Translations under genes and position numbers: made by a program | Origin: Peptococcaceae bacterium BICA1-7 | Lineage (GTDB): Bacteria > Bacillota > Desulfotomaculia > Desulfotomaculales > Desulfocucumaceae | Length of the DNA stretch: 64,000 bases | Reading direction: 5' to 3' | Assembly: GCA_000802095.1 (NCBI GenBank) | Contig: JUEB01000024.1 | Coordinates: forward strand, 1 to 64,000 | Notes under the pieces: generated by a model | Told to the model about the DNA's origin: nothing | Databases searched by the model: none | Seen by the model: the letters and a program-made list of their open reading frames with translations, nothing else | In this document: positions 1 to 64,000 of the stretch, one piece after another | Position numbering within the stretch: position 1 is the first letter of the stretch | Layout of the letters: the number at the start of each line of letters is the position of its first letter

Positions 1-406
<406 letters not shown>

Positions 407-410
407 TTAA

Positions 411-446
411 TTCTCGAGGTTCGAAGTTCGAGGTTCGAGATTCGAT
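411..446. repeat. Heptamer tandem array (TTCGA type) in the 23S-5S spacer
   Basis: Just after the 23S end there is a run with period 7 and unit close to RRTTCGA: GGTTCGA, AGTTCGA, GGTTCGA, GATTCGA. A weaker reverse-oriented stretch, CTTCAAGCTCGAA, lies near 499-511, so the spacer may fold into an imperfect hairpin. The period matches the other heptamer arrays of this window although the unit differs. The rest of the 23S-5S spacer (447-585) shows nothing recognisable. Confidence 0.7.
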
Positions 447-585
447 TAAAAAGGAATTTGCTCTGCAGATTCCGGAAGAATTAAATCTTGGGCAGGACTT
501 CAAGCTCGAAAAACCTAACGCTTTTGTTCTCTTGATGAACTGTGAAGTTTTGAAGGTGCGTTGCACTAAAAAACGCATAGAGTTT

Positions 586-697
586 TCTGGTGACCATACC
601 GGAGGGGCCACACCCGTTCCCATCCCGAACACGGTAGTTAAGTCCTCCAGGGCCGATGGTACTTGGGTTTTCCCTGGGAGAGTAGGTCGTCGCCAGA
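586..697 (+). rRNA. 5S ribosomal RNA
   Basis: The terminal helix is formed by TCTGGTGAC at the start and GTCGCCAGA at the end. Between them are the conserved CCCGTTCCCATCCCGAACACGG-type loop and the GGGAGAGTAGGTCG segment. The length of about 112 nt is close to normal. It sits between the 23S and the initiator tRNA as part of one rRNA operon. The ends are estimated from the pairing of the first helix and may be off by a few bases. Confidence 0.95.
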
Positions 698-704
698 ATT
701 ATAT

Positions 705-780
705 CGCGGGATGGAGCAGCTGGCAGCTCGTCGGGCTCATAACCCGAAGGTCGCAGGTTCAAATCCTGCTCCCGCAACCA
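705..780 (+). tRNA. Initiator tRNA-fMet (anticodon CAT)
   Basis: The cloverleaf has acceptor arms CGCGGGA and TCCCGCA, a T loop TTCAAAT with stem GCAGG/CCTGC, and an encoded CCA end. The anticodon CAT is at 738-740. Two hallmarks show this is the initiator and not the elongator: the C1.A72 mismatch at the top of the acceptor, and three consecutive G:C pairs (GGG/CCC) in the anticodon stem. It lies 7 nt after the 5S and is followed by a terminator, so it is the last gene of the rRNA operon. Confidence 0.97.
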
Positions 781-782
781 GT

Positions 783-826
783 AAAAGATTAACCTCGCAA
801 TTATTTTGCGGGGTTAATCTTTTTTG
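783..826 (+). terminator. Rho-independent terminator of the rRNA/tRNA operon
   Basis: AAAAGATTAACCTCGCAA pairs with TTGCGGGGTTAATCTTTT around a short loop and is followed by a T run. It lies directly after the initiator tRNA. Confidence 0.9.
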
Positions 827-872
827 TAGTATCAGCATTTAAAAAATTATTATTACGGTTTGACTGCTAGCT

Positions 873-896
873 AATTGCCCGATGGGCAATTTTTTG
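873..896 (+). terminator. Second terminator-like hairpin
   Basis: AATTGCCC, a 3-nt loop GAT and GGGCAATT are followed by a T run. It could be a backup terminator for the rRNA operon, or an attenuator if a promoter lies upstream. A TATAAT at 929-934 just downstream could serve the ABC transporter genes, but no good -35 box goes with it. Confidence 0.6.
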
Positions 897-964
897 TTAA
901 TAGGCAAGGTTTTTTTGGTAAAAGCAGATATAATAAAACCGTTAATATCAATTGAGAGGGAAGA

Positions 965-1945
965 ATGGTTATTAAAAAGTCTGAACAAATTGTTACGGCC
1001 AGGGGGCTGGTTAAAAAATTTGGAGATTTTACGGCGGTGAAGGGGATAGACTTTACCGTGGCCGGGGGCGAGTGCTTTGGCCTGTTAGGCCCCAACGGGG
1101 CCGGGAAATCGTCGGTGGTCAGGATGATTCACGGCTTTTCACCGGTTACCGGAGGCAGTTTGGCTGTGTTCGGGAAGGATATATCGGCAGGTTCAAGGGA
1201 GATAAAGGCCAGGATAGGTGTGGTGCCCCAGGATGACAACCTGGACCCGGAGCTTACGGTGTGGCAGAATCTGGTGGTTTACGCCGGTTATTTCAGGATG
1301 CAAAAAGATAGGGCTGAAAGTAGAGCTGAGGAGATACTAGCTTTTATGGACCTTTCTGAGAAGTCCGGCCATGTTGTGGAGCATCTCTCGGGGGGGCAGA
1401 AGAGGCGGCTTACTATTGGGAGGGCACTGATTAACCAGCCGGACCTGCTAATACTGGATGAGCCCACCACCGGTCTGGACCCCCACGCCCGGCGCATAGT
1501 GTGGCAGCGCCTAAGGAGACTTAAGGAGGCCGGCACCACCATGATTTTGACCACTCACTATCTGGAGGAGGCCAGCCAGCTCTGTGACCGGCTGTTAGTT
1601 TTGCACCGGGGCAGTATACTGGAGGAAGGGGCCCCGGCAGAGCTGGTCCATCGTCATGTGGGAAGTCATGCACTGGAGCTGGGTCTGGACCCGGGGCAAA
1701 TGGGCATGCTGGCCGAAGGCCTGGAAAGGTTGATTAAGTCACGTCAGCTGCTGGGGGATGAGATGGTGCTGTTTACCGACCAGGGGAGGGATCTGGCCGC
1801 AAAGATTTCTGCAAGAGCGGATGAAATGGATATAGCAATAAGCCGGCAAATGCTCAGGCAGTCCAACCTGGAGGATGTTTTCTTAAAGCTTACCGGAGAA
1901 ACACTGACCGGGGACCATGAGGAAGAGCCGGGAGGTGACCGCTGA
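965..1945 (+). CDS. ABC-2 type exporter, ATP-binding subunit
   Basis: Cytoplasmic ATPase of a two-gene ABC exporter, 326 aa. Walker A GPNGAGKSS is at residues 42-50, the Q-loop glutamine at 90, the signature LSGGQ at 142-146, Walker B LLILDEP at 162-168 and the H-loop histidine near 199. The C-terminal ~100 residues after the ATPase core resemble the extension found in NodI/CcmA/drug-exporter (DRA) ATPases. The ATG start follows an AGAGGGA ribosome-binding site. The stop overlaps the start of the permease gene by one base (TGATG), so the two are translationally coupled. The NodI-NodJ pair is the closest well-known architecture, but no nodulation role is implied and the substrate is unknown. 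Confidence 0.93.
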   Translation: MVIKKSEQIVTARGLVKKFGDFTAVKGIDFTVAGGECFGLLGPNGAGKSSVVRMIHGFSPVTGGSLAVFGKDISAGSREIKARIGVVPQDDNLDPELTVWQNLVVYAGYFRMQKDRAESRAEEILAFMDLSEKSGHVVEHLSGGQKRRLTIGRALINQPDLLILDEPTTGLDPHARRIVWQRLRRLKEAGTTMILTTHYLEEASQLCDRLLVLHRGSILEEGAPAELVHRHVGSHALELGLDPGQMGMLAEGLERLIKSRQLLGDEMVLFTDQGRDLAAKISARADEMDIAISRQMLRQSNLEDVFLKLTGETLTGDHEEEPGGDR

Positions 1946-2751
1946 TGCCGAAGACAAAGGAACTAATCAGAGAGATATTTACCAGGCCCGACCTTTCCTG
2001 GCCCCTGATCTGGAGGGTCTTTTACAGAAACCTGCTGGTATTTAAGAAGACCTGGGTGGCCAACATTATGTTTAATTTTGTGGAGCCGCTGCTCTACCTC
2101 TGGGCCATTGGCCTGGGCCTGGGGGCGTATGTTGCCAGTATAGGAGGGCTAACCTACATAGATTTTCTGGCCCCGGCACTGATCGGATCCTCGGCCATGT
2201 TTTCCACCGCCTACGAGATGACTTACGGAAGCTTCACCCGGATGACTTACCAGAAGACCTTCCACGGGATGGTGTCCACCCCGGTAAGCATGGACGATGT
2301 GGTGATGGGGGAGATAATCTACGGTACTTTCAAGGGAGTGCTTTACGGTATGGTTTTCTTGATTGTGGTGGCCCTGTTCGGGGTGGTCAAATCTCCCTGG
2401 GCTCTTTTGATACCGTTCCCCCTGGCCCTTATGGTAATGATTATTTCCATACTGTCCCTTATATGGACCAGCATAGCCCCCAATTATGATTCTTTCGGGT
2501 ATTTTTTTACACTGATAATAACTCCCATGTTTCTTTTCTCCGGGGTGTTTTTTCCGGTGGAAAGTCTTCCTGCCGGAGCGGCCTTCCTTCCCTGGCTGAC
2601 TCCCCTGTATCACGCTGTGGAAATAATTCGCCCCCTGACCCTTGGCCTGGTGGACCGGTCAGCTGTGACGCATCTGGTTTGGCTGGCTGTTTTCGTTTTA
2701 TTGACCGTCAGAATACCGCTGGTGATGGTGAAAAAAAGGCTGGTACAATGA
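1945..2751 (+). CDS. ABC-2 type exporter, permease subunit (NodJ-like)
   Basis: Integral membrane partner of the preceding ATPase, 268 aa. About six hydrophobic segments are visible, starting near residue 40 (after a basic N-terminal part with LIWRVFYRNLLVFKKTW) and ending near 260. The motif region PMFLFSGVFFPVESLP is typical of ABC2_membrane family permeases. Start and stop overlap with the ATPase gene, so a stoichiometric exporter complex in the cytoplasmic membrane is expected. The substrate cannot be read from the sequence; lipid-linked saccharides, drugs and lantibiotics are all known for this family. Confidence 0.9.
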   Translation: MPKTKELIREIFTRPDLSWPLIWRVFYRNLLVFKKTWVANIMFNFVEPLLYLWAIGLGLGAYVASIGGLTYIDFLAPALIGSSAMFSTAYEMTYGSFTRMTYQKTFHGMVSTPVSMDDVVMGEIIYGTFKGVLYGMVFLIVVALFGVVKSPWALLIPFPLALMVMIISILSLIWTSIAPNYDSFGYFFTLIITPMFLFSGVFFPVESLPAGAAFLPWLTPLYHAVEIIRPLTLGLVDRSAVTHLVWLAVFVLLTVRIPLVMVKKRLVQ

Positions 2752-2772
2752 TTTAGGCTAATAGGCGGGTTT

Positions 2773-2861
2773 TTGCGGTCGGAATACAGGAGTCAGAAGA
2801 CAGAATTCAGAAAATAAGAGGCATTCCTGACAGGTCCCTGGACATATCTGGAATGCCTCTT
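2773..2861. repeat. Heptamer element E1: left arm plus core hairpin
   Basis: GCGGTCGGAATACAGGAGTC and the following bases to 2812 form a type-A heptamer array (units such as GGAATAC, AGGAGTC, AGAAGAC, AGAATTC). No facing right arm is present. It is followed by GAGGCATTCC (2818-2828), which pairs perfectly with GGAATGCCTC near 2852-2861 and then runs into CTTTG. The GGCATTCCTG box recurs inside other elements of this family. The hairpin lies between convergent genes and may double as a terminator. Confidence 0.75.
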
Positions 2862-2897
2862 TGCTGTTGTAAAAAGCCAACTTTTATAGTGGTTCTA

Positions 2898-4173
2898 TTA
2901 TTCTGTTCTGGTCGGGAGATGGATTAGAACTGTCTGGTCTCCTTCATTCCACTCTACAGTATAGCCCAATGCCTCGGCACATATATCTGGCCGGCAGGTA
3001 GACCCTGCCCTGGAGCAGCACCGGAGCAGTTTCCATCTGTACAGGCTTGTCATTAACATACATAATGCTGCCTCCGGTGGCCAGCACAATGGTGGCGCCT
3101 TCCTTTACCATGGTGACGGTGCTGCTGGAGGAGCTCCAGGCTATTCCGTCCTCCGGCACTCCCAGAGCCAGGGCCAGGTAGCGGACCGGCACCAGGGCGC
3201 GGCCGTTTTCAATGAAGGGGGAGGCGTCCATACGGTATTCAATGCCTCCTTCTGTGTATGTGCCGAGTCCGATATGAAAGGCAGTTCCCGGGTTTTCGCC
3301 TGCTTTTGTGAGGATAATTTCATTTACAGGGACATTATCGGAAGGAACAGCCGCAGTGTCCCGGGGGTAAGTAATGGCCTGGGTAACTATATCTCCCGGC
3401 CCTGGCGATTTAAGGCTGTACGTTACATTAAGTTTTTCACCGTCTTTTTTTATGGAAACTATTTTGATGGAATAGCCCCCGGTAGGCTTCTCACCCCAGT
3501 TGAGGGTTATGCTTTTACCGTCACCGGATAAATTCCATGTAACGCCGTCTTTATCGGTGGCGCTGTCTATTGCTTTATTAAAGGCCAGCAACAGTGTGGC
3601 CTGATCGGTGGATGTAAGGGGTTCTCCGGGGCGAAAAAGCTTTTGAGCCTTAAAAAGCCCAAGCTTGCAGGCATACTGTACCGAGTCCAGGTTTTCTTTT
3701 CCTATTTCTTCCTCGTCGTCAAAAATAAGATACTCGAGTGTTATCGGCAGGCTCCCGACTCGGGCGTTGAGGGCATTCACAGCCATAAGGGCGGCCTCCG
3801 ACCTGGTGACTGGATCCTCCGGACGGAATGGCTCTCCACTTTTGACCACACCGTAGTGGCCGGCAATAACCAGGTCACTGGCGTAAGAATCCTCCGGACT
3901 CACATCCGGCGCCACATCCCGGACATCGGGGGCCTTAATGAAGCGTATATTGTCAAGGTTAAGCCCGGATGCACGAATAATGGAAGAGATAAATTGCCCT
4001 CTGGTAACCTGCGCCTCTACTGTGGGGCTGCTGATAAGTGAGGCTGAAATTGAGGGAACTCCGGCCGCCGCCGGTGCGGCCTGGGAATTTGCATCCAGCG
4101 CCATGGCCGGTGCGGCCGAGGTCAGTAGGGTAATTGACAAAAGAGATGAAAGAAGTTTGTGCCTGATAGTCAT
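2898..4173 (-). pseudogene. Secreted SLH / copper-amine-oxidase-stalk protein with a probable 3' frameshift
   Basis: Cell-surface protein read on the minus strand from ATG at 4173, with GGAGG at about 4185-4189. Residues 1-26 are a signal peptide (MTIRHKLLSSLLSI..., cleavage after AMA). Two S-layer-homology-like segments follow at about 52-190, with SEAALMAVNALN typical of SLH helices. The C-terminal third is a copper amine oxidase N-terminal (stalk) domain (PFIENGRALVPVRYLALALG). In frame the protein stops early at 2944 as RYMCRGIGLYCRVE. One base further the frame reads AEALGYTVEWNEGDQTVLIHLP and stops at 2898, which is the expected end of a stalk domain. Removing one base near 2979 gives LPARYMAEALGYTVEW. 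This is either a real lesion, phase variation or a sequencing error. The function is structural or unknown. Confidence 0.8.
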
Positions 4174-4256
4174 AATAATGCTTACCTCCGGTGTTTTTGC
4201 TATTTTAATTAAATGACGCTGGTGGGCCTGCTCTGGTTCCCTTTATTGGGGAAATG

Positions 4257-4296
4257 AAAAAAGCTGCCCCGGCGTATGTAAAATGCCCGGGACAGC
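4257..4296 (-). terminator. Terminator for the small minus-strand gene
   Basis: Read on the minus strand, GCTGTCCCGGGC pairs with GCCGGGGCAGC and is followed by TTTTTTCATTT. It lies between the stop of the 4371-4697 gene and the promoter region of the SLH gene, so it separates the two transcription units. Confidence 0.8.
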
Positions 4297-4370
4297 ATAG
4301 TGCCACTGTTTTTTTGTTATGCCTGCAATTAATCATCAGCGCCTACGTTATTAAAATGGCCGGCAGGCGG

Positions 4371-4697
4371 TCAGGAAAGAGTATACCTGCCGGGATTTAA
4401 TACCTTCATCATGTGGGCGGCGGCAATCATTTTAGCGTTAAGCACATCGGGGGTCTGTCCCTGCACCCGCTCCATCTCTTCTCTGACGGTGGCACCCTCC
4501 CTGCTGCACCTGAATATATCCTCACCCAGCGTCTGGCGGGACTCATCGAACCGGGCAAAGCTTATGGCCGACGAATAAACGTCGCAGAGAAGATTTTTCT
4601 CCAGCACCGGGTCACTTTCCGGCAGAGGAACCGCCTGTCCCCGGTAAATCTCAATCAGTGCGGCCAGGAGATATTGAGTATTGTCATTATCGTTCAT
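4371..4697 (-). CDS. Hypothetical protein (108 aa)
   Basis: A small, probably cytoplasmic, mostly helical protein of 108 aa that I do not recognise. It has no signal peptide, membrane segment or cysteine cluster. The chosen start is the ATG at 4697 (MNDNDN...), because the GAGGTG ribosome-binding site lies about 8 nt before it. An ATG five codons upstream overlaps that site. The C-terminal half (LNAKMIAAAHMMKVLNPGRYTLS) looks like an ordered helix. It has its own terminator and no functional neighbours. Confidence 0.65.
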   Translation of the reverse strand: MNDNDNTQYLLAALIEIYRGQAVPLPESDPVLEKNLLCDVYSSAISFARFDESRQTLGEDIFRCSREGATVREEMERVQGQTPDVLNAKMIAAAHMMKVLNPGRYTLS

Positions 4698-4922
4698 TTT
4701 TAAACACCTCATATTAGATTATATCCATTAAGGAGCCCTGGCGAAAGTACTCCGGCTGTAAAAATTTTGTGAAATCCTCCCATGAAAGCGGTGCCTTGCC
4801 GGGGATATTTTTCTATATGATATACCGGTTTTTCCCCAAAACACTATTGTATCGGTTTTTCTGTTGGGGCATAATTGATTGATAGCCTGAAATCTTTTTA
4901 TGTCGAAGGGAAAGATCTTAAA

Positions 4923-6113
4923 ATGAAAATGAACAAGAAGGTATTGGGGCTTTTAGGCACGGGCCATGCCATTACAGATATTAACCAGGGGGCTATAGCC
5001 ATGTTCCTGGCCTTTCTGCAGCCTGTTTTTGCCCTGAGCCAGACCCAGGTGGGACTGGCCATGCTGGCCTTTAACCTCAGCTCTTCAATAATCCAGCCTA
5101 TCTTCGGGGTGATCAGTGACCGCGTCCGGGCCATTTGGCTGATACCTCTGGGCTGCCTGCTGGCCGGTCTGGGCATGGCCCTCACAGGGCTCTCCTTTAA
5201 TTACGGCACTCTTCTGGGGGCGGCCCTTTTAAGCGGCCTGGGTGTTGCCGCCTACCATCCGGAGGGGTCCAAATTCGCCCGCTTTGCCAGCGGCTCTCTT
5301 AAAGGAACGGGTATGTCCCTGTTTTCAGTGGGGGGGAATATAGGCTTCGCGGCCGGGCCGGTGCTGGCCAGCCTTTTTTACGGGCTGGCGGGACTGCACG
5401 GATCAGTGGGATTCCTTGTGCTAAACGGTATAATGGCGCTTTTTTTATGGGCAGGCATCCCCACCATTGCGGCAGTGGGGGACTACGGAGCCGGCTCCTC
5501 TGCCCGCCGGTCATCCTCCGGTGGAGTGCGGCTGGATGCAAGGGCAATGATACCGGTTGTGCTGCTGGTAATGGTGGTTATTATGAGATCCTGGGTACAT
5601 ATGGGGCTGGTCACCTTTCTGCCCCAGTATTATGTCCACTATCTGCATCAGGGCGGGGCCTATGCTGCTGCCATAACCTCCATATTCCTCCTGGCCGGTG
5701 TATTTGGCACCCTGGCAGGGGGGCCGGCGGCAGATCGCTGGGGGCTTAAAACGGTCATTATTGGCTCCATGGCCATGACCATACCTCTATTATTACTTTT
5801 CAGCCGCCTAAGCGGCGTATGGGTAACTGTTGCGGTGTTCCTGGCGGGCTTTGCGGTCATTTCCACCTTTTCAGTTACCGTGGTGCTGGGGCAGGAGATG
5901 CTCCCCAACAATGTGGGGCTGGCTTCGGGCCTTATGCTGGGCTTCGGTATAGGCATGGGAGGGGTGGGCACCACCCTGCTGGGCTGGGTGGCAGACCGCT
6001 GGGGACTGCCAATGGTTTTCGAAGTAATGATAATTTTCCCTGTCCTGGGGCTGATCATTGCTTTTTTCCTGCCGGGAAGCAGCGCACTGGCCCGCAGGCA
6101 GAGTGCGGTCTGA
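4923..6113 (+). CDS. MFS transporter, fosmidomycin-resistance (Fsr) type
   Basis: Proton-driven efflux protein of the major facilitator superfamily, 396 aa with about 12 membrane segments. The N-terminus (GTGHAITDINQGAIAMFLAF), the ISDRVRAIW loop after helix 2 and AAYHPEGSKFA in helix 4-5 are typical of the Fsr-like subgroup. A second DRWG-type loop (AADRWGLKTV) opens the C-terminal half. The ATG at 4923 was chosen because an AAGGGA site lies 12 nt upstream; a TTG at 4875 is in frame but gives an unlikely hydrophilic extension. Monocistronic. The true substrate is unknown; Fsr homologues export fosmidomycin and other small acids. Confidence 0.85.
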   Translation: MKMNKKVLGLLGTGHAITDINQGAIAMFLAFLQPVFALSQTQVGLAMLAFNLSSSIIQPIFGVISDRVRAIWLIPLGCLLAGLGMALTGLSFNYGTLLGAALLSGLGVAAYHPEGSKFARFASGSLKGTGMSLFSVGGNIGFAAGPVLASLFYGLAGLHGSVGFLVLNGIMALFLWAGIPTIAAVGDYGAGSSARRSSSGGVRLDARAMIPVVLLVMVVIMRSWVHMGLVTFLPQYYVHYLHQGGAYAAAITSIFLLAGVFGTLAGGPAADRWGLKTVIIGSMAMTIPLLLLFSRLSGVWVTVAVFLAGFAVISTFSVTVVLGQEMLPNNVGLASGLMLGFGIGMGGVGTTLLGWVADRWGLPMVFEVMIIFPVLGLIIAFFLPGSSALARRQSAV

Positions 6114-6292
6114 CCTGCGGGCAGCCTGGGTAGCGCTCCTCCAGCTGTGGCGGGGAATTGGAGGGTTTATGGGCGGGGCCTCCAGTACAGGTTCGCATTT
6201 CCGGGAGAAAACCGGGTAGAGAGGCATTGACTTGAGGGACCTGCGGGATTATCCTGAGGTTAGCCAAAAAACAGCTGTTCGGGAAGGAAAAA

Positions 6293-7228
6293 ATGACTAC
6301 CAAAACTTTGGATGATAGAAAAGTTTTTATTACAGCACAGGTTGGCCCGGAGGAAAAGCTTTCCAAAATAGCCGGGTCCGGGGCAGACGGCATTGGCCTT
6401 CTGGAGGCGGAGTGTCCCCATAATCTTTCTCCGGTGGAGGCAGAGGATCAATATTTTGCTTTCTTTAGGGAAGCGGCCCAAACACCGGGCCAGGTGCCGG
6501 TAACCCTTTTACTGCCTGATTTAGGGGCAGAAATTAACGGGCCGGTTCCGAAGGTCCGGGGTATAAGGCATTTACTGTCCAGCCCCGGTATGTACACCCC
6601 CTTTCTGAGGGCAGTTTTACGTGCAGGGACCCATGGCTGCTATGAGCTGGCCCTGCCTATGGTCAGCCAGGTGGCTGAGGTATTGGCCTTTAAGGAGATT
6701 ATGGGAGAGGTCCGGGCCAGGCTGGAAAGTGAGGGTATCGGCTGTTCAACTCCGTCGGCCGGCGTGGTGGTGGAGGCCCCCTCTGTAATACCGGCTATAA
6801 AGACTTTGATGTTTGAGTCCATCTTTTTTTTAATAGGTCAAAACTATGTCAAATACCTGATGGCGGACCAGTCCATAAGTGGAGAGAGGGAGCAGGAGGC
6901 CTACTTCAGCCAGGCCTTTATGCTGCAGTCGCTGGCTATGGTGGAGAGCCTTAAAGGGCGAAAGGGAGGGGCCAGGATAAGCGCCCCGGCTGTGAGGGAC
7001 CCGGTGGCTGTGCCTATACTGGTGGGGATGGGCTTTAATCATTTAGTTGCGCCGCCTGAAATGATTCCCGCCATAAAAGGTAATGTGGAATCAATAAGCT
7101 TCCGGGAGGTCTGCCTGATAGCCTCGAAAACCACCTCTTACTGGGACCCGCACCAGGCCAGGGAGTACGCCAGGGAAAGGCTTGCCAGGCTGAAGTCCCT
7201 GCCCGGCCCCGGAAATAAAAAAACCTAA
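6293..7228 (+). CDS. PEP-utilising enzyme TIM-barrel protein, probably non-catalytic
   Basis: A 311-aa stand-alone version of the C-terminal PEP-binding barrel of PTS enzyme I and PEP synthase. Family landmarks are GADGIGLLEAE (residues ~30-40), RGIRHLL, a PFLRAVLRAGTHG helix, LALPMVSQVAEV, GVVVEAPSVIPA and PILVGMGFNHLVAPP. Several key residues are changed. The arginine of the enzyme I YRTEF motif is lost, the arginine of RTxDIGGDK is replaced by leucine (LLLPDLGAE), GTNDL has become GQNYV, the VDRG arginine is gone, and the catalytic cysteine of CGE is alanine (ISAPAVRD). There is no swivelling phosphohistidine domain. A sensory, structural or altered-ligand role is inferred. The next gene, a DUF401 permease, starts 16 nt later, so the two form an operon. 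Confidence 0.75.
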   Translation: MTTKTLDDRKVFITAQVGPEEKLSKIAGSGADGIGLLEAECPHNLSPVEAEDQYFAFFREAAQTPGQVPVTLLLPDLGAEINGPVPKVRGIRHLLSSPGMYTPFLRAVLRAGTHGCYELALPMVSQVAEVLAFKEIMGEVRARLESEGIGCSTPSAGVVVEAPSVIPAIKTLMFESIFFLIGQNYVKYLMADQSISGEREQEAYFSQAFMLQSLAMVESLKGRKGGARISAPAVRDPVAVPILVGMGFNHLVAPPEMIPAIKGNVESISFREVCLIASKTTSYWDPHQAREYARERLARLKSLPGPGNKKT

Positions 7229-7244
7229 GGCGAGGTACTACTAA

Positions 7245-8492
7245 ATGCTGCCTGTAATAAAAATGGCTGCAGTATTTGCTCTGGTTGTATTAATGCTGCA
7301 AAGGAAAATAAACCTTGGCGTCACCATGATGGCAGCCGCCCTGGCACTGGGGCTTCTTTTCGGGATGGGCCTGGTTTCCATAATAAAACAGGCCGGGCTG
7401 ACTTTTGCTGATAGCGGAACTTTAACACTTATGCTGGCCCTTATTCTTATAATGGTGCTGGAATCGGTAATGCGGCGGTCCGGTATGCTGGGGGACATGA
7501 CCGGCTCCATATTCCTTCTTCACTGGAACCCCAAGGTGCTTACGGCCGCCATACCAGCCATTATCGGCTTTCTTCCCTCTGCCGGGGGGGCCAGATTTTC
7601 TGCCCCCCTCGTGGAGCAGGCCATGACGGGATCGTCATACCGGGCCGAGGAAAAGGTTTTTATTAACTACTGGTTCAGGCATGTATGGGAGTACTCCCTC
7701 CCTCTATATCCGGGCATTATACTGGCGGCCCAGCTGTCGGGAGTGCCACTGGGCAGAATAATACTCTGGCAGTGGCCCTTTACTGTTGTATGGGCTCTCC
7801 TGGGCTACTGGCTGGTGTTTAGAGGTAAAAAAATGGAAATCTGCAGTTCTACCCCTGTCCAGCAGCCTTTAGATAAGAGGCCCATTGTGCTGCTGATCTC
7901 CAGCATATGGCCCATACTGGCCACGGTGGGGCTGGTGATAGCCCATGTTCCCATAGTCCTGGCCCTTTTGGCGGTACTGGCGGCGCTTATGGCGCAGAAG
8001 AAATACCCGCTTATACAGGTGTGGGATACATTAAGAGAGCCTATGACTGCCGGGATAGTATTCCTTATCTGGGGAACCATGGCCTTTAAGGATATACTTC
8101 AGGTGTCCGGCGCCGTATCCCAGGTGAGCGGCATATTTATTTCCTCGGGAGTGCCCCCCTATGCGGTGGCCATTGTACTGCCGCTCATGGCGGGTATTCT
8201 CACCGGGCTGGTGCAGGCCTGCATCGGGGTGTCCTTCCCCCTGGTGCTGGGAGTTGTAGAGCCAACGGCGGCCTATGTGATGCTGGCCTATGTATCCGCA
8301 GTGGTGGGGGTTATGATGTCCCCGGTGCACCTGTGCTTTATTCTGACCAATGACTATTTCCAGGCGGATTTTTTTAGGTCGTACAGATCCCTTATAGCAC
8401 CCAGTCTCTTGGTGCTGGCTGGGGCGGTAACCCTGTTCGGCTTTGCCAGCAGCAGGGGAGTGATGGCATGGAGCCTGCACCTGCTGCATTAA
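7245..8492 (+). CDS. DUF401 family membrane permease
   Basis: Integral membrane protein of 415 aa with about ten hydrophobic segments. The PSAGGARFSAPLVEQAM segment (near residue 107) and YPGIILAAQLSG are typical of the DUF401 family of uncharacterised transporters, which are distantly related to GntP-like anion carriers. ATG with a GAGGTAC site 16 nt after the preceding stop. Its likely partner is the enzyme I-like barrel upstream, suggesting that a solute is imported and sensed or bound in the cytoplasm. No substrate has been assigned to the family to my knowledge. Confidence 0.82.
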   Translation: MLPVIKMAAVFALVVLMLQRKINLGVTMMAAALALGLLFGMGLVSIIKQAGLTFADSGTLTLMLALILIMVLESVMRRSGMLGDMTGSIFLLHWNPKVLTAAIPAIIGFLPSAGGARFSAPLVEQAMTGSSYRAEEKVFINYWFRHVWEYSLPLYPGIILAAQLSGVPLGRIILWQWPFTVVWALLGYWLVFRGKKMEICSSTPVQQPLDKRPIVLLISSIWPILATVGLVIAHVPIVLALLAVLAALMAQKKYPLIQVWDTLREPMTAGIVFLIWGTMAFKDILQVSGAVSQVSGIFISSGVPPYAVAIVLPLMAGILTGLVQACIGVSFPLVLGVVEPTAAYVMLAYVSAVVGVMMSPVHLCFILTNDYFQADFFRSYRSLIAPSLLVLAGAVTLFGFASSRGVMAWSLHLLH

Positions 8493-8599
8493 TGAATGAA
8501 AGAGGGTAATTCTATAAAATAAGCAATTTTAGGATAAAAATCAGCAATGTAGGAAACACATTCAATCCCTTTTGGCATTAAAGTAGTTATAAGTGTTAT

Positions 8600-8606
8600 T
8601 GTCGAA
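8600..8606 (+). promoter_or_regulatory. Candidate Spo0A (0A) box
   Basis: TGTCGAA in the context TTATTGTCGAAATC, 50 nt before the start of the giant SLH gene. The 0A box consensus is TGNCGAA with flanking T and A. The same 13-mer, TTATTGTCGAAAT, recurs before the PilZ gene at about 32320. A single 7-mer is weak evidence. Confidence 0.4.
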
Positions 8607-8655
8607 ATCTCGATGATAATTTAATAACTAAAAATGTCAGCAGGGAGAGATTTAT

Positions 8656-11600
8656 TTGTTAAGATCAAAAGCCTTCCTTATACTCATCTGTTTCATAATA
8701 ATTTCTGTGGTGTTGCCTCCCGGCAATTCATATGCCGGCCTGACGGACTTCAAAGATCTTACCATGACCAGCCCGGAATATCCCTATATAAAATTTCTGA
8801 TTGAAAAAGATTTGATAAAAGGATACCCGGACGGCAATTTCTTGCCGGAGGGGCAAATCACCAGGGCCGAGGCGGCTGCCCTTCTGGTTAAGGCCGCAGG
8901 GCTTTCCCCGGAAAGAACCCCGGGCGCTGCTTTTATTGATGTAAGGCCGGAACACTGGGCCTGCGGTATTATCGAGTCTGCTGCTGCTGCCGGTATTATC
9001 AGGGGTGATCCTGATGGGCTCTTCAGGCCGGAAGATCCCGTCAGCCGGGCAGAGGTTGCTGTTCTGTTGCTTAAGCTGACCCAGGAGCCCCTTCCCTCAG
9101 TTGAACTGCCCCAATATGTTGCCGATGTGGGACCTGCTCATTGGGCGGGCCAATCAATTGCAGCCTCTTTAAGGGCCGGACTGCTTACCGGGGCTGATGG
9201 ATACAGCTTTTTGCCGGATCGCCCGGCCACCCGCGCCGAGGTGGCCAGGGGTCTGGCTATGATGATCAATCTGGCCCCAGAGCATAGAGCCGTGCCGCTG
9301 ACAGGTGTCCTGTCGCCAATTGAGGGTGAAGTTTTTGTAAAATACTCAATGGATTACACCAGGGTTAAAGATAAGGCCCAATGCACGGCGGGTGTGACGG
9401 TCAAGACCGGCCCCGGAGGGAGAGCCGAGATACGGTTCCCCGATGGATCCGGACTGCTGCTGGAGGAAAATACACTCCTCACTATAAAAGAGGCCAGGGG
9501 CCAGTCTACCATACTGAGGGACGGGTCACCGGGCGCTGTTATTGACTATTTGGAACTGGAACTGCCCCAGGGAAGGATTTTCGGGGGACTGGCGGCAGGA
9601 TACATATACGGGCAGGAGCAGTCCGGCCTTAAGGACAGTGGGCTGCCGGCGGCAAGGGCAGCGGAGCCGGGGGGTAAGTTGCTGGCCTCGACCTCTCTGC
9701 TGCCACCTGGCGTCTGGCCCAGTCTGGCCGTGGAGGACAACGTAGAACTGCCCTGGTGGGAAGAGGGCTACGATAAGCATGTGCGTGTACAGGTGGATAT
9801 GCCCTGGGGAGTGGCCGGCATAAGGGGCACCTTCTGGATGAACACTGTAAGCAGCCAGCAGCAGTCCACCAGTGTAATTGACGGCGCCGCCAGCCTGACT
9901 TCCAACGGTGTTACAGTGGGGGTGTCCTCCGGTCAGGAAAGTATAATCAATTCTCCATCATCCGCTCCGTCCCAGCCGGCAGGAATGACAGCCGGCCAGC
10001 AAAGGGCCTGGGCCGAGGTAAGCGCATGGGTGCAGGAAAGGGCCAGCGCTATACAAAACGCTGCTCCGGTGGTGAGCCCGGCAGCACCTGTGTTTAATAC
10101 CCTTCAGCCCTTACAGCCCCAGCAGTCGATCCTGCCCCCGCTGCCCCCGCTGCCGGATTTAAGCGGGCTGTTGGAATCAATGGACCAGACTACGGACCAG
10201 ACTACCACGGAGGTAACAAATACCAACCAGTCTGGCAGTCAGGATTCCGGCAGTCAGGATAATGACACTGTTTTACTGGGCTCCATGGGAAGCCTTACCG
10301 TAACGGTGGGTCAGCAGATGTCAGTAACGGCAGCTGTTTCCCCAGCTGATGCCGTTCTTACGGCTATCTCCAGTGATACCGGAATTGCCGTGGTTTCTGT
10401 GACGGACAAAACAATATATGTGGACGGAGTGGCCAATGGTACGGCCAATATCACGGTTACAGCCAGCAAATCCGGCTATGACACCGCCGAGATTACTTTC
10501 CCGGTAACCGTAAACAACGCCGGCCAGGTGTCCAGCCCTACTGCCATTCCTCCGGCCGGAACGTATAGCGGCGTCCAGTCAGTATCGCTCTCCACCCTGA
10601 CTGACGGGGCCGACATATGGTATACCACTGACGGCAGTGACCCCACCACCAGCGGCGCCAGGCAGCACTATAGCACCGCCTTTACTGTGGGGGACACTAA
10701 AACCGTCAAAGCCTATGCGGTTAAAGCAGGCCTTTCTGACAGCGATGTGGTTTCTTTTAACTATGTAATTAACATAAATAACACTATTTCACTGAACCCC
10801 ATAGGCAGCCTTATCGTAGAGATGGGTAAACAGGAGTGGGTAGTGGCTGCTGTTGACCCGACTGAAGCAGTTATCACGGCTTTTTCCAGTGATACAGGAA
10901 TAGCTGAAGTATCTGTGACAGGCAAAACTATATATGTGGACGGAGTGTCCAGCGGTACGGCAAATATAACTGTTACAGCCAGTATGGCCGGCTATGACAG
11001 TGCTCAAGTCAGTTTCGCGGTAACCGTTTCACTGCCTGCGGTGCCGGTGGCGGGCTGGTATACTCACAGCCTGATGTCAAAGGATGATGGGACTGTATGG
11101 GCCTGGGGAGATAACGGTTACGGCCAGATTGGCGACGGAACAGCCAGCGATCGCTATAGTCCGATGCAGGTCCTTGGCGCCGGCGGGGCGGGCTATCTTG
11201 ACAATGTTACCGCCCTTGACGCAGGGAGATATCACTCGGTGGCGCTGAAGACAGACGGAACAGTATGGGCCTGGGGAAGAAATAACATCGGGCAGCTGGG
11301 CAACGGCACTACTATAAACAGCTATACTCCGGTGCAGGTAAAAGGCCCCTCGGGAACAGGCTTCCTTACGGGTATAGTGGCCATTGCCTCCGGCTATCAG
11401 CATGTCGCTGCCCTCAGGAGTGACGGGGCTGTTTTTGCCTGGGGGAGTAATAACAGTGGTGAGCTTGGCAACGGCACAGAAAATGAAAGCAGTTTACCGG
11501 TGCAGGTGCTGTCCCCTGACGGAGCGGGCTACCTTACCGATATTATTGCCATAGCCGCCGGTAATCAGCACACCCTTGCCCTGCAGAGGAGCGGGAAGGT

Positions 11601-13515
11601 ATGGGTATGGGGGTCCAATGGCCTGGGTGAATTGGGAATAGGGGCCGTTGATTTTGCCAGCCACCCTTACCCGGTGCAGGTTACGGGATTAGACAGTTAC
11701 AACATATCGGCCATCTCAGCGGGAGAGTTCTTATCCATGGCCCTGAGCAGCGATGAAGGGGGCAAGATCTGGACATGGGGGGATAACGGAGTTGGCCCTT
11801 CAGGCGGCCTGGGCGGTCTGGGCGACGGAACACTGGCGTACTACAGGTCTTCACCCGTGCAGGTGGTGGATGTGGGAGGCGTAGGTCCCCTGACCGGAGT
11901 ATCGGCTATTGCCGCGGGGAACTATTTCACAGTGGCCTTAAAGGGGGATGGAACTGTCTTGACCTGGGGTGAGAATGAATACGGTGAACTGGGGATCGGC
12001 TCCTATGATTATGACGCTCACCCTATTCCCGTTCAGGTGCCGACGCTTTCAGGGATAACCGGCATATATGCAGGGTACCAGCATGTCTTTGCAAGTAATG
12101 ATGCCGGTGATGTGTGGGGCTGGGGCACCAATTCCAGCGGTCAGCTGGGGAATGGGACAACAAGCACCAGAGTAGTCTCTCCGATCTTGCTGCACAGCCT
12201 GGACGGGGCGGTGGCGGCGAGCCCGCTGACAATTGTTATGGCCAGTGTGGCGGCCGATGGTTTTGGGGGAGACGGGTACAGTGAGTATCCTTCTATAAGC
12301 TCCGACGGGCGTTATGTGGCCTTTTACTCCGATGCGTCCGACCTGGTGGCGGGTGATGGCAATTCCACCGATGATATATTCGTCAGGGATTTGCAGAACA
12401 ATAGCACCGAAAGGATAAGCGTTTCTGCAGGGGGGACGGACTCAAACAGCAACAGCTACCTGCCTTCGCTCAGCGCGGATGGGCGTTACGTGTCCTTCAT
12501 TTCGGCTGCCAGCAACCTGGTGGCCGGGGACAGCAACAATAAATGGGATGTTTTTGTCCGGGACAGGCAGTTGGGAAGCACATACCGGGTAAGCGTTCCC
12601 GACCTTTCCTCCCAGGGGACGCTGGGAAGTGAGGCCAATAATGACTCCTATGCCAGCTATTTTACTATGTTTTGCCCGTCTGTAAGCAGCGATGGGCGCT
12701 ACATTGCCTTTGCCTCCCAGGCCAGCAACCTTGTGCTGGGGGATACCAACGCCACAACCGACGTTTTCGTACATGACCGGCAGACCGGCGAAACTGTCAG
12801 TGCCAGCGTATACGGCAGCGGCACCGGGGGCAACGACTGGAGCATGAAGCCATCCATCAGCGCCGATGGGCGTTATGTAGCCTTTATATCGAACGCCAGC
12901 AACCTGGTGGCCGGGGATACTAACAACAATCCTGATGTGTTCGTGCGGGACCTGTTTTCTGGTGAGACAGTGAGGGTGAGTGTGGCCGGTGACGGCACTC
13001 AGGGAAACTATTTTAGCGGCGCAATTTTCTATCCCTCAGATCACGAGGGCAATGTATCCATCAGCGCCGACGGCCGGTATGTGGTCTTTGACTCTCTGGC
13101 TAACAACCTTGCTCCCGGAGACACCAATGGCGCCACGGACATATTTGTACATGACCGTGACACGGATGAGGACGGGATATATGACGAGCCCGGGGCGGTA
13201 TCCACAGCCATGGTCAGCGTATCCAGCGCTGGGGACCAGGCCAACAGCTACAGCGAAAAGCCGTCAATCAGTCCCAGCGGCCGCTATGTGGCCTTTGTGT
13301 CGCAGGCTACAAACCTGGCGGCCGGAGCAACTACTTCCATAGACAGGATATATATCCGGGACCTGCAGCTTAATACCACCGAAAGGGCAAGCGCTTATAC
13401 AGGCCGCTGGCCCTGTGTGTCCAACGACGGCAGGGTGGCCTTCTACTCGGCCTCCACCAATTTGCTGCCCGAGGATACCAATGTGTATAATGATGTTTTC
13501 GTTCGACTCCCTTAA
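8656..13515 (+). CDS. Giant secreted SLH-FecR-Ig-RCC1-PD40 surface protein
   Basis: An exported 1619-aa surface protein. TTG start with GGGAGA 8 nt upstream. Residues 1-28 are a signal peptide. Three SLH domains (about 32-83, 84-143, 154-206) should anchor it to secondary cell-wall polymer. A FecR-like domain follows (about 218-420), then a Pro/Gln-rich linker. Two near-duplicate Ig-like modules (about 540-623 and 713-793, both with TIYVDGV.. GTANITVTAS) flank a chitobiase-C-terminal-like module (625-701, WYTTDGSDPTT). Seven RCC1 repeats (about 795-1188, such as WAWGRNNIGQLGNGT) make a full propeller. Seven PD40/TolB-like blades follow (about 1205-1619, SxDGRYVAF). Function unknown; adhesion or carbohydrate/protein binding is inferred. 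It is monocistronic with a terminator after it. Confidence 0.9.
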   Translation: MLRSKAFLILICFIIISVVLPPGNSYAGLTDFKDLTMTSPEYPYIKFLIEKDLIKGYPDGNFLPEGQITRAEAAALLVKAAGLSPERTPGAAFIDVRPEHWACGIIESAAAAGIIRGDPDGLFRPEDPVSRAEVAVLLLKLTQEPLPSVELPQYVADVGPAHWAGQSIAASLRAGLLTGADGYSFLPDRPATRAEVARGLAMMINLAPEHRAVPLTGVLSPIEGEVFVKYSMDYTRVKDKAQCTAGVTVKTGPGGRAEIRFPDGSGLLLEENTLLTIKEARGQSTILRDGSPGAVIDYLELELPQGRIFGGLAAGYIYGQEQSGLKDSGLPAARAAEPGGKLLASTSLLPPGVWPSLAVEDNVELPWWEEGYDKHVRVQVDMPWGVAGIRGTFWMNTVSSQQQSTSVIDGAASLTSNGVTVGVSSGQESIINSPSSAPSQPAGMTAGQQRAWAEVSAWVQERASAIQNAAPVVSPAAPVFNTLQPLQPQQSILPPLPPLPDLSGLLESMDQTTDQTTTEVTNTNQSGSQDSGSQDNDTVLLGSMGSLTVTVGQQMSVTAAVSPADAVLTAISSDTGIAVVSVTDKTIYVDGVANGTANITVTASKSGYDTAEITFPVTVNNAGQVSSPTAIPPAGTYSGVQSVSLSTLTDGADIWYTTDGSDPTTSGARQHYSTAFTVGDTKTVKAYAVKAGLSDSDVVSFNYVININNTISLNPIGSLIVEMGKQEWVVAAVDPTEAVITAFSSDTGIAEVSVTGKTIYVDGVSSGTANITVTASMAGYDSAQVSFAVTVSLPAVPVAGWYTHSLMSKDDGTVWAWGDNGYGQIGDGTASDRYSPMQVLGAGGAGYLDNVTALDAGRYHSVALKTDGTVWAWGRNNIGQLGNGTTINSYTPVQVKGPSGTGFLTGIVAIASGYQHVAALRSDGAVFAWGSNNSGELGNGTENESSLPVQVLSPDGAGYLTDIIAIAAGNQHTLALQRSGKVWVWGSNGLGELGIGAVDFASHPYPVQVTGLDSYNISAISAGEFLSMALSSDEGGKIWTWGDNGVGPSGGLGGLGDGTLAYYRSSPVQVVDVGGVGPLTGVSAIAAGNYFTVALKGDGTVLTWGENEYGELGIGSYDYDAHPIPVQVPTLSGITGIYAGYQHVFASNDAGDVWGWGTNSSGQLGNGTTSTRVVSPILLHSLDGAVAASPLTIVMASVAADGFGGDGYSEYPSISSDGRYVAFYSDASDLVAGDGNSTDDIFVRDLQNNSTERISVSAGGTDSNSNSYLPSLSADGRYVSFISAASNLVAGDSNNKWDVFVRDRQLGSTYRVSVPDLSSQGTLGSEANNDSYASYFTMFCPSVSSDGRYIAFASQASNLVLGDTNATTDVFVHDRQTGETVSASVYGSGTGGNDWSMKPSISADGRYVAFISNASNLVAGDTNNNPDVFVRDLFSGETVRVSVAGDGTQGNYFSGAIFYPSDHEGNVSISADGRYVVFDSLANNLAPGDTNGATDIFVHDRDTDEDGIYDEPGAVSTAMVSVSSAGDQANSYSEKPSISPSGRYVAFVSQATNLAAGATTSIDRIYIRDLQLNTTERASAYTGRWPCVSNDGRVAFYSASTNLLPEDTNVYNDVFVRLP

Positions 13516-13566
13516 AAAAGACAATAGGGCATTTGTAAATGTATATATTTGATCAATATAGTCCGG

Positions 13567-13592
13567 CCCGGGTTTTACCCGGGTCTTTTTGT
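13567..13592 (+). terminator. Terminator of the giant SLH gene
   Basis: CCCGGG, loop TTTTA, CCCGGG, then TCTTTTTG, 50 nt after the stop codon. Confidence 0.85.
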
Positions 13593-13678
13593 AAGCAAAT
13601 ATAAGGCTTTTTATATAGACTTTTACTTTTTTATTCTATGTTATAATTAATCAGATGCCATAAGGAGGTTATTGTATA

Positions 13679-14614
13679 GTGCTGACAGTAGCCGAAGAAA
13701 TAAAAATTACCGTTATTATTGACAATTATTACGATGGCCTTTTAATGCCCGGGGCAAACTTTAACAGGCACAGGTTCCTTAAGCCCTCCGGGGGGGAAAT
13801 AGCCCGGCTGGCTCCACATATTTCCGCCGAACACGGCTTTGGCTGTCACATAGAGGTTGCCGCCGGCGGCCAAAAAAGTGCCCTGCTGATGGACTTCGGG
13901 GTTTCTGAAAACGGCGCGGCCAACAACATAAAGGCTCTGGGGCTGGATCTTTCCGTGGTGGGGGCGGCAGTGCTCAGTCACGGCCACTACGACCATTTTG
14001 GAGGTCTGGAGAATGTAATGAGGCTTGCTGGAAAAAAGCTTCCTCTTTATGTAGGCAGTGAAACTTTTTCCGGCAGGTGCATAACCCTCCCCGGCATGAG
14101 GGTGGACCTGGGCCGACTGGACCCGCAGAGAGTTGAGGCGGCCGGCTGTGAAATAAGGGAAATAAACATTTCGGAGGAAATACTGCCGGGTGTGCTGGCC
14201 TTGGGGCCAATTCCCAGGGTCACTGATTTTGAGCAGGGATCACCCATCCTGGCGGTGGAGAGGGACGGAGGCATAGTCCAGGATGATTTCCCCGGGGAAA
14301 TCAATCTTGCTTTCAATACCGGCAGTGGGCTGGTTATCCTTACCGCCTGCGCCCATAATGGGATAGTAAACATTGTCCGCAGGGCGGTGGAGCTAACCGG
14401 GGTGGATAAGATTCACGCCATTCTGGGCGGGTTCCACCTTTCCGGCACCCCGGCGGAGAAAATTGAAAAGACCGTTGACGCTCTGGCCGGGATGGGGCTG
14501 GACCAGATTGTTCCCATGCACTGCACAGGTTTTGATGCTCTTAAGCTGTTCTCGGAGCGGATGCCCGCCCAATTCACTCTGTATTCCGCAGGAACAAGGT
14601 ACGTGTATTGCTAA
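13679..14614 (+). CDS. Metallo-beta-lactamase-fold hydrolase
   Basis: A 311-aa cytoplasmic MBL-fold protein. The zinc motif SHGHYDHFGG is at about residues 99-108 and further metal ligands are expected in TACAHNG (~221-227) and near GGFHLSG (~249-255). The last HCTG is at about 281. This arrangement fits the DHPMP/MptA-like subgroup often annotated as 7,8-dihydropterin-6-methyl-aminobenzene-phosphate synthase, whose real role in bacteria is not settled. GTG start with a strong AAGGAGG at 13662-13668, and a TATAAT at 13642-13647. It is monocistronic, between a terminator and a repeat element. Confidence 0.82.
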   Translation: MLTVAEEIKITVIIDNYYDGLLMPGANFNRHRFLKPSGGEIARLAPHISAEHGFGCHIEVAAGGQKSALLMDFGVSENGAANNIKALGLDLSVVGAAVLSHGHYDHFGGLENVMRLAGKKLPLYVGSETFSGRCITLPGMRVDLGRLDPQRVEAAGCEIREINISEEILPGVLALGPIPRVTDFEQGSPILAVERDGGIVQDDFPGEINLAFNTGSGLVILTACAHNGIVNIVRRAVELTGVDKIHAILGGFHLSGTPAEKIEKTVDALAGMGLDQIVPMHCTGFDALKLFSERMPAQFTLYSAGTRYVYC

Positions 14615-14628
14615 CGGGCACTGCTTCC

Positions 14629-14780
14629 CGGTCAGAATACAGCAGTCAGAATACAGAATTCAGAATTCCATGCCGGGCTCTGCGGGCAGAGCCCGGAGCC
14701 AGAGATTGACCTGTAATTGGCATATAAGAAATGCTTTCACTCATTCTGAATTCTGACTCCTGTATTCTGAATTCCGACCG
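14629..14780. repeat. Heptamer inverted element E2 (type A)
   Basis: The left arm CGGTCAGAATACAGCAGTCAG and on to 14668 faces a right arm from 14742 to 14780 ending TTCCGACCG. Both are period-7 arrays of GAATACA/GCAGTCA/GAATTCA units. The core holds a hairpin, CCGGGCTCTGC GGGCAGAGCCCGG (about 14673-14695), and GGCATATAAGAAATGC (about 14719-14734), which recurs in E7. The tail after the right arm ends in TTTCAGTATAAG, also shared with E5 and E7. It fills the gap between the MBL-fold gene and priA. Confidence 0.85.
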
Positions 14781-14818
14781 TATATTAATTTCAGTATAAG
14801 TAGGTAGTAGAGGTTTAT

Positions 14819-17059
14819 ATGGAAAACCGGATGTATGCAGAGGTGCTGGTTGACGTCGGCGCCCGGAAAATTAACCAGGTGTTTCACTACTCAGTTCCCT
14901 CCGGCCTGGCAGGAAGGTTAAAGGCCGGCTGCATGGTTATGGTCCCCTTCGGTGGAAGGAGGGCCGGGGGCTTTGTTACCGGCTTTAGTCCTCTGCCCGA
15001 GGGGCTGGCCGGAAGGACACAAATAAAGGAAATTCTGGAGTTACTGGATGAGGGGCCTGTATATACCCCTGCCCAGATGGACCTGGCCATATGGATGGCC
15101 GACTTTTACCTTTGTCCCCTGGTTACTGCACTCAATTCAATAATATGGCCCAGGATACAGGGGATGGCTGTAAAAACAGTAAGAGGAATTTATCCGGCGG
15201 ATATTACCGGTGACCAGGGATATTTGGACAGGCTGACTCCAAAAAGGCGGCAGGCCTGGGAGGTCGCAGGGGAGCGTCCGGGCCTGACCAGGAAGGATTT
15301 GGCAAGAGCAGCCGGGGTATCTGTCAGCGTTATAGACAGTCTGGTTTCCGGTGGGCTGCTTTATTACGGCAGCATTGAGACGCGCCGGGACCCATACCCG
15401 GAGGAAGGCCCTGCCGCAGGGAGAGGCTTTTTGCTTACTTCGAACCAGTCAATGGCCCTGCAGGAGATTAGCAGAGCCATTGACAGGTCCGCCAGGGAGG
15501 TTTTTTTGCTGTTCGGGGTCACCAGCAGCGGTAAGACCGAGGTATACCTGAGGTCTATTGAGCATACCCTGGCCCGGGGCAGGCAGTCGGTGGTCATGGT
15601 TCCAGAAATTTCTCTTACGCCACAGATGGTTTCGGCCTTTAAAGGACAGTTCGGAGATCGCGTGGCCGTGCTGCACAGCAGGCTTTCCCATGGGGAGAGA
15701 TATGATGAGTGGAGGCGTATAGCCTCCGGAGAGGCCCCGGTGGTGCTGGGGGCCAGGTCAGCCTCCTTTGCCCCGCTGGAAAACCCCGGCCTAATTATAC
15801 TGGATGAGGAGCATGAGAACTCGTACAAGCAGGAGGAGAACCCCCGCTATCATGCCCGGGACGTGGCTCTCTGGCTGGCTGGAAGGTTTAAGGCAGTGGC
15901 TGTTTTGGGCAGCGCCACCCCGGCTTTGGAGTCCTATTACAGGGCCCAGCCCGGCGGGCCATACAGTCTGTTGACCCTTCCCGGGAGGGTGGAGAGGCGT
16001 CCTTTGCCCGGTGTGCGGGTTATAGATATGCGGGAGGAAATAAAAGAGGGGAATGCCGGTCTATTCAGCCGTGCCCTGGTTGCGGCGGTGAAAGAGAAGC
16101 TGAAGCGGCGGGAGCAGGTTATACTGTTCCTGAACAGGAGGGGGTACTCCACCTTTGTGGTCTGCAGGGACTGCGGGCTGGTGCTTAAGTGTCCCCACTG
16201 CGATATTTCCCTGACCTACCATGCAGGAGGGTCACTGCGCTGCCACTACTGCAACCATGTGGCAGCCGCCCCGGGCAGTTGTCCGGACTGCGGCAGCAGC
16301 CACCTGGGCTATTTCGGCACCGGCACCCAGAAGATTGAGGAAGAGGTGACCAGGGTTTTCCCGGAGGCCAGGGTTATCCGCATGGACAGCGACACCACCT
16401 CCAGAAAGGGGTCCCACGGCAGGATATTGAAAGAATTCAGGGAGGGCGGGGCCGATATACTGGTAGGCACACAGATGGTGGCCAAGGGACTGGATATACC
16501 CGGAGTCACTCTGGTTGGTGTGGTGGGCGCTGATCTGACACTGCACATGCCGGACTTTCGCTCAGCTGAGAGGACCTTTCAACTGGTAGCCCAGGTTGCC
16601 GGCCGGGCCGGTCGGGGTGATGTGCCCGGTGAGGTGCTGGTGCAGACTTATTCTCCGGACCACTATTCGATCATGTACGCCTCAAGGCATGATTACATAA
16701 GCTTTTATAAGCATGAAATGGAAATACGCAAGGCCCTTCAATACCCACCTTACACTAGGCTGGCCAGGGTGCTTTTTACCGGAAAGGATGAGGACACAGT
16801 GAAAAAGGCTGCGGAAGGGCTGGCTGCTGTTCTGACCGGGATGGCCGGGATGGATCAATTTGGGGGCATTGAGATATTGGGGCCGGCCGCAGCCCCCCTG
16901 CCCAGGATAAAGGACAGGTACCGCCACCACCTGGTGGTCAAGTCAAAAAGCGGTAAAATACTCCGCAGTCTTTTGAAAAACATGATGAATAGAGTAGAAT
17001 TAAAGGGCAGAGACGGGGTCAACATCAGTGTGGATATTGACCCGCAGAATTTGATGTGA
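14819..17059 (+). CDS. priA: Primosomal replication restart helicase PriA
   Basis: A 746-aa DNA helicase that reloads the replisome at stalled forks. The N-terminal ~110 residues are the DNA-binding domain (VFHYSVPSGL...VMVPFGGRRAGGFV). Walker A is GVTSSGKTE near residue 236 and the DEEH box, LDEEHENSYKQEENPRYHARD, is near 327. The PriA-specific zinc-binding insert has eight cysteines in four pairs (CRDC, CPHC, CHYC, CPDC; about 447-500). The final helicase motif, QVAGRAGRGDVPGEV, follows. ATG start with AGAGG upstream. It begins the housekeeping block that continues with def, fmt and rsmB, the same order as in many Firmicutes. Confidence 0.97.
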   Translation: MENRMYAEVLVDVGARKINQVFHYSVPSGLAGRLKAGCMVMVPFGGRRAGGFVTGFSPLPEGLAGRTQIKEILELLDEGPVYTPAQMDLAIWMADFYLCPLVTALNSIIWPRIQGMAVKTVRGIYPADITGDQGYLDRLTPKRRQAWEVAGERPGLTRKDLARAAGVSVSVIDSLVSGGLLYYGSIETRRDPYPEEGPAAGRGFLLTSNQSMALQEISRAIDRSAREVFLLFGVTSSGKTEVYLRSIEHTLARGRQSVVMVPEISLTPQMVSAFKGQFGDRVAVLHSRLSHGERYDEWRRIASGEAPVVLGARSASFAPLENPGLIILDEEHENSYKQEENPRYHARDVALWLAGRFKAVAVLGSATPALESYYRAQPGGPYSLLTLPGRVERRPLPGVRVIDMREEIKEGNAGLFSRALVAAVKEKLKRREQVILFLNRRGYSTFVVCRDCGLVLKCPHCDISLTYHAGGSLRCHYCNHVAAAPGSCPDCGSSHLGYFGTGTQKIEEEVTRVFPEARVIRMDSDTTSRKGSHGRILKEFREGGADILVGTQMVAKGLDIPGVTLVGVVGADLTLHMPDFRSAERTFQLVAQVAGRAGRGDVPGEVLVQTYSPDHYSIMYASRHDYISFYKHEMEIRKALQYPPYTRLARVLFTGKDEDTVKKAAEGLAAVLTGMAGMDQFGGIEILGPAAAPLPRIKDRYRHHLVVKSKSGKILRSLLKNMMNRVELKGRDGVNISVDIDPQNLM

Positions 17060-17173
17060 TATTGTTAACCGGCATTGGAATACAACAAATATATACTGAA
17101 ATTCTCTTCTGCCGGAATACCAAAAGTAAGTAACCCGGAACCCACCAGGGAGAATGAAAATAGGGTCCTCTTT

Positions 17174-17334
17174 AAGCCACAGAGAACACAGAGGACACAG
17201 AGTTTTTAGACCTGCTTGAATGCTATTATGAAGTTATTATTAAATAGAAAATTCTCTACTTTTCTACTCTGTCTTAGACCTGAGAGTAATGCCTGAGAGT
17301 AAATTCTCTGTGATCTCTGTGTCCTCTGTGGCCA
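17174..17334. repeat. Heptamer inverted element E3 (CACAGAG type)
   Basis: The left arm AGCCACAGAGAACACAGAGG and on to 17202 faces the right arm ATTCTCTGTGATCTCTGTGTCCTCTGTGG (17304-17332). The unit is near ACAGAGG with period 7. The arms enclose about 100 nt containing a TGAGAGTAATGCCTGAGAGTAA duplication. The whole 340-nt gap between priA and def (17060-17402) is otherwise without genes; GAATACC near 17113 hints at a further decayed arm. Confidence 0.75.
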
Positions 17335-17402
17335 ATAAAGACCATAGAGACTTTCAGTCAGTGTAAGATTTTCATAAAAGCCAAAATGGAAGGGTGAGAT
17401 CT

Positions 17403-17858
17403 TTGGCGGTATACAGAATAATTGAAGATGGCGATGAGGTGCTTAGGGAGAAGGCAAAAGAGGTAAAAGCGGTCACTCCCAATATAATTAAGCTCCTGAA
17501 TAACATGCGGGACACTATGTACGCCAATAAAGGAGTGGGGCTTGCCGCCCCCCAGATAGGCGTATCTAAAAGAGTGATTGTGGTGGATGTGGGCGAGGGA
17601 CTGACAGAGCTTATAAACCCCAGGATAATTGAAGCCTCCGGTCAGTTAAAGGACACCGAGGGGTGCTTAAGCCTGCCCGATATGGTGGGGGATGTGATCA
17701 GGTCCGCCGAAATCAGGGTAAAGGGACTTAACCGGGACGGGGCGGAGATTGAAATCAAGGCCGGCGGCTATGAGGCCAGGGCCTTCCAGCATGAGATAGA
17801 TCACCTGGAGGGTATTTTATTTATCGATAAAGCCGAAAATATTCGAAAGGTGAAATGA
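17403..17858 (+). CDS. def: Peptide deformylase
   Basis: Metalloenzyme that removes the formyl group from the N-terminal methionine of new proteins, 151 aa. All three family motifs are present: [10 protein letters not shown] (~43-52), EGCLSLP (~88-94) with the metal cysteine, and HEIDHLEG (~131-138) with two metal histidines and the catalytic glutamate. I chose the TTG at 17403 ([21 protein letters not shown]) over a GTG at 17394, because the GGGTGAG ribosome-binding site ends about 5 nt before it and the protein then matches the family N-terminus. It sits between priA and fmt, which makes the formyl group's donor reaction its neighbour. Confidence 0.95.
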
Positions 17859-17878
17859 CCCCAGGAGGCCGAATTAGT

Positions 17879-18075
17879 GGGTCGGGAGACATGCTAACAG
17901 GCATTGCTTTCTGGTCAGGAGACAGGAGACTGCCCAGAGGTAATACCTTAGGTCGGGAGACAGGAGGATTAGGCATTCCTGATAAGAAGATTACTACTGA
18001 TGCTTAGTGCGGTATTCTAGCTTCATGTCACAGCATGCAAAACTCCCGTCTCCCGGCTACTGTCTCCCGACCCGG
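17879..18075. repeat. Heptamer inverted element E4 (type B, GGGAGAC)
   Basis: GGTCAGGAGACAGGAGACTG at 17912-17934 and GGTCGGGAGACAGGAGG at 17951-17968 are left arrays. The right arm, ACTCCCGTCTCCCGG...TGTCTCCCGACC, spans 18042-18072. Between the two left arrays is GGTAATACCT. After them comes AGGCATTCCTGAT. The stretch 17911-17992 is close to a copy of 33128-33212 (E6). The leader TAACAGGCATTGCTTTCTGG resembles TAACGGGCACTGCTTCCCGG before E2, which links type A and type B. Confidence 0.85.
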
Positions 18076-18111
18076 GGTAATACTATTTAGCAAAAAAATG
18101 GAGGAAGAACC

Positions 18112-19059
18112 GTGAAAGTGGTTTTCATGGGCACCCCTGATTTTGCGGTGCCCTCTCTGAAATCTCTGGCTGGCGCAGGTTATGATATCGAAGTGGTTAC
18201 CCAGCCCGATCGGCCCAGGGGAAGGGGCAAAAAGCTAAAACCCTCACCGGTCAAGGAGGAGGCCCTGGCCCTGGGGCTGACGGTGCACCAGCCCCAGAAG
18301 GTCAGAGAGGAAGGGTTTGTAAGTCTTCTTAAGTCCATCAGCCCTGATGTAATTGCGGTGGCCGCCTTTGGCCAGATACTGCCCGCGGGCATTTTAAATA
18401 TACCCCCTCTGGGTTGTGTTAACGTGCACTCATCACTGCTCCCCAGATACAGGGGAGCTGCTCCCATACAGAGGGCTATTATGGATGGGGAAGATAGAAC
18501 CGGTATAACCATAATGAAAATGGACCAGGGACTGGACAGCGGTGATATTCTCCTGCAGGCCGGCATAAAAATATCCGGTGACGACAGCTTTGGAACGGTA
18601 CATGACCGCCTGGCGGCCCTGGGGGCTAAAATGCTGGCCGAGGTTCTGGAGCTGCTGGGTGAGGGAGAGCTTAAAGGGACCCCCCAGGACCACGACAGGG
18701 CCACCTACGCACCCATAATTACCCGGGAGGATGAAATAATAGACTGGGAAAAGGCTGTAAAAAATATTAAGAACAGGGTAAGGGCACTAAACCCGTGGCC
18801 CGGGGCCAGAACCTTGCTGAACGGGAGAATTCTCAAGATATGGGAAGTCAGGGAACCGGCCGGGGGCGAGCGCCATGTTCCCAATGGAGCCTTTCCGGGG
18901 CAGGTATTGGGCTGTTTCGGAGAAGGGCTGGTGGTGATGTGCGGTGATGGGCCGGGGGTGGTTACCGAACTGCAGCTGCAGGGCTCACGAAAGCTGGGGG
19001 CCGGGGAGTTTTTAAGGGGCTGCCGGATAGAACCCGGGACTGTGCTGGGCCGGGAGTAG
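18112..19059 (+). CDS. fmt: Methionyl-tRNA formyltransferase
   Basis: Transfers a formyl group from 10-formyl-tetrahydrofolate to Met-tRNA-fMet, 315 aa. The N-terminus MKVVFMGTPDFAVPSL is diagnostic. The catalytic region NVHSSLLPRYRGAAPIQRAIMDG (~104-126) contains the folate-binding SLLPRYRGAAP and the catalytic asparagine and histidine, with TGITIMKMDQGLDSGDIL completing the active site. The C-terminal ~110 residues are the tRNA-binding OB domain. GTG start with GGAGGAAG upstream. It is the natural partner of the initiator tRNA at 705-780 and of def. Confidence 0.97.
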   Translation: MKVVFMGTPDFAVPSLKSLAGAGYDIEVVTQPDRPRGRGKKLKPSPVKEEALALGLTVHQPQKVREEGFVSLLKSISPDVIAVAAFGQILPAGILNIPPLGCVNVHSSLLPRYRGAAPIQRAIMDGEDRTGITIMKMDQGLDSGDILLQAGIKISGDDSFGTVHDRLAALGAKMLAEVLELLGEGELKGTPQDHDRATYAPIITREDEIIDWEKAVKNIKNRVRALNPWPGARTLLNGRILKIWEVREPAGGERHVPNGAFPGQVLGCFGEGLVVMCGDGPGVVTELQLQGSRKLGAGEFLRGCRIEPGTVLGRE

Positions 19060-19110
19060 CAGCCTGCAACAGCAAAAAGAGCGGATATTGACGGCGGGAG
19101 GGTGCCGTAA

Positions 19111-19902
19111 ATGAAGGTCAGTATACCTTATATTCAAAACTATGTGCGTAAAAGACTTTTTCTCGGACTATTAGGGGGCAGCCTCCTCCTGGTAGGTCTA
19201 TTTGCCTTTGCCCTCTGGTACATAATTTTTTACCCGGGGCAGTCACTGATGAATCAGTCACTGGTGCTGGCCCTGGTTATTTTTTTAAGCGTTACGGTGG
19301 TGCTGGCCGCTCTGGGTATGGCCGGCATGCTGCTTACCCTCCTGGCTTCAAGGAGGCTATCCTTTCTGCAGGGGCCGATGAGGGTGGGTGTCAATATCTT
19401 TTTTCCCATTATTATAGGGCTGGGAAAGCTCCTGAAGATAGATGTGGACCGTATAAAGAGGTCCTTTATAGAAGTGAACAACCAGATGGTGAGGGCGTCA
19501 TTATTCAGGCTGGCCCCCGAGCAGCTGCTGGTGCTGGTGCCCCACTGCCTTCAGAATACCCAGTGCCCCCACAAGATAACGGTGGAGATTGACAATTGCC
19601 GCCGCTGTGGCAAGTGCTGCATAGGAAACCTTCTTGCCCTGAGGGATCGCTGGGGGGTCAGGATGGGTGTGGCCACCGGCGGGACACTGGCCAGGAAGCT
19701 CATCAGGGACTATCGACCCAGAGCCGTGGTGGCTGTGGCCTGCGAAAGGGACCTCACTAGCGGCATTCAGGATTCCAATCCCCTGCCGGTGCTGGGAGTT
19801 ACCAATGAGAGGCCCTTCGGGCCGTGCCAGAATACCTTTATAGATACCTGCAAGGTTGAAGAGGCCCTTAATTTCTTTTTGGAAAGGGAAGGCGGTAGAT
19901 AA
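19111..19902 (+). CDS. DUF116 family membrane protein
   Basis: A 263-aa protein with two N-terminal membrane segments (about 15-40 and 48-73) and a cytoplasmic C-terminal domain. The cysteine-rich region CPHKITVEIDNCRRCGKCC (~152-170), together with CERD, CQNT and CKVE further on, could bind a metal or Fe-S cluster. This architecture is the DUF116 family, conserved between fmt and rsmB in many Clostridia and of unknown function. ATG start with GGGAGGGTG upstream. The stop overlaps the 5' end of the rsmB reading frame. Confidence 0.88.
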   Translation: MKVSIPYIQNYVRKRLFLGLLGGSLLLVGLFAFALWYIIFYPGQSLMNQSLVLALVIFLSVTVVLAALGMAGMLLTLLASRRLSFLQGPMRVGVNIFFPIIIGLGKLLKIDVDRIKRSFIEVNNQMVRASLFRLAPEQLLVLVPHCLQNTQCPHKITVEIDNCRRCGKCCIGNLLALRDRWGVRMGVATGGTLARKLIRDYRPRAVVAVACERDLTSGIQDSNPLPVLGVTNERPFGPCQNTFIDTCKVEEALNFFLEREGGR

Positions 19903-19943
19903 TCATAGGTTCCCCAAAAAACAGCGCCAGGGATATAGCCCTC

Positions 19944-21263
19944 ATGGTTTTAAAAGAAGTGGACACCGGGGACGCATATGCCAACCTGGCTCTAAGCAGC
20001 GCCCTGGAGAAATTTAAGCCCGGCGCCCTGGACCGGGCTTTTGCCACTGAGGCGGTGTATGGTACACTCCGCGCCCTGAACACCCTGGACTGGATACTAA
20101 ATAAGCATATAAGGCAGCCCCTGGAAAAACAAACCTCCTGGATAAGGAATATTCTTCGCCTGGGGGTTTATCAGATCATGTATATGGACAGGGTCCCCCC
20201 GTCGGCGGCTGTTAACGAGGCAGCCAACCAGGCCAGGCGCTTCGGGCATCCCGGTGCGGTAAGTTTTGTAAACGGGGTGCTGCGCAGTGTGCTTAGAGGG
20301 CGCGGAGAAATAAGATTTCCTTCCCTGGAGGAAGACCCCATTGCCCATATAGCCCTCAGGTACTCACACCCTGAATGGCTGGTGAAAAGGTGGCTCGACG
20401 ACCTTGGGGCAGGGGAAACAATTGAACTGTGCGAGGCCAATAACAGGCCCGCCCCCGTCACCGTCCGGACCAACACCCTGAAGAACACCAGGGACCGGCT
20501 GATGGAGTTGCTGAAGGAAGAGGGTCAGGAGGTCAGGGAAACGGCCTATGCCCCGGAGGGGCTTGTTATAGGTATAGCCGGGCTGAGGGGCTTTGCTCCC
20601 TTTGAAAAGGGACTTTTCCAGGTGCAGGACGAGAGTTCCATGCTGGTGGGGCATGCCCTTTCACCGGCGCCCGGCGCGCTGGTGCTGGACGCCGCCAGCG
20701 CGCCGGGGGGAAAGGCCACCCATCTGGCCCAGTTGATGGGAGACCGGGGATCGGTAGTGGCCTTTGACATTCACCCCCACAAAATAAGACTCATCGAGGA
20801 TAACTGCAGAAGGCTGGGCATAACCTGCGTCAGCCCTGTGGTGGCCGATGCCAGAGAACTGCCCCGGGACTATGCCGGCCGTGCGGATTTTGCTCTGCTG
20901 GACGCTCCCTGCACAGGAACCGGAGTTATAAGGAGAAGGCCGGACTCTCGCTGGAAAAAAACACCAGAAATGATTCCCGGTATACTGGGCCTTCAGAGGG
21001 AGATGCTGGAGAGTATCGCCCGCTGTATAAAGCCCGGGGGAGTTTTAGTGTACAGCACCTGCTCGGTGCTGGAAGAGGAGAATCTGGGGCAGGTGAATAA
21101 CTTCCTTAAAACTTCAGGCCAGTTTGGACTGGAAAGCCTGGCGGGCCTTTTACCAGGAAGCCTGGACGGAGAAGAGTCGCTAGATAAGGGGTATATTCAG
21201 CTTTATCCCCACCGGCACGGCACCGACGGGTTTTTTATGGCCAGAATGAGGAGGGTTACGTAA
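19944..21263 (+). CDS. rsmB: 16S rRNA (cytosine-967-C5)-methyltransferase RsmB
   Basis: SAM-dependent m5C methyltransferase of the Sun/Fmu family, 439 aa. The N-terminal ~140 residues form the NusB-like RNA-binding domain. The catalytic part has the SAM loop DAASAPGGKATHLAQL (~247-262), the DAPCTGTGVIRRRPD motif IV with one catalytic cysteine (~313-327) and the STCSV motif VI with the other (~361-365). The start is uncertain. Family proteins usually begin a few residues earlier, and here the codons S-A-R-D-I-A-L before the ATG fit the family, but upstream of 19944 only ATA/ATC codons exist before a stop at 19896. An AGGG lies 11 nt before the ATG. Confidence 0.93.
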   Translation: MVLKEVDTGDAYANLALSSALEKFKPGALDRAFATEAVYGTLRALNTLDWILNKHIRQPLEKQTSWIRNILRLGVYQIMYMDRVPPSAAVNEAANQARRFGHPGAVSFVNGVLRSVLRGRGEIRFPSLEEDPIAHIALRYSHPEWLVKRWLDDLGAGETIELCEANNRPAPVTVRTNTLKNTRDRLMELLKEEGQEVRETAYAPEGLVIGIAGLRGFAPFEKGLFQVQDESSMLVGHALSPAPGALVLDAASAPGGKATHLAQLMGDRGSVVAFDIHPHKIRLIEDNCRRLGITCVSPVVADARELPRDYAGRADFALLDAPCTGTGVIRRRPDSRWKKTPEMIPGILGLQREMLESIARCIKPGGVLVYSTCSVLEEENLGQVNNFLKTSGQFGLESLAGLLPGSLDGEESLDKGYIQLYPHRHGTDGFFMARMRRVT

Positions 21264-21334
21264 ATAAGAATTACAGTATAAGCCAAAGAGGTATTAAAAG
21301 ATACTTGTAGAAATATTTTTCAAAGGATGAGGGT

Positions 21335-22387
21335 ATGACTGAACAGGTTATTAACCTTAAGGATTTTAGTCTGGAAGAGCTGGAGAGCTATCTGGGCGAA
21401 CTGGGGGAACCCCCATACAGGGCCAGGCAGGTGGCCGGCTGGATTTTTCAAAAAGGGGCCGGGTCCTTTTCTGAAATGACCAATCTTCCCTCAGTGTTAA
21501 GGGAGCGAATGGAACATCTGGCCTCCCCGGGCAGTCTCTCTATATTGAAAAAGCAAGTTTCCTCCCGGGGAGACACCGTTAAGTACCTTTTCGGCCTTCA
21601 TGACGGGCAGGCTGTGGAAAGTGTGCTCATGAGCCATTCCTATGGCCGGTCGGTATGTATTTCCACCCAGGTGGGCTGCCGGATGGGCTGCAGTCTTTGT
21701 GCCTCCACCCTGGGCGGCGTGGTCAGAAACCTGTCGCCGGGGGAAATGTACGACCAGGTGCTGGCGGTGCAGAAGGACTCGGGAACAAGGGTAAGCCATA
21801 TAGTGCTGATGGGGACCGGGGAGCCTCTTGATAATTACGACAGCACCGTGAAATTTTTGCGAAATGTAAATGCCGCCTACGGGCTTAATATAGGTTTCAG
21901 GCACATAACCCTTTCCACCTGCGGGGTAGTCCCCCGCATGAATCAACTGGCCGGGGAGGGATTTCCCCTGACCCTGGCGGTTTCGCTGCACGCCGCCGAA
22001 AACGGGCTGAGGGACAAACTGGTCCCCATGAACAGGAAATACCCGCTGGACATTCTCATGCAGGCCTGCTCCTACTATAACGGCAAGACCGGCAGGAGAA
22101 TATCCTTTGAGTACGCGCTCCTGTCCGGGGTCAACGACAGCCCGGAACAGGCCGCCAGGCTGGCCGGACTGGTGCGGAAAATACCCTGCCATGTGAATCT
22201 TATACCCTATAACCCCGTTGGGGAGAGGCAGTATAAAAGGTCTTCTCCTGAAAAGGTCAAAAGGTTCAGGTCTGTACTGGAGCAGCATGGGATAGAGACC
22301 ACTGTCAGGAGGGAACTGGGGACTGACATTGATGCTGCCTGCGGCCAGCTGAGAAGGCAGGCCGCCCTAAGAAAAAGCTTATTCTGA
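21335..22387 (+). CDS. rlmN: 23S rRNA/tRNA A2-methyltransferase RlmN (radical SAM)
   Basis: Radical SAM enzyme that methylates C2 of adenine 2503 in 23S rRNA and adenine 37 in some tRNAs, 350 aa. The cluster cysteines are C115, C119 and C122 in GCRMGCSLC. GTGEPLDNYD is the GEP SAM motif, and the methyl-carrying cysteine is in the C-terminal region TDIDAACGQLRRQ. The N-terminal ~95 residues form the HhH-like accessory domain (YRARQVAGWIFQKG). ATG with GGATGAGGG upstream. It follows rsmB by about 70 nt, so it is probably in the same operon; a repeat element separates it from the FHA genes. Confidence 0.96.
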   Translation: MTEQVINLKDFSLEELESYLGELGEPPYRARQVAGWIFQKGAGSFSEMTNLPSVLRERMEHLASPGSLSILKKQVSSRGDTVKYLFGLHDGQAVESVLMSHSYGRSVCISTQVGCRMGCSLCASTLGGVVRNLSPGEMYDQVLAVQKDSGTRVSHIVLMGTGEPLDNYDSTVKFLRNVNAAYGLNIGFRHITLSTCGVVPRMNQLAGEGFPLTLAVSLHAAENGLRDKLVPMNRKYPLDILMQACSYYNGKTGRRISFEYALLSGVNDSPEQAARLAGLVRKIPCHVNLIPYNPVGERQYKRSSPEKVKRFRSVLEQHGIETTVRRELGTDIDAACGQLRRQAALRKSLF

Positions 22388-22396
22388 TTTTTTTAC

Positions 22397-22582
22397 CGGT
22401 CAGAATCCAGAATACAGAAGTCAGGAGCCAGAATGGTTTGGGCATTCCTGATAGATCGATAAATGTTGTAAATGCTGTAAATACTGTAAATACTGTATTA
22501 TACAGGGTTATTCCTGGGCTTTGCCGGCAAAGCCCAACATAAAATTCTGACTTCTGACTCCTGACTTCTGGATTCCGACCGC
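22397..22582. repeat. Heptamer inverted element E5 (type A)
   Basis: Left arm CCGGTCAGAATCCAGAATAC and on to 22437, right arm ATTCTGACTTCTGACTCCTG and on to GACCG near 22580; both are period-7 arrays. The core contains GGCATTCCTGAT, a tandem 9-mer TGTAAATAC/TGTAAATGC (about four copies, 22461-22497) and a perfect hairpin GGGCTTTGCCGGCAAAGCCC (about 22515-22534). The tail reads CGCAAAGAACTTCAGTATTAG, close to the tails of E2 and E7. Confidence 0.85.
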
Positions 22583-22623
22583 AAAGAACTTCAGTATTAG
22601 ATTATAAAAGGGGGTGTGGAGCC

Positions 22624-23370
22624 GTGGGCTTTTTTTCAGGACTGGAGGGAAGCCTTGAAAAATACATAGAAGGTTTTTTCAGGGATAAGTTCAAAGGCCG
22701 GGTGCAGCCCCTGGATATAGCCAAAAAACTGGCCCGTGAGATGCGCGAGCGTAAAAGGGTAAGCGTAAACCTTGTCTACGCCCCCAATGAGTATGAGGTA
22801 TATTTAAGCACAGAAGACTTTGCGTCCATTTCCTATCTCTCCGGGGCACTTTCCGGTGAGCTGCAGGATTATTTGCGCCAAAAGGCCGGGGAAAAGGAAT
22901 TTACACTGGTCTCCGACCCCCGGGTCAAGTTTATCGAGGATGAGGAGTTAAAGCCCGGGAGTATCCGGGTCAGCGGTGGTTTTGGCGGGGACGGTGAGCC
23001 CAAGGGCATGGATTTTGAGAACACCCTGAATTACCGAATTACCAAGGATACTTCACCACTGCCGGTGATTGGCCAGAAGTCCAGCTGCTACCTTGAGATG
23101 GTGGAGGGTCCCCTGGCCGGCAGGATTATCAGGCTGTATGACTACCCGCTGGTGATGGGCAGGAGAGATTCCTGCGACCTGGTTTTTCAGGATGAAAGTG
23201 TTTCCCGGAGGCACGCCATGCTTGAGCCCCGGCAGGGGAAATGGCAGCTTACCGATCTGAACAGCACCAACGGAACCTTTGTAAACGGCGAAAGAATCAG
23301 GAACAGGATCATGGAGACCGGTGATACTGTAAAATTTGGCGCCACTGTGTGCGTATTTAAGGTGGATTAG
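22624..23370 (+). CDS. FhaA-like protein (DUF3662 + FHA domain)
   Basis: A 248-aa cytoplasmic phosphothreonine reader. Residues 1-115 are the FhaA N-terminal (DUF3662) domain (LEGSLEKYIEGFFRDKFKGRVQPLDIAKKLAREM). Residues about 150-248 are an FHA domain with the conserved GRR, SxxH (SVSRRHAML) and LNSTNGTFVNG signatures. GTG start with GGGGGTGTGGAG upstream. It starts a compact operon FHA-FHA-stp-ftsW-pbpA-prkC-rsgA-rpe with almost no gaps. By analogy with actinobacterial FhaA/FhaB it should bind phosphorylated targets of the PASTA kinase and link it to wall synthesis. Confidence 0.9.
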   Translation: MGFFSGLEGSLEKYIEGFFRDKFKGRVQPLDIAKKLAREMRERKRVSVNLVYAPNEYEVYLSTEDFASISYLSGALSGELQDYLRQKAGEKEFTLVSDPRVKFIEDEELKPGSIRVSGGFGGDGEPKGMDFENTLNYRITKDTSPLPVIGQKSSCYLEMVEGPLAGRIIRLYDYPLVMGRRDSCDLVFQDESVSRRHAMLEPRQGKWQLTDLNSTNGTFVNGERIRNRIMETGDTVKFGATVCVFKVD

Positions 23371-23372
23371 AA

Positions 23373-23915
23373 TTGATTGATTTACTCCTGACAGTCTTCC
23401 GCTATATATTCTTACTGATTTTGTTTGTATTTATATTTCAGTTGATAAAGATGGTTTTTAGGGACATAAAGCATGTACAGCCCGGTGGAGCGTCTTTGCG
23501 GGCCGGGCCGGCGGAAATCGCTGTCCAGGACCTTGCCCCCCTGCCCGGGGCAGCGGCCGGACTGGCGGTGCTGGTATCATCGGACCCCGGTCTGCCGTCC
23601 GGAAATGTGTATCCCTTAAAGAGTGGGGAGGAGCTGACCCTTGGCCGTGGGGGCAGAAATGACATTTTTCTGACAGGCCCCTACTCCTCGGTGGAACACG
23701 CAGCTTTTTTCGGGAAAGACGGCCAGTTCTGGCTTGAGGACCGGGGCAGTAAAAACGGAACCTATCTAAACGACATCAGGATTGATAAACCAACTGTTCT
23801 TGCGGACGGCGACAGGATAAAAATTGGCGACGTCACCATGCAGTTTGTGAGGTGGTCATATGAAGTGGAGTCAGGGAACAGAAGTGGGCCATATAAGGAA
23901 GCGAAACGAGGATAG
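23373..23915 (+). CDS. FhaB/FipA-like membrane-anchored FHA protein
   Basis: A 180-aa protein with one N-terminal membrane segment (residues 3-25, LLLTVFRYIFLLILFVFIFQ) and a C-terminal FHA domain (about 85-160: LTLGRGGRNDIFL, SVEHAAF, RGSKNGTYLND). TTG start 2 nt after the previous stop. The end overlaps the start of the phosphatase gene by 56 nt, a longer overlap than usual, because its last ~19 codons run into stp in another frame. A membrane-anchored reader of kinase phosphorylation at the division site is inferred from FhaB/FipA. Confidence 0.88.
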   Translation: MIDLLLTVFRYIFLLILFVFIFQLIKMVFRDIKHVQPGGASLRAGPAEIAVQDLAPLPGAAAGLAVLVSSDPGLPSGNVYPLKSGEELTLGRGGRNDIFLTGPYSSVEHAAFFGKDGQFWLEDRGSKNGTYLNDIRIDKPTVLADGDRIKIGDVTMQFVRWSYEVESGNRSGPYKEAKRG

Positions 23916-24573
23916 TATCTGTGTTATTCCGGATATGGCCTTTTTTGCTGTGGCAGATGGCATGGGAGGGCATCTGGCCGGTGAAGTGGCCAGCCGCATG
24001 GCCATAGAGTCAGTGGCCGCGGAGCTTCACACTGCCAGGAACAGCGGGCTGGAAAAAAGGCTCTTAAAGGGAGTCCGGGCTGCCAACAGTAAGGTTTACG
24101 AGGCTTCTCAAAAAGACAGCTCCTGCCGGGGAATGGGAACCACCCTGACTGCCGCCGTAATTAAAGGCAGGGATATGACCCTTGCCCATGTGGGGGACAG
24201 CAGGGCATATATAATTAGGGGAGAAAAAATTTTTTCAATTACCGAGGACCACTCGCTGGTCCAGGAAATGCTTAAGCAGGGGGGTATTACCAGGGAGCAG
24301 GCCCGTGAGCATCCGCACAGGAATGTTCTGACCCGGGCACTGGGAACAGATCCCTCTGTTGAAGTGGACATAATTAAAACATCCCTTGAGGTGGGCGATT
24401 ATGTGCTGATCTGTTCCGACGGGCTCACCGGACTGGTGGAGGACTGCCAAATAATGGATCTGGTTAAGTCTGCCCCAAATCCGGAACAGGCGGTGAGGGA
24501 CCTTATTAAGGAGGCCCTCAGGCAGGGAGGAAATGATAATATTTCTGTGATAGTGGTAGAAATAGATGAATAA
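23860..24573 (+). CDS. stp: PP2C-family serine/threonine phosphatase (Stp/PrpC)
   Basis: A 237-aa metal-dependent phosphatase that reverses PASTA-kinase phosphorylation. Family motifs are present: RKRNEDS (~13-19) with the metal aspartate, ADGMGGH (~32-38), GTTLTAA, HVGDSRAYI (~110-118), SDGLTGLV and GGNDNISVIVV near the C-terminus. The ATG at 23860 gives the usual N-terminus (WSQGTEVGHIRKRNEDS) and lies within the preceding FHA gene. It overlaps ftsW by 8 nt, so the chain of genes is translationally coupled. Confidence 0.95.
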   Translation: MKWSQGTEVGHIRKRNEDSICVIPDMAFFAVADGMGGHLAGEVASRMAIESVAAELHTARNSGLEKRLLKGVRAANSKVYEASQKDSSCRGMGTTLTAAVIKGRDMTLAHVGDSRAYIIRGEKIFSITEDHSLVQEMLKQGGITREQAREHPHRNVLTRALGTDPSVEVDIIKTSLEVGDYVLICSDGLTGLVEDCQIMDLVKSAPNPEQAVRDLIKEALRQGGNDNISVIVVEIDE

Positions 24574-25867
24574 TATGGCTTTTCGGGAAAGCGGCAGGGG
24601 ATATGAGATCAAGCTTCTTGTGCTGGCCGGGCTGTATCTGGCCGCCGGAGCTGCTGCCGCCTATCTCTGGGCGGGAGGAGATCCCCGCACCTATGTTATA
24701 GGGGTGGCGGCCCCGGCCCTGGCCTTTTTACTGGTGGCAGTTATTTTCCAGGCCCTTAAGTTCAAGGCTGACCCATTTCTGCTGCCTGTGGTGGCGGTGC
24801 TATCCTATACCAGCCTGGTAATGCTCTACCGGATCAACCAGTTTTATGCGGTAAGGCAGTTTGTCTGGGTGCTTGCCGGACTTGCATTTATGTTTCTCAC
24901 TACCAGGCTTTTTACCAATTACCGGCGTTTGTCCGACTATAAATATATATATGGGCTTATGGGAGCGGTTGCACTTATAATACCCATCTTTTTTGGAATC
25001 GAGGAGGGTGGGGCTAAAAGCTGGCTGAATTTTGGAGCATTCCACCTGCAGCCCTCTGAGTTTGTTAAAATACTGGTAGTGCTATTCCTGGCCTCCTTCA
25101 TGTCTGAAAACAGGATGGTGCTGACCAGGGACACTGTGACCATTCGTGGGATATCCTTTCCCGGTCCCAGGTCCTGGGGACCTCTTTTGGGTATGTGGGG
25201 AATATCACTGCTGCTTCTTGTTTTCCAGAGAGACCTGGGGACCGCCCTTATATATTTTGGCACCTTTCTGGCTATGGTTTATGTGGCCACCGCCAGGATG
25301 CTGTATATTGGTGTGGGACTGATCCTCTTTATGGGGGGAGGCACACTGAGCTACTTTCTTTTCAGCCATGTCAGGCAGAGGGTGGATATATGGCTTTTAA
25401 ACCCGTATAATTTTATAGAGCTGGGTGACCGGGCCTATAATCAGGCCTACCAGATAGTGCAGTCCCTTTTTGCCATCGGCGCCGGGGGTCTTACCGGAAC
25501 CGGGCTGGGCGGGGGCTATCCACTGTTTATACCCGCGGTGCACACCGATTTCATATTCTCGGCCATAACGGAAGAGATGGGTCTTTTGGGCGGGGTGGGG
25601 ATAATTGTACTGTATGTGTTCTTCATATTCAGGGGCTTTAAAATAGCCCTGGAGTCCAGGGATGACTTTTCCAAACTAATGGCCGCCGGGCTTACAGCCC
25701 TGATGGCCTTGCAGTCCTTTACCATAATAGCGGGAGTGACCAAGCTTCTACCCCTTACCGGGGTGACGCTGCCCTTTATAAGCTACGGGGGAAGCTCTCT
25801 TTTGGCCAATTTTATTATATTGGGGATGCTTTTGAACATTTCCCATGAGGCCAATGCCCATGAATGA
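24566..25867 (+). CDS. SEDS glycosyltransferase FtsW/RodA family
   Basis: Peptidoglycan polymerase of the SEDS family, 433 aa with about ten membrane segments. Conserved regions are GGAKSWLNFGAFHLQPSEFVKI (~151-170, containing the extracellular WLNFG segment), QRDLGTALIYFG (~219-230), the LNPYNFIELGDRAYNQAYQIVQSLFAIGAGGLTGTGLGGG loop and HTDFIFSAITEEMGLLGG, plus the C-terminal PFISYGGSSLL. Next to the class B PBP of the following gene it forms a SEDS-bPBP pair. Whether it acts in division, elongation or sporulation cannot be decided from the sequence. Confidence 0.94.
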   Translation: MNNMAFRESGRGYEIKLLVLAGLYLAAGAAAAYLWAGGDPRTYVIGVAAPALAFLLVAVIFQALKFKADPFLLPVVAVLSYTSLVMLYRINQFYAVRQFVWVLAGLAFMFLTTRLFTNYRRLSDYKYIYGLMGAVALIIPIFFGIEEGGAKSWLNFGAFHLQPSEFVKILVVLFLASFMSENRMVLTRDTVTIRGISFPGPRSWGPLLGMWGISLLLLVFQRDLGTALIYFGTFLAMVYVATARMLYIGVGLILFMGGGTLSYFLFSHVRQRVDIWLLNPYNFIELGDRAYNQAYQIVQSLFAIGAGGLTGTGLGGGYPLFIPAVHTDFIFSAITEEMGLLGGVGIIVLYVFFIFRGFKIALESRDDFSKLMAAGLTALMALQSFTIIAGVTKLLPLTGVTLPFISYGGSSLLANFIILGMLLNISHEANAHE

Positions 25868-27347
25868 CAATATAAAAAGGCTGGCCTATTTTTTAATATC
25901 AATATTCGCAGTGCTGGTGGTTTACCTGGGCTACCTCAATGTGGTGGTGGGGCCCAAGCTTTTCACCGACCCCCATAACAGGCGTCTGGCCGCCGCCGAA
26001 AAGGGGATGATCAGGGGGACTATATACGACCGGCAGGATGTTGTGCTGGCCGAGGACAGGGTGGACAAGGGAGTAAAGAAAAGGGTTTATCCCTTTGGCC
26101 AGGCTACCGCCCACCTGCTTGGCTTTGTTTCACAGCGCTACGGCAGGACCGGGCTGGAGTCCACCTTTGACAGCCACCTGCTGGCTCTGGATGATGCCGG
26201 AAAAATACAGGCACTGGTGGACAGAGTGCTGGGCAGGCAAAGGTATGGCTATGACATAACCTTAAGTGTGGACAGCCGGCTGCAGAGAAAAGCAGCCACC
26301 CTGCTGGGCGGAAAAAGGGGGGCGGTGGTGGCCCTGGACCCCCGCACAGGGGCGGTGCTGGCCATGTCCAGCTGGCCGTCCTTTGACCCCGAAACTATTG
26401 AAGATGTAGTGAAAACAGATAAGGTTAATAAAAATGGCAAGCTGGCAGATGTTAATGTAACCAGCTATGATATGCTGCAAAGGCAGGCCGATGCCGCCCC
26501 TCTTTTAAACAGGGCAGCCCGGGGCATTTATCCCCCGGGGTCCATCTTCAAGGTCATCACCGGGGCAGCCTTACTGGAATCAAAGCCTCAGTTATTGAGT
26601 AATAAGGAATGCCAGGGCAGCACCACGGTGGACGGGTTTGTTCTAAAGGACACCGGTGTACACGGGAATGTGGATTTCAACACCGCCATGGCGGTATCGT
26701 GCAATACCTATTTTGCAGAGCAGGCCCTGGACCTGGGGGAGGCAAATCTTAAAAAGGCAGCCGCATCCTTTGGCTTAAACCTTATCGGCTATGACTCCAG
26801 CGGCAGGATAAGGGGAGACTACCCGGTGACAGGAGGGGAAATAGCCTTCAATCCCGGGACAATGCCTTCCAGTGGAATGGGAGGCGCCGAGCTGGCCTCC
26901 ACCGCCATTGGGCAGGGAAGGACGCTGGTGAGCCCCTTCCAGATGGCCATGGTGGCGGCGGGAGTGGCCAACGGGGGTAATATAATGAAGCCCTACACAC
27001 TGGAAACGGTGACCAGTAAAAACGGCCGGACCATATATAAAAAACCGGGCCCGGAGGTTTTTGCCAGTGCCATCTCTCCCCGGACAGCCGGTCTATTGGC
27101 CGAGGCCATGGAGCAGTGCGTAAAAAGTGGCACCGGAGCTCAGGCCTCGGTTCAGGGGGTGCGGGTGGCCGGCAAGACCGGATCAGCCCAGAACCCTCAC
27201 GGTCAGACCCACGCCTGGTTTATAGGTTTTGCCCCGGTTGAAAACCCGGCCATAGCGGTGGCCGTGGTGGTGGAAAACGCCGGTGGAGGGGGTAACGTGG
27301 CAGCCCCGGTGGCCAGGGAATTGATCAGGCAATATTTAAAACAATAA
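25860..27347 (+). CDS. pbpA: Class B penicillin-binding protein (PbpA-like transpeptidase)
   Basis: Peptidoglycan transpeptidase, 495 aa, with an N-terminal membrane anchor (LAYFLISIFAVLVVYLGYLNVVV) and an extracellular domain. The catalytic motifs are SIFK (in YPPGSIFKVITG), SCN (in AVSCNTYFAEQ) and KTGSAQ. I chose the ATG at 25860 (MNDNIKR), because GAGG at 25847-25850 is 9 nt upstream; two ATGs further up overlap that site. It overlaps the SEDS gene by 8 nt. It is expected to work with that SEDS protein under control of the adjacent kinase. Confidence 0.94.
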   Translation: MNDNIKRLAYFLISIFAVLVVYLGYLNVVVGPKLFTDPHNRRLAAAEKGMIRGTIYDRQDVVLAEDRVDKGVKKRVYPFGQATAHLLGFVSQRYGRTGLESTFDSHLLALDDAGKIQALVDRVLGRQRYGYDITLSVDSRLQRKAATLLGGKRGAVVALDPRTGAVLAMSSWPSFDPETIEDVVKTDKVNKNGKLADVNVTSYDMLQRQADAAPLLNRAARGIYPPGSIFKVITGAALLESKPQLLSNKECQGSTTVDGFVLKDTGVHGNVDFNTAMAVSCNTYFAEQALDLGEANLKKAAASFGLNLIGYDSSGRIRGDYPVTGGEIAFNPGTMPSSGMGGAELASTAIGQGRTLVSPFQMAMVAAGVANGGNIMKPYTLETVTSKNGRTIYKKPGPEVFASAISPRTAGLLAEAMEQCVKSGTGAQASVQGVRVAGKTGSAQNPHGQTHAWFIGFAPVENPAIAVAVVVENAGGGGNVAAPVARELIRQYLKQ

Positions 27348-27440
27348 TTTTAAGAATAACCGGTCTGCAGGAAATGCAGCCGTTAAGGCGGCATACAGGC
27401 TTTTAAAAATACATGCTTTTGCAGGGGGTGAGGGGCTAGG

Positions 27441-29294
27441 ATGATTGGCAAAATGCTTGGCAACAGGTATGAGATTCTGGAGCAGTTGGGCGGTGGAGGC
27501 ATGGCCATAGTGTACAAGGGCCGTGACACTATACTGAACCGTCTGGTGACAATCAAGCTTTTAAGGCCCGATTATACCTCGGATGAGGACTTTGTAAGGC
27601 GCTTCAGGAGAGAGGCCCAGGCGGTGGCCAGTCTTTCCCACCCGAATATAGTCAGCATCTATGACGTTGGCAGGGAAAAGGATATGGACTACCTGGTCAT
27701 GGAGTATGTTGACGGAGAGGATCTCCGGAGCATTATCAAAAGGGAAGGCCCCCTGGAGCCGCCAAAGGCGGTAAGGATTGCCAGGCAGATATGCGATGCC
27801 CTGGACCATGCCCATGAAAACAACATAGTACACAGGGATGTAAAGCCCCACAACATACTTATTACAAGGTCCGGGAGGGCCAAGCTGACCGACTTTGGCA
27901 TAGCCAGGGAGGCCAGTGCCGCCACCATGACCACATCGGACACCATAGTGGGATCGGTGCACTACCTTTCACCGGAGCAGGCCAGGGGAGAGGTGCCCGG
28001 CTTCAGGTCGGACATATATTCCCTGGGAGTAGTACTTTACGAGATGCTGGCCGGAGGCCTTCCTTTCACCGGAGACACCCCCATTTCCATTGCCTTGAAA
28101 CATGTGCAAAGCTTCCCTGACCCTATTTCTAAGAGAAACCCCGCTATTCCGGAGTCCCTGGAGTCGGCGGCAATGAAAGCCCTTAATAAAGAGCCGGACA
28201 AGAGATACCAGAGCGCCCGGGAGATGTCTTTAAGGCTGGAGGAATCCCTGCTGGACGATGATACCGGGATAACCCGGGTCATTGCCGTGGACAGTGAGGA
28301 CATGAAGGCGCTGAAATCATCAGGGGGCCAGGCCACCGGGCAGACTTTCAGCAGGAGACTAAAGCCCACGGGCTGGGCGGTCATAATAGCCCTTATTGTG
28401 CTGGCGGCGGCAGTGGGAGTCTACGGATTTTATATTTTTGTCAATGTTCCCGAGGTCGGGGTGCCGTCGGTGGTGAATAAGCCCCTTGAGCAGGCTGAGT
28501 CCATTTTAAAGGAAAACAGGCTAAAGAGCACCGTGAAGGAGCAGTATAGCAGCGATGTTCCGGAAGGTTACGTTATTTCCCAGGATCCCGGGCCGGATGG
28601 GCCCAGGGTCAAGATAAACCGGGTTATTGCACTGGTGGTCAGCAAGGGATCTGATTTGAGGACTGTTCCCAACCTGGTCACCCTGGACGTTGTAAATGCC
28701 AGGATTAAGCTAACCGAGGCCAGCCTGCAAATGGAGGAGCCGCCGGCCGAGGAGTACAGCAGCGAGGTGGCCAAGGGCCTGATCATGAGCCAGCAGCCGG
28801 CCGCCCTCCAGAAGGCGCCCAGGGATACAAGTGTAAAGGTGGTTGTTTCCAAGGGGCCTGAGCCTGCCAACAGGAATGTTCCGGACTTAAGGGGCAAGAC
28901 CCTGGATCAGGCCAGGACAGAGCTGACGGGGCTTGGTCTTCAGCTTGACCAGGACATAATATATCAGACCAGCACCCAGTTCTTAAGCGGCCGAATAGTA
29001 TCCCAGTATCCCGGGGCCGGTGAGAACGTGATTGATGGGACTGCTGTGAAGGTGTATGTCAGCAACGGCCCGGGGCCATCATACAGGGATGCCGATGTTG
29101 AAGTTGAAATTCCCGATGACGGCCGTAAGCACGTGGTGAGAATAAGTGTGGTGGATGCCAGGGGCGCCAATGATGTTTATATCAAGGAGCACAGTCCCGG
29201 CGAGAGAGTGGTGGAGACAGTGAGATATTGGGGGCGGGCAACAATAAATGTTTATGTGGATAATAAACTGGCGAAGGGGCAAGAGTTGGATTAA
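27441..29294 (+). CDS. prkC: PASTA-domain serine/threonine kinase PrkC/Stk
   Basis: A 617-aa transmembrane Hanks-type kinase. The cytoplasmic kinase has a glycine loop LGGGGMAIVYKG (~16-27), catalytic lysine K39, HRDVKPHN (131-138) and DFG (151-153), with a TMTTSDTIVGSVHYLSPEQ activation segment. A membrane helix is at about 311-334. Three PASTA domains follow (about 341-408, 409-478, 479-548), and a last ~65-residue domain is beta-rich. PASTA domains of homologues bind muropeptides and lipid II and drive germination and wall control. stp, the two FHA readers and the SEDS-PBP pair precede it in the same operon. ATG with GGGGGTGAGGGG upstream. Confidence 0.96.
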   Translation: MIGKMLGNRYEILEQLGGGGMAIVYKGRDTILNRLVTIKLLRPDYTSDEDFVRRFRREAQAVASLSHPNIVSIYDVGREKDMDYLVMEYVDGEDLRSIIKREGPLEPPKAVRIARQICDALDHAHENNIVHRDVKPHNILITRSGRAKLTDFGIAREASAATMTTSDTIVGSVHYLSPEQARGEVPGFRSDIYSLGVVLYEMLAGGLPFTGDTPISIALKHVQSFPDPISKRNPAIPESLESAAMKALNKEPDKRYQSAREMSLRLEESLLDDDTGITRVIAVDSEDMKALKSSGGQATGQTFSRRLKPTGWAVIIALIVLAAAVGVYGFYIFVNVPEVGVPSVVNKPLEQAESILKENRLKSTVKEQYSSDVPEGYVISQDPGPDGPRVKINRVIALVVSKGSDLRTVPNLVTLDVVNARIKLTEASLQMEEPPAEEYSSEVAKGLIMSQQPAALQKAPRDTSVKVVVSKGPEPANRNVPDLRGKTLDQARTELTGLGLQLDQDIIYQTSTQFLSGRIVSQYPGAGENVIDGTAVKVYVSNGPGPSYRDADVEVEIPDDGRKHVVRISVVDARGANDVYIKEHSPGERVVETVRYWGRATINVYVDNKLAKGQELD

Positions 29295-30176
29295 ATGGCG
29301 TCCAGTATAAAAGGGGTTGTCACAAAAGCATATGGAGGCTTCTATTATGTAGGCGGCGGCGGTGAAACACTGCAGTGCACCCTGAGGGGAGTGCTGAAGC
29401 ACAGGAAGGTGGACGTGCGGGTGGGAGACCGGGTGACCGTTTTGAGAAGCTCCGGGGGGGCTGTGGTAGAGGAGGTTTTTCCACGTAAAAATACCCTGGT
29501 AAGACCTCCTGTGGCCAATGTTGACAGGATGATCATGGTATTTGCCGTAAAAGATCCGGACCCCTCCCTGATACTGCTGGACAGGTTTCTCATACAGTCC
29601 TGGCACGAGGAGGTTGAGCCGGTAATATGCTTTAATAAAACAGACCTTCTACAGGAAAAAGAAATGAATTTTATTAATGCCTATATCTCTGCCGGTTATA
29701 AAGTACTGCTCACCAGCACCAGAAATGGTCTGGGGATTCAGACTCTGAGTGAACTACTGCTGGAGGGGATAACGGTTTTTGCCGGTCCGTCGGGGGTGGG
29801 CAAGAGCAGTCTGTTAAACGCTGTTCAGCCCGGTCTTTCCCTTAAGACAGGGGAGATAGGGCAAAAAATAAAAAGAGGTAAGCACACCACCAGGCATGTG
29901 GAGCTCATTCCTTTGGAGAACGGGGGACTGGTGGCTGACACCCCGGGCTTTTCAACTCTCCACCTGCCGGAAATAGAAAAAGAAAATCTTTGCTTTTACT
30001 ACCCGGAGATGGAAAGTTTTATCAGCGGGTGCAGGTTTACCGGCTGCCTGCACAGGTCTGAGCCCAACTGTGCCGTTAAAGAGGCCGTGAGCGGGGGGAA
30101 AATAGATCCAGGCCGGTACGGCCGGTACCTGGAGATATTAAAGGAGCTTATAGAGAGGGAAGGAGCTAGGCGATGA
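29295..30176 (+). CDS. rsgA: Ribosome small-subunit-dependent GTPase RsgA
   Basis: Circularly permuted GTPase that checks maturation of the 30S subunit, 293 aa. An N-terminal OB fold is followed by the G4 motif NKTD (~114-117), then G1 GPSGVGKSSLLN (~169-180), the RGKHTTRH switch (~196-203) and G3 DTPGF (~215-219), in the permuted order typical of the family. The C-terminal zinc knuckle is CRFTGCLHRSEPNC. The ATG directly follows the stop of prkC (TAAATG) and the gene overlaps rpe by 4 nt. In Bacillus its homologue is a substrate of PrkC, consistent with this position. Confidence 0.96.
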   Translation: MASSIKGVVTKAYGGFYYVGGGGETLQCTLRGVLKHRKVDVRVGDRVTVLRSSGGAVVEEVFPRKNTLVRPPVANVDRMIMVFAVKDPDPSLILLDRFLIQSWHEEVEPVICFNKTDLLQEKEMNFINAYISAGYKVLLTSTRNGLGIQTLSELLLEGITVFAGPSGVGKSSLLNAVQPGLSLKTGEIGQKIKRGKHTTRHVELIPLENGGLVADTPGFSTLHLPEIEKENLCFYYPEMESFISGCRFTGCLHRSEPNCAVKEAVSGGKIDPGRYGRYLEILKELIEREGARR

Positions 30177-30853
30177 TTAAGCTTGCGCCATCAATACTGG
30201 CAGCGGATTTTTCAAAACTGGGGGAGGATGTGCGCAGGGTGGAGGAGGCTGGCGCCCAGTACCTGCACCTTGATATAATGGATGGGCATTTTGTTCCCAA
30301 CCTTACTATTGGGCCGCCTGTGGTGGCGGCACTGAGAAAAAATTGCCGTATGGTTTTCGATGTGCACCTGATGATCCAGAATCCTGACAGCTACATAGAC
30401 AGCTTTATCGACGCCGGTGCCGACCTGGTCACCGTGCATGTGGAGGCCGCCCCTCACCTGCACCGCAGCCTGCAGATGATTAAAAAGAGGGGGATCAGGG
30501 CCGGGGTGGCCATCAACCCCTCCACCCACCCGTCAGCTATAGAGTACGTGCTGGATATGGCGGATCTGGTGCTGGTGATGACGGTAAACCCTGGCTTCGG
30601 GGGCCAGGGTTTTATAGCGGAAATGGTGCCCAAAATAAAGGCCGTAAAGGATATGCTTGCCCGGGCGGGCTCCGGGGCCGAGATACAGGTGGACGGTGGA
30701 GTTACTGTAAAGACAGCCCCTTTGGTGACCGGGGCGGGAGCCACGGTGCTGGTGGCCGGATCGGCAATTTTTGGGGCAAAGAATCCTGCTGAGGCTGTAC
30801 GGGATATAAGAGAGGCGGCAGTCCAGCCGCTAGTGGCTGGACATCAGTCATAA
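30173..30853 (+). CDS. rpe: Ribulose-phosphate 3-epimerase
   Basis: Interconverts ribulose 5-phosphate and xylulose 5-phosphate in the pentose phosphate pathway, 226 aa TIM barrel. Conserved segments are LAPSILAADFSKL (N-terminus), HLDIMDGHFVPNLTIGP (~33-49), VHLMIQNPD, VMTVNPGFGGQGFI (~138-151) and QVDGGV. Catalytic aspartates (DIMD and VDGG) and metal histidines are in place. ATGA overlap with rsgA. This is the last large gene of the division/kinase operon. Confidence 0.96.
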   Translation: MIKLAPSILAADFSKLGEDVRRVEEAGAQYLHLDIMDGHFVPNLTIGPPVVAALRKNCRMVFDVHLMIQNPDSYIDSFIDAGADLVTVHVEAAPHLHRSLQMIKKRGIRAGVAINPSTHPSAIEYVLDMADLVLVMTVNPGFGGQGFIAEMVPKIKAVKDMLARAGSGAEIQVDGGVTVKTAPLVTGAGATVLVAGSAIFGAKNPAEAVRDIREAAVQPLVAGHQS

Positions 30854-30878
30854 ACATAATAACATGGAGGTGATGCAT

Positions 30879-31001
30879 GTGGCAGTATATATTTGCGCCC
30901 AGTGCGGCAGCACTGTTGAAAGCAGGTGCAGGCCAGGCAAGTGCAAGAATTGCGGGGCGGTGAAGGACAAGCTTATAAAGCAGGAACAGCCTAAAAAGTA
31001 G
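30879..31001 (+). CDS. Small zinc-ribbon protein (40 aa)
   Basis: Reads MAVYICAQCG...SRCRPGKCKNCG...KLIKQEQPKK. Two CxxC-like pairs (CAQC and CKNC, with a further C in SRCRPG) fit a rubredoxin-like or rubrerythrin-type metal knuckle. The chosen start is GTG at 30879, 8 nt after GGAGG at 30866-30870; an in-frame ATG at 30873 is too close to that site. It ends the rpe transcription unit just before a strong hairpin. The function is unknown; it is a type of short protein frequent in Clostridia. Confidence 0.7.
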   Translation: MAVYICAQCGSTVESRCRPGKCKNCGAVKDKLIKQEQPKK

Positions 31002-31017
31002 AACATCCCGAAGACCT

Positions 31018-31051
31018 ATATTTAGGCCCGGGTTTTCCCGGGCCTAAATAT
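31018..31051 (+). terminator. Terminator hairpin after the kinase/rpe operon
   Basis: A perfect 12-bp stem TTTAGGCCCGGG / CCCGGGCCTAAA with loop TTTT. The T run after it is short (TATGTT), so part of its effect may be as an insulator. Confidence 0.75.
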
Positions 31052-31114
31052 GTTAGATATTCATCGAATCTAAGCGCTCTTTAAAATAGTAAATACTTGG
31101 GGAGGGCGCATGTA

Positions 31115-32296
31115 TTGATAACTTCGGAAAAAGGGTTTGCCTATTTGCTTTCCGCCATGCCCGAGAAAAACAAGGTGGAACTTGAACTAAAATTAAAACA
31201 TGATAATATGCTTCGGTTGAGAATAATAGCATTGCTGATAATAGCTTTTATGCTGATTCTGCTATGCATCCAGCTATTCTATACTGGTAAAATTCAGCAG
31301 CCGGAGATTATAGCAGTAGCCCCGCATGTTATGGTGCTAAGGCTTATTTTAATTGGCGTTTCAGTAATCTTCATAGTATTGTCCGGCCGGCCATTGCCAT
31401 CAGATGCAGATAAGCGGTTTAATCATTTTATGATGTCAGGGTTTATACTATTTAACCTGATTGGCTTTGCCGTTTTATCTGGTCTTATCAATTCTACAGG
31501 TCCCGGCATAGCATCAGCCTACATAATGGCAGCATTGGTTTTAGCCACTTTTATCCATTTAAAGTGGCTGGATTGCATTATTATTTACGGCCTGGCCTGG
31601 CTTACCATGGGTATTAGCGTCTGGCTTCTCCAGCCGGATTGGATTGTGGCTTTCTCGGCATTTCTCAATGGCACCTTTGCCACTGTTCTCGCGCTTGTAA
31701 TATCAAGGGTTATATATATCAATCGGATTCAGGATTTTTTAAACAGGCAGCTAATTGAGCAGCAGAAAGAAGAATTGGTTGCGTCAAACGCTATTTTAAA
31801 AGAACTGACCTATATTGATGCTCTGACTGGCATTCCAAACAGGCGTTTTTTTGACGAATATCTGTTGAGGGAATGGAAAAGGGCTGTACGTGACAAAAAA
31901 TGCATCTCCCTAATCATGATAGATATTGATAAATTTAAATTATACAACGATACCTTTGGACATCAGGCAGGTGATCATGCCATGGTTCAGGTGGCAGCGT
32001 CTTTACATAAAGTTGTCAAGCGTCCCGGCGACCTGGTAGCCCGTTATGGCGGTGAGGAATTTGTAGCAGTTCTGACGGATACCGACCTGGACGGAGCATG
32101 CGGGGTAGCGGACTGTATGCGGCAAGCAGTAGAGGAGTTAAATATAAATTATACAGGCAGACTTACTATAAGTCTTGGGTTAGTTTGCATAAAACCCTGT
32201 ATTGGTAAATCGCCTGAGGATCTGATTGGGGCTGCTGATGATGCCCTTTACCGGGCAAAGGAAGCCGGGGGCAACAGCTATGCCCTTGGCAGGTGA
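31115..32296 (+). CDS. Membrane diguanylate cyclase (GGDEF)
   Basis: A 393-aa enzyme making cyclic di-GMP. The N-terminal ~210 residues contain about six membrane segments forming an unassigned sensor. A short coiled coil (about 205-222) leads to the GGDEF domain (about 223-393) with DALTGIPNRRFFDEYL, IMIDIDKFKLYNDTFGH and the active site RYGGEEF. An RPGD inhibitory-site motif lies exactly five residues before GGEEF, so product inhibition is expected. I chose the TTG at 31115, 8 nt after GGGGAGGG; the TTG at 31097 lies before that site. The neighbouring PilZ gene is a likely receptor of its product. Confidence 0.9.
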   Translation: MITSEKGFAYLLSAMPEKNKVELELKLKHDNMLRLRIIALLIIAFMLILLCIQLFYTGKIQQPEIIAVAPHVMVLRLILIGVSVIFIVLSGRPLPSDADKRFNHFMMSGFILFNLIGFAVLSGLINSTGPGIASAYIMAALVLATFIHLKWLDCIIIYGLAWLTMGISVWLLQPDWIVAFSAFLNGTFATVLALVISRVIYINRIQDFLNRQLIEQQKEELVASNAILKELTYIDALTGIPNRRFFDEYLLREWKRAVRDKKCISLIMIDIDKFKLYNDTFGHQAGDHAMVQVAASLHKVVKRPGDLVARYGGEEFVAVLTDTDLDGACGVADCMRQAVEELNINYTGRLTISLGLVCIKPCIGKSPEDLIGAADDALYRAKEAGGNSYALGR

Positions 32297-32321
32297 GGAG
32301 TTTATGCAACCGGCAGCTTAT

Positions 32322-32328
32322 TGTCGAA
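32322..32328 (+). promoter_or_regulatory. Candidate Spo0A (0A) box
   Basis: TGTCGAA in the context CTTATTGTCGAAATG, between the diguanylate cyclase stop and the PilZ gene. The 13-mer TTATTGTCGAAAT is identical to that before the giant SLH gene at about 8597. This suggests shared stationary-phase or sporulation control. Confidence 0.4.
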
Positions 32329-32450
32329 ATGTAAAGCTATATAGTGTAATTTGAAGTTTTATTTTTACTCACCGGTGGTTAATTTTTTATTGTTTCCAAC
32401 GATAGTTCTAGTATATATTATTATTCCTTCCCGAAACCGGAGAGGTTTAT

Positions 32451-33107
32451 ATGTTTATCGACCTGTCAATTATTAAGCCCGGGCAAAAGATATTCTTATG
32501 CCGTGAAGGAGATATCACAAGGTATGTCTCCTATGTAAGAGAAATAATAAATAGAGCCATTTTTGTGGATTTGCCTGAAAAGAAAGAGGGGGGGCCGGGC
32601 TCTGGGAAGCTGTTCCTGTCCGCCGGCACTTCTGTGCGGGTGCAGCTGCCGGTGCTGGGGAGCCTATATCAGTTTATGGGCAGTGTGCTGCAGTCCGGCA
32701 GCCACCCGGACCTGACTGGTATTTCTGTCCCGGGCAGGGTTGAAAGGGTGGAAATGAGAAGGTTTATCAGGGCAAAAAAGATGCTCCGGGTACAGTACGC
32801 AGTGCTGCCCGATGGTGAGGAACCTGTATATAAATACGCTGAGTCTGTAAACATAAGCGCCGGGGGCATGCATCTGACCGTATCCGAGTATATAGGGCAG
32901 GGAGAGCAGCTGGTGCTGAATTTTATAATATCCCAGGACAATAAGTACAGCAGCTTAAAGGAGATTACCAGGGTTACCAGGGTTATTCCGGCCGGAGAGA
33001 AAGACATGTTTCATATAGGAGTGGAGTTTTTAAATATGAAGAAAAACAAATTTGACTTTATTTCAAAGTATGTGATGAAAACTATCTGGGCCGAGGCAGT
33101 GCTATAA
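32451..33107 (+). CDS. PilZ-domain c-di-GMP binding protein (YcgR-like)
   Basis: A 218-aa cytoplasmic protein. The N-terminal ~100 residues resemble the YcgR-N/PilZN beta domain (IKPGQKIFLCREGD). The C-terminal PilZ domain carries the c-di-GMP ligands RRFIR (about 103-107) and NISAGG (about 137-142, matching D/NxSxxG). ATG with GGAGAGG upstream. About 155 nt separate it from the diguanylate cyclase, with an own promoter region and a candidate 0A box. YcgR homologues slow the flagellar motor; here the target is not known. Confidence 0.9.
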   Translation: MFIDLSIIKPGQKIFLCREGDITRYVSYVREIINRAIFVDLPEKKEGGPGSGKLFLSAGTSVRVQLPVLGSLYQFMGSVLQSGSHPDLTGISVPGRVERVEMRRFIRAKKMLRVQYAVLPDGEEPVYKYAESVNISAGGMHLTVSEYIGQGEQLVLNFIISQDNKYSSLKEITRVTRVIPAGEKDMFHIGVEFLNMKKNKFDFISKYVMKTIWAEAVL

Positions 33108-33125
33108 AAAAGCCACCCTACGGGC

Positions 33126-33363
33126 GGCGGGGAGACAGGAGACTGCTTAAAGGTAATACCTCTGGTCGGGAGACAGGAGAAAGGAGTTGCTCAGGCATTC
33201 CTGATATTTAGACTTGGTGCACCCCATAGCTCGTGCGTTTAATTGGTAGTCTGAATTAAAAGGCCCGCCGGTGGCGGGCTTTAAATATCATGTAAGGATT
33301 ACTTATCCTCCTGTCTCCAGACCATAGGCAATACTTCCGGGCAGTCTCCTGTCTCCCGACCCG
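33126..33363. repeat. Heptamer inverted element E6 (type B), longest copy
   Basis: The left part 33128-33190 holds two GGGAGAC arrays separated by GGTAATACCT. The right part, about 33300-33360, is the same composite in reverse complement, including the ACTGCC...GTATTGCC spacer and ending CTCCCGACCCGG. The core has AGGCATTCCTGAT (about 33194-33206) and a GCCCGCCGGTGGCGGGC hairpin (about 33263-33280). The 307-nt gap between the PilZ gene and the NamZ gene is filled by this element. Confidence 0.85.
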
Positions 33364-33414
33364 GAGCCCATTCTTTTAAGCCAGTCTCCTGACCGGAAAG
33401 CTGCGACCCGTAAG

Positions 33415-34983
33415 CTAATAAATACTCACCGTCCGGGTGTCGTGGTCCCAGTCCACCTCGGCCCCCAGGTACTCACCCACATAGCGGACCGGTACCATGG
33501 TCCGTTCTTTTCTTATCACGGGGCAGGTGTCCATTGTTTTATGCTGCCCGTTTATTGTGGCGTAAACGCTGTCTATTCTGAATACAGCCGTTCGGCCCGA
33601 CCTTGAGATGGTTACCGTGCGGCTTTTCTCATCCCACCGGACATCTGCGCCAAGGGCCTCAGAAATGGCCCTTAAGGGAACCATCAGCCGGCTGTTTGCA
33701 TCTATATAAGGGGCGGAGTCAAATTTTACAGGTATGCGGTCCACCAGGACCACTACCTGGCTGTTTGCCACGGGCTCCTGGTGGGGGGTACTTCCGTAAA
33801 TAAGATAGTTCTTTCTTTCCTCTTTGAAGCTGGCAAGACCCGGTGCATATTGGGCCTCAATCTGCTGGGGCGTAAGCCCTTCCTCCAGGTTGCGGCCAAT
33901 GCTGTCAGTGCCCATTATCTTGTCGAACATCACCACAGTCTGGCCGCTTTTGGGAACTTTAAAGTTATTCAGGGAGTGGGCGTAGGCCAGGGCGTAAATG
34001 CCCGTTCTGGCAGGGTTGAAGGTATGGTAGTCGGTTATTTTAAGTCTCACACCCCCGGCGTCTCCCCTGTATTCAGGCACAAATGTCACCCCGGGCAGCC
34101 CGGCGCTGTTTAAAAGGCCGGCAAAACTGCCCGCATTTATGCCCTTTCCGCCGATCCACTTGAATTTGTCGGCCTGGAAGATACCGGTGCCTTCACCCAG
34201 CCCGGTGGCCATATAGCCGAATAAAGAGTCCAGGTCGGGAATATTGGGGGATGTTTGCACCCACTGCAGCCCGGTTTCCTGGTAAATCATGTTCCTGGTA
34301 TACCCTTCCATTGGGACAACAGTTAGGTTTGCTCCTATTTTGCGGTTGAAAAACTGCGCCAGCTCTCCCGCGGTCATACCATGGGCCATGGGCAGGTTAT
34401 CCACACCCACAAAGGTCTTATAGGGGTCTTCCAGCACCGGTCCGTCAACTATCTCTCCACCCAGGGGATTGGGCCGGTCCAGCACCAATATGGGCTTGCC
34501 GTTTTGTTGCGCCGCCACCATGCAGTAATTAAGGGTTGACATATAAGTATACGATCTGGCTCCAATATCCTGTATGTCGAACAAAAGCACATCTATGCCC
34601 TGCAGCATGCCGGAGGTGGGCATTCTGGTCTGTCCATACAGGCTATATACCGGGATGCCCAGCCCTGGATGAATATAAGACTCCACATAGGCCCCGGCTA
34701 CGGCAGTTCCGTCAATGCCGTGCTCTGGCCCGTACAGGGCGGCCAGTGTTATCGTTTTGTCAGCGGAAAGAATGTCAATAAGACTTCTGCCGCTGCTGTC
34801 CACTCCGCTCTGGTTGGTAATCAGGCCCACCTTTTTGCCCTCTATCAGATAATGGTAGCTGCCCATAAGAAGCTCATTGCCCAGCTTCAGCCCGGTAGTT
34901 TCTGCCGAGCTGGAAGGGGTTATATCAACCCCCAGTGAGACGGCGGCAAGTATAATGACCAGTAAAGTGAAAATCTTTTTCAT
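33415..34983 (-). CDS. NamZ-like exo-beta-N-acetylmuramidase (DUF1343) with stalk domain
   Basis: A secreted 522-aa protein. Residues 1-27 are a signal peptide (MKKIFTLLVIILAAVSLGV). The DUF1343 domain (about 33-400) contains VGLITNQSGVD, LYGPEHGI, DVLLFDIQDIGARSYTYMSTL, VLDRPNPLGG and PMAHGMTAGELA, all hallmarks of the NamZ family, which removes terminal N-acetylmuramic acid from peptidoglycan fragments. Residues about 405-522 are a copper amine oxidase N-terminal (stalk) domain, also present in the SLH protein at 2898-4173. It is the last of three minus-strand genes. A role in wall turnover or muropeptide recycling is inferred. Confidence 0.88.
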   Translation of the reverse strand: MKKIFTLLVIILAAVSLGVDITPSSSAETTGLKLGNELLMGSYHYLIEGKKVGLITNQSGVDSSGRSLIDILSADKTITLAALYGPEHGIDGTAVAGAYVESYIHPGLGIPVYSLYGQTRMPTSGMLQGIDVLLFDIQDIGARSYTYMSTLNYCMVAAQQNGKPILVLDRPNPLGGEIVDGPVLEDPYKTFVGVDNLPMAHGMTAGELAQFFNRKIGANLTVVPMEGYTRNMIYQETGLQWVQTSPNIPDLDSLFGYMATGLGEGTGIFQADKFKWIGGKGINAGSFAGLLNSAGLPGVTFVPEYRGDAGGVRLKITDYHTFNPARTGIYALAYAHSLNNFKVPKSGQTVVMFDKIMGTDSIGRNLEEGLTPQQIEAQYAPGLASFKEERKNYLIYGSTPHQEPVANSQVVVLVDRIPVKFDSAPYIDANSRLMVPLRAISEALGADVRWDEKSRTVTISRSGRTAVFRIDSVYATINGQHKTMDTCPVIRKERTMVPVRYVGEYLGAEVDWDHDTRTVSIY

Positions 34984-35028
34984 TTTTTGTAGCCCCTTTC
35001 CATGTCTGTCAGTAAACTGTCAGGTTAA

Positions 35029-36072
35029 TTATGGAAGAATCACTATATTGGTTACCACCGGTCTTAGCCGCCCGTCGGAGGGGCGGTTCAGCACTTCTCC
35101 CTTATAAACCAGAGTGGTTGATCCTCCCCCGTCGAGGTTGTAGCCCTCCTTGACACCGAGCTCGGCCAGCTTGTACTGCAATCTCTCTAGGGTTACCCCG
35201 CTGCTATAGTCTGACTGCCTTCCGTCCACCACAATCATGATCAGGTCCCCGTTGGCATATTCACCTATTATGGTGCGGGGGTGCCTGGTGGTGCTCCATT
35301 CCTTCGGAATAGAGAGGGGCCTTCCATCCTGTATCAGGATGGGAAGAAAGCTTACCCCCTGCCAGGGTTTAATTTCCGAAAATGAGTTCTTATCCGGGAA
35401 TATTCCTCCCACAAGATTTCCGTTCTTTTGAATGCCGGTGAAGAAAAGGTCGTCGGAGGGGTTAAACCCACCCATGTATTCTCCGTCGATGACAGTGTTG
35501 CCCAGGGGATATTCCACCTGGCGGCCGTTTTTGAACGAGGTGTAAAAACCTCCCCCGTTGATGCCCAGCACAGCCCCGGTTCTCCTGACAGCCTCTGCGG
35601 TGGTTTCCCTTTGCCCCAGAGTGCCCCCAGCCAGTTCTACCCTGAATACCGAGGGGTCAAATAATTTTATTTTGGCTATGTAACCCCTGTACCCCAGCTC
35701 ATCCAGCTTGAAAATCTTTATTTCCACACGGCTGGATGAGTATACCCTGATGGGCGGACCCAACATGGCCAGTATTCTTTCCTCGTAAATCTGGTCGGAA
35801 AGCTGCGTTTGATCACTGCTCTTTTGGGCCAGTTCCCTTAAAACAGCTTCCTGCTCCCTGAAAATTTCTTCCTGAGCCCTGGCTGAGTGGTAAATTCCCC
35901 CCACATTTTCTCTTGCCAGGGTCAAATCTGTCTCCAGCGATACTGTGGCGGCCACCATATTGTTTAGGGGAAGGTTAAGGGCCTGAGAATTGCCGCTCAA
36001 TACTGACAGGGACAGTAGCAGACCGGCCAGGGGCGCCGCCGCATAAGCCATAATTATGTTAACGAGCCGCAT
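35029..36072 (-). CDS. Phosphodiester glycosidase (NAGPA) domain protein
   Basis: A 347-aa secreted or membrane-tethered protein with a hydrophobic N-terminus (MAYAAAPLAGLLLSLSVLS) and a helical segment at about 40-100. The NAGPA domain (about 125-347) has the GINGGGFYT motif, RHPRTIIGEYANGDLIMIVVDGR and the DGGGSTTLVYKGE signature near the end. The family cleaves N-acetylglucosamine-1-phosphodiester bonds, plausible in wall polymer or exopolysaccharide metabolism. The gene overlaps the coiled-coil gene upstream by 14 nt and NamZ starts 45 nt later, so the three form one operon. Confidence 0.88.
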   Translation of the reverse strand: MRLVNIIMAYAAAPLAGLLLSLSVLSGNSQALNLPLNNMVAATVSLETDLTLARENVGGIYHSARAQEEIFREQEAVLRELAQKSSDQTQLSDQIYEERILAMLGPPIRVYSSSRVEIKIFKLDELGYRGYIAKIKLFDPSVFRVELAGGTLGQRETTAEAVRRTGAVLGINGGGFYTSFKNGRQVEYPLGNTVIDGEYMGGFNPSDDLFFTGIQKNGNLVGGIFPDKNSFSEIKPWQGVSFLPILIQDGRPLSIPKEWSTTRHPRTIIGEYANGDLIMIVVDGRQSDYSSGVTLERLQYKLAELGVKEGYNLDGGGSTTLVYKGEVLNRPSDGRLRPVVTNIVILP

Positions 36073-36451
36073 TAGGGGCCTCTTTCAGAATGGTAAGACT
36101 TTTTTCAAGGTCCTGCAGCTGGCTATCCAGTTTCTCTATTCTGCTCACCAGTTCTTTCTGAGTGGTGCCTGAACTGGAAAGGGTGGTGCCTGCCTGCCCG
36201 AGGGCATCCTGGATGGCTGAAACATCGCCTGAAATTGCGTCAAGGCGGCCTTCCAGCTCCTTTACATTAATAGCGTTGGCCTGTTGAATATCCTGCAGGG
36301 ATTGGTCTACATATAACTTGGCAATATAAAAGCCTCCGCATACCAAAAAAAACCAGGCAAGCACAGCAGCAAGGGCAATAAAACCTCTGCTTCTGTCCGG
36401 CCTTTGACCTGGCTGTGGTGGCCGGTCACCTGTGACGTTTGGGTAATTCAA
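36059..36451 (-). CDS. Single-pass membrane coiled-coil protein
   Basis: A 130-aa protein with a proline/arginine-rich cytoplasmic N-terminus, one membrane segment (about 26-48, FIALAAVLAWFFLVCGGFYIA) and an extracytoplasmic region of heptad-like helices (about 50-125, LEGRLDAISGDVSAIQDALG). It has no recognised domain. First gene of the minus-strand wall cluster. It may act as a scaffold for the two secreted glycosidases encoded after it, which is inference from position only. Confidence 0.75.
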   Translation of the reverse strand: MNYPNVTGDRPPQPGQRPDRSRGFIALAAVLAWFFLVCGGFYIAKLYVDQSLQDIQQANAINVKELEGRLDAISGDVSAIQDALGQAGTTLSSSGTTQKELVSRIEKLDSQLQDLEKSLTILKEAPNAAR

Positions 36452-36570
36452 CTAATCACACCTTTCGCATTTAACAAGCTTCTTCCTTTAGGTAAGCCTA
36501 TTTATTACCACTATAAAACAATATACGGCACAATATCCTTTCCCGGGTGAACATGGTATTATTAAATATA

Positions 36571-36628
36571 GACGCCCCAGCTGGCCCAAAAGTTCCATTA
36601 AAGGAACCATTCGGGCTGTGGGCGTTCT
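36571..36628 (+). other. Long imperfect hairpin upstream of the EamA gene
   Basis: GACGCCCCAGCTGGCCC...AGTTCC pairs with GGAACCATTCGGGCTGTGGGCGTT across a short AT loop. It lies about 46 nt before the EamA transporter gene on the sense strand and is followed by AACGCTCC. No T run follows. I do not match it to a known riboswitch class; it could be a leader structure or a degenerate terminator. Confidence 0.5.
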
Positions 36629-36673
36629 CTTGATAACGCTCCTTACCATGAGACTAAAAATGGGGTTGAGAAT

Positions 36674-37642
36674 ATGGGGGAATTGCTGGCTCTGGGAAGC
36701 GCCCTGAGCTTTGGGGCAAGCAGCATTTTTATAGGGCGGTCGGCTTTAAAAAACGGTAAGGCCGACCGTGACGTGGGGCTCCTTATTACAATATTCGTAA
36801 ATGTAGTGATTTCATCAATTGCCCTGGCCATATATGCGTTGACCAGGGGATTGGCCCAGGTTAGCTGCTGGGCCGTGTTGTTTTTTATGCTGGTGGGAGT
36901 TTTCAGCTCATTTCTGGGCAGGGCGCTTTTTTTTGAGGGAATTACCTATATTGGTCCGGCCAGATCAAGCGCTATAAAACTTTTTGGCCCGGTATTTACT
37001 ATATTTGTTGGAGTTATATTCTTAGGGGAAGAATTAAGCCTCTTAACATGGGGCGGGCTGCTGGTAGTCCTGGGAGGCCTTTTTGTGGTGGCCTGGGAAA
37101 CGATACAGAGGGAAAAAACAGATGGCGGGGACGGGGACACTAAATTGCCGGAAAGTGAAACAGCCCGGCAGGGCGGTCGGAGTAGTCTCTTAAGCGGGCG
37201 CAATATAAAGGGAGTGGCCCTTGGTATACTGGCCGGAGCCTCTTACGGCACGGCCACTATTTTCAGAAGGCTGGGCATGCAGGCGGTCCCCAATGCCTTT
37301 CTGGGCACCTGGCTGGCCTTTATCACCTCACTTATTCTGTACTTTTCCTATATGTACAGGCTATACGGACCGGAAAAACTCTTTGGGGCCATAAAGGGAA
37401 ATGTGGACATTAATTACTTTTACTCCGGGATATTTACCGGGACTGCACAGTTTCTGATACTGCTATCCCTTAATTATATCGGCATAGGAATAGCCAATAC
37501 CCTTTTAAATACTGACGCAGTATTCACTGCCGTAATGGGCTACCTTTTACTGGGAAACAGGGAAAAAATCAATGTTTATACCGCCGGGGCTGTAATTTTG
37601 GTTACTGCCGGGGTGGGCATGATACTGCTGGGAAAACAATAG
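36674..37642 (+). CDS. EamA/DMT-family transporter
   Basis: A 322-aa membrane protein with ten predicted helices arranged as two EamA repeats (about 3-140 and 175-320). The repeats are separated by a hydrophilic loop (TIQREKTDGGDGDTKLPESETARQG). Conserved features are ALGSALSFGASSIFIGR at the start and FTAVMGYLLLGNREKINVYTAGAVILVTAGVGMILLG at the end. It is monocistronic. Substrates of the family are metabolites such as amino acids; none can be assigned here. Confidence 0.85.
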   Translation: MGELLALGSALSFGASSIFIGRSALKNGKADRDVGLLITIFVNVVISSIALAIYALTRGLAQVSCWAVLFFMLVGVFSSFLGRALFFEGITYIGPARSSAIKLFGPVFTIFVGVIFLGEELSLLTWGGLLVVLGGLFVVAWETIQREKTDGGDGDTKLPESETARQGGRSSLLSGRNIKGVALGILAGASYGTATIFRRLGMQAVPNAFLGTWLAFITSLILYFSYMYRLYGPEKLFGAIKGNVDINYFYSGIFTGTAQFLILLSLNYIGIGIANTLLNTDAVFTAVMGYLLLGNREKINVYTAGAVILVTAGVGMILLGKQ

Positions 37643-37791
37643 CTTGCTGCCGCATTGAGAATTAAATGGTTTATTTGCACTTTTTTTAAGTATTTTATGG
37701 TTACATAGGAGGATTTTGCAGAATTATGTAAAACTTTATTTATTGAATTGATCATATTTTTAACAACTTATTAAGAAGGGGGTGCAGCCCT

Positions 37792-38205
37792 GTGAATTCA
37801 GAAGAGCAGCTGGTAATTTTTCAGCTAAATGACCAGAAATATGCCCTGCCGATCCAGGAAACCCAGGAAATAATCAGAATGAGCAACATTACCAGGGTTC
37901 CTAATACCAAGCATTACGTGGAGGGGATAATTAACCTGAGGGGCAGTATTGTGCCTGTCATCAACCTGAACAAGAGGCTTAACCTGAATGTTACCGAATA
38001 CGGAGAAGATACCCGGATTATAGTTGTAGAGCACGGAGGCCAGAAGGTGGGCATGATAGTGGACATTGTTCTTGAAGTGGGCCGCTTCAGTGAAAATGAA
38101 ATAGAGCCCCCCTCGGTGGCCGGTGACAATGTTGACTACCTTAAAGGAGTGGTAAAAAAGGAGGATAACCTCTGGCTCCTGATAAATCTTGGAGAGATAG
38201 TATAA
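37792..38205 (+). CDS. cheW: CheW-like chemotaxis coupling protein
   Basis: A 137-aa single-domain CheW protein. The domain (about 3-137) has LVIFQLNDQKYALPIQETQEIIRM, VPNTKHYVEGIINLRGSIVPVINL and the GMIVDIVLEV and LKGVVKKEDNLWLLINLGEIV segments. It couples chemoreceptors to CheA. No other chemotaxis gene is nearby, so it belongs to a dispersed set. GTG start after AAGGGGGTG, 11 nt away. A hairpin ends the transcript. Confidence 0.92.
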   Translation: MNSEEQLVIFQLNDQKYALPIQETQEIIRMSNITRVPNTKHYVEGIINLRGSIVPVINLNKRLNLNVTEYGEDTRIIVVEHGGQKVGMIVDIVLEVGRFSENEIEPPSVAGDNVDYLKGVVKKEDNLWLLINLGEIV

Positions 38206-38230
38206 TTGCAGCCCTTGGTGTATTGTAAAA

Positions 38231-38263
38231 TAATTAAGGCCGGCCCGCCGGCCTTAATTATTT
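38231..38263 (+). terminator. Terminator after cheW
   Basis: TAATTAAGGCCGGC and GCCGGCCTTAATTA are a perfect inverted repeat around CC, followed by TTTG. Confidence 0.75.
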
Positions 38264-38314
38264 GTACGTATTGAGGGGACAATTAATATAGACTGATTTT
38301 TTAAGAGGTGTTCC

Positions 38315-40042
38315 ATGGAAACTGTCCAGGCTCTCAGACAAAAACTTCTTTCCATTGACGGGAAGGGCTACGGAGCTTATAAGGGGGTCCAGGGGGGGTA
38401 CAACTCCGGCTGGTTTCAGATATTTATCGACCACGTTCAGGCCGACCCCTTCGCCCCTCCCAGCAGGCTGAGGGCCAGGGTTGAACACCGGTTCTCCGGT
38501 TTCCCCCGGGAATTATTCGTTGATCGGGCGGGCAGGGTGGCCCTTCAGGATTTTGTGGCCAGGGAGCTGTACAGGCAGCTGAAATCACAGCAGCCGGCGG
38601 AAAGGGCCGGGACCGGAAAGAGCGGAGTGCTGTCCATAGACCGCTGCGGTCAGGAAATACTGGAAAGGACAGCTATACTGGTTACCGCTGATTTCATTGA
38701 GGCCAGGTTTTCCCTGGGACTTCCCGCCCGTGGACGGACAGTGCAGGGAAAAGAGGCTGCCGGCCTTATTACCGGTACAATTCCCGGCTCGTTGGAAAAA
38801 TGCCTGCTCTATAAGAATATAAGTAAAGATGACCTTAAAGCCCACGTGGATTTGGTCCGGGACCAGGAATTCTTAAGAGGGTCTCTGGAGGAAAGGGGCC
38901 TGGTGGCCTTTGTAGCTAACGGCTCCATACTGCCAAGAGAAAGTGGGATAAGTGACCGGCCCCTGAAGGGAAAGACAGTAGTACCCTTTCTGTCACCCCC
39001 TGACCTGGAGATTGAATTCACCCTGCCCGTGAGGGGCAGGATTGCCGGAATGGGAGTGCCCCGGGGAGTAACGCTCATAGTGGGGGGAGGTTACCATGGC
39101 AAGTCCACTCTTTTAAGGGCCATTGAAAGGGGCATATATAACCATATAGCCGGAGATGGAAGAGAAATGGTGATCACTGACGGCAGTGCGGTCAAGATAC
39201 GCTCTGAGGACGGGAGAAGGGTTGAAAGTGTGGACATAGGGCCTTTCATAAACAATCTCCCCTTTGGGCAGGACACCAGCTCATTTTGCACCGAAAACGC
39301 CAGTGGCAGCACTTCCCAGGCTGCCAACATAATGGAGGCAATTGAGTGCGGCACATCACTTCTCTTACTGGACGAGGATACCAGCGCCACCAACTTCATG
39401 ATCAGAGACGGCCGCATGCAGAGGCTGGTGGCCAAGGAGTATGAGCCCATTACTCCTTTCATAGACAGGGTGAGGGACCTGTACAGTGACCTGAAGATAT
39501 CCTCCATACTGGTGGTAGGTGGCTCCGGGGACTATCTGAAAGTAGCTGATTTAGTTATCAAGATGCAGGAGTACAGGGCCTCTGATGCTACCTCAGAGGC
39601 CAGGGCTATAATAGACAGCACGCCTGATTTCCGGGTTGTGGAATCTACCGGCGCGATGGGGAGACCGTCTCCCAGAGTTCCCATTCCCGTCCGGGGTGGG
39701 AGGGAGGACAGGGTCAGGATAAAAGCCAGGGGTCTTGAACAGATAAGCTTCGGGGGAGATGAGATAAATCTTGCTTATGTGGACCAGTTGGTGGACCCCA
39801 GCCAGACAAGGGCGTTGGCCCAAATAATCCGCTACGCATATGACTGTTACGTGGACGGCAGGAGATCGCTGCCGGAGATAGTGGAAAGGGTTCTTCAGGA
39901 TATCAGGGAGGGTCTGGATGTGGTCTCCCCCTATGCCAGGGGTTCCCATCCCGGCGATTATGCCCTGCCCAGGGGACAGGAGATTGCTGCCGCCTTCAAC
40001 CGGCTGCGCAGCTTAAGGGTATGCGCACCGGGTAAAAAGTGA
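38315..40042 (+). CDS. ABC-class ATPase (PF09818-like), soluble
   Basis: A 575-aa cytoplasmic protein of the predicted ABC_ATPase family. A family-specific N-terminal part (KGYGAYKGVQGGYNSGWFQIFIDHVQADPFAPPSRLRARV) precedes the nucleotide-binding core (about 235-440). That core has Walker A GGGYHGKSTLLRAIERG (~261-277) and Walker B LLLLDEDTSATNFMIRD (~347-363) with DED in place of the usual DEP. There are no membrane segments. Function unknown; it is not an ordinary transporter ATPase. Neighbours give no hint. ATG with AAGAGGTG upstream. Confidence 0.85.
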   Translation: METVQALRQKLLSIDGKGYGAYKGVQGGYNSGWFQIFIDHVQADPFAPPSRLRARVEHRFSGFPRELFVDRAGRVALQDFVARELYRQLKSQQPAERAGTGKSGVLSIDRCGQEILERTAILVTADFIEARFSLGLPARGRTVQGKEAAGLITGTIPGSLEKCLLYKNISKDDLKAHVDLVRDQEFLRGSLEERGLVAFVANGSILPRESGISDRPLKGKTVVPFLSPPDLEIEFTLPVRGRIAGMGVPRGVTLIVGGGYHGKSTLLRAIERGIYNHIAGDGREMVITDGSAVKIRSEDGRRVESVDIGPFINNLPFGQDTSSFCTENASGSTSQAANIMEAIECGTSLLLLDEDTSATNFMIRDGRMQRLVAKEYEPITPFIDRVRDLYSDLKISSILVVGGSGDYLKVADLVIKMQEYRASDATSEARAIIDSTPDFRVVESTGAMGRPSPRVPIPVRGGREDRVRIKARGLEQISFGGDEINLAYVDQLVDPSQTRALAQIIRYAYDCYVDGRRSLPEIVERVLQDIREGLDVVSPYARGSHPGDYALPRGQEIAAAFNRLRSLRVCAPGKK

Positions 40043-40077
40043 CCTTGTGATATAGGTAACAAAATATTACCCGGGCC

Positions 40078-40106
40078 TTGCATGACCAGATTGTATGCAT
40101 TAAAAT
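40078..40106 (+). promoter_or_regulatory. Candidate sigma-A promoter for the CBS-ACT gene
   Basis: TTGCAT and TAAAAT are separated by exactly 17 nt, ending 35 nt before the gene start. Confidence 0.5.
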
Positions 40107-40141
40107 TGACTGAAAGAGATCATAAAGGAGGAGGCGTTATA

Positions 40142-40774
40142 ATGTTTGTAAAGGATTGCATGTCGACTACCCCTATTTCCATCACCCCCACGACACCTAT
40201 ACTGGAAGCCCTCAATACTATGAAAAAAAATAAAATAAGGCAGCTTCCGGTGGTGGAGAACAACAGGCTGGTTGGCCTGGTTACTGAGAGGGAGCTTCTT
40301 ACTGTAACACCTTCTCCGGCAACAACTCTCAGTATTTATGAAATGAATTACCTTCTGGCCAAAATGGTTGTGAAAGAAGTAATGGTGAAGAATCCTGTTA
40401 CAGTGGAACCCTCCTCAAACATAGAAGATGCCGCGCTGATTATGAGGGATAAAAAACTTGGCAGTCTTCTGGTGACAGAGAATGGCAAACTGGTAGGCAT
40501 AATAACCCAGACCGATGTTTTTGACAAGCTGATCAGCATGTTCGGACTCCGCAAGGCAGGTACCCGTCTTGTCATCGAGACTGATGACAGGGTAGGGGCA
40601 CTGGCTGATATAGTTGACGAGGTCAGGAATTTGGGGCTCAACCTGGTAGGGGTCGCCATAGCTGATAAGTCGGACCGGAAGGTTCAGATAATGCTTAGAA
40701 TAAGCACAGCTGACCCTGGCCCGCTGGTAAAAAACATTAAGGAAAAGGGTTTTACGGTAACCAGTATCAGCTAG
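40142..40774 (+). CDS. CBS-pair plus ACT domain protein (AcuB-like)
   Basis: A 210-aa cytoplasmic sensor. Two CBS domains (about 1-60, MFVKDCMSTTPISITPTTPILEAL, and 75-130, VVKEVMVKNPVTVEPSSNIEDAAL) form a Bateman module that usually binds adenine nucleotides. The C-terminal ACT domain (about 140-210) may bind an amino acid. The start is the ATG at 40142, because AAGGAGGAGG lies 8 nt upstream. An ATG at 40082 lies inside the promoter. The architecture is that of AcuB-type proteins. Its partner gene may be the regulator 65 nt downstream. Confidence 0.9.
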   Translation: MFVKDCMSTTPISITPTTPILEALNTMKKNKIRQLPVVENNRLVGLVTERELLTVTPSPATTLSIYEMNYLLAKMVVKEVMVKNPVTVEPSSNIEDAALIMRDKKLGSLLVTENGKLVGIITQTDVFDKLISMFGLRKAGTRLVIETDDRVGALADIVDEVRNLGLNLVGVAIADKSDRKVQIMLRISTADPGPLVKNIKEKGFTVTSIS

Positions 40775-40838
40775 TTTTCTACACACCCCCAAATAAGCTA
40801 AAAGGACTGCAGTGTCCTCTAAAGGAGCGCCGGTTTGC

Positions 40839-41465
40839 ATGGACAGTCAAAGTTCAGGTGCAATGGCCCGTTATGTCACCATTGCCATAGATATTGCCTC
40901 AAGGATAGTAAGAGGTGAGTACAGGGAGGGGCAAAAGGTCTTTGGACGCTCCACCCTGGCGGGTAAGTACAATGTTTCTCCCGAAACCATACGAAGGGCT
41001 TTGACGCTGCTTCAGGACACCGGGATAGTTGACGTTTCCCCTGGGGTGGGAGTGGTGGTAAGATCAAAGAGGGCAGCCGAGACCTTTCTGGCCCAGAGTG
41101 GTCAGAGACAGATTCTTCGTGACCTGCAGGAAAGGCTGCACACCCTTTTAAGGCAGAGAGACAATCTAAATCAGGAAATTGAAAAGCTGACCAACGACCT
41201 TTTGGACTATACCTTCAAAATGGCCGGAAGATTACAGAAGATTGAGGAAATAAAGGTTAACAGGTTCTCGCCCCTGGTGGGCAGATCCCTTGTGGAGGCC
41301 GAATTCAGGGGTAAGACCGGGGCCACGGTGCTGGCTATTTACAGGAATGGTGAGGAGATAGTGTCTCCCAGGGCAGACACCATTATAGAGGTGGACGATG
41401 TCCTTATTATGGTAAGCCAGCCTGAGATGAAGGAAGAGCTGCATCGTATGGTGGACCCTGATTGA
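40839..41465 (+). CDS. GntR-type regulator with RCK_C domain (BusR-like)
   Basis: A 208-aa transcription factor. An N-terminal winged helix of the GntR family (about 10-75: FGRSTLAGKYNVSPETIRRALTLLQDTGIV) is followed by a coiled coil (about 86-135) and a C-terminal TrkA-C/RCK_C domain (about 140-208: VGRSLVEAEFRGKTGATVLAIYRNGEEIVSPRADTIIEVDDVLIMV). This is the architecture of BusR, the c-di-AMP-dependent repressor of osmolyte uptake in lactic acid bacteria. The ATG at 40839 has AAAGGAG 11 nt upstream. No betaine or potassium transporter is adjacent, so the targets are unknown. Ligand and role are inferred from architecture only. Confidence 0.85.
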   Translation: MDSQSSGAMARYVTIAIDIASRIVRGEYREGQKVFGRSTLAGKYNVSPETIRRALTLLQDTGIVDVSPGVGVVVRSKRAAETFLAQSGQRQILRDLQERLHTLLRQRDNLNQEIEKLTNDLLDYTFKMAGRLQKIEEIKVNRFSPLVGRSLVEAEFRGKTGATVLAIYRNGEEIVSPRADTIIEVDDVLIMVSQPEMKEELHRMVDPD

Positions 41466-41533
41466 AAAGGTATAAAATTAGCGCCCCTGGGCATAATAAT
41501 CGGTAAATCCGCCATAATCAGGGGGGAACCGGT

Positions 41534-41665
41534 GTGGGATTCAAAGACTTTGAGAGTAAAGTCAAGGATGTCCGGGTGAAACTGGACGAAGAACACAGGG
41601 AAGCCGTAGAACAGAGTAAAAATTTGAAGACAGAAGAGAATGACACCGTTTCTGACTCCATGTAA
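41534..41665 (+). CDS. Hypothetical small charged protein (43 aa)
   Basis: Reads MGFKDFESKVKDVRVKLDEEHREAVEQSKN...SDSM, strongly charged and probably one long helix. GTG start with GGGGGG 8 nt upstream, followed by a strong terminator, which supports a real gene. No family recognised. Confidence 0.55.
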   Translation: MGFKDFESKVKDVRVKLDEEHREAVEQSKNLKTEENDTVSDSM

Positions 41666-41669
41666 TTGC

Positions 41670-41709
41670 AAAAAAGGAAGGCCCGCTTAAGAGCAGGCCT
41701 TCCTTTTTT
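41670..41709. terminator. Bidirectional terminator between the small gene and acs
   Basis: AAAAAGGAAGGCC and GGCCTTCCTTTTTT form a stem around CGCTTAAGAGCA, with A and T runs on both sides. It serves the plus-strand small gene and the minus-strand acs. Confidence 0.88.
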
Positions 41710-41721
41710 GATTTAAACCTT

Positions 41722-43665
41722 TTACTGCATCTTGCCAATAGCTTCCCTGATTTCAGAAACCGAGGCCTCTTCTTCGATGGTGGAGAGGTCGCCCAGGTCG
41801 TTGCCCATCATCAGAGTCTTCATAACCCTGCGCATAATCTTTCCGCTGCGGGTCTTGGGAAGCATGCTTACAAACTGTATGTCCTTCATGACCACGATGG
41901 CGCCCATGGTTTTGCGGATATGGGCGATAAGTTCCTTCTTAAGATCATCACTGGCCTCGTATCCTGCTTTTAGAACCACAAAGGCGCAGGCCACCTCACC
42001 TCTTAACTCGTCGGGAACACCTGAAACACCGGCCTCAACAACCGCCGGGTGGCCGATGAGGGAGCTTTCCACTTCAACGGTGCCGATACGGTGGGCGGCG
42101 ATTTTGATAACCTCATCGGAGCGGCCGGCAAACCAGATGTAGCCATCTTCATCTCTGGCAGCAGCGTCACCGCAATAATAGGATCCCTTGGTAGACTCCA
42201 ATTTTTCCCAATAGTTGGTTTTCAGTCCGTCAGGGTCGCCCCACAGGGTGGAAACAAGTCCGGGGAAGGGCCGCTTGATAACGATAACGCCCTTTTGCCC
42301 TGCCTCCATGGGAGCGCCGGTCTTTTCGTCCACCACCTCGGCCACCACGCCGGGCACCGGAATATGAGCTGAGCCGGGCTTGATGGGTATAATTCCCAGG
42401 CCGTAAGGGTTGGCGAAAATGGGGCCTGATGTTTCGGTCTGCCACATATGGTCCATAACCGGTATCTTGTTTTTGAAGACTTCCTCCTGGAGCCAGCTCC
42501 AGGCCGGAGGGTTCAACACCTCGCCGGCGCAGAATATTCTTTCAATCGAGCTCAAATCATGCTTTTCTGTATGCTCGATGCCAAGTCGCATCAGCCCCCT
42601 GACACCGGTGGGGGAGAGCCACAGCGCGGTGGCCTTGTTGCGGGACGCCAGTTCCCACCACATGTCTTTGCGGGGGAAGTCGGGGGTCCCTTCATAGAGT
42701 ATGGTGGTGCAGCCGTGCAGGAGGGGGCCGTATACGTTAAAGCTGTGACCCACAATCCAGCCTATGTCGGAGGTGGCAAACCAGACGTCTTCTTCCTTCA
42801 TCCCATAGATCCACTTGCCCATGCAGTAGACGTACATCTGGTAGCCGCCATGTTTTTGCACGGTAACCTTGGGCTTGGCGGTTGTCCCGGAAGTGGGCAG
42901 CATGAAGAGGGGGTCGTTTGATTCCATAAGCTCGTAATCAGAGCTCTGTCCCTCTGCTCCGGCCAGGAATTCATCCCAGTATATGTCCCGGCCCTCCTGC
43001 ATGGGAGGCACCCTCTCCTCGCTCTTTTTCAGTACTACAACCTTCTTAATCTGACCTGCCGGGGCCAGGGCCAGTCCATCGTCAATGATGGGCTTTAACG
43101 CAACAGGCTTGCCTCTTCTCAGTCCCTCGTCCTGGGTAAGCACGTATTCGGCGCCGGAGATATTCACCCTGTCGGCCACCGCATTGGCGGAGAATCCGGC
43201 GAATATAACCACGTGGATGGCCCCGATCCGGGCGCAGGCCAGCATGGCGGAAGCGGATTCAATTCCGTTGGGCATGTATATGGCCACCCGGTCGCCCCTC
43301 TTCACTCCCATACCCCTGAGGGCGGCAGCGTACTGCTTTACTATTGAATGCAGCTGGGCATAAGTAACTGATTTTATTTCTCCGGTCTCCCCGGATTCGG
43401 CTATAATGGCTGTTCTGCCTGACCGGCCTCTTTTTATGTTGTAGTCAACTGCGTTATAACATATATTAGTCAGTCCGCCAATATACCATTGGAAATTGGG
43501 ATAATCCCAGTTAAAGACCTTGTCCCACTTTTTAAACCAATGAATTTCGGAAGATGCTTTTATAGCTGCATCTTCCCAGAAGCCTTCGGTGTCTTCTGCT
43601 GCCCAGTCCATAAAGCTCTTTACGTGTGGAGGAATAAGTCCTGTTCCCATTCTTTCATTTGACAT
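41722..43665 (-). CDS. acsA: AMP-forming acyl-CoA synthetase (acetyl-CoA synthetase, Acs)
   Basis: Activates acetate (or propionate) to its CoA thioester with ATP, 647 aa. The N-terminal ~100 residues resemble Acs (FWEDAAIKASSEIHWFKKWDKVFNWDYPNFQWYIGGLTN). The phosphate loop is PTSGTTAKPK (~263-272). The adenylate-binding region has WQTETSG (~431-437) and the C-terminal lysine loop TRSGKIMRR carries the acetylatable catalytic lysine. The ATG at 43665 was chosen, as AAGGAGG lies 12 nt upstream and abuts the TTG at 43677. It has its own promoter and terminator. Acetate versus propionate preference cannot be told with certainty. Confidence 0.93.
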   Translation of the reverse strand: MSNERMGTGLIPPHVKSFMDWAAEDTEGFWEDAAIKASSEIHWFKKWDKVFNWDYPNFQWYIGGLTNICYNAVDYNIKRGRSGRTAIIAESGETGEIKSVTYAQLHSIVKQYAAALRGMGVKRGDRVAIYMPNGIESASAMLACARIGAIHVVIFAGFSANAVADRVNISGAEYVLTQDEGLRRGKPVALKPIIDDGLALAPAGQIKKVVVLKKSEERVPPMQEGRDIYWDEFLAGAEGQSSDYELMESNDPLFMLPTSGTTAKPKVTVQKHGGYQMYVYCMGKWIYGMKEEDVWFATSDIGWIVGHSFNVYGPLLHGCTTILYEGTPDFPRKDMWWELASRNKATALWLSPTGVRGLMRLGIEHTEKHDLSSIERIFCAGEVLNPPAWSWLQEEVFKNKIPVMDHMWQTETSGPIFANPYGLGIIPIKPGSAHIPVPGVVAEVVDEKTGAPMEAGQKGVIVIKRPFPGLVSTLWGDPDGLKTNYWEKLESTKGSYYCGDAAARDEDGYIWFAGRSDEVIKIAAHRIGTVEVESSLIGHPAVVEAGVSGVPDELRGEVACAFVVLKAGYEASDDLKKELIAHIRKTMGAIVVMKDIQFVSMLPKTRSGKIMRRVMKTLMMGNDLGDLSTIEEEASVSEIREAIGKMQ

Positions 43666-43712
43666 AGGTGCTAGCAACCTCCTTCAGTAGATTTTGAATA
43701 TTCTAAAATATA

Positions 43713-43741
43713 ATTATATTGGCAATATACAAATAAGTAAA
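43713..43741 (-). promoter_or_regulatory. Candidate sigma-A promoter for acs
   Basis: On the minus strand TTTACT and TATAAT are separated by exactly 17 nt, placing transcription start about 40 nt before the acs ATG. The rest of the 300-nt gap to 43964 is AT-rich. Its plus-strand end carries a CCCGGGGTAA...TTACCCGGG hairpin (about 43914-43938) just before the next gene. No other feature is seen. Confidence 0.55.
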
Positions 43742-43964
43742 CGATAGAAAATTCTTGAATCTAGAAAGTTGTCTCCAATGATTATCATAAAAATGCTGAA
43801 TATTCTGTGAAATTGCTCCGGTTAAGGGACAAAGCAACTTTATTATTGTCTTTGGCGTGCATGAAATTAGTTTTATATTGCTACAAAAAAAATGGCATTC
43901 TAAATTTTAGCCGCCCGGGGTAAGACATATTACCCGGGATAGTGCTGCCGGGAGGTGGATTGTT

Positions 43965-44678
43965 ATGGCAGTATCCCGTTCAGGGGCGGGGCACAGGCTT
44001 AGGCAGGGCTGGAACAGGGTCTGCCTGGTGGCTGGCCGCCCGGCACGACAGACATTAAGGCTGATGCGCTTTTTGATAACCGGATTTGTGGTGTTTTTCA
44101 GCCCTCTCATAGTCTGGCTGATACTGGCTGTGAACAGAGAGCTTATACACTATATAGTCAATGCCCGCTGGGCTGGATTTATCGCTCCGGACGCTCTGAG
44201 AACAATGAGGGAGGACGTTAATAGCAGGTGGTTTGTCTCCGGCTTTAATGAGGCCGCCCTGGGGGGATTGCTTACACTGTACGGGGTCATAGTAACTGTA
44301 TGGTATTATCATTCAGTAAGGCAGCAGGAGGTGGTGGAGAAAAGGCTCTTTGTCATCGACGAACTGCTGGAGGAGCTTAAGAAAAATAAAAAAATGCTGG
44401 ATGCCCTGGCGGCAGATAGGAGGTTTCTCTGCGAGACCTCCGGGGAACTGTTCCCCGATGGCACTGATGAGCTGATGGTCTTTCACACCAGGGCCTGGCA
44501 GAGGCTGGGGGCTGATGTGGCCATGCTGCCCCGCATACTGCACCTGAAACTTTCGGTACTGTATAGCTGTCTGATGGATTGCGGGGCCACCGGTGACTAC
44601 CAAAGGCGCAGGGCCACCATCGACAGGCTGCCGGATATAATAACCGAGCTGCAGAGATACAGGCGCAGGCTGAATTAA
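43965..44678 (+). CDS. Hypothetical membrane protein (237 aa)
   Basis: Two membrane segments are visible (about 28-50, LMRFLITGFVVFFSPLIVWLILAV, and 92-112, LGGLLTLYGVIVTVWYYH). A basic N-terminus precedes the first, and a C-terminal ~120-residue helical, charged domain follows the second (EVVEKRLFVIDELLEELKKNKKMLDALAADRRFL). No family recognised. ATG with GGGAGGTG upstream. It lies alone between acs and the riboflavin operon. A structural or signalling role is possible. Confidence 0.7.
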   Translation: MAVSRSGAGHRLRQGWNRVCLVAGRPARQTLRLMRFLITGFVVFFSPLIVWLILAVNRELIHYIVNARWAGFIAPDALRTMREDVNSRWFVSGFNEAALGGLLTLYGVIVTVWYYHSVRQQEVVEKRLFVIDELLEELKKNKKMLDALAADRRFLCETSGELFPDGTDELMVFHTRAWQRLGADVAMLPRILHLKLSVLYSCLMDCGATGDYQRRRATIDRLPDIITELQRYRRRLN

Positions 44679-44701
44679 CCTGGTTTAAATAAAACTTGTG
44701 T

Positions 44702-44730
44702 TTGACACCCCGGGGTAATAGTCCTATAAT
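44702..44730 (+). promoter_or_regulatory. Sigma-A promoter of the riboflavin operon
   Basis: Consensus TTGACA and TATAAT with exactly 17 nt spacing, about 30 nt before the FMN riboswitch. Confidence 0.85.
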
Positions 44731-44762
44731 ATTTAATAGTCCTGAAATAACTGAATATATGC

Positions 44763-44893
44763 CTTCGGGGATGGGTGAAATTCCCTACCGGCGGTATGGT
44801 CCCGGCAACGGGACCGAGCCCGCGAGCCTCCTCATAAGGGGGCTGATCCGGTGAGAGGCCGGGGCCGACAGTAAAGTCTGGATGGGAGAAGGT
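44763..44893 (+). ncRNA. FMN riboswitch (RFN element)
   Basis: All conserved pieces of the flavin mononucleotide aptamer are present: TTCGGGG near the start, GGGTGAAATTCCCTACCGGC, GAGCCCGCGAGC, GATCCGGTGAGAGGCCGGGGCC, GACAGTAAAGTCTGGATGGGAGAAGG at the end. It precedes a strong terminator and ribD, so control by transcription attenuation is expected: FMN binding favours the terminator. Confidence 0.97.
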
Positions 44894-44953
44894 TAATTTT
44901 TGCAACACGTTTGTTTTTAGATCAGACGTGCGGATTTCTTTTTGTGCGCATAT

Positions 44954-44990
44954 TATCCCCGGGGGTATAGACCCCGGGGATTGTTTTTTT
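44954..44990 (+). terminator. Riboswitch expression-platform terminator
   Basis: ATCCCCGGGGGT and ACCCCGGGGAT form a stable stem followed by TTGTTTTTTT, between the FMN aptamer and the ribD start. Confidence 0.85.
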
Positions 44991-45017
44991 AAAAATATTT
45001 TTCAGCAGGTGGTGCCA

Positions 45018-46121
45018 TTGGACAACAGCTATTACATGAAAATGGCCCTGGATCTGGCGGCCTCGGCTATGGGCCGCACCAGTCCCAACCCCATGGTGGG
45101 GGCGGTGCTGGTAAAGGATGGAAAGGTTGTGGGGAAAGGGTACCATGCCAGGGCCGGCACCCCCCATGCCGAGGTTGTGGCGCTAAGGGACGCCGGTGAG
45201 GCGGCCCGGGGATCAACCCTTTATGTTACCCTGGAGCCCTGCTGTCATCATGGCAGGACAGGGCCCTGCACTGAGGCTGTTATAGAGGCAGGAGTAAAAA
45301 AGGTGGTTGCCGCCATGACCGACCCCAACCCCATGGTGGCCGGAAAGGGTTTTGACAGACTAAGGGAGGCGGGGCTGGAGGTTGAGGCCGGGATAATGGA
45401 AGAGGATGCCCGGAGTTTAAATGAGGTATTTATAAAATACATAACCACCGGTCTTCCTTTTGTGGTTATGAAGGCCGCCGTAAGCCTGGACGGGAAAATT
45501 GCTACCCGGACCGGGGATTCCCAGTGGATTACCGGGCCCGGGGCCAGGGAATACGGGCACAGTCTGAGGGACAGGTATGACGCCGTTTTGGTGGGAATAA
45601 ACACTGTTCTGGCAGATAATCCCTCTCTCAATACAAGGGTTCCCGGCGGTGGAAGGGATCCCGTGAGGGTAGTGCTGGACAGCCAGGCCAGGACGCCCCC
45701 GGAGGCCAAAATTATAAATAGCTCACCCGGGGCGCCGGTAATAATAATAACCACACCCGGGGCGCCTGCAGGGAGGCTGGCGGCACTTGAGGAAGCCGGG
45801 GCCAGGGTGGAGATTGCGCCAGCGGTGAGCGGCCGGGTGGATATAAAGGCAGCCTTTGCCGGGCTGGCCCGCAGGGGGATAACCAGCATACTTATTGAGG
45901 GAGGCGGAGTGGTTCATGCCTCGGCACTGGACTCGGGAATGGTGGACAAGGTGGTGTGGTTTATAGCACCTCTGCTCATTGGAGGACTGGAGGCCCCCGG
46001 GCCTCTGGGTGGTGAGGGTCCGGAAAAACTTGCCGGGGCCACGGCCCTGGACAGGGTCAATGTTTCAAGGATAGGTGGGGATATACTTGTTGAGGGATAT
46101 ATTTCAAGACAGAGAGGGTAG
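45018..46121 (+). CDS. ribD: Bifunctional diaminohydroxyphosphoribosylaminopyrimidine deaminase/reductase RibD
   Basis: Second and third steps of riboflavin synthesis, 367 aa. The deaminase half has the zinc motif HAEVVAL (H50, E52) and PCCHHGRTGPC (C75 and C84). The reductase half (about 150-367) has GLPFVVMKAAVSLDGKIAT and a C-terminal LIEGGGVVHASAL. I chose the TTG at 45018 (MDNSYYMKMALDLA), because AGGTGG lies 6-8 nt upstream. The longer frame from 44928 runs through the riboswitch terminator. It is the first gene of the rib operon. Confidence 0.96.
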   Translation: MDNSYYMKMALDLAASAMGRTSPNPMVGAVLVKDGKVVGKGYHARAGTPHAEVVALRDAGEAARGSTLYVTLEPCCHHGRTGPCTEAVIEAGVKKVVAAMTDPNPMVAGKGFDRLREAGLEVEAGIMEEDARSLNEVFIKYITTGLPFVVMKAAVSLDGKIATRTGDSQWITGPGAREYGHSLRDRYDAVLVGINTVLADNPSLNTRVPGGGRDPVRVVLDSQARTPPEAKIINSSPGAPVIIITTPGAPAGRLAALEEAGARVEIAPAVSGRVDIKAAFAGLARRGITSILIEGGGVVHASALDSGMVDKVVWFIAPLLIGGLEAPGPLGGEGPEKLAGATALDRVNVSRIGGDILVEGYISRQRG

Positions 46122-46124
46122 CTT

Positions 46125-46784
46125 ATGTTTACCGGACTTGTAGAGGAACTGGGCACGGTCAGGGGAGTGTCCAGAGGGGCCGATTCGGCCAAGATACACC
46201 TGCAGGCCCAAAAGGTGCTTGAGGATATAAAAATTGGGGATAGCATAGCCGTCAATGGGGTCTGCCTGACAGCAGTGGAATTTGACAGAGGCCGTTTTGT
46301 GGCCGACGTTATGGCGGAGACCCTGTCCAAGACCAATCTGGTAGGCTTAAGGCCCGGGGACAGGGTAAACCTTGAGAGGGCCCTGCGGCTGGGCGATCGG
46401 CTGGGGGGACACCTGGTAAGCGGCCACATAGACGGGGTGGGGTCCATCACCAGGCAGGAAAAACATGATATTGCCACGCTGATAACCATCACCGCCCCTG
46501 CGGGGGTTATGAAATACATCATTAAAAAGGGGTCTGTGGCTATTGACGGCACAAGTCTCACGGTGGTGGATTTTGGTCCTGACTTTTTCCAGGTTTCACT
46601 GATTCCGCATACTGCCCATATGACCACTTTGGGCTTTAAAAAAACCGGAGACACGGTAAATCTGGAGGGTGATTTGGTGGGAAAGTATATTGAAAGGCTG
46701 CTTGCTGCCCGGCAGGGCGTAGGAGAGGAAAGGGCCGGAAGGGGGCTGACTTTTGATTTTCTGGCGGAGAAAGGCTTCACTTAA
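46125..46784 (+). CDS. ribE: Riboflavin synthase alpha subunit
   Basis: Catalyses dismutation of two 6,7-dimethyl-8-ribityllumazine molecules to riboflavin, 219 aa. Two lumazine-binding repeats are seen: MFTGLVEELG... and ...HLVSGHIDGVGSI. The motifs SIAVNGVCLTAVEF and SVAIDGTSLTVVDF are one per repeat. ATG 3 nt after ribD stop. A repeat region separates it from ribBA. Confidence 0.96.
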   Translation: MFTGLVEELGTVRGVSRGADSAKIHLQAQKVLEDIKIGDSIAVNGVCLTAVEFDRGRFVADVMAETLSKTNLVGLRPGDRVNLERALRLGDRLGGHLVSGHIDGVGSITRQEKHDIATLITITAPAGVMKYIIKKGSVAIDGTSLTVVDFGPDFFQVSLIPHTAHMTTLGFKKTGDTVNLEGDLVGKYIERLLAARQGVGEERAGRGLTFDFLAEKGFT

Positions 46785-46786
46785 TG

Positions 46787-47080
46787 AATGGGGACACACC
46801 TGCGGAAGATTTGGTATTCCTTTGTGGACAGGAATGTCCCCGATTGGGAGAATGGGGACACACCGAGTAAGGAATGGGGACAAACCTCCCTTTTAAGCTT
46901 GGCTTTGGGGGTCGGAGGAATGTCCCCGATCGGGATGGCTGGGAAAAGGAGCAAAGTTGTTGATCGGTGACTTGGTTGGAATAAGGAATGGGGACACACC
47001 TCCCTTTTACGCTTGGCTTTGGGGGTCGGAGGAATGTCCCCGATCGGGATGACTGGGTGAAGGAGCAATGTTCACGATCG
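46787..47080 (+). repeat. REP-like repeats inside the riboflavin operon
   Basis: Three copies of a GAATGGGGACAMACC / GGAATGTCCCCGATYGGGA pair lie between ribE and ribBA. Two complete units of 114 nt start at about 46869 and 46983 and share nearly all of their first ~75 nt (TCCCTTTTA, GCTTGGCTTTGGGGGTCGG). The first is shorter. Each pair can form a hairpin, GGGGACA/TGTCCCC. The pattern matches REP sequences often mobilised by Y1 (RAYT) transposases; no such gene is in the window. The region otherwise has no gene. Confidence 0.85.
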
Positions 47081-47105
47081 GTAAACATTTTAGGGGGTAA
47101 ATTTA

Positions 47106-48317
47106 ATGGATTTTAAGTTTAATACTATTGAAGAGATACTGGGGGATATACGCCAGGGCAGAATGGTTGTAATGGTGGACGATGAGGACCGGGAGAACGA
47201 GGGCGATCTGATTATGGCGGCCGAGGCCGCCACCCCCGAGGCCATAAACTTTATGGCCTCCCACGGCAAGGGGCTTATTTGCCTTCCTATAATAGGGGAC
47301 AGGCTGGACCAACTGGAGCTGCCGGCCATGGTGAACAACAATACCGACCCCCATGGCACCGCCTTTACCGTTTCTGTGGATCACAAGGACACCACCACCG
47401 GCATATCCGCCCATGAAAGAGCGTCTACCGTTAAGGCCATTCTCGATACGCAGACCAGACCCGATGACCTGAGAAGGCCTGGGCACATTTTCCCGCTGCG
47501 GGCCAAGGACGGCGGGGTGTTGCGCCGGGCCGGCCACACCGAGGCCTCGGTGGACCTGGCCCGGCTGGCCGGGATGTATCCGGCCGGGGTAATCTGTGAA
47601 ATTATGAAGGAAGATGGTACCATGGCCAGGGTTCCCGAGCTGGTGGAGTTCTGTAAAAAGCACAGCCTTAAAATAGCAACCATCGCCAGCCTGATACAGT
47701 ACCGCAGAAAAACTGAGAAGCTCATCAGGAGAGTGGACTCTGCCAAGCTTCCTACCAAGTATGGAGAATTTACGGCGGTGGCTTACGAGAGCCTGCTGGA
47801 CAATAAGGGGCATATAGCACTGGTGAGGGGCGACCTTAAGAGCGTCGATGCCCCCCTGGTGAGGGTTCACTCGGAGTGCCTGACCGGTGATGTTTTCGGG
47901 TCCCAGCGGTGCGACTGCGGGGACCAGCTGGCGGCGGCAATGAGAATGATAGACCGGGAGGGAGTGGGAGTGCTCCTTTACATGCGCCAGGAGGGAAGAG
48001 GAATAGGTCTGCTCAATAAAATAAGAGCCTATAAGCTGCAGGATATGGGCAAGGACACTGTGGAGGCCAATGAAGAGCTGGGCTTTCCGGCAGATCTCAG
48101 GGACTATGGGCTGGGAGCCCAGATACTGGCCGATCTGAACCTTACCAGAATAAGGCTGATTACCAATAACCCGAGGAAGATTGCCGGGCTGGAAGGCCAC
48201 GGGCTGGTAGTGGCGGGCAGGGTTCCCATAGAGATAAATCCTTGCAATGACAACCGCTTTTACCTGACCACCAAGAAAAAAAAGCTGGGCCACATGCTAA
48301 GCATGGGGGATAGATAA
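47106..48317 (+). CDS. ribBA: Bifunctional DHBP synthase / GTP cyclohydrolase II RibBA
   Basis: Makes 3,4-dihydroxy-2-butanone 4-phosphate and the first committed pyrimidine of riboflavin synthesis, 403 aa. The N-terminal RibB half has [16 protein letters not shown] (~25-40), HGKGLICLP and [17 protein letters not shown]. The C-terminal RibA half has the zinc cysteines in [20 protein letters not shown] (~257-276), RQEGRGIGL (~297-305) and [16 protein letters not shown] with TTTTAGGGGG upstream. Downstream of the REP-like repeats, yet probably in the same FMN-controlled operon. Confidence 0.97.
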
Positions 48318-48341
48318 CAGGGAGAGAAGGAGGAAAACATA

Positions 48342-48809
48342 ATGACAAAAGTATTTGAAGGAAATCTTCTTGGCAGGGGGCTTCGCTTCGGCCTGGTGGT
48401 AGGCCGTTTTAACGAGTTCATTACCAACAAACTTCTTTCCGGGGCGCTGGACGCACTTAAACGTCACGGGGTGGAGGATCAGGATGTGGAGGTGGCCTGG
48501 GTGCCCGGGGCCTTTGAGCTGCCTATGATAGCTGCCCGAATGGCTTCTCTTAATCGCTTTGATGCGGTCATTTGCCTGGGGGCAGTGATCAGAGGGGCCA
48601 CACCGCACTTTGACTACGTGGCGGCAGAGGTGTCCAAGGGGGTGGCCAAGGTGGGTCTTGATTCCGGTGTTCCCACTATCTTCGGGGTTATTACGGCTGA
48701 CACCATAGAGCAGGCCATTGAAAGGGCCGGGACCAAGGCCGGCAACAAGGGCTGGGACTCGGCGGCCACCGCCATAGAGATGGCCAATCTGGTGAAGGGA
48801 ATAGTATAA
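48342..48809 (+). CDS. ribH: 6,7-dimethyl-8-ribityllumazine synthase
   Basis: Condenses the two riboflavin precursors, 155 aa, family-typical length. [24 protein letters not shown], the WVPGAFELP substrate site (~50-58), [17 protein letters not shown] (~80-96) with the catalytic histidine, and [28 protein letters not shown] are all conserved. ATG with AGAGAAGGAGG upstream, 24 nt after ribBA. It closes the rib operon. Confidence 0.97.
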
Positions 48810-48828
48810 CGCTTATATGCATTTCTTG

Positions 48829-48990
48829 CGGTCGGAATACAGAATACAGAAGACAGGAGTCAGAATGGTATATGTCGGGCTTTGCAGGCGGATAACCATA
48901 TATACTGCAGTATTATAATCGCTAACCGGCATATTAGAAATGCAAAAGCCATTCTGGCTTCTGAATTCTGACTCCTGTATTCCGACCGCA
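48829..48990. repeat. Heptamer inverted element E7 (type A)
   Basis: Left arm GCGGTCGGAATACAGAATAC and on to 48868; right arm from 48950, ATTCTGGCTTCTGAATTCTG and on to TTCCGACCGC. Both start or end with the same TTGCGGTCGG/CCGACCGCAA boundary. The core holds CGGGCTTTGC and GGCATATTAGAAATGC, matching E2. The tail AAGGATATCAGTAAAAGC resembles those of E2 and E5. The arms show about three-quarters identity in inverted alignment by eye. Confidence 0.87.
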
Positions 48991-49030
48991 AAGGATATCA
49001 GTAAAAGCATATGTCAGGGGGTGTGTCCCT

Positions 49031-50071
49031 ATGTCCGGGGTAAGGACTGTTGAGAGCATGAAAGAAGTGAATGAGTTCAAGGTTAAGGGCGACCGTCTTT
49101 TTTCAGCCGATAATTCGGAAATAATGCAGGGATGGACCACCGACATCTATTTTATTAAAACCAGGGAAATACTCCGGGGCCTGGGCCTGGCCGACAGTGC
49201 GGTGACGGCCGAGGTTTTCACCGGGAGGGAGGGTATACTTGCCGGTACTGCCGAGGTCCGGGAGCTTCTTTCCCAGACCGGCGCCCAGGTGTGGTCCCTG
49301 CCGGAGGGTGAGCCCTTTTCCTCCAGGGAAGTGATTATGCGCATCTGTGGTCCCTATGATTCCTTTGGGATATATGAAACAGCACTTTTGGGCATTCTGG
49401 CCAGCTCCAGCGGGTGGGCCACGGCGGCCAGGGAGATAAAGGAGGCCGCCGGTGACAGGAGGGTTATCTGCTTCGGCGCCAGGCATGTTCACCCGGCGGT
49501 GGCCCCGGTAATGGAGAGGGCAGCTGTCATAGGCGGCGCCGATGGCTGCAGCTGTATACTGGGAGCCAGGCTGGCCGGGATTAATCCCACCGGAACAGTG
49601 CCGCATGCGGTATTTCTGGTGGTGGGCGATACCGTGGAGGTAGCCCTGGCCTATAAAAGGCTTATGCCGGAAGGAACACCGGTGGTGGTGCTGGTGGATA
49701 CCTTCAAGGATGAGGCTGAGGAGGCCCTCCGGGTGTGCGGGGCGCTGGGCCGGAGCCTTTCTGCCATCCGCCTGGACACTGCCAGTGAGCGGGGAGGGGT
49801 TACCGTAGGCCTGGTCAGGGAGTTGCGGGCCAGGCTGGACCAGGCCGGCCGCGGCCATGTTCAGATACTGGTCAGCGGAGGCGTTACGCCGGACCGGGTG
49901 ACGGGGCTGATTGAGGCCGGGGCGGACGCCTTCGGGGTGGGCAGCTACATATCCGGGGCCAGGGCTATCGACATGACCATGGACATCAAGGAGGTTAATG
50001 GCCGGCCTGTTGCCAAACGGGGCCGGATACCCGGCATTACTCCAGCCCCCAGGCTTGTCAAATTGTTATAA
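49031..50071 (+). CDS. pncB: Nicotinate phosphoribosyltransferase
   Basis: NAD salvage enzyme joining nicotinate to PRPP, 346 aa. The short form typical of archaea and many Clostridia has FSADNSEIMQGWTTDIYFIKTREILRG (N-terminus), EGEPFSSREVIMRICGPY, CFGARHVHPAVAPVMERAAVIGGADGCSC (~146-174) and the PRPP site near the end (ILVSGGVTPDRVTGLIEAGADAFGVGSYISGA). ATG chosen with GGGGGTGTG upstream. It is not in an operon with rib genes, since element E7 lies between. NAD and flavin cofactor genes are therefore neighbours only. Confidence 0.9.
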   Translation: MSGVRTVESMKEVNEFKVKGDRLFSADNSEIMQGWTTDIYFIKTREILRGLGLADSAVTAEVFTGREGILAGTAEVRELLSQTGAQVWSLPEGEPFSSREVIMRICGPYDSFGIYETALLGILASSSGWATAAREIKEAAGDRRVICFGARHVHPAVAPVMERAAVIGGADGCSCILGARLAGINPTGTVPHAVFLVVGDTVEVALAYKRLMPEGTPVVVLVDTFKDEAEEALRVCGALGRSLSAIRLDTASERGGVTVGLVRELRARLDQAGRGHVQILVSGGVTPDRVTGLIEAGADAFGVGSYISGARAIDMTMDIKEVNGRPVAKRGRIPGITPAPRLVKLL

Positions 50072-50171
50072 GTTATAGTTATGGCTTAATTGGCAGCCGG
50101 GGAAGGTTATGGGCAGTAGTGCGTGGAAGAATAATAAAAATGCCTCTGGGCTTTTAAAGGGGGAATAATCT

Positions 50172-51398
50172 ATGGCATTGGTCAACGAAAACTATCTTAA
50201 GCTGCCGGGAAATTATCTTTTTGCCGAGATTGGGCGAAGGGTCAGCCAGTTTAAAAATGACAATCCTGATGCTGATATTATACGGCTCGGCATAGGTGAT
50301 GTGACCAGGCCGCTGCCTGCGGCGGTCATTGAGGCCATGCAAAAGGGCGTTCTGGAAATGTCCCGGGAGGATACCTTTCGGGGCTATGGCCCCGAGCAGG
50401 GCTACAGCTTTCTTATAGAAAAGATAATAGAGAATGACTTCCGCCCCAGGGGCGTGGATCTGGGCGGAGATGAGGTTTTTGTCAGTGACGGGGCTAAAAG
50501 CGACACCGCCAATTTTCAGGAGATACTGGGGACCGGCAATGTGGTGGCGGTAACTGACCCTGTATACCCGGTTTACGTGGACAGCAATGTGATGTCCGGA
50601 AGAACCGGAAGCATAGAGGGTGGCCGCTATGAGGGGATAGTATACCTTCCCTGCACCGAGGAAAACGGCATGAAGCCCTCCCTTCCGGATCAAAGGGTGG
50701 ATATGCTGTACCTGTGTTTTCCCAATAACCCCACCGGAATGACCCTTTCCAGGGAGGATCTGAAAAAATGGGTGGACTACGCCAGGGAGAATAAAACAAT
50801 CATATTGTTTGACGCAGCCTACGAGGCCTATATCCGGGAAGATGGGGTTCCCCACAGCATATACGAGGTGGAGGGCGCCAGAGAGGTGGCGGTAGAGTTC
50901 AGGAGCTTTTCAAAAACAGCCGGGTTCACCGGGACAAGGTGCGCCTACACGGTGGTGCCAAAAGAGGTTAAGGTTTATGACTCTTCAGGTAAGGCCCACA
51001 GCCTTAATCCACTGTGGCTGAGGAGGCAGACCACCAAGTTCAACGGTGTGTCCTACCCGGTCCAGGCAGCTGCTGCCGGTATTTATACAGAGGAAGGAAA
51101 GAGGCAGGTCAGAGAGCTGGTGGACTACTATATGGAAAACGCCAGGATTATACGGGAGGGGCTGGCTGCAGCCGGATACAGGGTGTACGGAGGGGTAAAC
51201 GCCCCATATATATGGATGAAAACTCCGGACAACATGGGGTCCTGGGAATTTTTCGACAGGCTGATGAATGAGGTTCATGTGATAGGCACCCCCGGGGCAG
51301 GATTCGGAGCCAGCGGGGAAGGATATTTCAGGCTGACCGCCTTTGGCAGCAGAGAAAACACCCTGAGGGCCGTGGAAAGAATAAAAAGCAGGATGTAG
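50172..51398 (+). CDS. dapL: LL-diaminopimelate aminotransferase
   Basis: PLP enzyme converting tetrahydrodipicolinate directly to LL-diaminopimelate, 408 aa, the short lysine/wall-precursor route common in Clostridia of this group. The N-terminus ([24 protein letters not shown]) and the [18 protein letters not shown] stretch are specific to DapL. Further signatures are [20 protein letters not shown] and the PLP lysine in [17 protein letters not shown] (about residue 245). ATG with AAAGGGGGAA upstream. Confidence 0.95.
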
Positions 51399-51411
51399 GC
51401 GGGTCGGCATG

Positions 51412-51798
51412 TCACAGGAAGAGGCCAATGTTTTCAAAAAAGTATAAGTGGGCTTCAAAGATACTGCCCAGTGACCGTATGTCAGCCGGGGACACCCAGG
51501 TAAAGCCGCTTACTTCAGAAGGGTCCGGTGTTATTTCGAGGGACAGGGGGCGGGCCGTCCACCAGTGCAGCCTGAACTGTCCGGTGGTGGTGACGCTCTC
51601 CCATACCTTTTTCCCCGGCTCCACCGGCAGCCCCAGCTCTTCCATGGCCTCACGGGCTACGGCTGCGGCCTGGCTTTCGCCGGGCTCCACCTTTCCTGTG
51701 GGAGGGCTCCAGTATCCCTGGTACAGGTCTCCGGGAGGCCTCTGTATAAACAGATAGCGTCCGCTGTTTTCAATTAATATGGCTACCGCATCTCTCAT
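51412..51798 (-). CDS. NUDIX hydrolase
   Basis: A 128-aa pyrophosphohydrolase with the complete Nudix box GKVEPGESQAAAVAREAMEELGL (about 36-58, Gx5Ex7REUxEExGU). The rest (PPGDLYQGYWSPP before it, EVSGFTWVSPADI after it) resembles MutT/NTP-cleaning members. It is convergent with dapL and divergent from the methyltransferase. Substrate unknown. Confidence 0.9.
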   Translation of the reverse strand: MRDAVAILIENSGRYLFIQRPPGDLYQGYWSPPTGKVEPGESQAAAVAREAMEELGLPVEPGKKVWESVTTTGQFRLHWWTARPLSLEITPDPSEVSGFTWVSPADIRSLGSIFEAHLYFFENIGLFL

Positions 51799-51858
51799 TT
51801 TTCACCAACTCTGTTATTCGGAAAGTGTTTGTAGAATAGTTTTAGCGGGGTAGTGAGT

Positions 51859-52437
51859 ATGAGTATTTTAATTAAGTCACTGGTTAGCCTGCTACCCATG
51901 GCTAAGGCTATAAGGCGTGAGCTGACCGGTTACCCGCGCCGGGGTAGAATTATCGATATTGGTTGCGGCGCCGGGGAGAACACTGCCCTTCTGGCATCCG
52001 GGGCTGACCGGGCTGTGGGTATAGATATTGATCAGTCCAGGATAAAAAAGGCTGCAGAACGCTATCCAGGTATTGATTTTTTCTTAATGGACGCCGTCAG
52101 GACAGAGTTTGCCGACGGATATTTTGATGCTGCCTTTATGGTTATGTCACTGCACGAGGCCGCCTGTGCCAGTGATGTGGTCAGCGAGGCCTGCCGGATA
52201 GCCGGGGAAGTTGTCATTATAGACTATTCCAGGATTCAGTACGGCTTCCGTAAGAGGCTGGTGGATCTTGTCGAAAAAGAAAAGTATAAAAGGTTTGCAG
52301 ATTTAAACCTGCAGGCAGAATTTGCCGGCTGCGGCTTTTCTCTGAGGGAAAGCCGGCGCATACACCCAGCCCTGCATATCTATTTTTTTGTAAGAGGTAA
52401 GGCCGGGCGAAAGAATAGTATGGTCAATATCAAATAA
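51859..52437 (+). CDS. Class I SAM-dependent methyltransferase
   Basis: A 192-aa protein with the Rossmann SAM-binding signature IIDIGCGAGENTALLASG (about 35-52), GIDIDQSRIKKA and a downstream motif EVVIIDYSRIQYGF. The ATG at 51859 was chosen, 8 nt after GGGG; a GTG at 51853 is too near the site. It may methylate a small molecule or lipid; no specific target is shown. A strong hairpin ends it. Confidence 0.82.
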   Translation: MSILIKSLVSLLPMAKAIRRELTGYPRRGRIIDIGCGAGENTALLASGADRAVGIDIDQSRIKKAAERYPGIDFFLMDAVRTEFADGYFDAAFMVMSLHEAACASDVVSEACRIAGEVVIIDYSRIQYGFRKRLVDLVEKEKYKRFADLNLQAEFAGCGFSLRESRRIHPALHIYFFVRGKAGRKNSMVNIK

Positions 52438-52456
52438 CAAATGCTTATAAAAAAAC

Positions 52457-52481
52457 AAAAACGGCTTTTGCGCCGTTTTTT
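52457..52481. terminator. Bidirectional terminator between methyltransferase and rpmB
   Basis: AAAAACGGC, loop TTTTGC, GCCGTTTTT with T/A runs on both sides. It serves both convergent genes. Confidence 0.88.
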
Positions 52482-52489
52482 ATTTATTA

Positions 52490-52681
52490 TTATATTGCTC
52501 TTTGAACCTTGCCGCTTCTAAGGCAGCGGGTGCATACCAGTATTCTGCTGGGTGTGCCTTCAACCATTGCCTTGACACGCTGCAGGTTGGGGGACCATGT
52601 TTTTTTGGTGCGAATGTGAGAGTGACTTACCTGCATTCCAACCCGAACGCCTTTGCCGCAAACAGCACATTTCCTTGCCAT
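52490..52681 (-). CDS. rpmB: 50S ribosomal protein L28
   Basis: A 63-aa ribosomal protein with the family start MARKCAVCGKGVRVGMQVSHSHIRTKKTW and end RILVCTRCLRSGKVQRA. The two CxxC pairs (CAVC and CTRC) mark the zinc-binding form. Minus strand, with AAAGGAGGTG before the ATG. It is transcribed away from recG. Confidence 0.97.
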   Translation of the reverse strand: MARKCAVCGKGVRVGMQVSHSHIRTKKTWSPNLQRVKAMVEGTPSRILVCTRCLRSGKVQRAI

Positions 52682-52876
52682 CTGTAAACACCTCCTTTAG
52701 AAGACCACATTTGTCATTTTACCAAAAAATAATCAGCGGTGCAAGCCATTTTATTAACGAAAACCTTTATCCGGTGGTGAAGGCATATTTTTTACAGCGT
52801 TTAATGTCAGTATAATTGACATGTTCTGATAGTCAAATATATAATAAAGAATTATTGAGAAGGGAAGTGTTTATAT

Positions 52877-53110
52877 ATGTCCAAGATAAAAGTTGAGGGT
52901 CCTATTAATGAAGGCGACCACTCCGAGAAGAAGGTAATACTTGACAATACTCCTGATTTGAGCGACAGGACAGGCGAAGTATTCCTGGAACATCTGGAGT
53001 CGGCTATCGGGGAGTGCCGTAAGATAATTGCCGACGGCTACCGCATGGTGGACTTCTGGAGTGACCCTGACCAGGGCATACAATTTACCCTTAAAAAGAG
53101 AATAAGGTAA
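52877..53110 (+). CDS. Hypothetical protein upstream of recG (77 aa)
   Basis: A 77-aa acidic protein, MSKIKVEGPINEGDHSEKKVILDNTPDLSDRTG..., with no known domain, signal peptide or cysteine. ATG with AGAAGGGAAG upstream. The stop is about 50 nt before recG, so co-transcription is likely. The Asp23/DAK genes that often precede recG in Firmicutes are absent here. Confidence 0.7.
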   Translation: MSKIKVEGPINEGDHSEKKVILDNTPDLSDRTGEVFLEHLESAIGECRKIIADGYRMVDFWSDPDQGIQFTLKKRIR

Positions 53111-53159
53111 TAAAAAGTAATAACCTTTCGCGCTGGTCTGAACTGCGCGGGTGGGGGCA

Positions 53160-55235
53160 ATGAAGTTGATAGGCGGCAGCTTGTGGGACAGTGATGTCCA
53201 GTATTTGAAAAATGTAGGCCCCAGGAGGGGCTACCTGCTGAAAAAAATGGGCATCAGCACCGTGGGTGATATGCTCTACCACTTCCCCAGAGACTATGAC
53301 AACCGGAGTGATTATAAGCCGGGAGGATATGTCAGCGGTGAAAAGGCCACGGTCAGGGGAGTGGTTGCCGGGCTGGAGGAAAAGAAACCCCGAAAGGGTC
53401 TGACCATTACCAGGGCTTTCATACACAGCGGTATGGAAAGGCTGGTGGCGGTATGGTTCAACCAGCCCTTTATAAGGAAGCAGGTTACTGTGGGAGTCAG
53501 CATACTGGTTACCGGTAAGGTAACCAGCTTTCATAATGAGCTGCAGATCCAGGTAGCCGACTATGAGATAGAAGACGGTAAAGAAATGATCAACTCCGGC
53601 AGGATAGTGCCTATTTATCCTCTGACAGGCGGGATAAACCAGAGGCTCTTAAGGCTTATCATTAAGTCCGCCCTGGACGAATGGGGCCACAGGCTGCCCG
53701 AGTTTATTCCCTCAGAAATGCTGGCCCGGTTTGTTCTTCCTGAAACCGGGCCAGCCCTGCATGCCATACATTTCCCTGATTCCCTTGATGAAATAAGGAT
53801 GGCCAGAAGGCGCTTCATATATGAAGAGCTTTTTATTCATCAGCTTATGGTGGCCCTGATGAGAAAAAGGTCCAGGGTGGAGAAAAAGAAGCATGTCTAC
53901 CCACCGGCTGATCAAATGGAAAAATATTTTCTTTCCATGCTGCCCTTCATTCTGACACAGGGACAGACCGGGGCCTGGGAAGAGATTAAAAAGGACATGG
54001 GGGGACCGTACCCCATGAACCGTCTTCTCCAGGGTGATGTGGGGTCAGGTAAGACCGTGGTTTGTGTGTTGGCTATGATCAGGGCTGTTAGCGGTGGTTT
54101 TCAGGCCGCTCTCATGGCGCCCACGGAGATACTTGCCGAGCAGCACTATTTAAACATAAAGGGATATTTTGAGGCTCTCGGGGTGCAGGTGGGCCTGATC
54201 ACCGGGGGGATGAAAAAAAAGGCCAGGAAGGATCTGCTTTTAAAGATAGCAGCCGGGGAAACAGGGGTGGTGGTGGGAACCCACGCCCTTATCCAGGGGG
54301 ATGTTCAGTTTAACAGGCTGGCCCTGGCGGTAATTGATGAGCAGCACCGCTTTGGGGTGAGGCAGAGAGCCCTGTTGAGGGATAAAGGTCATAACCCAGA
54401 CATGCTGGTGACTACGGCTACCCCCATTCCCAGGACGCTGGCCATGACCGTATATGGAGACCTGGATGTAAGCACCATAAGGGGCCTTCCTCCGGGGAGA
54501 AAGCCTGTTAAAACCTTTGTCTGCTCAAAGTCCCAGTCCGGAATGGTTTACCGGGAGATTAAAAAAGAAGTTACCCTGGGCCGCCAGGGCTACATAGTCT
54601 GCCCCCTGGTGGAGGAGTCTGAAAAGGTGGACCTGCAGGCCGCCGTTGAGCTGCGGGAATTCCTGTCTTCAGGCCCCCTGGCCGGGTGTGTAGTTGATAT
54701 TCTGCATGGCCGGATGAGGCCTGAAGAAAAGGAAAGTGCTATGGGCCGCTTCAGGGACGGCGAGGTGGATGTGCTGGTAAGCACCACGGTAATAGAGGTG
54801 GGGGTGGATGTGCCCAATGCTGCCATCATGGCGGTGGTGGACGCCGAGCGCTTCGGGCTGGCCCAGCTCCATCAATTGCGGGGAAGGGTGGGGCGGGGAG
54901 CTGTCCCGGCCAGGTGCTACCTCATATCTGACTCCCGGGGAGAGGAGTCGGCCTACAGGCTGGAGGCCATGAGAACCATATCCGACGGCTTTGTCCTGGC
55001 CGAAAAGGACCTGGAGCTGAGAGGCCCCGGAGAAATGCACGGCACCAGGCAGTCGGGAGATATATTATACAGGATTGCCGATCCCGTCCGGGATTTGAGG
55101 ACGCTGGAGGTGGCGGCCAGGGAGGCCCGCCGTCTGGTGGACGACGATCCGGAGTTTAAAAAGGCCGAAAACGTCAATCTGGCCTGGGAGATTAAAAAAA
55201 GGTTCAGCGGGCTGGGCTTCTTTTCTATAGGCTGA
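53160..55235 (+). CDS. recG: ATP-dependent DNA helicase RecG
   Basis: Branch-migration helicase that regresses stalled forks, 691 aa. The N-terminal wedge/OB domain (about 60-160, VRGVVAGLEEKKPRKGLTITRAFI) is followed by helicase motifs: Walker A QGDVGSGKTVV (~290), TEILAEQH, DEQHRFGVRQR (~389), TATPIPRTLAMT, TTVIEVGVDVPNA (~538) and QLRGRVGRG (~568). The C-terminal TRG region is present (LELRGPGEMHGTRQSG). I used the ATG at 53160 with GGTGGGGG upstream instead of the GTG three codons earlier. Confidence 0.97.
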   Translation: MKLIGGSLWDSDVQYLKNVGPRRGYLLKKMGISTVGDMLYHFPRDYDNRSDYKPGGYVSGEKATVRGVVAGLEEKKPRKGLTITRAFIHSGMERLVAVWFNQPFIRKQVTVGVSILVTGKVTSFHNELQIQVADYEIEDGKEMINSGRIVPIYPLTGGINQRLLRLIIKSALDEWGHRLPEFIPSEMLARFVLPETGPALHAIHFPDSLDEIRMARRRFIYEELFIHQLMVALMRKRSRVEKKKHVYPPADQMEKYFLSMLPFILTQGQTGAWEEIKKDMGGPYPMNRLLQGDVGSGKTVVCVLAMIRAVSGGFQAALMAPTEILAEQHYLNIKGYFEALGVQVGLITGGMKKKARKDLLLKIAAGETGVVVGTHALIQGDVQFNRLALAVIDEQHRFGVRQRALLRDKGHNPDMLVTTATPIPRTLAMTVYGDLDVSTIRGLPPGRKPVKTFVCSKSQSGMVYREIKKEVTLGRQGYIVCPLVEESEKVDLQAAVELREFLSSGPLAGCVVDILHGRMRPEEKESAMGRFRDGEVDVLVSTTVIEVGVDVPNAAIMAVVDAERFGLAQLHQLRGRVGRGAVPARCYLISDSRGEESAYRLEAMRTISDGFVLAEKDLELRGPGEMHGTRQSGDILYRIADPVRDLRTLEVAAREARRLVDDDPEFKKAENVNLAWEIKKRFSGLGFFSIG

Positions 55236-55381
55236 TCGTTTTACCTTACAAATACTTTGGAGTAGTTTTTAAGGCTCCATGTTATAATGAAAATGGAAAA
55301 GCAAGGATAATGCCGTGGATTTGCCATGAAGAAACAGGAGTTGTTTGACATTTATCTGCAATCAAAGACGGGGTGGGGCAA

Positions 55382-55800
55382 TTGCCGGATAGCTATAAAA
55401 TGATCAATTTAATAAAAGTATTTAAATCTTACCCGGATATTGCAGCCGTATATTTATTCGGATCATTTCTGGAAGACAAAAAGAATGCCCGGGATGTGGA
55501 TCTGGCAGTGCTTCTAAAGCGGCCGGCCAAGACCAGGTGGAACTATATATAAGCCTTTATGCCGACTTGGCCAAGGTTCTGGCGCCATTGGAGCCGGACC
55601 TCCTTTTTCTACACTCGGCAGCCCTTTCTATACGCTTTGAGGCTGTATCCAGCGGAGAGATTATTTATTGCGCCGATGATGAAATGCGCACCGATTTCGA
55701 GTACATGGTATCAGGTCAGTATATGGATTTCAGTTATCACCTGAACAGAGCCCGGCGGGAGCTGTTTGAGGCCATTAAGGAGGAAGGAGCTCTTGTTTAA
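55382..55800 (+). pseudogene. MNT-type nucleotidyltransferase antitoxin, frameshifted
   Basis: The first frame (TTG at 55382, GGGGTGGGG upstream) gives a nucleotidyltransferase core with VYLFGSFLEDKKNARDVDLAVLL and stops at 55552. One base to the left the frame continues as QVELYISLYADLAKVLAPLEPDLLFLHSAAL... to 55800. Adding a G near 55531 restores K-D-Q-V-E-L-Y in a single 140-residue protein. MNT proteins are AMP-transferring antitoxins of the type VII MNT/HEPN systems. With the damaged HEPN partner next to it, the pair is judged decayed. Confidence 0.8.
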
Positions 55801-55958
55801 CCTTACTCTTGCTGCCGAGAGGCTGAATATCATCAGAGATTCCATAAAGAGATTAAGTATATTGGCTAAAATGCCGGCTGAAGAATTTTACAGCAGTGAG
55901 GATGCTGCCGGATTTTCAGCTATTTTGTCAGCATATAGCCGATTACCTTGATAAATGA
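55793..55958 (+). pseudogene. HEPN (DUF86/HepT) toxin remnant with internal deletion
   Basis: TTG at 55793, 5-10 nt after AAGGAGG and overlapping the end of the MNT gene. The first ~40 residues (LFNLTLAAERLNIIRDSIKRLSILAKMPAEEFYSSEDAA) match HEPN N-termini. After about 55 codons the frame stops at 55951, whereas a shifted frame reads LFCQHIADYLDK to a stop at 55958, like a HEPN C-terminus. Full family members are about 110-140 aa, so roughly half of the gene, including the RNase R-x(4-6)-H motif, is missing. Confidence 0.75.
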
Positions 55959-56031
55959 GAAGACTGTGCCTTTGTTGGCTGTTCAATATAAGCTGAAGAG
56001 GATAAAAATGGTAAGTATAGATATCACAAAC

Positions 56032-56056
56032 AAAAACCACTTTTAGTGGTTTTTTT
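56032..56056 (+). terminator. Terminator after the MNT/HEPN remnant
   Basis: AAAAACCACT, loop TTT, AGTGGTTTTTTT. Confidence 0.85.
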
Positions 56057-56460
56057 ATGATTAGCTGTCAGATATCGGTGGTCAGTATCAGCTGTTCGGA
56101 AAATTATATTATATTGTATTTCTGACTGTTGATAGATGATGACTAATTAAGCCATGGCATTTTTAGGCAAGTTAAGACATGTTATTTGTATTGCATGTAA
56201 TAAGATTGTTCCTCTGGTAAATTATTAAAAGCGAACAGTTTGTCTTATTCCACCTTCAGCCAACCTGTGAAAATGATGTTAAGTGTATATTGTTATTGTA
56301 GTTTAAGTATGCTCTAAATATTCTGTCTATAATAAATATGTCAGGATAAGTACTGTGATAAACGGTATGGAAGTAATTATAATTTATGTGCCGTAATCCA
56401 TTTAATACTATGTATTTTTGAAAATTGAAAGGACAAAATACTATCATCAAATAAAAGGAG
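56057..56460. other. AT-rich gene-free stretch before the SASP gene
   Basis: About 400 nt of AT-rich DNA with no convincing gene. A 79-codon minus-strand frame (56256-56495) is hydrophobic, has no ribosome-binding site, and overlaps the start of the SASP gene. A forespore sigma-G promoter is expected upstream of 56450, but no sequence there matches the consensus well enough to name it. Confidence 0.5.
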
Positions 56461-56471
56461 GGGATTATTAA

Positions 56472-56732
56472 ATGGCTCGTAACAGCAATCAACATGTGGT
56501 GCCTCAGGCTGGCAACGCTTTGGATGCGATGAAATTTGAAGTTGCCAATGAGCTTGGCCTCAGCAATTACAATCAGGTAGATAAAGGCCAGCTGACTTCA
56601 AGGCAGAACGGCTATGTCGGGGGTAACATAACCAAGAGGCTGGTTGCACTGGGAGAGGCCGCACTGGCCCAGCAGGGGCCCGGTGCCATAGGAGCCACCA
56701 CCAACGTTGGACTGGAAACACCTCAGTACTAA
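56472..56732 (+). CDS. Small acid-soluble spore protein, alpha/beta type
   Basis: An 86-aa DNA-binding protein that coats and protects spore DNA. Conserved features are ALDAMKFEVANELGL (about 17-31), which includes the GPR cleavage region, then GQLTSRQNGYVGGNITKRLVALGEAAL (about 39-65). ATG with AAAAGGAGGGG upstream. Followed by a terminator. The protease that degrades it, gpr, is encoded 240 nt downstream on the other strand. Confidence 0.95.
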   Translation: MARNSNQHVVPQAGNALDAMKFEVANELGLSNYNQVDKGQLTSRQNGYVGGNITKRLVALGEAALAQQGPGAIGATTNVGLETPQY

Positions 56733-56744
56733 AAACAAGAACAT

Positions 56745-56786
56745 AAAAAAACCGGCGTGCCCTTAACGGGGTGCGCCGGCTTTTTT
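56745..56786 (+). terminator. Terminator of the SASP gene
   Basis: AAAAAACCGGCG...CGCCGGCTTTTTT, a strong stem with A and T runs. It may also serve gpr in the other direction. Confidence 0.9.
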
Positions 56787-56811
56787 ATGGGCTCACATGC
56801 ACTGCTTTCAG

Positions 56812-56957
56812 GTTGGGAGACAGGAGACAGGAGACGGGAGTTTTGCATGTAATGCTCTACATTTTCTTTTTTACCTGCCTACTCTTCCCTGTTCTGTGGC
56901 TCAATTTTCAACTATAAGGTATACCTGGACCTCCTGTCTCCCGTCTCCCGACCCGGG
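56812..56957. repeat. Heptamer inverted element E8 (type B)
   Basis: Left arm GGTTGGGAGACAGGAGACAG and on to GACGGGAGTTTTGCATG; right arm CTCCTGTCTCCCGTCTCCCG and on to GACCCGGG. The left arm's GGGAGACGGGAGTTTTGCATG is the exact reverse complement of a 21-nt stretch of E4 (about 18034-18054), so E4 and E8 share an end in opposite orientation. It lies between the SASP gene and the 3' end of gpr. Confidence 0.85.
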
Positions 56958-56972
56958 ATGCACTCTTCAAAG

Positions 56973-57956
56973 TTAATGAAGATAATACTCATACTTATCT
57001 GCGGGGAGATTGGGGTGGAGGGCCTGGGTGATTCCTCCGGCCACTATCCGGGCAGCCCTGTCAATGAGATCGTCTATTTCTTTGGGGGTAACCATCAGCC
57101 TTCCGCCAAAGGGCTCCAGAACACCCTGAATAACCTCCTGGCTTATATTGGGATTAAGCATGGAGTAAAGCTTTTGCAGGGTGGGATTACTTTTCATCTG
57201 CTCCATGAACTGATCAATGGTGTCCTGGGCTATTACCGCGCCGTGCACCACTGTGGGCACCCCGATGGCTATTACCGGGACCCCCAGGCTTTCCATATTT
57301 ATGGACATTCTCTGGTTGCCCACTCCGGATCCGGGGTTAATCCCGGTATTGGCTATCTGGATGGTGGTGGCGATGCGGGATACATTCTTTGCAGCCAGGG
57401 AGTCTATGGCAATAACCAGCTCCGGCTTTATCCGGTCCACCACACCCTTTATTATTTCTGCGGTTTCAATCCCGGTTATGCCCAGCACTCCGGGCGCCAG
57501 GGCGCTGACCGACCTCATGCCCGGCTGCAGCTCCTGGGGAGCATAATTAAACAGGTGCCTGGTCACCATGGTCTGACCTACCACCTTGGGGCCCAGCGCG
57601 TCAGGGGTAGCGTTCCAGTTACCCAGTCCCACCACCAGTATATTCGTTTTTTCCGGAAGATTTATAAGCCTGGCCAGCATGTTGGCCACTACCAGTCCTA
57701 TCTCGTGGTGGGCCTGGGGATCTCTGCCCCCTATGGCCGGGGCCTCTATGGTTATGTAAGTTCCCACAGGCTTACCCATTACCGCCTCGGCGGACTTTTC
57801 CTCTATTACCACAACCGTTACCGTGGCGTAATTGTATGTTTCCCGGTCCACCCTGACTCCGGGTATTTCCTGCCCGGTCTTGCCCTGTATTATTTCCCTG
57901 GCCTCCAGAGCCAGATCCACGTTAATGCTGAAGTTCTTGAAAAATTCCAGGTCCAT
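56973..57956 (-). CDS. gpr: Germination protease GPR
   Basis: Aspartic-type protease that degrades SASPs at germination, 327 aa. The N-terminal propeptide region has FSINVDLALEA, with the family self-cleavage site just before LALEA. Conserved segments are APAIGGRDPQAHHEIG, ILVVGLGNWNATPDALGPKVV and VIAIDSLAAKNVSRIATTIQIANTGINPGSGVGN. ATG with GGGGG upstream on the minus strand. The location beside a SASP gene supports the assignment. Confidence 0.96.
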   Translation of the reverse strand: MDLEFFKNFSINVDLALEAREIIQGKTGQEIPGVRVDRETYNYATVTVVVIEEKSAEAVMGKPVGTYITIEAPAIGGRDPQAHHEIGLVVANMLARLINLPEKTNILVVGLGNWNATPDALGPKVVGQTMVTRHLFNYAPQELQPGMRSVSALAPGVLGITGIETAEIIKGVVDRIKPELVIAIDSLAAKNVSRIATTIQIANTGINPGSGVGNQRMSINMESLGVPVIAIGVPTVVHGAVIAQDTIDQFMEQMKSNPTLQKLYSMLNPNISQEVIQGVLEPFGGRLMVTPKEIDDLIDRAARIVAGGITQALHPNLPADKYEYYLH

Positions 57957-58069
57957 AATAATTCCCCCTCGTTTTCATGGTAATACTATCTTGATATTCT
58001 TACGTTCCTTGTGGATTTAAAGGACCAAATTTTCATTCTACTAGGTGGCTACCTTGATACCCCGTGTTT

Positions 58070-58097
58070 TTCAATTCTGAATTCTGGATTCTGACCT
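58070..58097. repeat. Solo heptamer arm E9 (type A)
   Basis: TTCAATTCTGAATTCTGGAT and TCTGACC form a right-facing type-A array (units TTCTGAA, TTCTGGA, TTCTGAC) with the usual GACC boundary but without a partner arm nearby. It lies upstream of gpr and rsmD, which diverge here. Confidence 0.65.
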
Positions 58098-58179
58098 CAT
58101 AAGAATCCATTATGAGCATATTTAGCTTTTCCCCCGGTAAATCAAATATATGCAAACAACCCCACTTACTTTGCAAACT

Positions 58180-58208
58180 TTGTTTTTTTATGTAGTTTAT
58201 GCTATAAT
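58180..58208 (+). promoter_or_regulatory. Candidate sigma-A promoter for rsmD-coaD
   Basis: TTGTTT and TATAAT with exactly 17 nt spacing, ending 38 nt before the rsmD start. Confidence 0.65.
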
Positions 58209-58246
58209 AGTTTCTGTATGGGTGATTAAGGAAGGGCAGGAGTATT

Positions 58247-58792
58247 TTGCGTATAATAGCCGGAACTGCAAAAAAACGGCTGTTAAAAGTGCCCTCTGGT
58301 TGGACGGGCAGGCCTACGGCCGACAGGGTAAAGGAATCGCTGTTTAATATACTGGGAGATATAATTATAGGCTGCAGCATCCTGGACCTTTTTGCCGGTA
58401 CCGGCAATATAGGTATAGAGGCCTTAAGCAGGGGCGCGGACAGGGCTGTTTTTGTGGAGAAGGACAGCAGGGCTGCGGATGCAATAATAAAAAATCTTAA
58501 GGCAACAGGATTTGAAAATATATCAAAGGTTATAATGAAGAATGTATACAGGGCACTGGCTGAGTTAAGAGATAAGGGAGATAGTTTTGACATCGTTTTT
58601 CTGGATCCGCCCTACGGCATGGGCTTCGAGGTCCCGGTAATGATGAGCCTGGCAGAATTGCAGGTGGTGTCCGGGGGCGGCCTGATCATAGCCGAAAGCA
58701 GCAAGAGAGAGGTGCTGCCGCCTGACGTGGAGAGATTTAAGCTCTTCAGACAGGAAAGATACGGGGATACGATGCTCTCTTTTTACAAATAA
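58247..58792 (+). CDS. rsmD: 16S rRNA (guanine-966-N2)-methyltransferase RsmD
   Basis: A 181-aa SAM-dependent methyltransferase. MRIIAGTAKKRLLKVP and GRPTADRVKESLFNIL are family-specific. The SAM loop LDLFAGTGNIGIEALSRGA (about 43-61) and the catalytic DPPYGMG (about 121-127) follow. TTG start, 6-8 nt after AGGAG. It is followed immediately by coaD, the usual pair. Confidence 0.95.
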   Translation: MRIIAGTAKKRLLKVPSGWTGRPTADRVKESLFNILGDIIIGCSILDLFAGTGNIGIEALSRGADRAVFVEKDSRAADAIIKNLKATGFENISKVIMKNVYRALAELRDKGDSFDIVFLDPPYGMGFEVPVMMSLAELQVVSGGGLIIAESSKREVLPPDVERFKLFRQERYGDTMLSFYK

Positions 58793-58820
58793 AAGACATG
58801 AGAGGATGTGTATATTCCCT

Positions 58821-59312
58821 TTGCGTATCGGAGTATACCCCGGAAGTTTCGACCCCGTAACCAACGGGCACCTTGACGTAATTGAAAGGGCGGCCAACCT
58901 CTTTGACGAGGTAATAGTATCTGTCTCCAGGAATACAGTAAAGAATCCGCTGTTTACCGTGAAGCAGAGGGAGCAGATGCTCAGGGAGGTTCTGCGGCCC
59001 TACTATAATGTATTAGTTGATTCGTTTGAGGGCCTGACAGTTAATTTCGCCAAAGAAAAAGGAGCCCAGGCCATTATAAGGGGCCTCAGGGCTATTTCGG
59101 ATTTCGAAAATGAATTTATGATGGCGCTTACCAATAAAAAGCTGGCCCCCACGGTGGATACAATTTTCCTTATGACCAGGCCGGAGTATTCTTTTATAAG
59201 TTCCAGCGCGGTAAAGGAAGTGGCTATGTTCGGAGGCTGCGTCAAGGGACTGGTTCCTCCTCTTGTTGAGGAGAGGCTTATAGAGATATATAGAGTTCAA
59301 CCTAAAATATAG
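58821..59312 (+). CDS. coaD: Phosphopantetheine adenylyltransferase
   Basis: Penultimate step of coenzyme A synthesis, 163 aa. The nucleotidyltransferase HxGH motif is in YPGSFDPVTNGHLDVIERA (TNGH). IIRGLRAISDFENEFMMALTNKKL and the YSFISSSAVKEVAMFGG ISSTxxR-like region are conserved. The start is uncertain: the TTG at 58821 gives the standard MRIGVYPGSFDPVT, but the GAGG lies about 15 nt upstream. An ATG at 58806 in the same frame overlaps that site. Confidence 0.95.
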   Translation: MRIGVYPGSFDPVTNGHLDVIERAANLFDEVIVSVSRNTVKNPLFTVKQREQMLREVLRPYYNVLVDSFEGLTVNFAKEKGAQAIIRGLRAISDFENEFMMALTNKKLAPTVDTIFLMTRPEYSFISSSAVKEVAMFGGCVKGLVPPLVEERLIEIYRVQPKI

Positions 59313-59329
59313 CCGGGAGGTAAAAGCCT

Positions 59330-59785
59330 GTGGAGCTGTTTAACGCCCTGAACGAACTGGAAGAAATAATAGAGAGCAGTATAAAGGTTCCCATGACCAG
59401 GAGAGTTCTGGTGGATGAGGACCGTCTTCTGGACATGCTGGACAGAATCAGGACCTCCCTGCCTGAGGAAATAAGGCAGGCCAAGTGGATTATCCAGGAA
59501 AGGGAAAAGGTTCTGAACGAAACCAAAAAAGAGGCCGGGCGCATTATGGAAGATGTTCAGAAACAGATGGAAAGGCGCGTGGAAGATAGCGAAATTGCGC
59601 GCCAGGCCAGGGATAAGGCCGAGGAAATTGTCGAAAAGGCAGAGAATGTTGCCCGGGAAATAAAGCAGAGTGCCCGGGATTATGCTGACGAACTGCTAAA
59701 CGAACTTGAAAAAAGTATTGAAAAGGCGGTATTGGAAATTAGAGACGGCAGGGCCGAGCTAAAGGGCCTTAAAAAACCTGTCTAA
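59330..59785 (+). CDS. Coiled-coil protein downstream of coaD
   Basis: A 151-aa highly charged protein that is almost wholly alpha-helical (coiled coil about 45-145). The short N-terminal motif is MELFNALNELEEIIESSIKVPMTRRVLVDEDRLLDMLDRIR. Homologues in Clostridia are conserved next to coaD and are often annotated, without evidence, as an ATP synthase-like or DivIVA-like protein. GTG start after GGGAGG. It shares 4 nt with the converging minus-strand gene. Confidence 0.8.
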   Translation: MELFNALNELEEIIESSIKVPMTRRVLVDEDRLLDMLDRIRTSLPEEIRQAKWIIQEREKVLNETKKEAGRIMEDVQKQMERRVEDSEIARQARDKAEEIVEKAENVAREIKQSARDYADELLNELEKSIEKAVLEIRDGRAELKGLKKPV

Positions 59786-60855
59786 CCTTTTCGTCCCGGA
59801 TCCAAGGACTTCAGTATAGCATTCCAGTCAATATATTTTTCAATATTTTCCAGGGCCAGCTCTATGCTGTGCTGGTCCGTGGGGTGTATGCGCCTGGAAA
59901 TCTCGGCGCATTTTTCCAGTGTAGTGTAGGTGTCATAGTGCACCAGCAGTATAGGTACACCTTTTTCAGCAGCCCGGGCTATTATTTTGACATCGGGGTA
60001 GAGCCCCCCGGTCAGAATAAGGGCGGAAGTGCTTGTCTCAAGGGCTGCCAGGGCGATATCCGCCCGGTCTCCCCCGGTTATCACAGCCTTGTTGGGTGCC
60101 CTGCGCAGGTAACCCAGGGCGCTTTCAAGAGTCATCGCCCCGATGATTACATCCTCCACCAGGCGGTCCATGTTTGCTTCTCCGGACAGTATTTCCCCCC
60201 CCAGGGCCTCAAAATATTCAGCCACAGTGGGAGAGGCTATCTCCGGCCGGTGCGGTATAATTCCCAGTGATCTGAACCCATTTTCCTCCAGCAGGGGCTG
60301 GTAGACTCCCTCTGTTTTGGACAGGAAAAGCCTGGGCACGTTATTGAATATGCTGCCGGCCAGGGGAACACCCCTGCATTCCAGGTAGCCATTGATAAAT
60401 ATAGCGTAGTCCATGCTGAAATCATTCTCCACATGTATAAGGAAAATGGCTGCGGACTTCAGCTCCCGTGCCAGGGTTACCGAGTCCAGCCCCGGGCTCC
60501 CCAGTATGTGCGGGTAGGCCGAACCGCCTACAATAACAATATCCGCTCCTGTGGAAACCTTTCGGAAGGACGACATTATGTCCTGCAGGGTTAAGTGCTG
60601 GCGGCTGCCGGAAAGATATGACGGGCCCACCTTGAAAGGCACTATGTCCTCAATGGGATGATCCATCTTCAGCACGCTTTTCATCAGCATACCGTCCTCG
60701 TCTTCCTTCCGGATGGCTCCTTCGGAATGCCCCACCGGCTTGAAATAAGCCACCCTGTAGCCCTCCTGCTGAAACTTAAGGGCAAGGCCCACGCTGACGG
60801 CGGTTTTCCCGCTGGCCGGCGTCCCCATTATAAAAAGGCTTTTCAAATGACGCAC
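59782..60855 (-). CDS. DRTGG-domain / P-loop (BioD-like) protein
   Basis: A 357-aa cytoplasmic protein. The N-terminal AAA_26 (dethiobiotin synthase-like) domain has a P-loop GTPASGKTAVSVGLALKF (about 11-28). The C-terminal half, about 210-330, is a DRTGG domain (EDVIIGAMTLESALGYLRRAPNKAVITGGDRADIALAAL). The same pair of domains occurs in the N-terminal part of Pta-like proteins, but no phosphotransacetylase domain follows here. It begins 2 nt after the stop of the ADP-forming synthetase, so the two are co-transcribed. A regulatory role for that enzyme is plausible; the ligand is unknown. Confidence 0.82.
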   Translation of the reverse strand: MRHLKSLFIMGTPASGKTAVSVGLALKFQQEGYRVAYFKPVGHSEGAIRKEDEDGMLMKSVLKMDHPIEDIVPFKVGPSYLSGSRQHLTLQDIMSSFRKVSTGADIVIVGGSAYPHILGSPGLDSVTLARELKSAAIFLIHVENDFSMDYAIFINGYLECRGVPLAGSIFNNVPRLFLSKTEGVYQPLLEENGFRSLGIIPHRPEIASPTVAEYFEALGGEILSGEANMDRLVEDVIIGAMTLESALGYLRRAPNKAVITGGDRADIALAALETSTSALILTGGLYPDVKIIARAAEKGVPILLVHYDTYTTLEKCAEISRRIHPTDQHSIELALENIEKYIDWNAILKSLDPGRKG

Positions 60856-60856
60856 C

Positions 60857-62959
60857 TCACGATATCGTTATTTTTATATCCAGGGCCGAAGCTCCCTTTG
60901 TATAGGCGAAAACAGGATTTATATCCATTTCCGCGATGTCCGGGAAATCGGTCACCAGGGCTGCTGTGCGCAGTATTATGTCTATTACGGCCTCAATGTC
61001 CGCCGGCTCCTCACCCCGGTACCCCCTTAAGAGGGTGCTGGCCTTGGTCTCTGAGATCATGGCCAGCGCTTCCTGGCGGGTAAGGCCCTGGGCCAGCCTG
61101 AAGGCCACATCTTTTAAAAGATTTACATAAATCCCCCCCAGGCCGAAGGCTATCAGCGGGCCGAACTGAACGTCCCTGGACATGCCTATAATCAGCTCAG
61201 TGCCCTTGGGCATCATTTTCTGAATCTCTATACCGTGTATGGCCGTCCTGGGAAAGTGGCGGTGTACATTCTCCGTTATCTCCACAAAGCCCCTGCGTAC
61301 CTCATCAGCGTTGTTGATGCCTATCTTTACGCCTCCCACATCGGTTTTGTGCAGTATTTTGGGCGAGGCCACCTTCAGCACCAGAGGGTAGCCCATTTCC
61401 CCGGCTATAAGGGCCGCCTCATCAGGACTGACAGCCAGCCTCACCGGGGCAGCCGGTATTCCGTAGGCTTCAGCCACCTGGTAGGACTCGCTGCCCAGCA
61501 GCACCAGCCTGCCCTCGTCCTTTACCTTTGCGAAGGACTCTTTGACCAGCCGGGGATCGATCCCGGATATTTTTTCCGCCGCCGGCGCCTCCTGAGTCTG
61601 CCTGAGCCTGGAGTACCGGGTCATGCCGCTGATCACCGATACCGCTGTTTCAGGGAATGTATAGGAGGGGACTCCGGCTGCTGATAAGACCTCTGATCCC
61701 CCGGCCAGAGACTCCCCGCCCATCAGAGCGGCGAATACAGGCTTGTCAGGCCGGGACCGGTGAGCCTCCACTATTGACCTGGCCGTTTCTTCAGCCTCTG
61801 TTACCGCCGTGGGGCAGATAAGCACCACCAGGCTGTCCACATTTTCATCCGCCAGCACGCTGTTCATGGACAGGCTGAACCGGTCGGTTTTGGCGTCTCC
61901 CAGCACGTCTACCGGGTTATATATGTTGCTCTCCTCGGGGAGCCCTGACCGTAGGGCCTCAATTGTGTTTTTACTGAAGCGGGCCATGGTCAGACCGGTT
62001 TCCTCAATACTGTCGGTGGTTACAATGCCGGGCCCCCCGGCATTGGTGACCACTGCCACCCGGCTGCCCCCCGGGACAGGCTGGCTGGAAAAGGCCACGG
62101 CCAGGTCAAAAAGTTCGGCCATGGTGGAGGCCCTTATTATTCCCGACTGCCTGAAGGCGGTGTCATAGGCCAGGTTGCTTCCGGCCAGCGCCCCGGTATG
62201 GGATGAGGCAGCCTGGGCCCCGGCCTGACTGGTGCCGCTTTTTAGTATTATGACAGGCTTTTTGGCGCTGGCCTCCCGGGCTGTTTTGAGAAAGTGCTTT
62301 CCGTCCGCTATATCCTCTATATAGCAGAGAATAACCCTGGTGTTGGGGTCTTCGGCAGCATCCCCGATAAAGTCTGTCTCGGTTAAGTCGGCCTTATTGC
62401 CAAGACTTATTATTTTGCTGAAGCCTATGCCCGAGGATTTGCTCCAGTCCAGTATGGCCACCAGCATGGCTCCGCTCTGAGATATAAAGGCTATATTGCC
62501 GGCTGCCGGAGATCCCTCGCTAAAGGAGGCGTTAATGGGCACATGGGTGTCCATCATGCCCACGCAGTTGGGTCCTAAAAGGCGCATACCGTAATCCCGG
62601 CATATGCGCAACATCTCTTTTTCAAGGGCTAGCCCCTCTTTACCCACTTCCTTAAACCCGGCGCTCACCACCACCAGACTCTTTACCCCGGCCCTGCCGC
62701 ACTGCTCGGCCACCTTTACCGCGCCGGCGGCAGGAACAGATATTACGGCCAGATCCACCTTCTTTTCTATGGAAGCTATATCGGGATAGCATTTTAGCCC
62801 TTCAATTTCTTTTTCCCTGGGGTTAACCGGATATATGTCCCCTTTGTAGCCGCTCCCGACCATGTTTTTAACTATGGCATTGCCTATTTTCCCGGGCGTT
62901 TTTGAGGCCCCTATGACTGCCACCGATCCGGGACTGAAAAAGCTGTTAAGGACACCCAA
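60857..62959 (-). CDS. ADP-forming acyl-CoA synthetase (fused alpha/beta)
   Basis: Converts acyl-CoA, ADP and phosphate to the acid, CoA and ATP (acetate or related acids), 700 aa. The N-terminal CoA-binding domain (SPGSVAVIGASKTPGKIGN) is followed by the succinyl-CoA ligase-like domain with the phosphohistidine loop SSHTGALAGSN and an ATP-grasp domain in the C-terminal third (MGYPLVLKVASPKILHKTDVGGVKIGI). I chose the TTG at 62959 (MGVLNSFFSPGSVAVIGAS), 6-8 nt after GGTGGAG, instead of the 26-codon longer frame beginning at 63037. Usually energy-conserving in peptide or acid fermentation. Confidence 0.9.
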   Translation of the reverse strand: MGVLNSFFSPGSVAVIGASKTPGKIGNAIVKNMVGSGYKGDIYPVNPREKEIEGLKCYPDIASIEKKVDLAVISVPAAGAVKVAEQCGRAGVKSLVVVSAGFKEVGKEGLALEKEMLRICRDYGMRLLGPNCVGMMDTHVPINASFSEGSPAAGNIAFISQSGAMLVAILDWSKSSGIGFSKIISLGNKADLTETDFIGDAAEDPNTRVILCYIEDIADGKHFLKTAREASAKKPVIILKSGTSQAGAQAASSHTGALAGSNLAYDTAFRQSGIIRASTMAELFDLAVAFSSQPVPGGSRVAVVTNAGGPGIVTTDSIEETGLTMARFSKNTIEALRSGLPEESNIYNPVDVLGDAKTDRFSLSMNSVLADENVDSLVVLICPTAVTEAEETARSIVEAHRSRPDKPVFAALMGGESLAGGSEVLSAAGVPSYTFPETAVSVISGMTRYSRLRQTQEAPAAEKISGIDPRLVKESFAKVKDEGRLVLLGSESYQVAEAYGIPAAPVRLAVSPDEAALIAGEMGYPLVLKVASPKILHKTDVGGVKIGINNADEVRRGFVEITENVHRHFPRTAIHGIEIQKMMPKGTELIIGMSRDVQFGPLIAFGLGGIYVNLLKDVAFRLAQGLTRQEALAMISETKASTLLRGYRGEEPADIEAVIDIILRTAALVTDFPDIAEMDINPVFAYTKGASALDIKITIS

Positions 62960-63165
62960 TACCCACTCCACCTTTTTAAACGGTGTCAACCTCTTTTTAT
63001 GCTTTCCAGGCTGGAGGCTATAAATACGTTTTTGCATGATTAACTTGAAACCTGTCGGTATACTGTATATTCTGCAGAAAAATGTTCCCGCAGCCTGTCG
63101 GTATAGTATAATTATAGTGTTTGGTTGCTTTTGACCAAAATAGCTTTAGGGCCGGAGGTATACAG

Positions 63166-64000
63166 TTGCAAAAGGCAGAGCTCAAGGAGATACCGCTGGC
63201 CGACTTTATGGGCCGGGTAAAAAGCCTGGTGTTTGTGGCGCTGTTGGCGGTTTACATAATAAATGTCTGGCTCCCCGGTGAAATAACAGGACAGTTGGTT
63301 AACTACCTCACCGTGATCGCCGTGTCCATCAGTATACCCTTTATCGGTAGGGGCGCCAGGCTGGTGTGTCTGGTGCTTTTTATTGCCGGCGCCTATCTGC
63401 TGTATATGTCCGGGGCAGGGGTGTCTTACTGGGTTGAGGCCATGGGGAAAAACACCAGCCTCTTAATGCTTATGATATCGGTGCCATTGATGGGCGTGCC
63501 CCTCAAATACGGGGGCTACATAAGCACCCTGGATTCGCTGGCCCGGAAATACATGGTCAAAAGATACCAGATGTACTGGGTGCCGGCGCTCTTTAGCTAT
63601 GTGCTGGGGATTTTTATGAATATTGGGGCGGTAACCCTGGCTCACCAGATAACTGCCCGGGGCAGGGTGGCCCACTGTCCCGGGATGCTGGCCAGAAGCA
63701 TATCCAGGGGGTTCGGGTGCGCTCTTTTCTGGTCCCCGAACATGATTTCCACCGCGCTGGTGCTGGATTACCTGAATGTTCCCTGGGAAAAGTATGTATA
63801 CGCAGGTTTTATAATCGCTCTGGTATCACTGGTTTTGGGGTATGTGGCAGAAATATTTGCCCGTCAAGAGGCTGCCGGTGAACCTGACTTGGATTTCCGG
63901 GATACCGCCCCAAAAACGGGAAAAAACAAAATGATTCAGCTGGCTGTGGCAGGAACGGCCTTTTTGTCACTGGTGATATATATTGAGGTGGCCACCAATG
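63166..64000 (+). CDS. Multi-pass membrane protein (partial, runs off the window)
   Basis: TTG start with GGAGG upstream gives at least 278 codons without a stop up to the window edge. Hydrophobic segments lie at about 18-38, 44-60, 65-85, 98-115 and 142-160, with more after 200. A conserved-looking loop is TALVLDYLNVPWEKYVYAGFI. The C-terminal visible part has a hydrophilic linker, DLDFRDTAPKTGKNK, followed by another helix. A transporter-like protein is likely, but I do not recognise the family. It diverges from the ADP-forming synthetase; the 205-nt gap holds two CCTGTCGGTATA repeats near 63052 and 63095. Confidence 0.65.
   Translation, partial: MQKAELKEIPLADFMGRVKSLVFVALLAVYIINVWLPGEITGQLVNYLTVIAVSISIPFIGRGARLVCLVLFIAGAYLLYMSGAGVSYWVEAMGKNTSLLMLMISVPLMGVPLKYGGYISTLDSLARKYMVKRYQMYWVPALFSYVLGIFMNIGAVTLAHQITARGRVAHCPGMLARSISRGFGCALFWSPNMISTALVLDYLNVPWEKYVYAGFIIALVSLVLGYVAEIFARQEAAGEPDLDFRDTAPKTGKNKMIQLAVAGTAFLSLVIYIEVATN

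Follow-up and report, generated by a model that had tools for sequence, protein, structure and literature searches.

The window analysed here, a 64,000-nt stretch of DNA from Peptococcaceae bacterium BICA1-7, contains a gene for a protein resembling the C-terminal barrel of PTS Enzyme I (EI), followed by a gene for a DUF401 permease. This arrangement raises the question of what an isolated barrel of this kind may do, and whether it acts together with its neighbour. A sequence-only reading of the region had proposed that the barrel is a pseudoenzyme sensor of PEP, pyruvate or some other ligand, through which transport is gated. Its coordinates and the 16-nt spacing between the two genes proved right: both are encoded on the same strand, and each is preceded by a Shine-Dalgarno-like stretch, the second of which overlaps the barrel stop codon (TAA, 7226-7228). 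Features of the locus are summarized in Table 1.

Table 1. Features of the barrel-permease locus; residue replacements are given relative to Enzyme I.
Feature	Position (nt)	Strand	Basis
Stand-alone degenerate Enzyme I C-terminal (PEP-utiliser) barrel, 311 aa	6293..7228	+	PF02896, PDB 2bg5, residue table
DUF401/TIGR00529 multi-pass permease, 415 aa	7245..8492	+	PF04165, TIGR00529, weak GntP similarity
Shine-Dalgarno-like GGGAAGGA, 5′ of barrel start	6281..6288	+	Read from sequence
Shine-Dalgarno-like AAGGCGAGGT, 5′ of DUF401 start, overlapping barrel stop	7227..7236	+	Read from sequence
EI R296 replaced by Glu38	6404..6406 (codon)	+	Alignment column
EI R332 replaced by Leu73	6509..6511 (codon)	+	Alignment column
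EI catalytic C502 replaced by Ser230	6980..6982 (codon)	+	Alignment column

PF02896 is the sole domain of the barrel protein (residues 3-268, 1.6e-25; 90.3 bits against a curated cut-off of 22.8). The permease likewise passes the curated cut-off of PF04165 (2.9e-55; 188.7 bits, cut-off 24); its TIGR00529 match (2.6e-70) stays under the cut-off of that model, and its similarity to GntP is weak (0.061 here, 0.00016 in the best relative). The DUF401 profile had no matches in the PDB. An MFS gene ends at position 6113, 179 nt upstream of the barrel gene, and the second genome that has the pair lacks a counterpart at this upstream place. The scan for promoter- and terminator-like sites performed near chance level, and it placed no terminator-like site in the 16-nt gap. 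Directly 3′ of the permease (8656-13515), the window encodes a 1619-aa surface-layer-homology-like protein with RCC1-like repeats, and a shorter counterpart of this protein occupies the same place in L006.

The assignment of the product to the EI-type barrel fold is supported by the PF02896 and 2bg5 matches and by profile comparison. Among solved structures the best match is to the EI C-terminal domain (2bg5/2xz9, 1.6e-28; profile-profile E 4e-63), and the likeness to this domain (PDB 2bg5/2xz7/2xz9; C-terminal part of TIGR01417) extends over the whole length of the barrel, including the landmarks GxxGIGLL, GIR and GVVVExPS. The protein nevertheless scores only 75.9 against the complete EI model TIGR01417, whose cut-off is 341.7. 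The same Pfam domain occurs in the barrel of pyruvate phosphate dikinase and PEP synthase, but the match of the window protein to this barrel is weak (0.15) and the other dikinase domains are absent. AlphaFold, run on a two-row alignment (window protein and L006), gave a pLDDT of 37, too low for a ligand site to be judged from the model.

Catalytic residues were compared in an alignment of 29 barrels with catalytic EIs of the same class, with residues numbered as in E. coli Enzyme I. Six catalytic positions were considered (R296, R332, E431, D455, R465 and C502), of which five are replaced in the window barrel and only the Mg-ligand glutamate is kept. Both substrate arginines have been lost, as had been claimed from the sequence, and so have the GTNDL aspartate (D455, removed by a one-residue deletion in this loop) and the VDRG arginine (R465, now Gln193). 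The catalytic cysteine is also replaced, although the residue aligned with it is a serine and not the alanine named in the sequence-only reading. Retained are E431 (Glu161), R361 (Arg92) and D335 (Asp76). With this set of residues, the barrel would be unable to carry out the EI reaction.

The EI N-terminal domain (EIN), reported missing from the protein, is absent from the whole genome too. Neither this domain nor HPr was found there at curated cut-offs, and the genome therefore has no PTS. PF02896 matches only one other gene there, an unbroken frame of 905 codons that aligns weakly with the window protein and that we take to be pyruvate phosphate dikinase.

To what family, then, does such a protein belong? 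When 113 genomes of the class (Desulfotomaculia-type Firmicutes) were searched with a profile, barrel-only genes turned up in 21 of them, 16 of the window type and five of a second type. EI and HPr are both absent from 19 of these 21 genomes, and in two genomes a barrel-only gene coexists with an intact EI. A maximum-likelihood tree separates all stand-alone barrels from the EIs by a branch with 95/88 support; the window-type group as such is weak (84/53), while the set of five that includes the window protein is firm (99/98). One homologue (L044, genome G072) carries a long N-terminal extension without a Pfam match, which is probably due to a wrong start. The five proteins of the second group (L056-L060) resemble the window type in being barrel-only, about 300 aa long and equipped with a conserved IASK motif near the C-terminus, but they keep the R296, R332, C502 and E431 positions and lack D455 and R465. 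In three of the five, a gene for a Crp/Fnr-type regulator is found 26-70 nt further on. The analysis also covered a sample of 398 genomes from the phylum; outside the class, the matches listed there had full-length EI frames of at least 545 aa. The viral contigs scanned yielded no relatives of EI. Taken together, sequence comparison places the window gene in what appears to be an old, PTS-independent family of free-standing EI-type barrels, found here across one class.

Full-length EIs with intact catalytic residues were also observed in genomes without an HPr match, i.e. G001 (L101:3220-5058) and G060-G066 (e.g. L030 and L031). Those included in the tree form one clade (100/100), and their genes lie in a small conserved cluster composed of an ORF of ~131 aa, EI, an ORF of ~305 aa and an ORF of 117 aa.

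The barrel gene is under constraint, somewhat less than its DUF401 neighbour. For the window/L006 barrel pair dN/dS was 0.35 (NG86) or 0.29 (YN00), compared with 0.22 or 0.21 for the DUF401 pair; three other barrel pairs gave 0.16-0.24. Such purifying selection disfavours a decaying pseudogene, and the idea that the barrel is a functionless remnant of a lost Enzyme I is barely credible: EI and HPr are indeed gone from the window genome and the barrel evolves fast, with a dN/dS above that of DUF401, but the ratio is well under 1, the frames are open in the 16 window-type relatives, the clade is separate from EI, and two genomes keep a barrel-only gene alongside an intact EI.

A more serious alternative, which we still regard as unlikely, is that the barrel still catalyses a reaction, though a changed one and with a different residue set, for instance as a lyase or mutase of the wider PEP/pyruvate barrel superfamily. 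This superfamily is known for divergent chemistries, and the retention of Glu161, at the Mg-ligand position, and of Arg92 would fit such a role, as would the selection acting on the gene. Against it speaks the variability of the old active-site columns among the 16 window-type proteins: position 296 is occupied by E, D, S or T and position 502 by S, A, T, E or Y, positions 455 and 465 hold various residues, and some family members have D in place of E431. No new invariant acid/base set is present in these columns. The residues that are invariant in the window-type proteins are Arg106, Ala107, Gly157, Pro163, Phe178, Lys279 and Tyr292, and Arg223 and Ser282 are nearly so; of these, Arg223, Lys279 and Ser282 are absent from EI and represent family-specific conservation, mainly in the C-terminal part. 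As this conservation lies outside the variable old catalytic columns, it favours an interaction role over a relocated active site, and we infer that the scaffold has been kept for binding or interaction. Outside the window's family, R332, R358, R361 and E431 are retained in many relatives, so some of the anion/metal site could still accommodate PEP-like ligands or even support a different catalysis.

Whether the pseudoenzyme could respond to PEP, pyruvate or a similar ligand by gating the neighbouring permease, as half of a dedicated transport system, depends on how firmly the genes are linked. In both genomes with the pair (G000 and G002) they lie 16-17 nt apart on one strand, and both barrel and DUF401 are under purifying selection. 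The adjacency, however, occurs in only these two of the 16 relatives, both members of the window's genus, and the flanking genes are common to the two genomes as well, so the arrangement may be plain synteny within a shared block. DUF401 was found in 11 genomes of the class, four of them with a barrel, and this co-occurrence is not significant (hypergeometric P = 0.12). None of the other class DUF401 genes examined has a barrel beside it. Seven class homologues from outside the genus are 49-60% identical to the window permease but, unlike it, have no barrel gene alongside. In the phylum sample DUF401 is present in 125 of 398 genomes, and among the matches listed neither a barrel nor an EI lies within 10 kb of it, except in the window itself. 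The sequence-only reading had named the lack of a conserved DUF401 neighbourhood as a refutation of its proposal, and the outcome, with adjacency confined to G000 and G002 of one genus, refutes it on these terms. The barrel-permease link is lineage-specific and optional, and a conserved, dedicated two-part system is quite improbable.

The barrel has other neighbours elsewhere. It is placed after an M50-protease-like gene in genus g2, of the same family as the window, after an aldolase-like gene in G034, and after a 232-aa gene near murJ in seven genomes of two families. The 232-aa gene was considered as a specific partner and rejected, as it occurs in 72 of the 113 class genomes and lies on another contig in the window genome. 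In several genomes of family f4, a double dynamin-like GTPase of 919 aa (L043:5236-7992) is encoded just 3′ of the barrel.

Several DUF401 genes of the class are situated beside ORFs that, by eye, resemble carboxylate-metabolism or carboxylate-uptake genes, e.g. those for aconitase-type and racemase/PrpF-type enzymes. Together with the weak GntP similarity, these neighbours make a carboxylate the best guess for the permease substrate, which would also suit a sensing and gating system. The DUF401 permease is thus likely to be a carboxylate transporter, probably co-transcribed with the barrel in the window's genus. Our literature searches, which left most subscription journals uncovered, retrieved nothing relevant on degenerate EI barrels or on DUF401, PF04165 and TIGR00529.

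The reading that we hold with good confidence is that of a PTS-independent, free-standing EI-type barrel that does not transfer phosphate and probably acts as a non-catalytic binder of a ligand or partner, its link to the permease being a genus-level and optional one. The pseudoenzyme part of the original proposal remains reasonable given the loss of the phosphotransfer residues, the selection on the gene and the lack of a PTS; its extension to a two-part system does not hold beyond one genus. The protein is probably a ligand-binding or protein-interacting pseudoenzyme, most likely soluble, and would bind a small metabolite of the carboxylate or phosphate type, another protein, or both. More tentatively, and with doubts prevailing, catalytically dead EI barrels in PTS-free bacteria might constitute a metabolite-sensing or adaptor module whose partners differ from lineage to lineage and include a carboxylate permease.

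The name "PEP-protein phosphotransferase" for such a barrel would wrongly imply the presence of a PTS. Of greater interest than the proposed two-part system is the broader group of degenerate EI barrels that stand alone in bacteria without a PTS. It shows that the half of Enzyme I that binds PEP can be maintained in such bacteria as a separate, apparently non-phosphotransferring protein.
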